Source: Myxococcales bacterium (GTDB lineage Bacteria; Myxococcota_A; UBA9160; SZUA-336). Taken from it: a stretch of DNA of 35,584 nt. Positions 1 to 35,584 of this stretch are shown in pieces. A model generated the notes under the pieces. It searched no databases and was not told the DNA's origin. It saw only the letters and a list, made by a program, of their open reading frames with translations. The stretch covers positions 1-35,584 of the forward strand of contig JABSQV010000033.1 in NCBI GenBank assembly GCA_013215565.1, read 5' to 3'. Position numbers and translations under genes: made by a program. Within the stretch, counting starts at the first letter, position 1, and each line of letters opens with the position of its first letter.

Positions 1-1
1 G

Positions 2-682
2 GGCTACAAGAGCGGAGAGGGTATGGATCCAGAGTTACTCGCGCAGTTCCATCCGCTCGAGGAGGCCCTGACCGCGCTCGGAGTCAGCGTCTGGCCCATG
101 ATCGAGTTCGAAGCGGACGACGGGCTCGCCTCCGCCGCGGCGCTGGCTCGGCCCGACTCCCGCATCGAGAAGATCTTCCTCTGCACGCCGGACAAGGATC
201 TGGCGCAGTGCGTGGTCGGGACCCGGATCGTGTTGCTCGACCGGCGCAAGCGTGCCATCACCAACGAAAAGGGCGTCCTCGAACGCTTCGGCGTGTATCC
301 GGACTCGATTCCGGACTACCTGGCGCTGGTCGGCGACAGCGCGGATGGGTTTCCGGGCCTCCCGGGCTGGGGCGCCCGCTCGACGGCCAGCGTGCTCGCG
401 CGCTACCGGCACCTGGAGGCGATTCCCGACGCGCTCGATCGCTGGGAGGTCAAGCCCCGCGGAGCGGCCCGGCTCGCCGCGGCCCTGGCCAAGGGGCGAG
501 CAGACGCGAGCCTGTTCAAAAGACTCGCGACCCTGCGCCGCGACGCCCCAGTCGGACCCTCGCCCGAGAGCTGGCGCTGGCGGGGCCCCGCGCGGGAGTT
601 CGAGGGCCTCTGCCAACGGATCGGCGCCCCCGAGCTCATCGAAAAAGTCGAACGCTGTGCGGCGGCGCGGGCACGCGCGTGA
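2..682 (+). CDS. 5'-3' exonuclease (PIN/H3TH type), 5' end cut by window edge
   Basis: Structure-specific 5' nuclease related to the exonuclease domain of DNA polymerase I; such stand-alone proteins act in RNA-primer removal and repair in the cytoplasm. The reading frame is open from the first bases, giving YKSGEG before the first ATG at 23. This resembles the conserved YK segment of the family, so the true start lies upstream and about 227 codons are visible. The acidic run EFEADDGLAS and the stretch from KDLAQ to VLLDRR match the metal-binding half of the PIN fold. GDSADGFPGLPGWG is the H3TH DNA-binding loop, equivalent to GDSADNIPGVPGIG in Pol I. The C-terminal third is less conserved. It ends at TGA 680-682, with 185 nt before the next gene. 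The family call is firm; paralog identity and start are unknown. Confidence 0.85.
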   Translation, partial: GYKSGEGMDPELLAQFHPLEEALTALGVSVWPMIEFEADDGLASAAALARPDSRIEKIFLCTPDKDLAQCVVGTRIVLLDRRKRAITNEKGVLERFGVYPDSIPDYLALVGDSADGFPGLPGWGARSTASVLARYRHLEAIPDALDRWEVKPRGAARLAAALAKGRADASLFKRLATLRRDAPVGPSPESWRWRGPAREFEGLCQRIGAPELIEKVERCAAARARA

Positions 683-867
683 AGTACTGCGACGCGGATT
701 CCGTACGAAGCGGGTCGCGACTACGCAGCTAGCCTCGCTCGCGAGCGCGGGGCCACGGGTTGAAAACAGGCGTTCGCGCCTCCTGGCGCAGACCCGGGCC
801 GCCCCCTAGAGTTTTCTCCGCTTCGATCCTGGTGCGCACGAATCCGCACTTGCAGGGGAGGAAACCC

Positions 868-1260
868 TTGTCGCGCGTCGCTCTGGTCCTGAACGGATTG
901 ATCCTGACCATGATCGGCGTCCGCGCCATGCTCACACCGGCCGCCTTCCTGGGCCAATACGGGATCGAACTCCCGTCGGCGATGGCGCTCGCGGAAGCCC
1001 GTTCGATTCACGGCGGCGGGTTCGGGGCACTCGCGATTCTGATGTGGCTGGGGCTCCTGCGCACGCGCCTTCGGATCCCCGCGCTAAGCGCCGCCGCATT
1101 CGTGATGCTCGGGCTCGCGCTCGGCCGACTCGTGGGCATCGTTGTCGACGGCGCCACGGACTCCACCACGCTCGTCGCGACCGTCGGAGAGGCGCTGCTG
1201 GGCGGCCTCGCGGTGGTCGCACTGATGCGCGAGAACGCGGCGACCTCTGCCGCCAACTGA
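868..1260 (+). CDS. DUF4345 family small membrane protein
   Basis: Predicted 130-aa inner-membrane protein of unknown function. It has four hydrophobic segments: LVLNGLILTMIGV near the N terminus, ALAILMWLGLL, AAFVMLGLALGRLVGIVV, and a C-terminal ALLGGLAVVALM. The middle motif EARSIHGGGFGALA is what points to DUF4345. The frame is open to an ATG at 760, but that would add a basic, unstructured 36-residue leader. I chose the TTG at 868 because AGGGGAGG lies 7 nt before it and because the protein then begins right before the first membrane segment. The gene converges on the quinone oxidoreductase gene, 126 nt away. The family call is by resemblance only. Confidence 0.7.
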   Translation: MSRVALVLNGLILTMIGVRAMLTPAAFLGQYGIELPSAMALAEARSIHGGGFGALAILMWLGLLRTRLRIPALSAAAFVMLGLALGRLVGIVVDGATDSTTLVATVGEALLGGLAVVALMRENAATSAAN

Positions 1261-1386
1261 ACCAGCGCGCGGAGTTCAGGGCAGGCAGTTCGCGCAGCGC
1301 TTCGCGATCCCAGATTCGAGCAGCCGGGCGCCCTCGACGTCGCGCGGCATCAGCCGCTCAGCTACCGCCGACGCGCGGCTCCAGCG

Positions 1387-2373
1387 TCAGTCTCGCGGCC
1401 GCACCACGACCTTGCCGACCGTACCCCGGCCCACGAGTCGGGTCATCGCAGCCGGCACCTCCTCGAGAGAGATCCGGCTCCGGATCAGAGGCCGGATCCG
1501 ACCCTGGCCCTGCAAGCGCATGAGTTCGGCGTGCATGTGTTCGACGTAGCCGGGGTTCATCTGGTTGTAGCGGCCCCAGTAGACGCCGAGGATCGAGTAG
1601 TTCTTGACGAGCGCGTGGTTGAGCGGGGCGTCGGGGATGCGCCCGCTCGCGAAGCCGATCACGAGCAGGCGTCCCTCCCACGCGATGCACTTGCGCGAAA
1701 GGTCCGACACGTCGCCCCCGACCGGATCGAAGATCACGTCGGCCCCGCGACCCCCGGTGGCCTGCTTGACGATCGCGACGAAGTCTTCGCTGCGGTAGTC
1801 GATCGCGATCTCGGCACCGAGCTCGCGACAGAGTTTGACCTTGTCGGCCCCGCCCGCGGTCGCGAAGACGCGGGCCCCGGCGGCGGTGCCAAGCTGAATG
1901 GCAGCAGACCCGACGCCGCCCGCACCCGCGTGCACAAGCAGCACCTCGCCTGACTGGAGCGCCGCCCGGCGGTGCAGGGCTACGTAACCGGTCTGGTAGC
2001 TCACGAGCATCGCGGCCGCTTCATCCGCATCGAGGCCCGGCGGAATCAGGTGCACGCTGCGGTCTTCGGCCAGGGCCTCCTCCGCGAGCGCGCCGTGCGG
2101 GGGCGAGGCCAGGGCCATCACGCGCTGACCCAGCGGAGTCCGCGCTTCGCTTCCGGCGGCCACGACCTCGCCAGCGAGTTCCATCCCGGGAATGAACGGC
2201 AGCGGCGGGCGCTCCTGGTACTTGCCGCGGCAGAGCAGATCATCGGCGAAGTTGAGCGCGGCGGCCTCCACACGGACGCGGACCTGGTGTGGGCCGGGCT
2301 CCGGCACGGGCGCCGCTTCGAGCCGAAGTACTTCGGCGGGATCGCCCAGTTCGTGAACGCGGAGTGCGCGCAT
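1387..2373 (-). CDS. NADPH:quinone oxidoreductase (zinc-independent MDR family)
   Basis: A 328-aa medium-chain dehydrogenase/reductase of the quinone oxidoreductase (zeta-crystallin/QOR) type, which reduces quinones or enones with NADPH in the cytoplasm. The N-terminal GroES-like domain contains AALNFADDLLCRGKY and PFIPGMELAGEV. The Rossmann domain has VHAGAGGVGSAAIQLG followed by ATAGGADKV. No structural zinc-cysteine cluster is present. A GTG at 2391 overlaps the plsC stop, but I chose the ATG at 2373: a GAGG sits 8 nt upstream and the protein then begins MRALRVHELG as in relatives. It follows the acyltransferase by 14 nt on the same strand, so they are probably cotranscribed. Substrate is not predictable. 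Confidence 0.88.
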   Translation of the reverse strand: MRALRVHELGDPAEVLRLEAAPVPEPGPHQVRVRVEAAALNFADDLLCRGKYQERPPLPFIPGMELAGEVVAAGSEARTPLGQRVMALASPPHGALAEEALAEDRSVHLIPPGLDADEAAAMLVSYQTGYVALHRRAALQSGEVLLVHAGAGGVGSAAIQLGTAAGARVFATAGGADKVKLCRELGAEIAIDYRSEDFVAIVKQATGGRGADVIFDPVGGDVSDLSRKCIAWEGRLLVIGFASGRIPDAPLNHALVKNYSILGVYWGRYNQMNPGYVEHMHAELMRLQGQGRIRPLIRSRISLEEVPAAMTRLVGRGTVGKVVVRPRD

Positions 2374-2387
2374 GGAATCGACCTCGC

Positions 2388-3155
2388 TCACGATCTGATC
2401 AGGGTCTTCTCGTCGCGCCAGCCTTCGAGCGTTCTAGAAATCTGCTCGCGAACCTGCGCCAGCAGGGCCATGCGGTCTTCGTCCGCGCTGCGTGGGATCG
2501 GATCGCCAATTCGCACCCGGATTTCGGTCCCGAACGGGAGCGGGAGCAGATTGAAGCGCAGCAGGCGCCAGGATCCGTCGATGACGGCGGGCACGATCGG
2601 GATGTCGGGCGCCGACTCGAGCAGCGCAAGTGCGCCGGCGGGTCTGAAGCGTCCGAGTTCGCCATGGCGCGCGCGGGTGCCTTCGGGATACAGCACCGCC
2701 GAGACGCCGCGCTGCGTGACCGTGGCACCGAGTTCGCGGATCGCGCGCGTGGCCTGTTCGCGATTCCGTCGCTCGATCAGCGCGTTTCCGCCGCGTCGCA
2801 GGTTGTAGGAAATGCTCGGAATCCAGCGCGCGAGTTCCCGCTTGGAGACGTACTTGGGATAGTTCGTAAACAGCTCGGCGCCCAGGATCGGGATGTCGAA
2901 CATGCTCTGATGATTGGCCAGGACCAGGTATGCCTGATGCGGAAGCACCTGGGGCGACCGTTCAATCGAGACCCGGGTGCCGGTCAGCCGAAACGCCCAG
3001 AGGAGCGATACCTGAAGCGCACCTGCCACGACTTCATGCGGCCGGCGGCCAAACAGCCGGGCCACGCGTTGGAGCGGATCGAAGACCAGCAGGATCAGGC
3101 CGAACAGCGTCAGAAACGGGAGCGTGACGACCCAGTCGATCGGGCGTCTACGCAC
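2388..3155 (-). CDS. 1-acyl-sn-glycerol-3-phosphate acyltransferase-like protein (PlsC family)
   Basis: A 255-aa membrane-associated acyltransferase, likely adding the second acyl chain to lysophosphatidate or another lysolipid. A hydrophobic N-terminal segment (about residues 9-25) anchors it. Motif I is NHQSMFD (NHx4D, catalytic His and Asp). A downstream KRELARWIPSI matches the motif-II region, YPEGTRAR is motif III (EGTR, phosphate binding), and IPIVPAVIDG is motif IV. Length is normal for the family. It precedes the QOR gene closely (14 nt). All catalytic motifs are intact. True acyl acceptor is inferred only; paralogous lysophospholipid acyltransferases look alike. Confidence 0.9.
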   Translation of the reverse strand: MRRRPIDWVVTLPFLTLFGLILLVFDPLQRVARLFGRRPHEVVAGALQVSLLWAFRLTGTRVSIERSPQVLPHQAYLVLANHQSMFDIPILGAELFTNYPKYVSKRELARWIPSISYNLRRGGNALIERRNREQATRAIRELGATVTQRGVSAVLYPEGTRARHGELGRFRPAGALALLESAPDIPIVPAVIDGSWRLLRFNLLPLPFGTEIRVRIGDPIPRSADEDRMALLAQVREQISRTLEGWRDEKTLIRS

Positions 3156-3284
3156 GACGGCCGCCGGGCACGGCCAACTTCACTGCATCGGCGCCGGCTC
3201 GCATGCTTGGCCCTTTCCCTGGAAGCCTGGGAAACCCGCGGGGGTGCGTGTCCGGAGTGGCTCCGGTGATACGCGCCGGCCGGC

Positions 3285-4310
3285 TCAGAGACAGAGTTCG
3301 GCCATCAACTCGACGGCCCTCGGGTCTCCACCGACCAGGAGCGTCGTCGCAACGCTCTCCTTCCACTCCGCCACCTGGTCCCGGATCCGCTCCCTGGGAC
3401 CAATCAGGGCGAGCGCGTCGACCAGATCGTCGGGAACTTCACCCGCGGCCTCCTGCTTCTTCCCGTCCAGATAGAGATCCTGGATCTTCCTGGCCGCGTC
3501 GGGCCAGCCCTGCCGGGTGATGTGATCGTTGTAGAAGTTCTTGTTGCGAGCGCCCATTCCGCCCACGTAGAGCGCGACCATGGGCCGGAAGAGCTTCCGG
3601 CAGATCTCGATATCGTCGTTCACCATCACCTGGACGGTCGGCATGATCTCGAAGTCGGCCCAGTCCTTGCCGCCACCGGCCTTGGCGAAGCCGGCCTCGA
3701 TGCTGTCCTTGAACGATCCCAGTCCAGCGGGCGTCGTCCAGATCGGAATGAAGCCGTCGGCCACCTGGGCCGCGGTCTCGATACCTTTCGGCGAGATCGT
3801 GGCGGTATAGATCGGGATGTCGGCGCGTCCGTGCAGGATGCTGCGCAGTGGCTTTCCCAGACCGGAACTCCCCGGCCCCGTGTACGGCATCTGGTAGAAC
3901 TCGCCCTCGAAGCTGACCTTGTCTTCGCGCTTGAAGATCTTCCGCATGATCGTGATGTATTCGCGCGTGCGCTTGAGCGGCTTTCCGTACGCGACCCCGT
4001 GCCAGCCCTCGATGACCTGCGGACCCGACGGACCGAGTCCGACCAGCATGCGGCCACCCGAAAGCTGATCCACCGTCATGACCTGCATCGCACACATTGC
4101 GGGCGTGCGCGCCGGCATCTGCATGATCGCGGTCCCGAGCTTGATCGTGCTCGTCTGCGCCGCGATCCATGCCAACGGAGTGATCGCGTCGTTTCCCCAG
4201 GCCTCGGCCGTCCAGACCGAGTCGTAGCCGAGCTTCTCGGCCGTCTGGATCCGCTCCATGTCGATCTGAATCTGCGGGCCGAAACCACTCGCGTGCGTTC
4301 CGAGTTTCAT
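3285..4310 (-). CDS. LLM class flavin/F420-dependent oxidoreductase
   Basis: A 341-aa luciferase-like TIM-barrel oxidoreductase. The N terminus MKLGTHASGFGPQ, followed by AEKLGYDSVWTAEAWGND, is typical of coenzyme F420-dependent members. TIKLGTAIMQMPARTPAMCAM and LSGGRMLVGLGPSGPQVIEG form the cofactor-binding strands; PIYTATISPKGIETAAQVADG is the later conserved barrel segment. A GGAGG lies 9 nt before the ATG. It lies 129 nt downstream of a TetR gene on the same strand, with an inverted repeat between them. It may use F420 or FMN; sequence alone does not separate these, and the substrate is unknown. It is intact and of normal length. Confidence 0.9.
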   Translation of the reverse strand: MKLGTHASGFGPQIQIDMERIQTAEKLGYDSVWTAEAWGNDAITPLAWIAAQTSTIKLGTAIMQMPARTPAMCAMQVMTVDQLSGGRMLVGLGPSGPQVIEGWHGVAYGKPLKRTREYITIMRKIFKREDKVSFEGEFYQMPYTGPGSSGLGKPLRSILHGRADIPIYTATISPKGIETAAQVADGFIPIWTTPAGLGSFKDSIEAGFAKAGGGKDWADFEIMPTVQVMVNDDIEICRKLFRPMVALYVGGMGARNKNFYNDHITRQGWPDAARKIQDLYLDGKKQEAAGEVPDDLVDALALIGPRERIRDQVAEWKESVATTLLVGGDPRAVELMAELCL

Positions 4311-4387
4311 CTCTGCTGTCCTCCGCCTGGCATTGAGTTCGCTGCGCCCCGGGCAATCCCGCGGGCCCGAGGAGACGCTGCGCTCAG

Positions 4388-4408
4388 GATGCTACCACCT
4401 GAAGCATC
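4388..4408. repeat. Inverted repeat GATGCT-N9-AGCATC between TetR and LLM genes
   Basis: Perfect 6-bp arms at 4388-4393 and 4403-4408 lie in the intergenic space, about 78 nt before the LLM oxidoreductase start and 32 nt after the TetR stop. It could be an operator for the adjacent TetR protein or a small hairpin at the end of the TetR message. No T-run follows on the transcribed strand, which argues against an intrinsic terminator. Confidence 0.35.
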
Positions 4409-4439
4409 AAAGGGGTGTTCGCGCCCAGGCACGCACCTT

Positions 4440-5060
4440 TCACGGCCGGTCCCGCTGCGCCAGCAGCGCTGTCAGCGACGCACGCAGGGTCAGGCGGATT
4501 CGCTCTCGTCCCAGCCGCCGGTCGTGTCGCAGGCGATTCCAGGACTCGAACGAGAGCAGCGTATCGACGGCGTCCGCGACCCAGTCGGGTTCGTCCGAGA
4601 GTTCCGGGATTCGCGCCTCGACATCCCGACGCAGTTCACGCGCGCTCCGCAGGCTCCGCTTCTCGACGTACGCGGATCTCGCGCGATGAAGAACGCTCGA
4701 ACGCAGGAACGGGCCGAGTTCCTCGTACAGCGAAATTCGAAGTCCCACCAGTTCGCCGATCCGCTCCGGCAGCGGAGCATCCGACGGGCCCGAAGCCGGG
4801 GGATACAGTTCGCGCGCGATCGCGCTCGTTCGAGCATCGAGTTCGGCAAACAGTCCGTCCATGTCGTCGAAGCGACGAAATACGGTCCGAATCCCGACCC
4901 CGGCGCGTCGCGCCACCTGCTCTGCCGTCGGCCGCAGGAAGCCCTCGCGCACCAGTTCGAGCAGTGCGTCTAGAATCCGCTCGCGGCTCCGCTTCCCGCG
5001 CTGCACGCGCCCATCCGACGGCGCGTCGGGTGCCGACTCGATGGCGCTGTCGGGCTTCAT
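4440..5060 (-). CDS. TetR/AcrR family transcriptional regulator
   Basis: A 206-aa one-component repressor. After a hydrophilic 20-residue N terminus comes the TetR DNA-binding domain: RGKRSRERILDALLELVREG, then the helix-turn-helix PTAEQVARRAGVGIRTVFRRF and DDMDGLFAEL. The C-terminal ligand-binding half is divergent, as usual. The start is supported by GAGGAG 8 nt upstream of the ATG at 5060. It lies directly upstream of the LLM oxidoreductase gene on the same strand, the most likely regulated target. The ligand cannot be deduced. Confidence 0.9.
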   Translation of the reverse strand: MKPDSAIESAPDAPSDGRVQRGKRSRERILDALLELVREGFLRPTAEQVARRAGVGIRTVFRRFDDMDGLFAELDARTSAIARELYPPASGPSDAPLPERIGELVGLRISLYEELGPFLRSSVLHRARSAYVEKRSLRSARELRRDVEARIPELSDEPDWVADAVDTLLSFESWNRLRHDRRLGRERIRLTLRASLTALLAQRDRP

Positions 5061-5195
5061 CGCACGCTCCTCGAGAACACACAGCTAGTATGCCAGCAGA
5101 TTCAGTCTCGATACAAAGATCCGATCAACCAACTGCCGCCGAGTGGTTCGCGATGGACGAACCCTGCCGCGAGACCCCGATACAGGCGGAGTCGC

Positions 5196-6620
5196 CTAGG
5201 AGTCGTCCTGGTAGCCGAGTTCCAGGAGATTCTCCTCGTGGATCTGCTGGGTGATCTGATACTTGGAAAAGATCCAGAGCGACAGCGACGGGAGCGCAAT
5301 CACGAGCGCGATGAACACGACCGCGAGTCGCTCGACGGCCAGCACCTTCTCGGCATCGGTCTCGGCCGCCGAGAATCCGACCAGGGTCAGGATCGAGCCC
5401 TTGATGATGAAGCCGATGCCGCTGATCGACTTCTGGATCAACGCGGGCCCGGCAAAGAAGAGCCCCTCGGAACGGCGGCCGGTTTGCTTCTGACTGTCTT
5501 CCACGACGTCGGCCGTCATCGAACCCACCAGGATCCAGGCGAGCACACCCAGGCTCGCAAGCACTGCGCTGTGGCCGAGCATCACCCACCAGAGCGCCCC
5601 GAACTTGGGACCGTTCGCGGGCAGGAGACTCGTGCCGTACCAGAGATCCAGCATGCGCAGGATCAGCACAATCGGTCCGACGACGATCGAGACCGAAAAC
5701 AGCCCGACCGCGAGCCGCTTCTTGTCCCAGCCTCGGGTCAGGAAGCCTGCGAAAATGCTGATCGCCAGGGCCGCACCCAGGTCCACGATCGCAAAGATGG
5801 CAATGTCGGATGGCTTCCAGTCCCAGAAGAAGCGGTTGAAGTAGATGCCGAGGCCGGTCGAGAGACCGATGTAGACGCTGAACACCACACCGGCCAGAAA
5901 TAGCATCAGCCAGGATCGGTGATTGAGGGTCTGGACGATTTCCCCGAGTACCGCGCGCACGCCCTGCGGTCGCTCCCGACGAGGGGCTTCCAGTTCGGGA
6001 ATGTTCCGGTGCGTGCCGAGACTGAAGACCAGCCCCGCGAGCAGGAGCGAGGCCGCCCCCCAGAATGCGAGCTGATGGTAGCCCTCGAGGTTGTCGTATG
6101 ACTCGCCCAGGAATACCGCACTCGTCACGTACGCGATGCCCGCACCCCCGATCCAGCCGAAGAAGGAACTCAGCCCGTGGAGTTGGTTGCGCTGCGTGTA
6201 TTCCTTGGAGAGTTCGGCCCCGAGCGCGGCGCGCGGAACCTCATAGAAGGTCCAGGCCAGCCGCAGACCCGTAATCAGCAGCAACAACTGAAAGAACAGC
6301 GCGGTTTCACTGGTGCCGAAGTGTGCCGTGAGCAGCAGGTAGTAGAACGCGCCGCTCGGAATCAGACTCGCGTAGATATACGGATGACGGCGACCGAGAC
6401 GCGAACGCGTGTGATCCGACAGGTAGCCCAGCAGCGGATCCGAGATGGCGTCCACCACCAGCGCGAGTGCCAGCGCGAGGCCCACGAGCCCCGGCGACAG
6501 GCCCAGCACCTGGTTGTAGTAGTAGAAGAGGAAGGCCCCGAGCAGGTTCCCTTTGATCGAAGGAGGGATGGCGCCAACGCCATAGAGTACGAGCGTCGAT
6601 GGCTTAGCCCTGGTCGCCAA
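5196..6620 (-). CDS. MFS transporter of the GPH (MelB-like) cation symporter type
   Basis: A 474-aa inner-membrane carrier with about 12 hydrophobic segments. The GPH signature is clear: an N-terminal IPPSIKGNLLGAFLFYYYN followed by VVDAISDPLLGYLSDHTRSR and GRRHPYIYAS, where the Asp pair matches the cation-binding region of MelB-type symporters. The mirrored motif in the second half is FAGPALIQKSISGIGF. The frame is open upstream into the neighbouring gene, but residues there are arginine-rich noise. I chose the TTG at 6620 (protein beginning MATRAKPS) because GGGAGGG lies about 8 nt upstream. It follows the HEAGH membrane gene by 47 nt on the same strand. The substrate is unknown; many environmental GPH proteins are not sugar carriers. 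Confidence 0.85.
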   Translation of the reverse strand: MATRAKPSTLVLYGVGAIPPSIKGNLLGAFLFYYYNQVLGLSPGLVGLALALALVVDAISDPLLGYLSDHTRSRLGRRHPYIYASLIPSGAFYYLLLTAHFGTSETALFFQLLLLITGLRLAWTFYEVPRAALGAELSKEYTQRNQLHGLSSFFGWIGGAGIAYVTSAVFLGESYDNLEGYHQLAFWGAASLLLAGLVFSLGTHRNIPELEAPRRERPQGVRAVLGEIVQTLNHRSWLMLFLAGVVFSVYIGLSTGLGIYFNRFFWDWKPSDIAIFAIVDLGAALAISIFAGFLTRGWDKKRLAVGLFSVSIVVGPIVLILRMLDLWYGTSLLPANGPKFGALWWVMLGHSAVLASLGVLAWILVGSMTADVVEDSQKQTGRRSEGLFFAGPALIQKSISGIGFIIKGSILTLVGFSAAETDAEKVLAVERLAVVFIALVIALPSLSLWIFSKYQITQQIHEENLLELGYQDDS

Positions 6621-6667
6621 GTCCGGCGCCCTCCCATACGAGGACCTCGGACCTCGACGGGTTGATT

Positions 6668-7324
6668 CTAGACCTTCAGGCTTCCGCTGTCGCGAGCGGG
6701 AGAAATCTGGGACGCGCTCGTGTGCGTCGCGCTGAGAGACCACGCGAGCGCCGCCACCGCTGCAATCGCGAAGATCCCGGCGAGTGCGTGCAGCGAAGAT
6801 GCCAGCGTCTCGCACGCGCCGAGCCAACCCGCGCGCCCGAGCAACCAGTGCCAGTCGTGGATCTCACCTCCGACCAGCGGGAGTCTCATGTCGCGCGCGT
6901 CGGCCATGTAATGGGCGACGTACATCGCGCTTTCCGCAAGCCAGACCCCGCAGACAAGCGCGGAAGAGCGCTGACCCTGCCGGGCGAAGTAGAGCATGCA
7001 GGCGAGCGGAAAGAAAAGTTGCCCAACCGTCCCGCCAAGGATTCCGAGCGTCGCACCGAAGGGAGCCAGGAACACGTGGCCGGCCTCGTGGAATGCCAGG
7101 TTCACGTAATCGAGGAAGTGGAAGTCGTAGGCGAACACCAGCCAGGCGACGTAGCCGGCCAGCGGGACCCAGAGGAAGCGCGCGAACTCCATCCCGACGC
7201 TATCGGCCAGAGCAGGCCCGAACCGAAGCCGGCGCGTCGCCTCGGCTTGCACACGCTGCTCCAGGGCGGAATCGAGGTCGACGCCCGGCGCTGCGACGCT
7301 CTGATAGGATGAGCGCCCCATCAC
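6668..7324 (-). CDS. Membrane protein with HExxH (HEAGH) zinc-protease-like motif
   Basis: A 218-aa polytopic membrane protein. After about 50 hydrophilic residues comes a membrane segment (LWVPLAGYVAWLVFAY) and then FHEAGHVFLAPFG, with H79-E80-H83 forming a zincin-type HExxH at a membrane boundary, as in site-2 (M50) proteases. Further hydrophobic segments follow (ILGGTVGQLFFPLACMLYFA, ALVCGVWLAESAMYVAHYM, and two near the C terminus). The NPDG-type second metal motif of classical M50 proteases is not obvious; MADARD is the nearest acidic stretch after the membrane helix. It is divergent from the BCCT gene and upstream of the GPH symporter. It could be a metalloprotease or a non-catalytic relative. 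Confidence 0.7.
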   Translation of the reverse strand: MMGRSSYQSVAAPGVDLDSALEQRVQAEATRRLRFGPALADSVGMEFARFLWVPLAGYVAWLVFAYDFHFLDYVNLAFHEAGHVFLAPFGATLGILGGTVGQLFFPLACMLYFARQGQRSSALVCGVWLAESAMYVAHYMADARDMRLPLVGGEIHDWHWLLGRAGWLGACETLASSLHALAGIFAIAAVAALAWSLSATHTSASQISPARDSGSLKV

Positions 7325-7337
7325 TGCGGTGAGCTAC

Positions 7338-8855
7338 ATGAAAATCAATCCACCGGTCTTCATCACCTCGGTGGTACTGGTACTGGCCTTCCTGGCCTTC
7401 GGCAGCTTGCTCGGGGACACCGCGGCCTGGGTGTTTCCGGCGGCCGTCGATTTCTGCGCCGACTACTTCGGCTGGTTCTACGTCGTCGCGATCGACTTCT
7501 TCCTGGTGTTTGTGCTCGGAATCGCGGCTTCGCGGTTCGGAAAGATTCGCCTGGGCCCCGACGATGCGCGTCCCGAGTTCAGCCGCCTCAGCTGGTTCGC
7601 GATGCTGTTCAGCGCGGGCATGGGGATCGGCCTGCTCTTCTACTCCGTCGCGGAACCGATCCTCCACTACCTCAATCCGCCCTCAGGCGAAGGGCTCAGT
7701 GCCAAAGCGGCCCGGGAGGCCCTTCCGATCACCTTCTTTCACTGGGGCCTGCACGCCTGGTCGGTGTATGTCGCCACGGGGCTCGCGCTCTCCTACTTCG
7801 CCTACCGGAAGGGGCTTCCGCTCGCGCTGCGCTCGGTCTTCCAGCCGTTCCTCGGGGACCGGATTCACGGCTTCGCCGGGCACGCGATCGACATCCTGGC
7901 CGTGCTCGGCACCGTGTTCGGGCTCGCGACGTCGCTCGGACTCGGCGCGATTCAGATCTCGACCGGGCTCGACTTCCTGTTCGACATCGAGCCCGACCAG
8001 CAAACCCAGCTCGCGATCGTCGGAATCGTGACCCTGGCGGCGACCGCGTCACTCGTGAGCGGCGTCCACCGCGGCATCCGTCGGCTGAGCGAACTGAACC
8101 TGATTCTCGCAAGTGTACTGCTGCTCTTCGTGTTTGCGGTCGGCCCGACCGCCTTCATCGCCCGCTCCTTCTTCGCCGACCTGGGAACCTACGCGCGAGA
8201 CTTTGTCAGCCGTTCGTTCTCGGCTGGACTGCTCGGGGTCACGGAATGGGAAAAGGCCTGGACGCTTTTCTACTGGGCGTGGTGGATGGCCTGGGCGCCG
8301 TTCGTGGGTCTGTTCATCGCGAGAATTTCCCGGGGGCGCACGATCCGCGAGTTCGTCTTGGGAGTGCTGCTGGTCCCGACCCTGGCCACCTTCGTCTGGC
8401 TCTCGGTCTTCGGAGACACCGCGCTCTACCTCGAACTCGTCGCCGGGGTCGACATCTCTGGCGCGGTCTCGCGGAGCGTCTCGACCGCGATCTACGTGGT
8501 GCTCGAACAACTCCCGTTCGCGGCCCCGCTCTCGCTGCTGGCCGTGGTCGTGGTGGGCGTCTTCTTCGTCACCTCGTCGGACTCGGGGTCCTACGTGGTC
8601 GACATGCTGACCTCGGGCGGCCAGCCCGATTCGCCGGTCTGGCAACGCATCTTCTGGGCCACGACCGAAGGCGCAGTGGCGGCGGTGCTGCTGGTGGCCG
8701 TCGGCCACGGCGGCCTGGTCGCGCTCCAGGCCGCCGTGATCGCGCTCGGCGCTCCGTTCTCGCTGCTGCTGGTGGGCATGTGCGTGAGCCTGGGGATCGC
8801 GCTACGCGGCGACCGCGGGCGCGGGCCGGGAGCCGGCTCGACCGGTCCGGACTGA
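7338..8855 (+). CDS. BCCT family betaine/carnitine/choline-type transporter
   Basis: A 505-aa secondary transporter for quaternary-ammonium or related osmolytes, in the inner membrane. It begins MKINPPVF as many BCCT proteins do. The first signature, SAGMGIGLLFYSVAEP, lies near residue 95. The second, FYWAWWMAWAPFVGLFIA followed by RISRGRTIREF, contains the Trp-rich substrate and coupling region. A GTG at 7329 is possible, but the ATG at 7338 has GGTGAG 5 nt upstream and gives the family-like N terminus. The C-terminal tail is short, so the long osmosensing tail of BetP is absent. A TAGGAT box at 7306-7311 could be its -10. It ends 3 nt before the opposing tRNA-Glu gene. Confidence 0.92.
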   Translation: MKINPPVFITSVVLVLAFLAFGSLLGDTAAWVFPAAVDFCADYFGWFYVVAIDFFLVFVLGIAASRFGKIRLGPDDARPEFSRLSWFAMLFSAGMGIGLLFYSVAEPILHYLNPPSGEGLSAKAAREALPITFFHWGLHAWSVYVATGLALSYFAYRKGLPLALRSVFQPFLGDRIHGFAGHAIDILAVLGTVFGLATSLGLGAIQISTGLDFLFDIEPDQQTQLAIVGIVTLAATASLVSGVHRGIRRLSELNLILASVLLLFVFAVGPTAFIARSFFADLGTYARDFVSRSFSAGLLGVTEWEKAWTLFYWAWWMAWAPFVGLFIARISRGRTIREFVLGVLLVPTLATFVWLSVFGDTALYLELVAGVDISGAVSRSVSTAIYVVLEQLPFAAPLSLLAVVVVGVFFVTSSDSGSYVVDMLTSGGQPDSPVWQRIFWATTEGAVAAVLLVAVGHGGLVALQAAVIALGAPFSLLLVGMCVSLGIALRGDRGRGPGAGSTGPD

Positions 8856-8858
8856 AGA

Positions 8859-8936
8859 TGGTGACCCCAGCGGGATTCGAACCCGCGTTGCCGGGATGAA
8901 AGCCCGGTGTCCTAGGCCTGGCTAGACGATGGGGTC
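8859..8936 (-). tRNA. tRNA-Glu (anticodon UUC)
   Basis: Read on the minus strand from 8936. The acceptor stem GACCCCA pairs with TGGGGTC, discriminator A and an encoded CCA follow (8861-8859). The D arm starts GTCTAG and ends TAGGAC. The anticodon stem CCGGG/CCCGG encloses the loop CTTTCAT, giving anticodon TTC. The T arm is GCGGG-TTCGAAT-CCCGC. All stems pair fully. The 3' end lies 3 nt from the BCCT stop codon, so the two genes converge almost without a gap. Confidence 0.97.
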
Positions 8937-9028
8937 ACTCGGCAGGGATATAGCCGCATGCCCTGCCGACTGCAACGATCCGCCGGCCCCCGCCCGGGTG
9001 CTAATCTCGTGGGTGAGGAGAGCTTCCG

Positions 9029-9676
9029 ATGCCCAGGATCGACCCGGATCTGCTGCCCGAAGCGGCTTTGCGCCAGATGGGGCTCTCGCGCGAAGAGTTC
9101 CGCGAGATCGCGCGCCGGATGGAAGAACGCGACCGCAAGACCCCGAGCGTGGGCGTCCAGGCGCCGGATTTCGAACTGGCGGCGCTTTCTGCCGCCGGAG
9201 AAACGACGGGCGAGCGCGTGCGGCTCGCCGACCACTTCGAGCGCCCGGTAGCCCTGGTCTTCGGCTCCTACACCTGACCGCCGTTTCGGCTTCAGGCAGG
9301 TCGCCTGAACGAACTCTACCAACGCTACCGGGGCCGGGTGCAATTCTGGTGCGTCTACATCCAGGAGGCCCACCCCGAGGACGGCTGGCGGCTGCGCATG
9401 AACGTCGACGAGGGCATCGTCTTCAAGCAGCCCCGGACCGACGGCGAACGAGCCGAGGTCGCCCGAGCCTGCGTGCTGGGGCTGAAACTAGAGATGCCGA
9501 TGCTGCTCGACGAGATCACGAACTCCGTCGACGAGGCCTACTCGGCACTCCCCGAGCGACTCTTCGTGCTCGAAGCGGGCGGCCGCATCGCCTGGCGTAG
9601 CGAGCAGGGTCCCTGGGGATTCGACGTCGACGCCTTCGAGAAGGCGATTGGCGCGCAGCTCGGCGCGGAGGACTGA
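9029..9676 (+). CDS. Iodothyronine-deiodinase-like selenoprotein (in-frame UGA read as selenocysteine)
   Basis: A 215-aa thioredoxin-fold protein with selenocysteine at residue 83 (TGA 9275-9277). Conceptual translation ending at this TGA gives 82 residues stopping at FGSYT. The same frame continues without another stop to 9676 and reads PPFRLQAGRLNELYQRY, then VYIQEAHPEDGW, then RLFVLEAGGRIAW and GPWGFD. These are the diagnostic blocks of the deiodinase family: FGSCT-U-PPF, YIxEAHxxDGW and GPWxY. A hairpin at 9291-9309 fits a bacterial SECIS. GAGGAG lies 8 nt before the ATG. Animal deiodinases remove iodine from thyroid hormones; bacterial homologs have no proven substrate and may be peroxidase-like redox enzymes. 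It converges on the RHH/zinc-ribbon gene (4 nt gap). Default gene calling would split it in two. Confidence 0.93.
9275..9309 (+). promoter_or_regulatory. UGA codon and candidate bacterial SECIS hairpin of the deiodinase-like gene
   Basis: The UGA (9275-9277) is followed after 13 nt by a perfect 7-bp stem, TTCAGGC (9291-9297) with GCCTGAA (9303-9309), closing a 5-nt loop AGGTC. The loop begins 21 nt after the UGA and has G at its second position. This agrees with the known bacterial SECIS pattern: upper stem, small loop with a G in the first two positions, roughly 16-37 nt from the UGA. It would bind SelB. Confidence 0.85.
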
Positions 9677-9680
9677 ACCC

Positions 9681-10304
9681 TCAGCGGCGCAGCTCGATGC
9701 AGCGACTGCAGAGGTAGATGCGGGAGAGACCGGACTCCACCAGGCCCGCAAAGGCGCGGACGCCCTCGCCCAGGGCCCGGCCGCAGTCCGCGCAGGCCTG
9801 CGCCCCGTTCAGGATCAGGGGCTGCCACCCGAGCACCTCGGGATACGGCTCCCGCGCGGCCTCGGGCGCGGCCTCGGGCGCGGCCTCGGGCGCGGGGTCG
9901 GGCGCGGCCCGGTGCCCCTCCGCCTCGGCTTCCCAAGCTTCGATCTCGGCCTCTTCCGGCCCCCGGCGTTCCCGGCCGCGGCGCCCGCTCCGGAGCCGGG
10001 CCCGGGCCCGCTCGATCTCGCCGGGCAGGTCGTCCACCAGGTCTCCGACGCTGTCAGTCACGTTCTCGACGACTTCGAAGATGTCCTCCAGCACGTTTCG
10101 CACCAGGTTCGAGACCGGCACGCGCAACTCATCGGCGGCGTCGCGGATCGCTTCATCGAGGTCTTCCGAGACGCGCGTGTGCAGCACGCGAGCCTTGCGG
10201 CGCTCGGAGTGCCGCTCGCGCCGCCGTTCTGCCCTCCGGTCCTGCCGCTCCGATTGCCGTCGCCGCCGCGCCGCTTCCCATTGGTCGAAGCCTTGTTTGT
10301 CCAT
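9681..10304 (-). CDS. Ribbon-helix-helix protein with C-terminal zinc-ribbon-like motif
   Basis: A 207-aa protein in four parts. A basic, Arg-rich N terminus (about residues 1-45) leads into an Arc/MetJ-type ribbon-helix-helix at roughly 40-72: ARVLHTRVSEDLDEAIRDAA, then ELRVPVSNLVRNVLEDIF. An acidic helix and a Glu-Ala-Ala-Pro repeat follow (DNA repeat at 9856-9903). The C-terminal 45 residues hold CADCG and CSRC, a plausible zinc ribbon. A DNA-binding regulator is likely. The frame is open to ATGs at 10322 and 10343; I chose 10304 because a -10-like TACGAT lies 6 nt upstream and no Shine-Dalgarno is visible. An inverted repeat over this promoter suggests autoregulation. It lies between two selenoprotein genes; any regulatory link to them is inference. 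Confidence 0.72.
   Translation of the reverse strand: MDKQGFDQWEAARRRRQSERQDRRAERRRERHSERRKARVLHTRVSEDLDEAIRDAADELRVPVSNLVRNVLEDIFEVVENVTDSVGDLVDDLPGEIERARARLRSGRRGRERRGPEEAEIEAWEAEAEGHRAAPDPAPEAAPEAAPEAAREPYPEVLGWQPLILNGAQACADCGRALGEGVRAFAGLVESGLSRIYLCSRCIELRR
9856..9903. repeat. Tandem 12-bp repeat (4 copies) inside the RHH gene
   Basis: Three exact copies of GCGGCCTCGGGC (9856-9867, 9868-9879, 9880-9891) and a fourth with two changes (9892-9903). On the minus strand they encode Glu-Ala-Ala-Pro-type repeats forming the linker between the RHH domain and the zinc ribbon. In-frame unit size means copy number can vary without a frameshift. Confidence 0.9.
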
Positions 10305-10310
10305 GCCGAG

Positions 10311-10338
10311 ATCGTAGTACATTGTGATACATATGCAA
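10311..10338 (-). promoter_or_regulatory. Candidate leaderless promoter of the RHH gene
   Basis: On the minus strand, TTGCAT (10338-10333) and TACGAT (10316-10311) are separated by 16 bp. The ATG at 10304 begins 6 nt after the -10 box, so a start of transcription 6-7 nt downstream would put the ATG at or near the 5' end of the message. The matches to consensus are partial. Confidence 0.4.
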
Positions 10339-10344
10339 CACAAT
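10321..10344. promoter_or_regulatory. Inverted repeat ATTGTG-N12-CACAAT, candidate operator
   Basis: Perfect 6-bp arms at 10321-10326 and 10339-10344, in a locally AT-rich stretch within GC-rich surroundings. It covers the -35 and spacer of the candidate RHH promoter. Placement suggests autoregulation by the RHH protein or control by another dimeric regulator. Confidence 0.5.
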
Positions 10345-10379
10345 CCGACACAAACGAGACTCTTTTGTTTTTCAATAAC

Positions 10380-10718
10380 TTAGAGAAGGACCTCGGAGAA
10401 CGTGCGCTCGTCGAACCCGACCAGCAGGGTCTTGCCGACACGGAGCGTGGGGGAGCGGAGGTTGCCAGTCGGTCCGAGCATCGCGGCCACCACGTCGGCC
10501 GTGGCCTTGCCGCCCGGGAAGCGCGTCAGCTTCTTGCCCTTGGCCGCGATCACGCGCGAGGCCCCGCGCACGAGCTTCGCCGCATCGGACTTGCCGAGCT
10601 TTCGGCTCGCCGGCACGATTTCCAGGGGTTCGATCCCGTTCGTCTCCAGAAACTTGGAGACCCGGCCGCAGGTCGTTCAGCCCTTGCGGTGGTAGTACCA
10701 GTCGACGCGCTTCGGCAT
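10380..10718 (-). CDS. ArsC/Spx-like thioredoxin-fold selenoprotein (UxxC motif)
   Basis: A 112-aa protein with selenocysteine at residue 14 (TGA 10679-10677). Read from the ATG at 10718, which has AGGAGG a few nt upstream, it is MPKRVDWYYHRKG-U-TTCGRV, then SKFLETNGIEPLEIV and on without interruption to TAA 10382-10380. U-T-T-C occupies the place of the CxxC of Spx-like or catalytic Cys of ArsC-like proteins, right after the first beta strand. The C terminus, SPTLRVGKTLLVGFDERTF, matches the ArsC/Spx segment that carries the cis-Pro and GFD motif. A hairpin at 10661-10642 fits a SECIS. Ordinary calling would start it at GTG 10616 and lose the redox centre. Likely a cytoplasmic thiol/selenol oxidoreductase; arsenate reduction is not shown. 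It lies upstream of the RHH gene and just downstream of the symporter on the same strand. Confidence 0.92.
10642..10679 (-). promoter_or_regulatory. UGA codon and candidate bacterial SECIS hairpin of the ArsC-like gene
   Basis: On the minus strand the UGA (10679-10677) is followed after 15 nt by a perfect 7-bp stem GTCTCCA (10661-10655) with TGGAGAC (10648-10642), loop AGTTTC. The loop starts 23 nt after the UGA and has G at its second position. Geometry nearly matches the hairpin in the deiodinase-like gene 1 kb away. Confidence 0.83.
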
Positions 10719-10740
10719 GACCTTCCTCCTCAGGATCAGT

Positions 10741-12444
10741 CTAACTGGCTTCCTCGCCGCTCGGGAGTCGGAGCCGTTCGACCAGCGCCTGCACCGCGGC
10801 TGACGGCGCCGGCGTGAACCTGCTCACGCTGAGCGTCACGGCAAAGTTCACGAGCATGCCGATCGTGCCGATGCCCTCAGGGCTGATCCCGAAGAGCCAG
10901 TCCGCGGATCCCCCGCCCGGCGAGATGAACCTGAAGTAGACGATGTAGCCTGCGGTGAAACCGATACCGGAGAGCATGCCCGCGATCGCACCCTGCTTGG
11001 TGGTCCCGCGATAGAACACGCCAAGCACCAAGACCGGGAAGAAACTCGAGGCTGCGAGCCCGAAGGCGAAGGCGACGACCTGCGCGACGAAGCCCGGCGG
11101 GTAGATGCCGAAGATCCCGGCCACGATCACGGCAAAGGCGGCCGCGATCCGGGCCAGGCGCAGCTCGGTCTCGTCGCTCATGCTCTTCCACAGCATCGAC
11201 TTGAACAGGTCGTGCGAGATCGATGACGAGATCACGAGCAGCAGACCGGCCGCCGTCGAGAGCGCGGCGGCCAGACCGCCCGCCGCGACCAGGGCCACGA
11301 CCCAGGCGGGGAGTTCCGCGATCTCTGGATTGGCGAGCACCATGATGTCTTTATCAACGACCAGCTCGTTCTTCGGGTGATCCTCTCCCAGGTACTGAAT
11401 CCGCCCGTCGCCGTTCCTATCCTTGAAGACGATCAGGCCCGTTGTCTCCCAGTTCTTGAACCACTCTGGAGCGTCGGTGTAGGGCTTGTCGTGCAGCGTC
11501 TCGATCATGTTGACGCGCGCAAAGGCCGCGACCGCTGGGGCCGTGGTGTAGAGCAGCCCGATGAAGACCAGCGCCCACATCGCGCTCCAGCGCGCGGCGC
11601 GCGCGGTGGGCACCGTGTAGAAGCGGATCAGCACGTGGGGCAGCCCGGCCGTGCCCACCATGAGTGCCAGCGTGATCGAAAGCACGTCGATCATGCTCTT
11701 CTTGCCCGGCACCCACGCGCCCGTGTAGTCGGGTAGACCGAGGTCGCGGTGGATCGCATCCAGGGCCTTGAGCAGCGCCATCCCGGCACGTTCTCCCTCG
11801 ATCAGGGTGCCGCCGAGGCCGAGCTGCGGGATTGGATTACCCGTGAGCTTCCACGAGATCGCGGCCGCCGGGACCAGGTAGGCGACGATCAGTACGCAGT
11901 ACTGGGCGACCTGTGTGTAGGTGATCCCGCGCATCCCGCCCATCACCGCGTAGAAGAACACGATCACGACCCCGATCAGCACCCCGACGTTGACGTCGAC
12001 CTCGAGGAAACGCGAGAACACGATGCCGACTCCCCGCATCTGGCCGGCGACGTAGGTGAACGAGATGAAGATCGCGCAGAACACGGCGACCATGCGTGCG
12101 GTCTGGGAGTCGTATCGGTCGCCCACGAACTCGGGTACGGTAAAGCGCCCGAACTTGCGCAGGTAGGGTGCGAGCAGCAGGGCCAGCAGTACGTAGCCGC
12201 CGGTCCAACCCATCAGGTAGATGGCACCCGTGTACCCCATGAACGAGATCAGGCCCGCCATCGAGATGAACGACGCGGCGCTCATCCAGTCGGCGCCCGT
12301 AGCCATGCCATTGGCCAGCGGCGAGATACCGCGCCCGGCAACGTAGAAGCCCGCGGTCGAACCTACCCGGCTCCAGGCCGCGATCCCGATGTAGAGCGCG
12401 AAGGTCAGCGTGACGATCAGGTAGGTCCAGGCCTGGATGCTCAT
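10741..12444 (-). CDS. Sodium/solute symporter, large subunit (SSS family, VC_2705-like)
   Basis: A 567-aa membrane carrier of the SSS family, the type that pairs with a DUF4212 small subunit. It starts MSIQAWTYLIVTLTFALYIG. FYVAGRGISPLANGMATGAD and WMSAASFISMAGLISFMGY form the conserved TM1-TM2 region; GMRGITYTQVAQY and GTAGLPHVLIRFYTV are further signatures. An extracytoplasmic loop has DRNGDGRIQY, an EF-hand-like acidic loop that could bind calcium. STAAGLLLVISSSISHD carries the Na2-site-type serines. The ATG overlaps the small-subunit stop as ATGA, so translation is coupled. Substrate is probably a small carboxylate such as acetate, by family analogy only. Confidence 0.9.
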   Translation of the reverse strand: MSIQAWTYLIVTLTFALYIGIAAWSRVGSTAGFYVAGRGISPLANGMATGADWMSAASFISMAGLISFMGYTGAIYLMGWTGGYVLLALLLAPYLRKFGRFTVPEFVGDRYDSQTARMVAVFCAIFISFTYVAGQMRGVGIVFSRFLEVDVNVGVLIGVVIVFFYAVMGGMRGITYTQVAQYCVLIVAYLVPAAAISWKLTGNPIPQLGLGGTLIEGERAGMALLKALDAIHRDLGLPDYTGAWVPGKKSMIDVLSITLALMVGTAGLPHVLIRFYTVPTARAARWSAMWALVFIGLLYTTAPAVAAFARVNMIETLHDKPYTDAPEWFKNWETTGLIVFKDRNGDGRIQYLGEDHPKNELVVDKDIMVLANPEIAELPAWVVALVAAGGLAAALSTAAGLLLVISSSISHDLFKSMLWKSMSDETELRLARIAAAFAVIVAGIFGIYPPGFVAQVVAFAFGLAASSFFPVLVLGVFYRGTTKQGAIAGMLSGIGFTAGYIVYFRFISPGGGSADWLFGISPEGIGTIGMLVNFAVTLSVSRFTPAPSAAVQALVERLRLPSGEEAS

Positions 12445-12740
12445 GACCGGGTCCCGGAGCCGCGCACTGCGTCGGTGAAACGGCGGTCGACCCGGTCCAT
12501 CCAGACCGCGTAGACCAGGATCAAACCGATGAAGATGTAGATCGAGCCCTGCTGGGCGAACCAGAAGCCGAGCGGAAAGCCTCCGAGCGAGATCGCATTC
12601 AAGGGCTCGACCAGGATGATTCCGAGCACGAACGACGCGACGAACCAAACCGAGAGCAAGAGCGCCATGATCCGCAGGTTCGTTCGCCAGTAGCGCGAGG
12701 GAGACGCCTCGGGAACTCTTCCGCGCTCGTCGTCCGCCAC
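12441..12740 (-). CDS. DUF4212 small subunit of sodium/solute symporter
   Basis: A 99-aa protein with two membrane segments (LRIMALLLSVWFVASFVLG and FWFAQQGSIYIFIGLILVYA) and the signature RYWRTNLRI, then PLGFWFAQQGSI, of the DUF4212 family, which accompanies VC_2705-type SSS carriers. It is too short to stand out from a long spurious frame running through it. The start is GTG 12740, with GGGAGG 8 nt upstream. The last bases overlap the large-subunit ATG. Function is presumed to be assembly or activity of the carrier. Confidence 0.9.
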   Translation of the reverse strand: MADDERGRVPEASPSRYWRTNLRIMALLLSVWFVASFVLGIILVEPLNAISLGGFPLGFWFAQQGSIYIFIGLILVYAVWMDRVDRRFTDAVRGSGTRS

Positions 12741-12781
12741 TGGCGATCCCTCCCCTGCCCGAATCGTGTCCGGCGGCCCGA

Positions 12782-12811
12782 ATTTAACGCTGCGGCAGGG
12801 GCGGGCGTCAA
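12782..12811 (-). promoter_or_regulatory. Sigma-70-type promoter for the DUF4212/symporter operon
   Basis: On the minus strand TTGACG (12811-12806) and TTAAAT (12787-12782) are separated by 18 bp. The -10 lies 41 nt before the GTG start, leaving room for a leader with the observed Shine-Dalgarno. Confidence 0.6.
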
Positions 12812-12829
12812 ATCCGCGCGCCCCAGGGT

Positions 12830-13489
12830 CTAGAAGAGTTGCTGGTGGTACCAGCGCAGCGCGACTGTGACTGCAACCCCGATCGCCAGCGCGATCGGAG
12901 AAAGTTCGCGGAGACCCCTCAGCGTCTCGCGGCCCGTGAACGGGAGGAACGGCGTCTTCGCACAGAACTCGCGGTAGCCGTCGAGGCTGACGCGCTTGCG
13001 CGAATCCTGGTGCCAGGATCCGATCACGGCAAAGATCGGGAATCCTGCGAAGAACGCGACGTCTGCGGCGAAACCGTTGGCAAGCAGATGCAGCAGACCG
13101 AAGAGGCCGAGCCCCATGAAGAGTCCATGCCGCGTGAGCCGGTGGATCCCCCGGATTTCCACCCGCTCGGGCGCCGAGATCGAGGCCGGGCTCGGCCTGA
13201 TCAGCGCCGCGGCCATCAGCACGAACGCGACCGTCATCCCGAGGTAGACCCCCCAGCGGAGCCCTGGGCCCAGCCACGGCGCCCAGAGCAGCGAGCCCGC
13301 ATGCTTGTTCGCGAAGTACACCCAGACCAGCGGCACGAAGGTGGCGAGTGAAACCAGCGAATAGATGCCCAGAAAGCCGCCCGCGCCGAGTGCACGCACC
13401 AGTCCGGGCCGCAGGCGAGAACTCGACAGCAGCATGTGCGTTCCGCCGAACGCGATCCACAGAGTCACGATCCAGGCCGTGGCGTCCAT
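12830..13489 (-). CDS. NnrU family membrane protein
   Basis: A 219-aa polytopic inner-membrane protein of the NnrU family, linked in some bacteria to nitric-oxide metabolism but biochemically undefined. The opening IVTLWIAFGGTHMLLSSSRL and the downstream GFLGIYSLVSLATFVPLVWV are characteristic. IRGIHRLTRHGLFMGLGLFG holds conserved His residues, and GYREFCAKTPFLPF is the C-terminal motif. The frame opens 5 codons earlier, but the ATG at 13489 has GGGGGGAG immediately upstream. It is divergent from the GT-B-like gene and 89 nt from the symporter operon. Confidence 0.82.
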   Translation of the reverse strand: MDATAWIVTLWIAFGGTHMLLSSSRLRPGLVRALGAGGFLGIYSLVSLATFVPLVWVYFANKHAGSLLWAPWLGPGLRWGVYLGMTVAFVLMAAALIRPSPASISAPERVEIRGIHRLTRHGLFMGLGLFGLLHLLANGFAADVAFFAGFPIFAVIGSWHQDSRKRVSLDGYREFCAKTPFLPFTGRETLRGLRELSPIALAIGVAVTVALRWYHQQLF

Positions 13490-13640
13490 GCTCCCCCCCT
13501 TCAATCCGAAGTATACGCAGCATCGGAGGTGGAGTTAGGGACCTTCCGCGGGTTTTCAGAGACCGGGCCCCGGCACTCCCGGGGATCCCGCCCGGCAGCC
13601 TCGCTGTGGTACTACTCCGGCCAATGCGAGCGATGAAGGT

Positions 13641-14792
13641 ATGCCCGCTTCGCTTTTCTTCGGGGCGCCGGCCGCGGCCGTGATCTCGCTGCTCGGGTCG
13701 GACGTGGGGCGCGGACACGCGTTCTACCTCGATGGAGTGGAACGCGAACTCCGGCGGATCGCGCCGCAGCGGGTCTCGGAGCGGGCGAGCGTCTTCGAGA
13801 TCTCGCGAGGCCTCGGGGGGCTGGGTTGGAAGAGCATCCGAGCCGCCTACTACGCGGCAGGACTCGGCAGTCCGGCACCCGCGCTCTACGCCTGGCTGCG
13901 TAGCCGAAGTAACTACGACTCCGATTCTCCGATACTGCGCATCCTGGGGCACCACCTCCGACTCTGGGCGGACGCGTTCGAGATCGTGGTGGTGGACCAT
14001 CCAACGGTCGTCGGCGCGCTGGGAGATCGGGCCGGCGTCTGGTATCTCCACGGCGAGCCGACCGCTCCACCCGAAACCCTGGTCACACGGCCGGCCCGCA
14101 TTCTGGTACCGACTGAGGGCGTGGCGCGCGCGTTCCTGCAGGCAGGCGTCGACTCCGCGCGCGTCTCGGTCACGGGCCTGTGCGTGGACCTCGACCTGCT
14201 TCCGAACAAGCGCGCCCACACCCAACAACGGCGGACGCGGATCGCATCCTACGCACCACTCAGCGTGGCCTTCTTCAGTTCGGGTGCAGAGCCGAGAACC
14301 CACGTCGCGTCGCTGACCGCCGGGGCGGCGGCGCTCGCAAGATCGCGTCACCGCGCGCTGGTGTTCGCGGCCCGGGGCGGACGGCTCGAGCGCGCCGTTC
14401 GGCGACTGCAAGCGCCTTCGCCCGAACTGGTTTCGTACTCCAGCCGGCAGGAACTCGACGCGCTCACGGCCGAGCACTTTCCGAGTCTGGACCTGATCGT
14501 CTCTCCGCCGCATGAACGCACCAGTTGGTCGCTCGCGCTCGGGATCCCGTGCCTGCTCGTGGGCCCCGACATCGGGCCCTTCGCGCCGCGCAACCGCGCG
14601 CTGTTACTCGAGGCCGGCGTCGCGGCCGAACTCGATTCACGGCGGGACGCGCGCGCACTTCCCGAACGCATCGACGAACTGCGCGCGAGCGAAGCCCTGC
14701 TGGAGATGTCGGAACGAGGCAGCGTGACCGAGTTTCGGGGCTTCGAACGGTCGGCCGAACTCCTGATCGAGGAGAGCGACGCCCATCGATGA
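13641..14792 (+). CDS. GT-B-fold glycosyltransferase-like protein
   Basis: A 383-aa protein that looks like a two-domain GT-B transferase of the MurG/MGT kind. The N terminus has AVISLLGSDVGRGHAFYLDG, where a Gly-rich turn plus RGHA resembles the GxGGH acceptor-site loop. The second half has LIVSPPHERTSWSLALGIPC, then GPDIGPFAPRNRALLLEAGV, similar in layout to the nucleotide-sugar binding region (Pro-rich loop, helix, NR/QxxNA segment). No clear Rossmann GxGxxG is present and no family-level match is certain. The ATG at 13641 has only a weak AAGG close by. Function is not assigned. Confidence 0.6.
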   Translation: MPASLFFGAPAAAVISLLGSDVGRGHAFYLDGVERELRRIAPQRVSERASVFEISRGLGGLGWKSIRAAYYAAGLGSPAPALYAWLRSRSNYDSDSPILRILGHHLRLWADAFEIVVVDHPTVVGALGDRAGVWYLHGEPTAPPETLVTRPARILVPTEGVARAFLQAGVDSARVSVTGLCVDLDLLPNKRAHTQQRRTRIASYAPLSVAFFSSGAEPRTHVASLTAGAAALARSRHRALVFAARGGRLERAVRRLQAPSPELVSYSSRQELDALTAEHFPSLDLIVSPPHERTSWSLALGIPCLLVGPDIGPFAPRNRALLLEAGVAAELDSRRDARALPERIDELRASEALLEMSERGSVTEFRGFERSAELLIEESDAHR

Positions 14793-14847
14793 GCCCCCGT
14801 ACAGGGCCGCCAGGCGGGGCCGCTCGGCTCCCGCGGGAAGCCGGACC

Positions 14848-15819
14848 CTAGGCCGGCTCGGGAGCGACGACTCCGCCGGCGGCGCTTGCGGCCTGCTTCC
14901 CGGTCTCGAGACGCAGGCGCACGATCTCGGAGGCCTCGAGCAGCGTGGACCGCTTCGGGCCCTCCCCGCTCAGCGCGGCGAGTTCCTCGAGTTCCTCCTC
15001 GGTGAACCCGGCTTCCTTGCGTTCCTCCCACGCGATCCGGAGCGAAGCGTCCTCGCGGTTGGAGCGCGAGCCCCCGAACGAGAAGCGCTGGTCTACCTCT
15101 CGCTGAAAGTCACGCGCGCGCTTCGCGAGTTCCGGGTCGTTCTGCGTGAGCGCCTTGACCCAGTCGCTCCCGAAGCGAACGTGCGTCAGCTCGTCGGCCA
15201 GCACGTAGTCAACGGCCTGCTCCGTCACCGGATCCCCGTCCTTCCTGGCATAGTCGATCAGGTTTCGGAAGGCGTCGCACGCAAGCCCTTCGAGTCCGCG
15301 ATTCACGCCCGCGACCCGCAGCGCCGGGTCGTCGGCACAGCAGGTCTCGAACAAGAAGGTGCTCTCGGGGAACATCCCGACCTCGCCGCCCTCCTTCTCG
15401 AGCAGCTTCTCGTAGATCTGAACGTGCCGCGCTTCGTCCCAGCACTGGCGAGCCATGTTGAGCTTGAATTCCCAGGGCGCGTCCGGGAAATCCCAGAGGG
15501 TCCGGGCCGCACCCTCGAGCGCCTGAAGTTCTCCGACCAGAATGCCGTGCAGGCGAAGCTTCATCCGAAAGCTCGAGTCGGGCTGCCCGGGCTCCGACGG
15601 CGTGAACTGCTGAAAGATGAACCCCGGTCCCATCAGCCGATAAGCCTCTTCGAACGGGGTTCCCTTTACCCGCTCCGCGAGCGCGGGCGCCATCTGCTCG
15701 AGCATTTCAACCACGGCATCGACGTCGTCGGGCAGGTTTCTCATCAGCCCACCCTGGTTGTTGCTGCGGACGAATCTCCGGTCGCGGGCCAACTCGGTAT
15801 GGTCGATGAAGCGCTTCAT
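14848..15819 (-). CDS. DUF455-like ferritin-like protein
   Basis: A 323-aa soluble protein with a four-helix di-metal fold. Likely ligands are E97 in GELQALEGAART, then CWDEARHVQIYEKLLE (ExxH), the GLEGLACDAFRN helix and LADELTHVRFGSDW (second ExxH). This two-ExxH layout and the DELTHVRFG motif match DUF455-type ferritin-like proteins. FETCCADDP holds a vicinal Cys pair. The activity is unknown; it may be an oxygenase or a metal-storage relative. It converges on the GT-B-like gene (55 nt gap), and its start faces the hemolysin III gene. Confidence 0.85.
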   Translation of the reverse strand: MKRFIDHTELARDRRFVRSNNQGGLMRNLPDDVDAVVEMLEQMAPALAERVKGTPFEEAYRLMGPGFIFQQFTPSEPGQPDSSFRMKLRLHGILVGELQALEGAARTLWDFPDAPWEFKLNMARQCWDEARHVQIYEKLLEKEGGEVGMFPESTFLFETCCADDPALRVAGVNRGLEGLACDAFRNLIDYARKDGDPVTEQAVDYVLADELTHVRFGSDWVKALTQNDPELAKRARDFQREVDQRFSFGGSRSNREDASLRIAWEERKEAGFTEEELEELAALSGEGPKRSTLLEASEIVRLRLETGKQAASAAGGVVAPEPA

Positions 15820-16012
15820 GTCCCGAGTCTATCAGGGCCGGAGACGCCCCGAAAGGCGCCGCGCCGCGTCTCCGCCGTTCCGGGGGCGATCCGGGGCCCG
15901 TGTCAAAGTTCTGCAAGCCTGGCGTCGGCGCCTTCCGAAACCCGTCCAACCCGATACTCTCCTCTCATCGCAGCGGAAGTCGGAGCAGAGCTTCCGGCGG
16001 AGGTCAGATTTC

Positions 16013-16675
16013 TTGCAGGACCGGGCACCCGCAGCCCCCTACAGCGACCGCGAAGAACGCATCCACACCGTCACGCACGCCGCCGGGCTGGGGCTCAGCC
16101 TGGTGGGTGGAGTGTTGCTCGTGGCAACCGCGAGCGCGCGGGGCGACACCGGTCTCGTAATCGGCTGCGCCGTATTCGGAGCGTCCTTGATCCTGCTCTA
16201 CGGGGCGTCGACCTGCTATCACGGACTTCGTCACGCGCGTGCGAAGCGCTTCCTGCAGAAACTGGATCACGCGGCGATTTTTCTGTTGATCGCCGGCACC
16301 TATACGCCGATTGCGCTGGTGAGCCTGCGCGACAGCGTCGGCGGAATCCTGCTCGCGACGATCTGGGGCCTGGCGCTGTTCGGAATCGGGCTGCAGTTCG
16401 CGCTCCCAGCCTACGCGCGCCGCGTCTCCGTCCCGCTCTATCTCGGCATGGGATGGCTCGCCATCGTCGCCCTGGACCCGCTGATGCAGGCCGTTCCACC
16501 GGGCGGCATCGCGCTCCTGGTCGCGGGCGGACTCGCCTACACGCTCGGCGTGGTGTTCTACGCCTGGCGCAGCCTTCCGTTCAACCACGCGGTCTGGCAC
16601 GCCTTCGTGCTGATTGGGAGCGCGTGCCACTTCTCGTGCGTGCTGGCCTACGTGATCCCGGCCGCCGCCGCCTGA
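16013..16675 (+). CDS. Hemolysin III family (PAQR-type) membrane protein
   Basis: A 220-aa, seven-segment membrane protein of the bacterial hemolysin III/PAQR family. SDREERIHTVTHAAGLGLSL is the classical N-terminal motif. GASTCYHGLRHARAKRFLQK and LDHAAIFLLIAGTYTPIAL contain the conserved Ser-His-Asp-His metal-site residues, and NHAVWHAFVLIGSACHF gives the C-terminal His pair. The frame is open upstream, but I chose the TTG at 16013 with GGAGG 9 nt upstream, which gives the normal family length. Members are thought to act in membrane lipid homeostasis; haemolysis is a historical name. Confidence 0.9.
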   Translation: MQDRAPAAPYSDREERIHTVTHAAGLGLSLVGGVLLVATASARGDTGLVIGCAVFGASLILLYGASTCYHGLRHARAKRFLQKLDHAAIFLLIAGTYTPIALVSLRDSVGGILLATIWGLALFGIGLQFALPAYARRVSVPLYLGMGWLAIVALDPLMQAVPPGGIALLVAGGLAYTLGVVFYAWRSLPFNHAVWHAFVLIGSACHFSCVLAYVIPAAAA

Positions 16676-16677
16676 GC

Positions 16678-16724
16678 GCAAGCGTCAAGCCCATCCCCGG
16701 GCGGCGCCCGTCAAAAGAGCTTGC
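16678..16724. terminator. Possible shared stem structure between convergent genes
   Basis: Between the hemolysin III stop and the acyl-CoA dehydrogenase stop, GCAAGC (16678-16683) can pair with GCTTGC (16719-16724), enclosing a CGGGC-GGC-GCCCG hairpin at 16698-16710. A short A-rich stretch follows the inner hairpin. It could act as a weak bidirectional terminator. Confidence 0.3.
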
Positions 16725-16737
16725 CCGGAACTCTGCG

Positions 16738-17880
16738 TCAGTCTTTCGGCAACCCGAGAATGCGCTCGGCGATGATGTTCTTCTGAATGTTGGGTGTTCC
16801 GCCCCCGATCACGACCTCGGGCCACGAGAGTGCCGCGGCCTGCCAGCGACCCCCGTCGACACTCTCCTCTGAGCCACTCACGTAGGGAGAAGCGCTGCCC
16901 TCGAGTTCCAGCGCGAGTTCTCCGAACTCCACCTCGAGCTCGGCGCGGTGAAGCTTGTTGATCGAGGTCTCGCTGCCGAGCGGATCTCCCTTGAGCTGCT
17001 TGGTCAGGAAGCGCATGCCGTTGAAGCGCATCGCCTCGACCCGGGTCTCGAGACGCGCGAGGCGGCGGCGCACACCGGCATCTTCGAGGACGGCCCGTCC
17101 GTTCTTGCGGCACGAGCGCGCGAGCTGCTTGATCTGTTCCACGCGCCGCTGCAACCCCTCGACCTCGGCGATGCTCGAGCGTTCGCTGGCCAGCGCCGAA
17201 ATCGTGACCTGCCAGCCCTGCCCCTCGTCGCCGAGCCGATTCTCGACCGGGACGCGCACCTGATTGAAGAATACCTCGGCAAAGAACGCGGACCCGGCCA
17301 TAGTCTTGATCGGGCGCACCTCGATTCCGGGAGAATTCATCTCGACGAGCAGGCAGGTGATCCCCTCGTGCTTGACCTCGACCCGGGACGCGGTCCGCAC
17401 GAGCAGGATGATCCACTTTGCAAAGGGCGCCAGGCTCGTCCAGATCTTCTGGCCGCTGACCACGTACTCGTCGTCCTCGCGAACCGCCTTGCACTGCAGC
17501 GAGGCCAGGTCACTGCCCGAGCCCGGCTCCGAATAGCCCGTACACCACTGGTACTTGGAGTCGAGGATGTCGGGGATGAAGCGCTGCTTCTGCGCCTCGG
17601 TCCCGTACTGGACGATCGCAGGCCCGACCCACGCCAGCCCCATGAAGCAACTGCCGAGCGGCGGCGCCTTCCGCCTGGCCATCTCCTCCTTGAGGATCAC
17701 CTGCTGCATGATCGAGCCGCCGCCGCCGCCGACCTCTTCGGGCCACGAAAAACCGACCCAGCGCTTCTCCCGAACCTTGCGCAGCCACTCGTTCCCGTCG
17801 GTCACGGGCAGGTTCTCGTCCAGGAAGGCCCGGACCTGGTCGCGGAACCCCTCTTCTTCGGGCGTCAGCTGAAAATCCAT
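16738..17880 (-). CDS. Acyl-CoA dehydrogenase, second subunit of a coupled pair
   Basis: A 380-aa flavoprotein. It starts MDFQLTPEEEGFRDQVRAFL. The FAD/substrate motif GYSEPGSGSDLASLQCKAV and YVVSGQKIWTSLA are canonical, as are ITCLLVEMNSPGIEVRPI and the C-terminal GGGTPNIQKNIIAERILGLP. The ATG at 17880 shares a base with the TAA of the upstream dehydrogenase (TAATG), so the two are translationally coupled. Side-by-side pairs of this kind form alpha2beta2 heterotetramers in steroid side-chain degradation. This subunit has the better conserved flavin and substrate motifs. Substrate is unknown. Confidence 0.92.
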   Translation of the reverse strand: MDFQLTPEEEGFRDQVRAFLDENLPVTDGNEWLRKVREKRWVGFSWPEEVGGGGGSIMQQVILKEEMARRKAPPLGSCFMGLAWVGPAIVQYGTEAQKQRFIPDILDSKYQWCTGYSEPGSGSDLASLQCKAVREDDEYVVSGQKIWTSLAPFAKWIILLVRTASRVEVKHEGITCLLVEMNSPGIEVRPIKTMAGSAFFAEVFFNQVRVPVENRLGDEGQGWQVTISALASERSSIAEVEGLQRRVEQIKQLARSCRKNGRAVLEDAGVRRRLARLETRVEAMRFNGMRFLTKQLKGDPLGSETSINKLHRAELEVEFGELALELEGSASPYVSGSEESVDGGRWQAAALSWPEVVIGGGTPNIQKNIIAERILGLPKD

Positions 17881-18995
17881 TACAGACCTCCGAGCGCGGC
17901 GACTCGCTCGTAGTGCCAGTCGGCATCCCCGAACGCGGGGCGCGCCCACTTGGAGCGTTTCAGATAGAGCTGGATGTCGTATTCGTCCGTATAGCCGACC
18001 GCGCCGTGGAGTTGTACGCCGTCGATGCCGATCCGAGCGAACGCCTCGCTGGCATAGGCCTTGGCCATCGACGCATAGCGCGGGACTTCCTCGGGCGCTT
18101 CCTCGAGCGCCCAGGCCGCGTAGTAGAGCAGCGACTTGTAGGACTCGATGTCCACGTACATCTCCGCGAGCGGGTGCTTCACACCCTGGAAGCGTCCGAT
18201 CACGGAATCGAACTGGGTGCGCTCCTTTGCATACTCGGTCGTGATCCGGTGCGCCTCCTCCGCGGCCCCGATCATCTCGGCCGTGGTCGCGATCGCACCG
18301 CGATCCAGGAGCCGCGCGATCACCGGCTCGGCGCTCCCGGGTTCGCCGAGCAATCCGTCCTCGGAAACCGAGACATCGGCGAGCGCGAGGGTGCCAAGCC
18401 GCTTGGTGGTGTCCACGGTCGGAAGGTTCCGGCCCGAGAGGCCCGAGGCTTCGGAGTCCAGAACCGCGAGCGAGAGACCGGCCTCGGACCGGAACGCAAC
18501 CACGAAGAGCCCGGCCGATCCCGCGTCGTGCACAAAGCGCTTCTCGCCCCGAAGCAGGAACCCGCTGCCCTCGGCCCGGCCCCCGAGCGAGATCGCGCGC
18601 GGGTCCGGGTCGTTTTCGTCGAACAGCGCGAGGGTGCCGATGGCTGAGCCCTGCGCGATCCGGGGCAGCCAGCGCTGCTTCTGTTCGTCGCTCCCGGCAT
18701 CCAGGATCGCGGCCGCCGCGAGCGCGGTCGATGCGAGTGGCGCGGGAAAGAGCGAGCGCCCGGTTTCCTCGAGCAAAATCACCAGGTCGACCCAGCCGAG
18801 GCCCGCGCCTCCGAATTCCTCGGGAATCGCGAGCCCCGTCCAGCCGAGTTCGGCGATCTGCTTCCAGAGTTCGGGCGAGTAGCCCTCGGCCGTCTCCCCC
18901 AGCCTGCGCACTTCGTCGAGCGGAGCGCTCTCGTCCAGGAACTTGCGTACCTCGTCCCGCAAGAGCTGCTGCTCTTCGCTAAAGCCGAAATTCAT
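17880..18995 (-). CDS. Acyl-CoA dehydrogenase, first subunit of a coupled pair
   Basis: A 371-aa acyl-CoA dehydrogenase family protein. N-terminal MNFGFSEEQQLLRDEVRKFL and GWTGLAIPEEFGGAGLGWVD are typical. The central beta domain is divergent: the usual EPxxGSD is replaced by LFDENDPDPRAISL, implying reduced flavin or substrate contacts. The C-terminal IDGVQLHGAVGYTDEYDIQL is well kept. The ATG at 18995 has AAGGAG 9 nt upstream. Divergence of one partner and conservation of the other fit a heteromeric FadE-type enzyme. Transcription probably starts near a TACAAT box at 19034-19029. It is divergent from an SDR gene. Confidence 0.9.
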   Translation of the reverse strand: MNFGFSEEQQLLRDEVRKFLDESAPLDEVRRLGETAEGYSPELWKQIAELGWTGLAIPEEFGGAGLGWVDLVILLEETGRSLFPAPLASTALAAAAILDAGSDEQKQRWLPRIAQGSAIGTLALFDENDPDPRAISLGGRAEGSGFLLRGEKRFVHDAGSAGLFVVAFRSEAGLSLAVLDSEASGLSGRNLPTVDTTKRLGTLALADVSVSEDGLLGEPGSAEPVIARLLDRGAIATTAEMIGAAEEAHRITTEYAKERTQFDSVIGRFQGVKHPLAEMYVDIESYKSLLYYAAWALEEAPEEVPRYASMAKAYASEAFARIGIDGVQLHGAVGYTDEYDIQLYLKRSKWARPAFGDADWHYERVAALGGL

Positions 18996-19025
18996 CCCTG
19001 GGTACTCCTTGAAACTCCGAATCGC

Positions 19026-19039
19026 TGCATTGTACTGCA
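19026..19039 (-). promoter_or_regulatory. Candidate -10 box (TACAAT) inside TGCA-N6-TGCA
   Basis: On the minus strand TACAAT (19034-19029) is a 5/6 match to the -10 consensus, placed about 34 nt before the dehydrogenase ATG. It is framed by two TGCA boxes (19026-19029 and 19036-19039). No good -35 is seen, so an activator or a weak promoter is possible. Confidence 0.4.
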
Positions 19040-19157
19040 CAACGCCTATCCCCGACTCCGGAGACATGGGAGACTCCGACCAGCGCAGGCCTCGCGCGAT
19101 CGGCTGCGAAGCGCGGAACAGGAACTCCCCGCGGACCACGAGAGAGGAGAGCAACAC

Positions 19158-19904
19158 ATGGACCTCGGCATCCAGGGGCGCACGGCTGCAGTCGCGGCCG
19201 CATCTCGAGGACTCGGTTTCGCCACCGCGCAGGCGCTGGCCCGCGAGGGAGTCCGGGTCGCAATCTGCAGCCGCGATCCTGGCGCCATCGAGGCGGCCGC
19301 GGCCCGCATCGGCGACGGAGCGGTGGGAATTGCATGCGACGTGAGCGCTCCAGAAGGCGCAAAGAGTTTCGTCGAGCAGGCGCACGCGGCGCTCGGAGCG
19401 CTCGACATCCTCGTCACGAACTGCGGCGGTCCTCCGCCCGGTGCTGCCGGAAACGCCGACCCGAAGACGCTCGGGGCGGCGATCCAGGCCAACCTGCTCT
19501 CCATGATCGCGATGATCCACGCGGCACTTCCCGAGATGCGTGAGCGGGGCTGGGGACGTTTGCTCGCAATCACTTCGCAGACCGCGCGTGAGCCGATGCC
19601 CTTCATGGTGCACTCGAATACGGCACGCGCGGGACTGACGGCCTTTCTCAAAACCCTCTCCCGCGAAGTCGCGGCCGACGGCGTCACCGTGAACTCGATC
19701 CTGCCGGGCGGCCACGACACCGAGCGCGTACGCGAACTCGGGGGGCCCGCCATCGACTCGCTCGTGACCCGGAGCCCGGTCGGGCGCCTCGGCGACGCGG
19801 AGGAGTTCGGCCACGTCGCTGCGTTTCTGTGTTCGCGCTGGACCGCGAACCTGACCGGCACCACGCTCACGGTCGACGGGGGCTCGAGCCAGGGCCTGTT
19901 CTAG
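19158..19904 (+). CDS. SDR family protein with altered catalytic tetrad
   Basis: A 248-aa short-chain dehydrogenase/reductase. AVAAASRGLGFATAQALARE is the cofactor-binding segment, CDVS and LVTNCGG the central strands, VNSILPGGHDT and a C-terminal LTVDGGSSQGLF complete the FabG-like shape. The catalytic region reads ITSQTAREPMPFMVHSNTAR: the Ser is present but the YxxxK is replaced by SNTAR, so Tyr and Lys are missing. A subgroup of FabG-like proteins with SN-x-x-R at this position exists, so this need not be a dead enzyme. GAGAGGAG lies shortly before the ATG. Its stop overlaps the opposing gene's stop in a shared CTAG. Confidence 0.85.
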   Translation: MDLGIQGRTAAVAAASRGLGFATAQALAREGVRVAICSRDPGAIEAAAARIGDGAVGIACDVSAPEGAKSFVEQAHAALGALDILVTNCGGPPPGAAGNADPKTLGAAIQANLLSMIAMIHAALPEMRERGWGRLLAITSQTAREPMPFMVHSNTARAGLTAFLKTLSREVAADGVTVNSILPGGHDTERVRELGGPAIDSLVTRSPVGRLGDAEEFGHVAAFLCSRWTANLTGTTLTVDGGSSQGLF

Positions 19905-20242
19905 ACGCACCCCTCGACACGGAGCGGAGTCACCGGCGAAGCTTCAAAGCTCAGGGACTCGGGCCGAACGCCTGCTCGGGGTGGGCACGGTATGTAATAC
20001 GGGCTCTGTTCGTACCCGTCTGGGTCGAAGATGAGAAACTCAAGTCGTTCCAGCTTGACTGGTGCGCCATTGTCGATCGGGGACAGCTTGATCTCACTAC
20101 GGACAGTGAACCCTGACGTCGAAGTGAAGAGAAATCGGGAGTCGTAGCTACCGGAAAATTCGTACGCGCTTGTCTCTGCATGAGCGGTCGCGCACGCAGG
20201 CAACGCAATGGTCATGACGATCGACTGAGTCAGACGGCTCAT
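19901..20242 (-). CDS. Small predicted secreted protein
   Basis: A 113-aa protein I do not recognise. Residues 1-22 form a signal peptide (SIVMTIALPACATAHA, cleavage likely after AHA). The mature part is about 90 residues, beta-rich, with two Cys near positions 85 and 112 that could form a disulfide. AAGGGGGG lies just before the ATG at 20242, which supports a real gene. It converges with the SDR gene; the two stop codons share CTAG at 19901-19904. Base composition is lower in GC than its neighbours, with more A/T codons, which could mean recent acquisition or weak expression. Confidence 0.6.
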   Translation of the reverse strand: MSRLTQSIVMTIALPACATAHAETSAYEFSGSYDSRFLFTSTSGFTVRSEIKLSPIDNGAPVKLERLEFLIFDPDGYEQSPYYIPCPPRAGVRPESLSFEASPVTPLRVEGCV

Positions 20243-20316
20243 GCTGCCCCCCTTGATGACTCCGCGGTTGATTCCGTGACTGGGAATCCGATCCGGCGGG
20301 GGCGGGCGGAGTCGGT

Positions 20317-20322
20317 TACAGT
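20317..20322 (+). promoter_or_regulatory. -10-like box TACAGT, 9 nt before the kdsB ATG
   Basis: TACAGT at 20317-20322 is followed by 9 nt and then the kdsB ATG, with no Shine-Dalgarno between. Transcription from it would give a leaderless or nearly leaderless kdsB message. Confidence 0.4.
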
Positions 20323-20331
20323 GCGCCCGAA

Positions 20332-21093
20332 ATGGCAGCGAAGAACGACCGCGTCGTGGCCGTGATCCCGGCGCGTTGGGCGAGCGAACGGTTTCCGGGC
20401 AAGGTGCTCGTGGATCTCTGCGGGAAGCCCATGATTCAGTGGGTGCACGAGCGAGTCAGCCAGGCATCCCGAATCGCTGAGGTCTGGGTGGCGACCGAGG
20501 ACGAGCGCGTCGCGCGCTGCGTGGAAGGCTTCGGGGGCCGGGTCGCGCTCACCTCGCCCGATCACGCGACGGGAACGGACCGGGTCGCCGAGGCCGTCCG
20601 GGGGCTGGAGGCGGATTGGATCCTCAACGTCCAGGGCGACGAACCGCTGGTCCCGCCCGGAGACCTCGATCGCCTGATCGAGGCCATGCTCGCTCATCCC
20701 GAGTGCGAAATGGGAACCCTGGCCGTGCCGCTCGAGGCCGAGGACCCGGACTTTGGAAACCCCGACGTCGTCAAGCTCGTGCTTTCGGCAGACGGGAACG
20801 CGCTCTACTTCAGCCGCTCCCCGATTCCGTTCGCGCGCGCGGATCGCCCCCACGGGGCCCAGCCGCTCCGGCACTGGGGCATCTACGCGTTTCGCCGGGA
20901 TTACCTCGAGCGCTTCGTTACAATCCCCCGGAGTCCCCTGGAGCGGAGCGAGCGTCTCGAGCAGCTCCGCGCGCTGGAGGACGGGGCGAGGATCCGCGTG
21001 GTCCAGAGCAGCGAGCAGACCCTGTCGGTCGACCGGCCCCGAGATGCCGAGCGCGTCGCCGCGCTCATGAAGGAACTGGGAGTGGCCGAGTGA
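20332..21093 (+). CDS. kdsB: 3-deoxy-manno-octulosonate cytidylyltransferase (CMP-KDO synthetase)
   Basis: A 253-aa cytoplasmic enzyme that activates KDO with CTP for lipid A-core assembly. VVAVIPARWASERFPGKVL is the nucleotide-binding signature, PDHATGTDRVAEAV and WILNVQGDEPLVPP carry the metal/CTP residues, and HWGIYAFRRDYLERFV is the C-terminal motif. The length matches the family. The stop overlaps the kdsA GTG in GTGA, starting a three-gene coupled operon. The start is next to a possible -10 box rather than a Shine-Dalgarno. Confidence 0.96.
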   Translation: MAAKNDRVVAVIPARWASERFPGKVLVDLCGKPMIQWVHERVSQASRIAEVWVATEDERVARCVEGFGGRVALTSPDHATGTDRVAEAVRGLEADWILNVQGDEPLVPPGDLDRLIEAMLAHPECEMGTLAVPLEAEDPDFGNPDVVKLVLSADGNALYFSRSPIPFARADRPHGAQPLRHWGIYAFRRDYLERFVTIPRSPLERSERLEQLRALEDGARIRVVQSSEQTLSVDRPRDAERVAALMKELGVAE

Positions 21094-21941
21094 GCGGTTC
21101 GAGCTTCGAAATCGGGCGCGGGGTCAGGGTCGGCGGAGACGCGCCGCTGCTGATGGCGGGACCGTGCGTCATCGAGAGCGAGGAGCTCTGCCTCGAAATC
21201 GGGCAGCAGCTCAAGAAGACCTGCGCCGAACTCGGCATCGAATACGTGTTCAAGGCCTCCTTCGACAAGGCCAACCGCACCAGCCTCAGTTCGTTTCGTG
21301 GACCCGGACTGGAGGCAGGCTGTCGAATTCTGGAATCGGTGGCGGAGACGCTCCAGGTCCCGGTCGTGACGGACGTGCACGAGGTGCACCAGATCGAAAA
21401 GGTCGCGCGCTCAGTGGACGTGATTCAGATCCCGGCGTTCCTATGCCGCCAGACCGATCTCCTCGTCGAAGCAGGTCGTACGGGGCGCACCGTCAACATC
21501 AAGAAGGGACAGTTCCTGGCTCCGGAACAGATGCGCGGTCCGATCGAGAAAGTCATGAGCACCGGAAACGAGCAGGTCATGGTGACCGAACGCGGGACCA
21601 CTTTCGGATACGGCGCGCTCGTGGTCGACATGTTGTCGCTGGTCACGATGCGCGAGTTCGGGGTGCCCGTCATCTTCGACGCGACCCACGCCGTGCAACA
21701 GCCGGGTGAAGAAGAGACGGGCGGAGAGCGGCACCTTGCTGCGACCCTGATGCGGTCGGCCGCAGCCGTCGGCGTGGACGGCTTCTTCGCCGAGACCCAT
21801 CCCGACCCCGATGCGGCGCTATCCGACGGTGCGACTTCGATTCCGCTCGCCGAGATGCACGACCTGCTCGAGGGTGCAAAGGAGATCCATGACCTGGTCG
21901 GAGCGAGCAGCGCGAATCCGGGCCATCGTTCTAGACGTTGA
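21090..21941 (+). CDS. kdsA: 3-deoxy-8-phosphooctulonate synthase (KDO-8-phosphate synthase)
   Basis: A 283-aa TIM-barrel enzyme condensing phosphoenolpyruvate with arabinose 5-phosphate. Conserved blocks are LLMAGPCVIESEE, FKASFDKANRTS, GLEAGCRILE, VDVIQIPAFLCRQTDLL, NIKKGQFLAPEQM and the C-terminal DGFFAETHPDPDAALSDG. The start is GTG 21090, overlapping the kdsB stop; this is the only start giving the normal N terminus. Its last 53 nt overlap kdsC in a different frame. Cytoplasmic, early step of the CMP-KDO pathway. Confidence 0.96.
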   Translation: MSGSSFEIGRGVRVGGDAPLLMAGPCVIESEELCLEIGQQLKKTCAELGIEYVFKASFDKANRTSLSSFRGPGLEAGCRILESVAETLQVPVVTDVHEVHQIEKVARSVDVIQIPAFLCRQTDLLVEAGRTGRTVNIKKGQFLAPEQMRGPIEKVMSTGNEQVMVTERGTTFGYGALVVDMLSLVTMREFGVPVIFDATHAVQQPGEEETGGERHLAATLMRSAAAVGVDGFFAETHPDPDAALSDGATSIPLAEMHDLLEGAKEIHDLVGASSANPGHRSRR

Positions 21942-22416
21942 CGGCGTCCTGACCGACGGCGGCGTCTTCTACGGACCCGACGGGGCCACCTTCAAGCGCT
22001 TCGAGGTCCGTGACGGCCAGGCCATCCGCATGGCGCGCGCGTCCGGGCTTGCGGTCGGCCTGATCTCGGGGCGCTCGGATCCGGGCACGCTCCGGCGCGC
22101 GGAGGAACTCGACCTCGACTTCGTCCGTACCGGAGAGCAGGACAAGCTCGAGGGCCTACGCAGAATCCTCGAGGAGCAGGGCCTCCAGGCGGCCGAGTGC
22201 CTCTACGTCGGGGACGACCTGCCAGACCTCCCCGCGATGCGCGAGGCCGGAATCGGCGTCGCCGTGGGCGATGCCCTCCCCGAGGTCCGCGAACGCGCCG
22301 ACCTGGTGCTCGAGACAACTGGGGGCCATGGAGCGGTGCGCGAGGTCATCGTGCGCCTGATGCAGGCCCAGGGGACCTGGAAGGCCGCGGCCGGGCGCTA
22401 TTTCGACGCGGAGTAA
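21889..22416 (+). CDS. kdsC: 3-deoxy-D-manno-octulosonate 8-phosphate phosphatase
   Basis: A 175-aa HAD-superfamily phosphatase releasing KDO from KDO-8-phosphate. Motif I is LDVDGVLTDG (catalytic Asp pair), motif II the ISGRSD segment, motif III includes the Lys in GEQDKLEG, and motif IV is YVGDDLPDLPAM. Like other KdsC proteins it lacks a cap domain. The start is ATG 21889 with AAGGAG close upstream, so the gene begins 53 nt inside kdsA. With kdsB and kdsA it makes a full CMP-KDO supply set except for arabinose-5-phosphate isomerase, which is not in this window. Confidence 0.95.
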   Translation: MTWSERAARIRAIVLDVDGVLTDGGVFYGPDGATFKRFEVRDGQAIRMARASGLAVGLISGRSDPGTLRRAEELDLDFVRTGEQDKLEGLRRILEEQGLQAAECLYVGDDLPDLPAMREAGIGVAVGDALPEVRERADLVLETTGGHGAVREVIVRLMQAQGTWKAAAGRYFDAE

Positions 22417-22485
22417 CCCCCGGTCAGCCGCGAGTCGTCTCACCCCGCAGAGACCTCGCGAAGCCGTCGAATTCCGGCTTCGGAA

Positions 22486-22740
22486 TCAGTAGCCGAACGA
22501 CACCCCGGCGAGCACGCGGTGGACGCGGTAGTCCCGATAGGTGGTTCCCGTGTCTCGATTCGAGTTGCGGTCGGCGAAATCGTAACGCGCAAACCAGGAG
22601 ATGTTCTTCGAGAAGCGGTAGCGCGCGAACACCCCGGCCCGAACGCGGTCGTACTCGAGCTTCGCATCGTCTGCATCGGCCTCGTCCGCCTCGCGGCCGT
22701 CGTAGTTCCGGTGCGCGAAGGACCCCGACAGGGCCCGCGT
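22486..22740 (-). pseudogene. Remnant of an outer-membrane beta-barrel protein (C-terminal part only)
   Basis: On the minus strand, about 84 codons run to a TGA at 22488-22486 and end in FARYDFADRNS, TTYRDYRVHRVLAGVSFGY. Alternating polar/hydrophobic strands and a final aromatic Tyr are the hallmark of outer-membrane barrels recognised by BamA. The frame contains no plausible start with a Shine-Dalgarno and no signal peptide, and it meets a TAG at 22785-22783. I found no continuation of the barrel in another frame upstream, so the N-terminal part has been lost, apparently at the border with the Ser-Asp repeat gene on the other strand. This fills an otherwise gene-free stretch of about 350 bases. 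Confidence 0.65.
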
Positions 22741-22767
22741 CCGCTGCCTTCCAAGAGGAGGAACCTC

Positions 22768-23061
22768 GTGTTCTCTTGCGCACTATTGAAGCGGATGTTT
22801 GCGATCGTGAGTGCAGCCCTGCTGCTGACGTTCCCTTGGGCGCCAGGCCTGGCGCTGGGCGACACGGGCGACCTCGAGTTCCCATCCTTTCTAGAGAGCG
22901 AAGCAGGCGCCCTGCCCGCCGGGGCGATCTTCGTCGCGTCATTCGGAGACGACGAAGAAGATTCCGAAGGCGACTCCGAAGCCGACTCGGACAGCGACTC
23001 GGACGCAGACAGCGACACCGACGCCGATTCGGATTCCGAGTCAGAACAGGATACCGTCTGA
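22768..23061 (+). CDS. Secreted acidic Ser-Asp repeat protein
   Basis: A 97-aa predicted exported protein. It starts at GTG 22768 with AGAGGAGGAA 8 nt upstream; an ATG at 22795 is an alternative. MFSCALLKR is a short n-region, MFAIVSAALLLTFPWAPGLA the hydrophobic core, with cleavage near ALG-D. The mature part is about 62 residues. The last 35 are Asp/Glu/Ser repeats (GDSEADSDSDSDADSDTDAD), extremely acidic and likely unstructured. They could bind Ca2+ or act as a periplasmic polyanion. No family recognised. A strong hairpin follows the stop. Confidence 0.65.
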   Translation: MFSCALLKRMFAIVSAALLLTFPWAPGLALGDTGDLEFPSFLESEAGALPAGAIFVASFGDDEEDSEGDSEADSDSDSDADSDTDADSDSESEQDTV

Positions 23062-23075
23062 CCCTTTCTGACGGG

Positions 23076-23106
23076 CCCGGCCCGGCCTGACCCAGGCCGG
23101 ACCGGG
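23076..23106 (+). terminator. Candidate hairpin terminator after the Ser-Asp repeat gene
   Basis: CCCGG (23076-23080) and CCGGCCTG (23082-23089) pair with CAGGCCGG (23093-23100) and CCGGG (23102-23106), one C-A mismatch, loop of 3 nt. This is a 13-bp GC-rich stem 15 nt after the stop. The following bases, TCGCTCTCTCG, are only moderately T-rich, so termination efficiency is uncertain. Confidence 0.5.
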
Positions 23107-23149
23107 TCGCTCTCTCGCCCGGACCGCCGGGAAGAAAGCTGGAGACGGC

Positions 23150-24262
23150 GTGCGAACTGCTCTGCTCGCTAATTCGCTGATCATCGGATCCGCGCTGGCC
23201 GCGGGCCTGACACGTGAACTCGCCCCCGAGCTGTATCACAGCATCGCCCAGGAGGACGGTCCGCTCGAGTGGGCCTCGTTCTGGGCGTTTCTGCTGGCGG
23301 CCGGCGCGGCGGGCTGGCTGGCGTTCCGAACCCGGGCGCGCGGACGACTTCCCTGGTGCGAGGCCGGACTCTCGCTGCTCTGCCTGTTCATCGCGATGGA
23401 GGAGATTTCGTGGGGACAGCGGCTGCTCGGGTACCAGCCACCCAGCTACTTCCTGGAACACAATTTTCAGCAGGAACTCAACCTGCACAACCTCGTCGAC
23501 ACCGGGCTGCGCAAGCTTGCGCTCACCGGGCTGATCCTGGGCTACGGCGTCGCGCTCCCACTGCTCCTTCGGGTCGCGCCGCTCCGCGCCCTCGCGCTGC
23601 GGCTGGGTGTGATTGCGCCCCCCGTCGCTCTGGTTCCGGCGTTCCTCTCAACCGGCCTGCTCTACCGGTGGTACCCGATTCACCTCACGGGCGAATTCGT
23701 CGAATTCATGCTCGGAGCCGGCCTGCTGTTCGCGGTGCTCGCCCAACGGCCCGGCCGTGAGCCGCGCGTCGGAGACCGGCCGATCCGGGTGGGCGCCGCC
23801 GCTGCGCTCGTCGCAGGTCTGGGCTGGATCAGCGCCGAGGCCGGCAGCCGCTCACCCAGCGACCCGGAACTCGTGGCACAGGCGCAGCTCGAGGTCCGGG
23901 CGCTCACGGACGACCTCGAGGCTCTCGCGGCGGCGCAGGGGCGCGGATTCGTGCCGCGCTGCGGAATTCACAAGCGCTTCTACAGCTTCGCCCGCAAGTA
24001 CGGGGTCACGCTTCCGGAGGGGAACTTCTCCGCGCGGAGCGGCGACTCGGACGTGCGGGCGCGCTACTTCCTGGACCCCTGGAACTCGCCGTATTGGATC
24101 CGGCACAAGTGCCAGGACGGTAAGCACTACGCGTTCGTCTACTCATTCGGGCCCGACCGCCGCCGCAATTCCTCGCGCACCCAGGTTCTGGGAGACGACA
24201 TCGGGGACCTGATCGATCGCGCGAAATCTGGCGGAGCCAGGCGCAGGCCGAGCAGCAGCTAG
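23150..24262 (+). CDS. Polytopic membrane protein with pseudopilin-like C-terminal domain
   Basis: A 370-aa protein, start GTG 23150 with GGAG 5 nt upstream. The N-terminal 240 residues contain about seven hydrophobic segments. LFIAMEEISWGQRLLGYQPP and NFQQELNLHNLVDTG form a conserved loop seen in uncharacterised bacterial membrane proteins. After a helix near residues 250-275 the C terminus reads RARYFLDPWNSPYWIRHK, then YAFVYSFGPDRRR and LGDDIGDLI. That resembles the DPWGxPYxY...SxGxDxxxGG...DI calcium-site region of type II secretion major pseudopilins (GspG). Fusion of this fold to a multi-pass membrane unit is unusual. Function unknown; hypothetical. Confidence 0.7.
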   Translation: MRTALLANSLIIGSALAAGLTRELAPELYHSIAQEDGPLEWASFWAFLLAAGAAGWLAFRTRARGRLPWCEAGLSLLCLFIAMEEISWGQRLLGYQPPSYFLEHNFQQELNLHNLVDTGLRKLALTGLILGYGVALPLLLRVAPLRALALRLGVIAPPVALVPAFLSTGLLYRWYPIHLTGEFVEFMLGAGLLFAVLAQRPGREPRVGDRPIRVGAAAALVAGLGWISAEAGSRSPSDPELVAQAQLEVRALTDDLEALAAAQGRGFVPRCGIHKRFYSFARKYGVTLPEGNFSARSGDSDVRARYFLDPWNSPYWIRHKCQDGKHYAFVYSFGPDRRRNSSRTQVLGDDIGDLIDRAKSGGARRRPSSS

Positions 24263-24337
24263 CACCCGCCGGGCCGCCGACGCCGCGCGCCAGACGGCGC
24301 CCCTACCCGTTCGTGTTTCCGAGACTCGCCCTCGGGC

Positions 24338-24343
24338 TAGAAT
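24338..24343 (+). promoter_or_regulatory. Candidate -10 box TAGAAT upstream of the VOC gene
   Basis: TAGAAT at 24338-24343 with TTTCCG (24316-24321) 16 bp upstream, 37 nt before the ATG at 24381. The -35 match is poor. Confidence 0.35.
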
Positions 24344-24380
24344 GTCCCAGCTTCAGCCCACCCGAGGGAGGTCCCGCGCA

Positions 24381-24827
24381 ATGTTCAAGGGCATGCACCA
24401 CACGGCCATCTCGACGCCGGACCTGGATCGCCTGGTCCGTTTCTACTGCGATCTCTTCGACTTCGAAGTCACGATGGACTGGAACTGGGACAAGGGCAAC
24501 GCCAACATGGACCGCACCCACGCGCTCCCGGATACCTCCGGACGCGTGGTCATGATCGAGCGCGAGGGCGCGCGGCTCGAGCTGTTCCAGTACCGAACCC
24601 CGAGCCCGAACCCCGCCGACCCGGAGCGCCGGAACGTGGACCACGGCATCTCGCACCTGTGCTTCGAGTACGACGACGTCGAAGCAGCGTTCGCGCGGCT
24701 GCAAGCGTCCGGCATGCGCTTTCACTGCGAACCCGCAGACTACGGCACGGCCAAGTGCACCTACGGGCGCGACCCGGACGGAAACGTGATCGAGATCATC
24801 GAATACCTCGACGCCGGCAGCGCCTGA
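24381..24827 (+). CDS. VOC family (glyoxalase/dioxygenase fold) protein
   Basis: A 148-aa metalloprotein with two beta-alpha-beta3 modules. Likely metal ligands: His in MFKGMHHTAISTPDL, Glu in ARLELFQY, His in HGISHLCFEYDD, Glu in GNVIEIIEY. The start is ATG 24381, with GGGAGG 9 nt upstream; a longer frame to 24342 lacks such a site. It is followed after 7 nt by a sugar-isomerase-like gene, so both are probably one transcript. Lactoylglutathione lyase, epimerase or ring-cleaving dioxygenase roles cannot be separated from sequence. Confidence 0.88.
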   Translation: MFKGMHHTAISTPDLDRLVRFYCDLFDFEVTMDWNWDKGNANMDRTHALPDTSGRVVMIEREGARLELFQYRTPSPNPADPERRNVDHGISHLCFEYDDVEAAFARLQASGMRFHCEPADYGTAKCTYGRDPDGNVIEIIEYLDAGSA

Positions 24828-24834
24828 GCCTGGC

Positions 24835-25695
24835 GTGCTGGGACCCTCCGACCTGGTGCTCTGCAGCGGGACCTTGCTGGGCTCGTCGCTACGCGACCTG
24901 GTACGGGCCGCCGCCGCCGGCGGCTTCCAGGGAATCAGCCTCTGGGCGCGAGACTACCGGGACGCGCAGGCCCAGGGACTTTCCGATGCCGACATCCGCA
25001 CGCTACTCGCAGACCACGGACTTCGCGTAGGCGAGGTCGACCCGCTTGCACGCTGGCTCCCCGGATCGGAACCCGGCGCCGGGACGCCCCCGCTCGCGGC
25101 CGAACTCTACGAGCTTGGAGAAGACGACTACTACGGACTCGCCGAAGCAGTGGGGGCGCGTTCGATCAACGTGGTCGAGATTTTCGGTGCGCACGCGCCC
25201 GTCGACCGCGTCGCCGAGGCCTTTGCGGGCGTCTGCGACCGCGCCGCCGAACACGGCCTGCTCGCACACCTGGAGTTCCTGCCCTGGTCCGGGGTTCCGG
25301 ACCTCGAGACCGCAGCTTCAATCGTGCGCGCAGCCGCCCGTCCCAACGCGGGCGTGACGCTCGACACCTGGCACTTTTCGCGCAGCGGCAGCCCCCTCGG
25401 CGCACTCGAGAAGCTTCCGGGCAACCAGGTCGGAGCGGTGCAGCTTTCGGATGCGCCGGCGACCGCGGCTGCGACAGATCTGCCGACGGAGTCGGTCGAG
25501 GCGCGCCTGCTTCCCGGAGACGGCGACGCGGACCTCGTCGAACTCGTGCGCGTCCTCGATCGCATCGATTCCAGGGCCCCGATCGGGGTGGAGGTCTTTT
25601 CGGCCCGACTCCGAGAACTTCCCGCCGAGGAAGTCGGCCGCCGCGCCGGCGAAACAGCCCGCGCAATTCTTGCCGCCGCCCGCAGCGAGCCATGA
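24835..25695 (+). CDS. Sugar phosphate isomerase/epimerase-like TIM-barrel protein
   Basis: A 286-aa xylose-isomerase-like (AP endonuclease 2 type) barrel protein. GFQGISLWARDYRD, SINVVEIFGAHAP, LLAHLEFLPWSGVPDLETA, AGVTLDTWHFSRSGSPL and PIGVEVFS give the ordered strand ends with metal-binding Glu, Asp, His and Glu residues. The start is GTG 24835. It lies 7 nt downstream of the VOC gene, a pairing that suggests metabolism of a polyol, inositol or aromatic-ring product, but the substrate is not deducible. Confidence 0.85.
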   Translation: MLGPSDLVLCSGTLLGSSLRDLVRAAAAGGFQGISLWARDYRDAQAQGLSDADIRTLLADHGLRVGEVDPLARWLPGSEPGAGTPPLAAELYELGEDDYYGLAEAVGARSINVVEIFGAHAPVDRVAEAFAGVCDRAAEHGLLAHLEFLPWSGVPDLETAASIVRAAARPNAGVTLDTWHFSRSGSPLGALEKLPGNQVGAVQLSDAPATAAATDLPTESVEARLLPGDGDADLVELVRVLDRIDSRAPIGVEVFSARLRELPAEEVGRRAGETARAILAAARSEP

Positions 25696-25735
25696 GCGGG
25701 CGGGATCCAATCCGGGAACTTCGCAAGCAGGTCCC

Positions 25736-26149
25736 ATGTCCGGATTTCTGATTCGCGTGATGATCGTGGCCGCCGGACTCTGGCTCGCGGAGTTCGTGGT
25801 ATCGGGCATCAGGTTCGAGGGGCCCGGGACCCTGCTCGCGGCCGCGCTGCTGCTCGGGATCGTGAACGCCGTAGTCCGGCCGATCGCGATCCTGCTCACC
25901 CTGCCCTTCACGATTCTGAGCCTCGGGCTCTTCCTGCTCGTGATCAACGCCGCAATGCTCGGGCTGGTGTCCACGCTGCTCGGCGGGTTCACGCTCGCGG
26001 GCTTCTGGCCCGCAATCGCGGGCGGCGTCGTGGTGAGCCTGACGGGCTGGGTCGCCTCCTGGTACATCGGCCCACGCGGCCGCTTCGAGGTGCTGGTCGT
26101 GCGAGACGACGCCCGGCCCCGCCCCCCGCGCCGCCGACTTGGCCCATGA
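25736..26149 (+). CDS. Phage-holin-family (4-TM) membrane protein
   Basis: A 137-aa protein with four membrane segments: MIVAAGLWLAEFVVSGI, LLAAALLLGIVNAVVRPIAI, FTILSLGLFLLVINAAMLGL and GFWPAIAGGVVVSLTGWVAS. NAVVRPIAILLTLPFTILSL is the signature of the superfamily IV holin-like family, widespread in bacterial chromosomes without prophage. Start ATG 25736 has only a weak AGG upstream. No phage genes are nearby, so the 'holin' name reflects family only. The C-terminal tail is basic and cytoplasmic. Confidence 0.85.
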   Translation: MSGFLIRVMIVAAGLWLAEFVVSGIRFEGPGTLLAAALLLGIVNAVVRPIAILLTLPFTILSLGLFLLVINAAMLGLVSTLLGGFTLAGFWPAIAGGVVVSLTGWVASWYIGPRGRFEVLVVRDDARPRPPRRRLGP

Positions 26150-26166
26150 GGCGCCCGGAGCCCGGC

Positions 26167-26194
26167 TTGACGCGGCCAGCGGCTTCGGCATAAT
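26167..26194 (+). promoter_or_regulatory. Sigma-70-type promoter of the TetR gene
   Basis: TTGACG (26167-26172) and CATAAT (26189-26194) are separated by 16 bp; both are 5/6 matches to consensus. The expected transcription start near 26201 falls inside the palindrome at 26196-26215. This is one of the clearest promoters in the window. Confidence 0.7.
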
Positions 26195-26195
26195 C

Positions 26196-26215
26196 AGAAC
26201 CAGAATTCTTATTCT
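26196..26215. promoter_or_regulatory. 20-bp palindromic operator AGAAccAGAATTCTtaTTCT
   Basis: A two-fold symmetric element: AGAA-2-AGAA facing TTCT-2-TTCT around the central AGAATTCT, 16 of 20 positions symmetric. It covers the predicted transcription start and ends 5 nt before the TetR ATG. Size and placement fit an autoregulatory TetR-family operator. Confidence 0.65.
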
Positions 26216-26220
26216 TAAAT

Positions 26221-26904
26221 ATGAAACCACCGTCCATCCGCGAAACTGGCAGCTCGCTCCAATGGGTGCACCCGCCACGCCAGGAACGCAGCCAACAGAC
26301 GCTCGAGCGGCTGCTGGACGCGGCCGAGGTCCTGCTCGAAGAGAAGGGCTTTGACGAGGTCCCGGTCACCGAGATCGCGCGCCGGGCGGAATCGTCTGTG
26401 GGTGCGCTCTACGCACGCTTCGTTGACAAGGACGCGATCCTCCACGCCCTGCACGAGCGCTTCTGCCGCGAGGCCTGCGCAACCGCCGACGCGGCCCTCG
26501 AACCGGCCCGCTGGGAGGACGCGTCGATCTCGGAGATCGTGTCGGAGTGTGTCGACTTCCTGGTCCGCATCATCCGCGAGCGGGAGGGGCTCTGCCGGAC
26601 CCTCGCGGCTCGGGTCTTCGATCCGCAGATCCGAGAACGCGTCGAGGCCCTGGGCCGCTATGTCGGGCACAAGCTCCAGCAGCTGCTGCTGGTCCGGCGT
26701 GACGCGATCACGCACCCGAATCCCGAGCTCGCCTGCGACTTCGCTTTCCGGCAGGCCTACCTCGTACTCGACCCACTCGTCGCGCGCAGCGGATTCGACC
26801 CCGGCCTGCTGCCGCTCCGCGACAGTGAGATCGCGGTCGAGGTGACTCGTTCCTTCCTCGCGTACCTCGGGGTACACGAGCCGACCGACCGGAGCCAAGC
26901 ATGA
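26221..26904 (+). CDS. TetR/AcrR family regulator (autoregulated)
   Basis: A 227-aa repressor. After about 22 residues, ERSQQTLERLLDAAEVLLEE and GFDEVPVTEIARRAESSVGA, then LYARFVDKDAILHAL, form the DNA-binding domain with its helix-turn-helix. The C-terminal domain has a long helix (SECVDFLVRIIREREGLCRT). The start is fixed by the operator and promoter just upstream. The stop TGA overlaps the ATG of the diiron protein (ATGA), so regulator and enzyme are coupled; the enzyme is presumably repressed along with the regulator. Ligand unknown. Confidence 0.92.
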   Translation: MKPPSIRETGSSLQWVHPPRQERSQQTLERLLDAAEVLLEEKGFDEVPVTEIARRAESSVGALYARFVDKDAILHALHERFCREACATADAALEPARWEDASISEIVSECVDFLVRIIREREGLCRTLAARVFDPQIRERVEALGRYVGHKLQQLLLVRRDAITHPNPELACDFAFRQAYLVLDPLVARSGFDPGLLPLRDSEIAVEVTRSFLAYLGVHEPTDRSQA

Positions 26905-27944
26905 GACTCGAAAAGGTACCCGCCGAACAGCCCGTCGAGACCTTCAGCGTTCCCCAGGACATTTCCTACAACTGGGAATACGAGACCACGCGCAGCCAGT
27001 TGATGCGGCTCTACGAAAACGCCAAGCGCGACCAGTGGAATTCCACCGAGCGTCTCGACTGGTCGATCGACGTCGACCCGGAGTCCCAACTGGTCCCGGA
27101 TCAGAGCCTTGGAATCTGGGGCAGCCCGATGTGGAACAAGCTCACGCCCCGAGAGATCGAGCGACTGCGGAGGGAAGCCATGGCCTGGCAGCTCTCGCAG
27201 TTCCTGCACGGAGAACAGGGTGCGCTGCTGGTGACCGCACAGATCGTCGATTCCGTGCCCTGGTACGAGGCCAAGCAGTACGGGGCGACCCAGGTCATGG
27301 ACGAGGCCCGACACGTCGAGGTGTACCGCACCTACCTGCAGGAAAAACTCCAACACAGTTACCCGGTCAACGACCAGCTCAAGCAGCTTCTCGATACGAT
27401 CCTCACGGACTCGCGCTGGGACATCAAGCTCCTGGGCATGCAGATCCTCGTCGAGGGCCTCGCGCTCGCGGCGTTCGGCGTCATGCGCGATACGGTGACC
27501 TGTCCCTTACTCCGCGAACTGACCACGGGCGTCATGGAAGACGAGTCGCGCCACGTCGCATACGGCGTACTGGCGCTGCGCGAGTACATGCGCAGCCTGC
27601 CCGAGAAGGATCGTCTCGAACGGGAAGAGTTCGTGTACGAAGCCTCCGTGCTGATGCGGGAGCGGATCAAGAATCGCGAAGTCTGGGAAGCGATGGGGAT
27701 GGACGCGGACGCGTGCGTCGAGGCCGCCGACGCCTCGCCCATCTTCCAGGAGTTCAACCGGCGCCTGTTCTCGAAGATCGTGCCCAACATCAAGAGTCTG
27801 GGCCTGCTCTCCGATCGGCAGCGGCGGCGCTTCGAGGAACTCGGCATCCTGGAGTTCGAGCGCGGAAGTACCTCCGACGTCGACCACGCGCTGGACATCG
27901 AGCGGCGCAGAGGCGCGGGGGAACTCGACCTGCTCGAAGCCTGA
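26901..27944 (+). CDS. Ferritin-like diiron carboxylate protein (possible oxygenase)
   Basis: A 347-aa helical protein. Four metal-ligand helices are visible: LHGEQGALLVTAQIVDSV (Glu), QVMDEARHVEVYRTYL (ExxH), QILVEGLALAAFGVM (Glu) and GVMEDESRHVAYGVLALREY (ExxH). This is the R2-like/AurF-like diiron arrangement; E-DEARH-E-DESRH is intact. Such proteins hydroxylate or N-oxygenate small molecules, desaturate lipids, or are simple ferritin relatives. The ATG overlaps the TetR stop. Downstream SDR, DUF1214, sulfotransferase and amidohydrolase genes suggest catabolism or modification of a hydrophobic compound (inference). Confidence 0.85.
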   Translation: MRLEKVPAEQPVETFSVPQDISYNWEYETTRSQLMRLYENAKRDQWNSTERLDWSIDVDPESQLVPDQSLGIWGSPMWNKLTPREIERLRREAMAWQLSQFLHGEQGALLVTAQIVDSVPWYEAKQYGATQVMDEARHVEVYRTYLQEKLQHSYPVNDQLKQLLDTILTDSRWDIKLLGMQILVEGLALAAFGVMRDTVTCPLLRELTTGVMEDESRHVAYGVLALREYMRSLPEKDRLEREEFVYEASVLMRERIKNREVWEAMGMDADACVEAADASPIFQEFNRRLFSKIVPNIKSLGLLSDRQRRRFEELGILEFERGSTSDVDHALDIERRRGAGELDLLEA

Positions 27945-27974
27945 GCCGCCCGCAGGGGCGCCACCGGGCTGGCG

Positions 27975-27980
27975 TATACT
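27975..27980 (+). promoter_or_regulatory. -10-like box TATACT, 9 nt before the SDR ATG
   Basis: TATACT at 27975-27980 is a 5/6 match to the -10 consensus, followed by 9 nt and the ATG at 27990, with no Shine-Dalgarno. The geometry equals that at kdsB and suggests a leaderless or very short leader transcript. Confidence 0.45.
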
Positions 27981-27989
27981 GCCGCGCGC

Positions 27990-28892
27990 ATGGCTTCCGC
28001 ACTGGACCGAGAGCGCGTAGCCCTGGTCACAGGCGCCAGCCGCGGCATCGGCCGCGCGAGCGCGCTGGCTCTGGCGGACGCCGGCTTCGACATCGCGTTC
28101 ACCGCGCGCACTGTCCGCGAGGGCGAGCGCTTCGAACACTCCCCCACCATCCACGCATCCGACACGGCTCCACTTCCGGGCAGCCTCGAGACGACCGCAC
28201 GCGAGATCCGGGAACGGGGACGCCGCGCACTCCCGCTGCGCATGGATCTGCTCGACCGCCCCAGCGTGATCGCGACGGCTGAAAGCGTGCTCGCCGAGTG
28301 GAGCCGGGTCGACGTGCTGGTGAACAACGCCGTCTACACGGGTCCCGGAAATCTCGACCTCTTTCTGGACCTGCCACTGGACGGCGTCGAACGGATTTTC
28401 GCGACCAACGTGCTCTCTCAGGTGTTACTGACGCAGCAGATCCTGCCGCACATGCTCGAACGAGGCTCGGGTGTGATCATCAACCTGGTCTCGGCCGCGG
28501 GGGCGCACGATCCGCCGGCCCCGGCCGATGCGGGCGGATGGGGCTTCGCGTACGGAGCGTCGAAGGCCGCGTTCGAGCGGCTGGCGGGCGTGCTCGAGGT
28601 CGAACTTCGGGGCCGCGGCGTCCGCGTGCACAGTCTCGAACCAGGCTTCGTGATCACCGAAACCATGCAGGCGACCGGTCTGGTCGATCAGCTCGCAGCA
28701 GCGATGGCGCAACTGGACGCCGTCACGCCCGCCGTTCCGGCCGCGGTCGCGGTCTGGCTGGCAACCGCCCCGGAGGCCGCGGAATGGGACGGCAAGACCG
28801 TCTCCGCGCCGTCATTGTGCCGGAAACGACAGCTGCTGCCCCCCGCCGAGATCTCCGCAACCTTTTCGGGCGAGAGCGGTTCCAGCCTCTGA
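27990..28892 (+). CDS. SDR family oxidoreductase
   Basis: A 300-aa short-chain dehydrogenase/reductase. ALVTGASRGIGRASALALAD is the cofactor loop, LVNNAVYTGPG the central strand, NLVSAAG supplies Ser and FAYGASKAAF the catalytic Tyr and Lys (YxxxK intact). VHSLEPGFVITETM is the C-terminal substrate-loop region. An insert near residues 45-60 (RTVREGERFEHSPTIH) is longer than in classical SDRs and places it in the 'extended insert' group common in actinobacteria and myxobacteria. A gap of 45 nt follows the diiron gene. Confidence 0.9.
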   Translation: MASALDRERVALVTGASRGIGRASALALADAGFDIAFTARTVREGERFEHSPTIHASDTAPLPGSLETTAREIRERGRRALPLRMDLLDRPSVIATAESVLAEWSRVDVLVNNAVYTGPGNLDLFLDLPLDGVERIFATNVLSQVLLTQQILPHMLERGSGVIINLVSAAGAHDPPAPADAGGWGFAYGASKAAFERLAGVLEVELRGRGVRVHSLEPGFVITETMQATGLVDQLAAAMAQLDAVTPAVPAAVAVWLATAPEAAEWDGKTVSAPSLCRKRQLLPPAEISATFSGESGSSL

Positions 28893-28921
28893 GCCCGCTT
28901 TTCGGGCTGCGGAGGCTTCGC

Positions 28922-29464
28922 ATGAAAGCGTTTCGAACACGCACGCGCGTCCTGGGTCTGGCTGCCGCGCTGGCGCTGGGTGCCGGAACCGCACTCGCGG
29001 ACACGGCCTCCTACGAGAGCCCGGCACCCGACGAAGTCCAGCACGATCCCGCGCCGGGCCTCTCGCCGGATTCGACGCCGGAAGGACCCGGCGGATGGCG
29101 GGCCCGTCAGCCGTACCCCGAGCCCCGGGGCCCGCACGTCCAAGCCCCCGGCGACGACGCAGGACCCGGAGACGCCAGCACACGCAACCGCGCGCACAGA
29201 CGCCAGCCACGGGCCGGCCGGAATCCGAAACAGGCACCGCATGGGCGGCGCGAACCGCCTCGAGGTTGGAGAGACCGCGGTCCCGATGCGACACCGGGGC
29301 AAGACCGGCCGCCGAACCGGGCTCGCAGGCACCGCGACCACGTCCGAGATCACGGGATCCCGGGGCGCAGACACGCCCCCACACATCCGTACCGCGGGAG
29401 CCGGGAAGGCCGCGTACGCCCGTACGCGCCCGGCCCCTCGCCGTCGCATCCCAGCGCACAGTAG
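28922..29464 (+). CDS. Predicted secreted Pro/Arg-rich low-complexity protein
   Basis: A 180-aa frame with a clear start: GGAGG 6 nt before the ATG, then a classical signal peptide (MKAFRTRTRVLGLAAALALG, cleavage after ALA near residue 26). The mature part begins DTASYESPAPDEVQ and becomes rich in Pro, Arg, Gly and His with no recognisable domain. Codon choice drifts from the neighbours' strong GC3 preference after about 29100 (AGA, CGA, ACA, CCA codons), so the 3' part may be decayed or frameshifted. I do not recognise it. Confidence 0.5.
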   Translation: MKAFRTRTRVLGLAAALALGAGTALADTASYESPAPDEVQHDPAPGLSPDSTPEGPGGWRARQPYPEPRGPHVQAPGDDAGPGDASTRNRAHRRQPRAGRNPKQAPHGRREPPRGWRDRGPDATPGQDRPPNRARRHRDHVRDHGIPGRRHAPTHPYRGSREGRVRPYAPGPSPSHPSAQ

Positions 29465-29647
29465 CCGCCGGGGGTCTGACCGCAGCGCGACTTCGAGAAG
29501 GAATCTCGAGCCGAAGGACCTGGGAGCGTGGGGGAGGCGGGGGAGAGCATCGCGCTCTCCCTCGCCGATCTCCTCGGCCTGGCTTGACGCACCGGGCGCG
29601 AGCACGGAAGCTCGGCCGCGGCGTCGAATTCGCCGGGGAGGCCGCCC

Positions 29648-30775
29648 GTGGCCGTCGAGACCGAGTCGCGCAAGGCACTGCGCGAACTGATCGACCTGCT
29701 CACCGAAATCGATGCGCGCTGGGCCGGGCCCGAGTGGAAGCTCACCAGCGAAACCGACGTGGTCGGCGCCCACCGCGCGCTCATGCACCTGCTCGAGGGC
29801 GGACTCCACACGATGTTCGAGGGGGATCCCGAGCACCCGCGCTTCCGGCGTATCGTCACTCCGACCCGAAAGTTCACGGGCGACAACCCTGACGCAATTT
29901 ACTACGACGCGCCGATCCGGGGCGACCGCGCCTACCTCGTGCGCGGTCGCATGGACGAAGCCGTATACGTCTCGCTCACGCTCGAGGTGGGCACCGACGA
30001 CGGATCCATGGGCCGGCGTACCGCGGGCGTCATCAGCGATACGCAGTTCGACGTGGACGCCGACGGGCGTTTCGAGATTCGCATTGGCGGCGAGCCGCGG
30101 GATCGCGGCTGGCTCGCACTGGATCCCGAGGCTTCGCGCATCACAACCCGCCACTACTACGAGGGAGCGCGTCCCGCTGCGGCCGATCCGCGCCGTACGC
30201 TGGAACTCGAGATCGAAGCGGTCGATCCGGGCCCTGCCCCGGGAGTTCCCGATGACGACAGCGTGGCTGCCGGCATCCGGCGTACCGCTCAGTTCGTGCG
30301 GAGCCGTACGCTCGAGCAGGCGCCGATGGTCGATGCGAAGCTGCCGCCGTTCGTCTCGATCATCCCGAACCAGTTCCCGGCGCCCGTCACGCCCGGCGAC
30401 TTCGGTCTCGCCGCCTTCGACGCCGCGTATTCGATGGCGCCCTATCTGATCGGACCCGACCAGGCACTGGTTCTGCGCGGCCGCTGGCCGGAGTGCCGCT
30501 GCGCAAACGTGTGTCTCTGGACGCGACAGCAACAGACCTACGATTACACACACCGCCCGGTGTACCGGAATCGCACCCAGACCCGGCTCGAGCCCGACGG
30601 GAGCTTTCGCATGCTGCTCTCCGCGCGCGACCCGGGCCTCCCCAACTGGATCGATACCGAGGGCCGTCCCATGGGAATCGTGTTTTGGCGTTTCATGCTC
30701 CCCGAGGGCGAGATCGAAACGCCGAAGGCCGAACTGGTGTCCCTGGAGAGCCTTGCGACCCATTCCGGAGGATGA
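29648..30775 (+). CDS. DUF1214 domain protein
   Basis: A 375-aa soluble protein with a C-terminal beta-rich DUF1214 domain; related DUF1254/DUF1214 proteins are of unknown function. The N terminus (ESRKALRELIDLLTEIDARW) is helical. PTRKFTGDNPDAIYYDAPIR and LVRGRMDEAVYVSLTLEVGT mark the first beta region; ALVLRGRWPECRCANVCLWT and SFRMLLSARDPGLPNWIDTE, then GIVFWRFMLPEGEI, the second. The start is GTG 29648 with GGGGAGG 6 nt upstream. It overlaps the sulfotransferase as ATGA, so the two are coupled and may act together. Confidence 0.8.
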   Translation: MAVETESRKALRELIDLLTEIDARWAGPEWKLTSETDVVGAHRALMHLLEGGLHTMFEGDPEHPRFRRIVTPTRKFTGDNPDAIYYDAPIRGDRAYLVRGRMDEAVYVSLTLEVGTDDGSMGRRTAGVISDTQFDVDADGRFEIRIGGEPRDRGWLALDPEASRITTRHYYEGARPAAADPRRTLELEIEAVDPGPAPGVPDDDSVAAGIRRTAQFVRSRTLEQAPMVDAKLPPFVSIIPNQFPAPVTPGDFGLAAFDAAYSMAPYLIGPDQALVLRGRWPECRCANVCLWTRQQQTYDYTHRPVYRNRTQTRLEPDGSFRMLLSARDPGLPNWIDTEGRPMGIVFWRFMLPEGEIETPKAELVSLESLATHSGG

Positions 30776-30797
30776 GTTCCGACCATGAGTTCCGACG
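30772..30797 (+). repeat. 13-bp tandem duplication at the sulfotransferase start
   Basis: ATGAGTTCCGACC (30772-30784) is followed directly by ATGAGTTCCGACG (30785-30797), 12 of 13 bases equal. The unit is not a multiple of three. Only because two copies are present is the ATG at 30772 in frame with the sulfotransferase; with one copy this ATG would meet a stop after five codons. Confidence 0.85.
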
Positions 30798-32094
30798 AAT
30801 GAGCGTAGGCGCTGCGCGCTCGCTGAAGGAGATGGCCGAGCGCTACCCACGTCCCGACTGGGTGCGCCGCATGAACGCGATGGGCGACTCGCTTGGTGGT
30901 TCGATCGCGGGTGCGCGCCGGCTCGTGCCGATCGAGACGGACGAGTTGCAGGCCGCGGCCCGGGCATCGCTCGGCCGGGATTCGTTCGGGGACTTCGGCG
31001 ATCCGGATTGGCCCGCGCGCTTCACAGCGCTGGTCGCCGCCGTAGACTCGGCACCCTTTCACACCGTCGGGCGCTTGATCACGCGTCAGGAACTGCTCCG
31101 AGCGCTCCGCACCCGGCTCCTGCTCGGCGGAGCGCTCGAAGCCGACCCGGGCATCGAAGACGAGCAGCTCGCCGCACCCGTGATCGTTACGGGGCCGGCG
31201 CGATCCGGCACCTCGATCCTCTACGAACTGCTGGCGCTCGATCCAGCGCTACGCGCACCGCTCGCCTCCGAGGCGCTCCACCCGGTCCCGTTTCACGAAC
31301 GCGCGCCATCGGCACTCGACCCGCGGATCGCGATGGCCGAATGTGAGCAGGAGTTCTGGGCCGACGTGCAACCCGAGTTCGCGGCGATCCACGAATTGCG
31401 CGCCGACCTGCCGGTCGAGTGCGTCACGCTCACCGCCCCGAGCTTCTGCGGCCCGCACTGGGGCATGGTCCTGCCCGACGGTGCCCCGATGGATCCGCCC
31501 ACAGATTACGCGTTCCACCGGCGCATCCTGCGGCTGCTCCAGCGCCCGAGCACCCTCGCTGCGCGCGGCCCCGTGCCGAACTGGCTGCTCAAGACCCCGG
31601 CCCACCTGGCCCTGTTGCCGCTCGTCTTCCAGACCTACCCGGATGCATGGATCATCCAGACACACCGCGATCCGGTGAAGACGATGCCGTCCACGGTCAG
31701 CACCACTGCGATGGTCCGGTGGATCCGCAGCGACCAGGTCGACATCGCCGCGCTCGCGGCCGCGATCGACGCGGCGTTCGGCGGGATCCTGAATGCGCTC
31801 GCTGCCCAGCGCGACTCCGGCGGACTGCCCAAGCGTTTCGTCGACGTGCACTTCCAGGATCTGCTGGCCGATCCGGTGGACACGATCCGCCGCGCGTACG
31901 GCGGCATGGGGCGCGAGTTCAGCGACTCGCATGCCGACCAGATTCGCGATTACCTGGCCCACAAACCGCGAGGAAAGTTCGGCGTACACCGCTACGAGGC
32001 CGAAGACTGGGGCTTCGACGCGGCCGAACTACGCGAACGATTGCGCCCCTACATCGAGCATTTCGGTATCGCCCTCGAGGAAAGCCGGGAATAG
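30772..32094 (+). CDS. Sulfotransferase family protein
   Basis: A 440-aa PAPS-dependent sulfotransferase-like protein. VIVTGPARSGTSILYELLAL is the 5'-phosphosulfate loop (RSGTS) and WIIQTHRDPVKTMPS the 3'-phosphate motif, both intact. PNWLLKTPAHLALLPLVFQT precedes it, with the family's LKTPxH motif. This large subgroup is common in myco- and proteobacteria and sits beside DUF1214 genes. Start choice is open: ATG 30772 overlaps the DUF1214 stop but abuts the GGAGG, and ATG 30799 (MSVGAARS) is an alternative. A 13-bp duplication separates the two. Acceptor is unknown. Confidence 0.88.
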   Translation: MSSDHEFRRMSVGAARSLKEMAERYPRPDWVRRMNAMGDSLGGSIAGARRLVPIETDELQAAARASLGRDSFGDFGDPDWPARFTALVAAVDSAPFHTVGRLITRQELLRALRTRLLLGGALEADPGIEDEQLAAPVIVTGPARSGTSILYELLALDPALRAPLASEALHPVPFHERAPSALDPRIAMAECEQEFWADVQPEFAAIHELRADLPVECVTLTAPSFCGPHWGMVLPDGAPMDPPTDYAFHRRILRLLQRPSTLAARGPVPNWLLKTPAHLALLPLVFQTYPDAWIIQTHRDPVKTMPSTVSTTAMVRWIRSDQVDIAALAAAIDAAFGGILNALAAQRDSGGLPKRFVDVHFQDLLADPVDTIRRAYGGMGREFSDSHADQIRDYLAHKPRGKFGVHRYEAEDWGFDAAELRERLRPYIEHFGIALEESRE

Positions 32095-32145
32095 GCGAAG
32101 CGCCGGCCGGCGCTGCCGGCATGGCTGGCGTCGGGTGGATTGCGG

Positions 32146-32151
32146 TAGAAT
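32146..32151 (+). promoter_or_regulatory. -10-like box TAGAAT before a 16-codon leader ORF
   Basis: TAGAAT at 32146-32151, 7 nt before the ATG at 32159. A GC-rich 14-bp palindrome (32100-32113) lies 32 nt further upstream and could be a terminator stem for the sulfotransferase or a regulator site. Confidence 0.4.
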
Positions 32152-32158
32152 CGCCCTG

Positions 32159-32209
32159 ATGGCTTGCTCCGCTAGAGACCTGCATGCCTCCCGAGGGAGA
32201 ACCGAGTGA
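32159..32209 (+). CDS. Possible 16-aa leader peptide overlapping the amidohydrolase start
   Basis: ATG 32159 opens a frame of 16 codons (MACSARDLHASRGRTE) ending at TGA 32207-32209. The stop overlaps the amidohydrolase GTG (32206-32208) as GTGA. A -10-like TAGAAT lies 7 nt before the ATG, so a leaderless transcript would translate it and hand ribosomes on to the GTG, although the amidohydrolase also has its own GGGAG. Not shown to be translated. Confidence 0.35.
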   Translation: MACSARDLHASRGRTE

Positions 32210-33402
32210 CCCGACCCGCTCTCGATCATCCGGTCTTCGACGCCGACAACCACTACTACGAAGCGCTCGACGCGTTCACCCGCCATCTCGATCCGAAGGT
32301 CGCCCACCGCACGGTCCAGTGGGCTGAGATCGACGGACGCAGGTACCACCTGGTCGCGGGACGAGTCAGCCACGCGGTGACCAATCCCACGTTCAACCCG
32401 ATCGCCAAACCGGGCGCACTCTACCACTACCTGCGCGGGAATCCGGACGGCGACGAGGTGCGGGCACTGATGCGAGCGCGCGAGCCAATTCCGGCCCACT
32501 ACCTGGAGCCCGAAGCCCGAATCGAGGTGATGGACCGGCAGGGACTCGAGGCGATCTGGCTGTTTCCGACGCTGGGCGTGCTCTACGAGGAATTGCTCAA
32601 GCACGATCCCGAGGCGGTGACGCTGACCTTCCGCTCGTTCAACCAGTGGCTCGACGAAGACTGGGGACTCGCGCACCGCGATCGAATCTTCGCCGCGCCC
32701 TACATCACGCTGGCCGACGTCGATTGGGCGGTGCGCGAACTCGAGTGGGCACTCGACCGCGGCGCGCGCTTGATCTGCATGCGGCCCGCCGCGGCGTGGA
32801 CCACGCAGGGCCCGCGCTCGCCCGGCGACCCGCATTTCGATCCGTTCTGGGCACGCGTGAACGAGGCCGGGATCACGGTGGCCGTGCACGCCGGGGACAG
32901 CGGCTACACCTGCCACGGCTACGCCCGGGACGGCTTCAGCGCAAACTTCGGCGGTGGAGGCATGGGCGGCCGGCCTTCGATCAAGGCCTGGAACATCGAA
33001 CGTGCCGCGCTGGACTTTCTGGCCACGCTGATCTTCGACCGCCTGTTCGAGCGCTTTCCCGCAGTCCGGGTGGCCTCGGTCGAGAACGGATCGGAGTTCC
33101 TGCCCGACCTGGTCCGCAAGCTGCGTTCGATGGGCCGCAGGACCGGCCGCTACTTCCAGCAGGATCCCCTCGAGACCTTCCGGCGGCACGTCTGGATCAA
33201 CCCGTTCTGGGAGGACGACGTCAAGGAAGTCGTCGAGTACATGGGCCCCGAGCGCGTGATCTTCGGCTCCGACTGGCCCCACATCGAGGGTGTCCCGGAC
33301 CCGCTCGACTACCTGGTCGAGCTCGAGAGCTTCGACGCAGACACCCGGCGCCGGATCCTGCGTGAGAACGCGCGCGAACTGAACGAACTCCGCCCCGCCT
33401 GA
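32206..33402 (+). CDS. Amidohydrolase family protein (amidohydrolase_2/ACMSD-like)
   Basis: A 398-aa TIM-barrel metal-dependent hydrolase or decarboxylase. The first metal motif is FDADNHYYE, where the usual HxH becomes DxxxH as in many ACMSD-like proteins. ITVAVHAGDSGY supplies the central His and VIFGSDWPHIEGVPDPL the late Asp. VENGSEFLPDLVRKLR is the penultimate barrel strand typical of this subgroup. The start is GTG 32206 with GGGAG 6 nt upstream, overlapping a short leader ORF. It ends the co-directional block. Substrates of this subgroup are mostly unknown. Confidence 0.9.
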   Translation: MTRPALDHPVFDADNHYYEALDAFTRHLDPKVAHRTVQWAEIDGRRYHLVAGRVSHAVTNPTFNPIAKPGALYHYLRGNPDGDEVRALMRAREPIPAHYLEPEARIEVMDRQGLEAIWLFPTLGVLYEELLKHDPEAVTLTFRSFNQWLDEDWGLAHRDRIFAAPYITLADVDWAVRELEWALDRGARLICMRPAAAWTTQGPRSPGDPHFDPFWARVNEAGITVAVHAGDSGYTCHGYARDGFSANFGGGGMGGRPSIKAWNIERAALDFLATLIFDRLFERFPAVRVASVENGSEFLPDLVRKLRSMGRRTGRYFQQDPLETFRRHVWINPFWEDDVKEVVEYMGPERVIFGSDWPHIEGVPDPLDYLVELESFDADTRRRILRENARELNELRPA

Positions 33403-33445
33403 GACGAACCCAGGCTCCGATGCCGCGGCTACACGCAGCGCGCGA

Positions 33446-34636
33446 CTAGTGGCGGGTCCTACGTCTCTGAACCACGCCGAGCAGCGTCGCCGACAGCAGC
33501 AGCAGCGCGACCAGCAGTAGCGCAGCCTCGGTCGAGAGCGCGGGCAGACCCAGCCCCACGGAGGGGTCGACGGAAATCGCCTCGAGGAACGCGACAATCT
33601 GGTTCTGCTGCGCAAAATTGATCACGATCGGCGCAGGGAGCCGTGCCGCTGCAGGCGAGGCCGCGAACTCAGCGGAATCGTAGAAGTTGACCGCCAGGAG
33701 AAGCGAGGAGACCGAGTTGTCGTGAAAGAATGGGGCCGTGAGGTTCACCCCCACGAGCGCCGGCGTACTGAATCTGCGGGTCCCTGCATCCTCTGCAGGC
33801 AACGGAAGGGTCGGGTCTCCAGGTCCACCGCTACATCCATCATCCAGATTGGCTGGCAGATTGACGACGCCCGTATCGAACGCAAGGTTGCCCGTACCGG
33901 TCCCCAGCGACCCGTCCGCATCCGCGAGCACGGGGCCACTGTGACAGGTAGAACACTGCGCCTGCGGCCCGAAAAAAAGCGCCTGCCCGGCTGCAATCGC
34001 CGTGGCATCCCCGCCCTGGGCGATGGCGAAGGCGATCATTCGATTCAGATCCGGGTTCCCGTCGGCCGGAAAGGTGATCGAGTTCATGAACGCTTCGAGG
34101 GCATTGAGCTCGCCGGCGGTCGGCAGCGTGAAGTCCGCCCCGGCATTCCGGGCCATGGTCTTCGTGAAATGCTGCATCACGGCCCCGGTCGAAAAGAGTT
34201 TCAGGTCGGCGAACTCTCCGCTCAGACCGTAGGGCGCGGTCGAGGCAAGGTTGAACAGATGCGGAGAATTTCGAAAGTTCGGAGGGAGCGAGAAACCATC
34301 GATGTTCTCGAGGATCAGGCCACGGGTATTTCCCATCCGCATCAGGCAGGAGTTCTCGAGCGTTGCGAGAACCGGGTCGGTTTCGGCTATGAAGAGTGGA
34401 TCGGTCGGACTGGACGCGAAGAGGGTGGCGATGCCCGCAGGCGTGAGTCCGAAGGACTGCGCAGCCACGTGGCAGGTCGCGCAAGTGCGACCGTTTCCGT
34501 TGAAGGTTTCGTTGTTGAAGAGCTGCTCGCCCTGGGCGACCAGCTGCGCAAAGCTCGCGGACGGGGCCTGCGGCAGCACCCAGGCGAGAACGAAAACCAG
34601 CCCTCCCCGCCAAAGCCGGGATCGCTTCGCGCTCAT
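33446..34636 (-). CDS. Exported diheme c-type cytochrome with C-terminal sorting signal
   Basis: A 396-aa periplasmic or surface protein. A signal peptide spans about residues 1-30 (GLVFVLAWVLPQAPSASFAQ). Two heme c sites are present: CATCH near residue 52 and CSTCH near 227. HFTKTMARNAG and SPAAARLPAPIVINFAQQNQ hold other conserved spots of the cytochrome c peroxidase/MauG-like di-heme group, and FFHDNSVSSLLLAVNFY fits it. The C terminus LPALSTEAALLLVALLLL followed by QRRRTRH is a Pro-motif, hydrophobic helix and basic cluster, like a degenerate IPTL-CTERM signal. Its ATG overlaps the upstream gene's stop (ATGA). Confidence 0.85.
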   Translation of the reverse strand: MSAKRSRLWRGGLVFVLAWVLPQAPSASFAQLVAQGEQLFNNETFNGNGRTCATCHVAAQSFGLTPAGIATLFASSPTDPLFIAETDPVLATLENSCLMRMGNTRGLILENIDGFSLPPNFRNSPHLFNLASTAPYGLSGEFADLKLFSTGAVMQHFTKTMARNAGADFTLPTAGELNALEAFMNSITFPADGNPDLNRMIAFAIAQGGDATAIAAGQALFFGPQAQCSTCHSGPVLADADGSLGTGTGNLAFDTGVVNLPANLDDGCSGGPGDPTLPLPAEDAGTRRFSTPALVGVNLTAPFFHDNSVSSLLLAVNFYDSAEFAASPAAARLPAPIVINFAQQNQIVAFLEAISVDPSVGLGLPALSTEAALLLVALLLLSATLLGVVQRRRTRH

Positions 34637-35511
34637 CTCAGCTGTGCTCGCCGCATCCGCAGGACCCAGCCACCGGTACCCAGCAGCACCGCAACCATCA
34701 GCAGGAGACCCCAGTCAGACAATGCGGGGAGATTCTCCGGCTGCATCTGCACCGTTGCACCCGATGAGTTGCGCGGGCTCGGGACCTCGAGCTGGAAGTT
34801 CGAGTTCTCCTGGCCGCATTCGAAATCTCCGAACAGATCCTGAAAGCGGTTCAGGCTCTGCGGAGCCCCGGAGGAGGAGAGTCCCGGCGCGGGCGGGCCA
34901 TTGAGCGTCGGTGTAAGGCAGCATTGATTTCCGAAGGGGCAGTCCACGGCGTCGGACTCCTGCCCGCCTGTATAGCTCCCATAGGCCAGGCATTCGTTCA
35001 CCGGAAAGAACGGGTCCAGCGGGTTCTGCTCGAAACACACCATGCCGCTCTCCGGGGACATCAACGCGCTCGGAAGCACGAAATCCGCCGCCAGGCCGGT
35101 TGCATCGACAAACGCCTGGGTCGCGATCAGGACCGAGTTCCCCGTATTCGCGGGATCGGAAGGTCCCATGGGGGGATTGCTCGCGAACTCGAACGATCCC
35201 GTCTGGGTCCCAGAGGCATCGTGGAAGGTCAGCAGCGCGCGCGAAGGGCCAGGAGGAGGCTGCGGGCCCCACCGGTTCTGCCCGGACCCATCGAACTTCA
35301 TCTCGAGGAACTGGATATCGTTGTCGCCGTTCGCGCCAACCAGCAGCTGCTCGATCCGGGTCAGATGATTGGTGGCGCGTGCTGAAACCGGCAGCAGGAG
35401 CAGCATGCTCAGCGCCAATCCCAGGCCCAGAACCGCCCTGGGGGCGCTTCTCTCAGCCTGACTGGTTGAGCTTCGTTCCCGGGAACGCAACCCCTGTGCG
35501 CCTGGGCTCAT
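34633..35511 (-). CDS. IPTL-CTERM sorting-domain protein, beta-rich, Cys-containing
   Basis: A 292-aa exported protein. A long basic n-region precedes the signal core LGLGLALSMLLLLPVSARA, cut near ARA-TNH. The mature N terminus HLTRIEQLLVGANGDNDIQF, then LEMKFDGSGQNR and LLTFHDASGTQTGSFEF, looks like a beta-sandwich related to lamin-tail-type surface proteins. Seven Cys lie in the second half, enough for disulfides. The C terminus NLPALSDWGLLLMVAVLLGT plus RMRR is a good IPTL-CTERM signal, processed in other bacteria by a dedicated exosortase. AAGGAAG lies just before the ATG. It is coupled to the downstream cytochrome, so the two likely work at the same surface site. Confidence 0.85.
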   Translation of the reverse strand: MSPGAQGLRSRERSSTSQAERSAPRAVLGLGLALSMLLLLPVSARATNHLTRIEQLLVGANGDNDIQFLEMKFDGSGQNRWGPQPPPGPSRALLTFHDASGTQTGSFEFASNPPMGPSDPANTGNSVLIATQAFVDATGLAADFVLPSALMSPESGMVCFEQNPLDPFFPVNECLAYGSYTGGQESDAVDCPFGNQCCLTPTLNGPPAPGLSSSGAPQSLNRFQDLFGDFECGQENSNFQLEVPSPRNSSGATVQMQPENLPALSDWGLLLMVAVLLGTGGWVLRMRRAQLR

Positions 35512-35584
35512 GGCTTCCTTGCCTGGGTTGAGGAACCCCTAGTTCAGCGTACATCGAGCCAGCACTCCCCAGCATACGCCGGAC

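Follow-up and report, generated by a model that had tools for sequence, protein, structure and literature searches.

The frame at positions 9029-9676 of the window (the whole stretch of 35,584 nucleotides analysed here, from a Myxococcales assembly) raises two questions: whether its single internal UGA terminates a broken gene or specifies selenocysteine (Sec) in a bacterial relative of the iodothyronine deiodinases, and what chemistry such a protein would perform. A first-pass annotation, made from the sequence letters, had proposed a deiodinase-like selenoprotein with the UGA at the catalytic position and a SECIS-like hairpin behind it, and had named three findings that would speak against it: a genome lacking the Sec machinery, homologs with neither Sec nor cysteine at the site, or a sequencing error as the origin of the UGA.

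The reading frame and its predicted read-through product

The forward-strand frame is open from 9029 to 9676 apart from one TGA, and its start, internal TGA and end lie exactly where the first-pass annotation had placed them.

9029-9676, + strand: predicted deiodinase-like selenoprotein gene (PF00837), 215 aa with Sec83; closing TGA at 9674-9676
9275-9277, + strand: in-frame TGA, predicted codon of Sec83, at the deiodinase catalytic position
9015-9020, + strand: GAGGAG, Shine-Dalgarno-like, 8 nt 5' of the ATG, read directly from the sequence

If the UGA is taken as a plain stop, the frame from 9029 closes at 9277, which is the starting point of a pseudogene or assembly-error explanation, in which the TGA is a true stop and the product an 82-aa fragment. 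The joined protein contains all three blocks on which the family likeness had been proposed (GSYT-U-PPF, YIQEAHPEDGW and GPWGFD). Hydropathy analysis of the 215-aa protein detected no transmembrane stretch, the 19-residue mean peaking at 1.14 at residue 142.

Family assignment and fold

Searched as a read-through product, the protein matched Pfam T4_deiodinase with an E-value of 1.6e-27 and 96.8 bits (cut-off 27), placing it in PF00837 above the curated threshold, as proposed, and gave a weaker match to the AhpC-TSA profile (33.5 bits, cut-off 26). The NCBIfam model NF038285 (deiodinase family protein) was matched at E 4.9e-56 with 190.6-190.7 bits, under its cut-off of 250, the match spanning only model positions 174-340 of 347, i.e. 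the second half. The top PDB sequence matches were mouse Dio3 (4tr3, E 9.6e-21) and Dio2 (9h48, E 6e-15), and Sec83 aligns with the catalytic residue of both; these alignments, together with the TGA or Cys found at the site in relatives, bear out the placement of the UGA at the catalytic selenocysteine position.

Relatives were compared in an alignment of 69 proteins, comprising 51 Sec forms (window included) and 18 Cys forms, whose source was a set of 70 rows after near-copy removal, two of which were then dropped. The AlphaFold2 model built from this 69-row alignment reached a mean pLDDT of 93.8 and a pTM of 0.90, and Foldseek against the PDB ranked Dio2 and Dio3 as its nearest folds, with ResA-type and DsbE folds directly below and peroxiredoxin folds lower. 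The encoded protein is best explained as a selenoenzyme with a thioredoxin fold, soluble and belonging to the bacterial deiodinase-like family (PF00837).

The same rankings are the source of two rival readings. A ResA-like thiol-disulfide oxidoreductase, acting on protein or small disulfides, is suggested by the ResA and DsbE folds next in rank and by the NCBIfam ResA model, which matched 14 of the 69 members at E 1e-5 or better. A peroxiredoxin-like peroxidase, in which Sec83 would reduce hydroperoxides, Cys148 (discussed below) would resolve it and the deiodinase likeness would reflect ancestry only, draws on the AhpC-TSA score above its cut-off and on the ResA and peroxiredoxin folds listed after Dio2 and Dio3.

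Predicted selenocysteine decoding

The draft genome assembly totals 3.8 Mb over 154 contigs, with a completeness of 91.1%. It encodes SelA (516.8 bits), SelB (284 bits, cut-off 242.25), tRNA-Sec (71.4 bits, cut-off 47, anticodon TCA) and SelD (334.6 bits), so the objection that the machinery might be missing is excluded. The SelD gene (G000:C71:168828-169751, L019) contains one in-frame TGA of its own, and SelD is probably a selenoprotein too.

A scan of the species genomes yielded 55 loci, with TGA at the site in 31, Cys in 21 (two of which, L077 and L078, are generic redoxins only) and no coverage of the site in three. Across the species, relatives and phylum loci pooled, every stop at the Sec position was TGA, never TAA or TAG. 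Once the two redoxins, the rows not reaching the site and duplicates had been dropped, the distinct sequences covering the site numbered 61 with TGA (window included), 21 with Cys and one with TGG, the last being the only one of the 83 with neither Sec nor Cys. A sequencing error is very unlikely as the origin of the UGA, given the many separate genomes that have a TGA at this position.

Amino-acid identity was higher 3' of the TGA than 5' in all four pairs compared (window against L110, L089, L024 and L081), reaching 62% after and 53% before the TGA for L110. Third codon positions diverged most in these four pairs, the gap being narrower before the TGA. A stop followed by untranslated sequence is unlikely, because the part past the TGA is the better conserved one and shows its highest divergence at third positions.

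The pseudogene or sequencing-error explanation can thus point to a frame that ends at 9277 without Sec decoding and to a draft assembly of 154 contigs; it was rejected on the recurrence of the TGA in separate genomes of several phyla, the conservation beyond it and the Sec machinery of the genome, and would now come as a great surprise. In all probability the locus is a genuine gene for a bacterial selenoprotein, and we regard its assignment as a Sec gene of the deiodinase-like family as nearly certain.

The hairpin downstream of the UGA

9291-9309, + strand: SECIS-like hairpin of 7 bp, stem 9291-9297 / 9303-9309, loop AGGUC

The hairpin begins 13 nt past the UGA and has the seven base pairs and the G at loop position 2 that had been described, with a further G at position 3. 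On its own it is marginal: its z-score is -1.32, 18 of 200 shuffles folded equally well or better, and the comparison with synonymous recodings of the same peptide gave p 0.06.

The family was scanned, at the distance typical of bacterial SECIS elements, for hairpins whose stem had 3 or more uninterrupted base pairs and whose loop had G as its first or second base, the limits following the general rules for such elements. Hairpins of -4 kcal/mol or better were found in 47/61 TGA genes and 0/21 Cys genes, many of the genes compared being closely related and hence non-independent. Median best energies were -7.8 kcal/mol for the Sec genes and 0.0 for the Cys genes, whose lowest value was -2.8 kcal/mol, and 28/61 Sec genes but none of the 21 Cys genes outperformed synonymous recoding (p ≤ 0.05). 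The 14 Sec regions that miss -4 kcal/mol comprise 13 with weak hairpins (-2.5 to -3.6) and L095, in which the scan found no qualifying hairpin after the TGA.

Two main stem registers occur among the 61 Sec genes. In register S=42 (28/61) the stem centre lies 21 bases from the first UGA base, and in register S=50 (17/61, window included) 25 bases; among the remaining 16, five score S=36 equal to S=42, ten fall at S=41 or 43 and one at 55. Base changes on both sides of the stem were seen at several pairs in each register: pair 18-32 of S=50 is C-G in 6 genes and G-C in 11, pair 21-29 is variously G-C, A-U, U-G or G-U, and pair 16-26 of S=42 is C-G, G-C, U-A or A-U. Single columns are weak evidence, because Cys genes pair by chance there (between 5 and 15 of the 21 genes, depending on which of the five inner pairs of S=50 is taken); it is the whole stem that makes the difference. 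Across the family the case for a predicted SECIS hairpin is strong, and conviction comes from the comparison of relatives, not from the window alone.

Active-site residues

Twelve positions are invariant in 69/69 aligned proteins, namely G79, Sec/Cys83, Y110, E113, H115, D118, W120, R141, D161, P175, G194 and P195. Among the 51 Sec forms, T82 is present in 50, and both S80, three residues before Sec, and the sequence U-P-P-F are present in all, the latter leaving no UxxC and the former no CxxU. This lack of a CxxU/UxxC pair, with S80 at -3, counts against the ResA-like oxidoreductase, which we consider improbable.

The peroxiredoxin active-site motif is Pxxx(T/S)xxC. By eye, the window protein presents it incompletely: S80 occupies -3, but -7 is not proline, so the serine found in 51/51 Sec forms favours a peroxidase and the absent proline disfavours it. 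The 69/69 invariance of E113, H115, D118 and W120 also weighs against a plain peroxidase, which is not expected to need them.

For Dio2, the available passages of PMC11592359 propose a proton relay of Ser127, Thr129, Tyr157, Glu160, His162 and His182, with Trp167 possibly stacking on His162. In the PDB alignments, this relay and Trp167 correspond to S80, T82, Y110, E113, H115, position 135 and W120, and the sole relay residue missing in the window is the second His (Dio2 His182), replaced by Pro135. Position 135 is His in 18 and Pro in 33 of the 51 Sec forms, and His in 0/18 Cys forms. At the site of Dio3 Arg275 and Dio2 Lys241 the window has Gln193, and Dio1 carries Ala (PMC11592359, same passages). 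P175-E176-R177 equals the Pro213-Glu214-Arg215 set of Dio1, in which, by the same source, the Pro opens the cleft.

The proximal Cys of Dio1 and Dio3, two residues before Sec, is not conserved in the bacterial alignment: the window has Tyr81, and Tyr, Phe or Ile occupies the position in 69/69 proteins. In human DIO1 this residue, Cys124, is described as forming a disulfide with the catalytic residue (excerpt of PMC9141512).

An iodothyronine deiodinase proper, with thyroid hormone of hosts or prey as its substrate, could invoke the Dio1-like Pro-Glu-Arg of residues 175-177 (passages of PMC11592359). It is at odds with the absent second relay His, with the replacement of the clamp Arg/Lys by Gln (though Dio1 itself has Ala there), with the lack of a proximal Cys and a membrane anchor, and with the expected absence of thyroid hormone from such bacteria; we hold it to be highly improbable, and the earlier caution against assuming a thyroid-hormone role stands.

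Cys148 and the proposed mechanism

9470-9472, + strand: codon of Cys148, proposed resolving cysteine; Cys in 46/51 Sec forms, role inferred

At least one Cys beyond the catalytic residue is present in 69/69 aligned proteins. At position 148, within helix 138-152 of the AlphaFold2 model, Cys is found in those 46 Sec forms and in 11/18 Cys forms. The five Sec forms that lack it include L049, whose Cys is shifted by one residue towards the C-terminus, and L068, L098 and L100, where a Cys stands at position 131. Cys148 sits 65 residues after Sec and falls in another alignment column than the distal Cys of Dio3, the distal Cys of the Dio enzymes lying 69-76 residues after Sec. Mutation of the distal Cys of human DIO1 caused no significant change of reduction in a published assay (excerpt of PMC9141512). 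A role of Cys148 in resolving oxidised Sec is put forward tentatively, somewhat below even odds.

In the mechanism proposed here, SelB and tRNA-Sec would decode UGA 9275-9277 as Sec83, whose selenolate would attack an electrophilic small molecule, aided by the conserved relay residues Ser80, Thr82, Tyr110, Glu113 and His115, plus Trp120. Cys148 might then resolve the oxidised Sec as a selenenylsulfide, which a cellular thiol would reduce; as a guess, the chemistry would be a deiodinase-type reductive attack on a non-thyroid substrate. For the account as a whole, i.e. a Sec83 enzyme with relay-aided deiodinase-type attack and resolution by Cys148, we estimate a probability of roughly 0.7 on sequence-derived evidence.

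Chemistry and substrate

Redox chemistry of some kind at Sec83 is highly likely. Deiodinase-type reductive chemistry is favoured because the loop-D residues are retained, and peroxidase chemistry also fits because of the fold and the Sec-plus-Cys layout; a redox role was thought possible for the family by Zhang et al. (2005; PMC1088965, in the part available). Deiodinase-type chemistry is put slightly ahead, just short of an even chance, with thyroid hormone an unlikely substrate, and the peroxidase is a serious possibility to which we would give about one chance in three.

A narrower form of the deiodinase-type reading would make the protein a soluble, stand-alone Sec-dependent reductive dehalogenase of small halogenated aromatics, with Sec recycled via the helix residue Cys148. 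It draws on the retention of most of the deiodinase relay, the Dio1-like Pro-Glu-Arg pocket and the replacement of the proximal Cys by Cys148, and is speculative and rather unlikely; if true, it would represent a B12-free dehalogenation route in uncultured bacteria. In the excerpts seen, literature on bacterial deiodinase selenoproteins and dehalogenation offered nothing beyond the table entry for the family.

Gene neighbourhood

8859-8936, - strand: tRNA-Glu (TTC), just upstream, marking the upstream limit and outside the system

Upstream of the gene lie a BCCT transporter gene and the tRNA-Glu gene, and downstream a frame without Pfam match, followed by an SSF/DUF4212 transporter pair. In this pair (10741-14513, - strand) the SSF transporter frame adjoins a frame ending in DUF4212, perhaps forming a two-part sodium:solute symporter. 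Elsewhere in the window, an AurF-like N-oxygenase frame is followed by a short-chain dehydrogenase frame (26901-28892, + strand).

When 799 ORFs taken from 92 stretches, chosen by length and some of them spurious, were compared all against all, two large clusters emerged, one with 46 loci and one with 35. Both are read as the gene itself (the pieces either side of the TGA) plus overlapping frames; no other cluster occurred in more than 13 loci. A Pfam census covered a near set (ORFs less than 1.8 kb from the gene, 116 scanned from 148 listed, these 148 being the first of at least 110 aa among the 220 remaining of 274 after removal of near-copy loci) and a control set (ORFs beyond 3.5 kb from the gene, 99 scanned from 141 listed). 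Short-chain dehydrogenases (SDR) made up 6/116 near and 2/99 far ORFs, and ring-hydroxylating oxygenase and luciferase-like families 3/116 each in the near set, neither being among the 25 families listed for the control. With counts too few to support a claim, the census showed no convincing excess of any family near the gene over the control. No neighbour gene points to a pathway or substrate.

Distribution and evolution

PF00837 was found in 13/39 genomes of the relatives set and in 51/377 genomes of the phylum set, 48 of them over the cut-off, the genome analysed here being included in both; matches numbered up to three per genome. In two trees the window clusters with L110 (same class) and L089 (same family) with support of 100/96 and 97/91. 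Beside this trio stands an alpha- and gammaproteobacterial Cys clade, at 96/86 in the second tree and unsupported in the first. On supported branches of the first tree, Sec and Cys were exchanged at least three times.

Mouse Dio2 and Dio3 joined the long-branch sequence L103 at 82/82 in the first tree, where the program warned of long branches meeting, and had no resolved bacterial sister in the second, from which L103 and 21 other long or redundant rows were left out and to which two rows were added.

Hydrophobic segments, of any number, precede the Sec domain in 14/66 Sec rows. A paralogous Sec clade of the same class (L105, at 2051-2716 on the - strand, with L092, L093, L112 and L095) has an in-frame N-terminal stretch with one to four of them, for which no Pfam match was found in L112, the member scanned; its members are apparently membrane-bound deiodinase-like selenoproteins. 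L096-L100 and L068, as well as L048, L049 and L057, have a single segment, as in animal deiodinases, and neither tree settles whether any of them is the nearest kin of the animal enzymes.

L105 and L094 each have two deiodinase-like genes tail to tail, both with TGA in L105; one copy in L094, without a recognisable active-site block, is the TGG row and looks decayed. Two Rhodospirillaceae MAGs (L059 and L073) share an identical protein sequence that matches only from residue 89 on, and no active-site block was seen in the three frames before that match. In the planctomycete Cys forms L043, L052 and L060, long N-terminal extensions include stretches that by eye resemble EF-hands, in agreement with an EF-hand fusion reported for the family (PMC9402790, in the part available).

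Twelve viral-contig stretches matched a search pattern, and for none was kinship confirmed; since one of the two patterns requires Cys at the catalytic position, Sec forms were findable by the other only. Among plasmids, one distant match was obtained, annotated as deiodinase-like protein on a Mycolicibacterium plasmid (28.9% identity over 56% of the query).

Comparison with known systems

Sec- and Cys-containing bacterial deiodinase homologs with a bacterial SECIS element were described from the Sargasso Sea (Zhang et al., 2005; PMC1088965, in the part available), and the family is listed in excerpts of later surveys and reviews (PMC2398784, PMC9402790, PMC9312934, PMC13188914). As such proteins have been in print since 2005, the novelty of the gene itself is lowered, and it adds a member to a known family. 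The passages seen of the 2026 review describe the functions of such selenoproteins as largely uncharacterised. A proximal Cys missing throughout, a nearly constant Cys148 and a hairpin in two registers were not met in the available parts of the family literature, though without a search aimed at these traits, and no work on deiodinase-like proteins in Myxococc- bacteria was among the matches listed.

Gene callers that treat every UGA as a stop would split the gene in two and miss the enzyme. Short, without a membrane stretch and confidently modelled, this copy would be a convenient test case for what the bacterial relatives of deiodinases do and how Sec is recycled in them without a proximal Cys.

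The predicted protein belongs to the same fold superfamily as peroxiredoxins and ResA-type thioredoxin-fold proteins but lacks a CxxC-type pair, and those proteins are not known to carry the deiodinase insertion loop. Within the aligned family, 69/69 members match NF038285 at E 1e-5 or better, the window protein falling under the cut-off of that model. With Dio1-3 it has in common the fold, the Sec site and the loop-D residues Tyr/Glu/His/Pro/Asp/Trp, and with Dio1 also Pro-Glu-Arg. It differs from the animal enzymes in having no N-terminal transmembrane anchor and no second relay His (His182 of Dio2), from Dio1 and Dio3 in having no proximal Cys (Dio2 has Ala there), and from Dio3 in the Gln at the Arg275 site. 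The 2022 and 2026 review tables, in the excerpts available, give UxxC for the family and the 2008 table gives no such motif, whereas U-P-P-F was found here in 51/51 Sec forms. The closest likeness is to the published bacterial deiodinase-like selenoproteins, which, as far as the accessible text goes, resemble the window protein in PF00837 membership, in the occurrence of Sec and Cys forms, in a bacterial SECIS element and in having no expected thyroid role.
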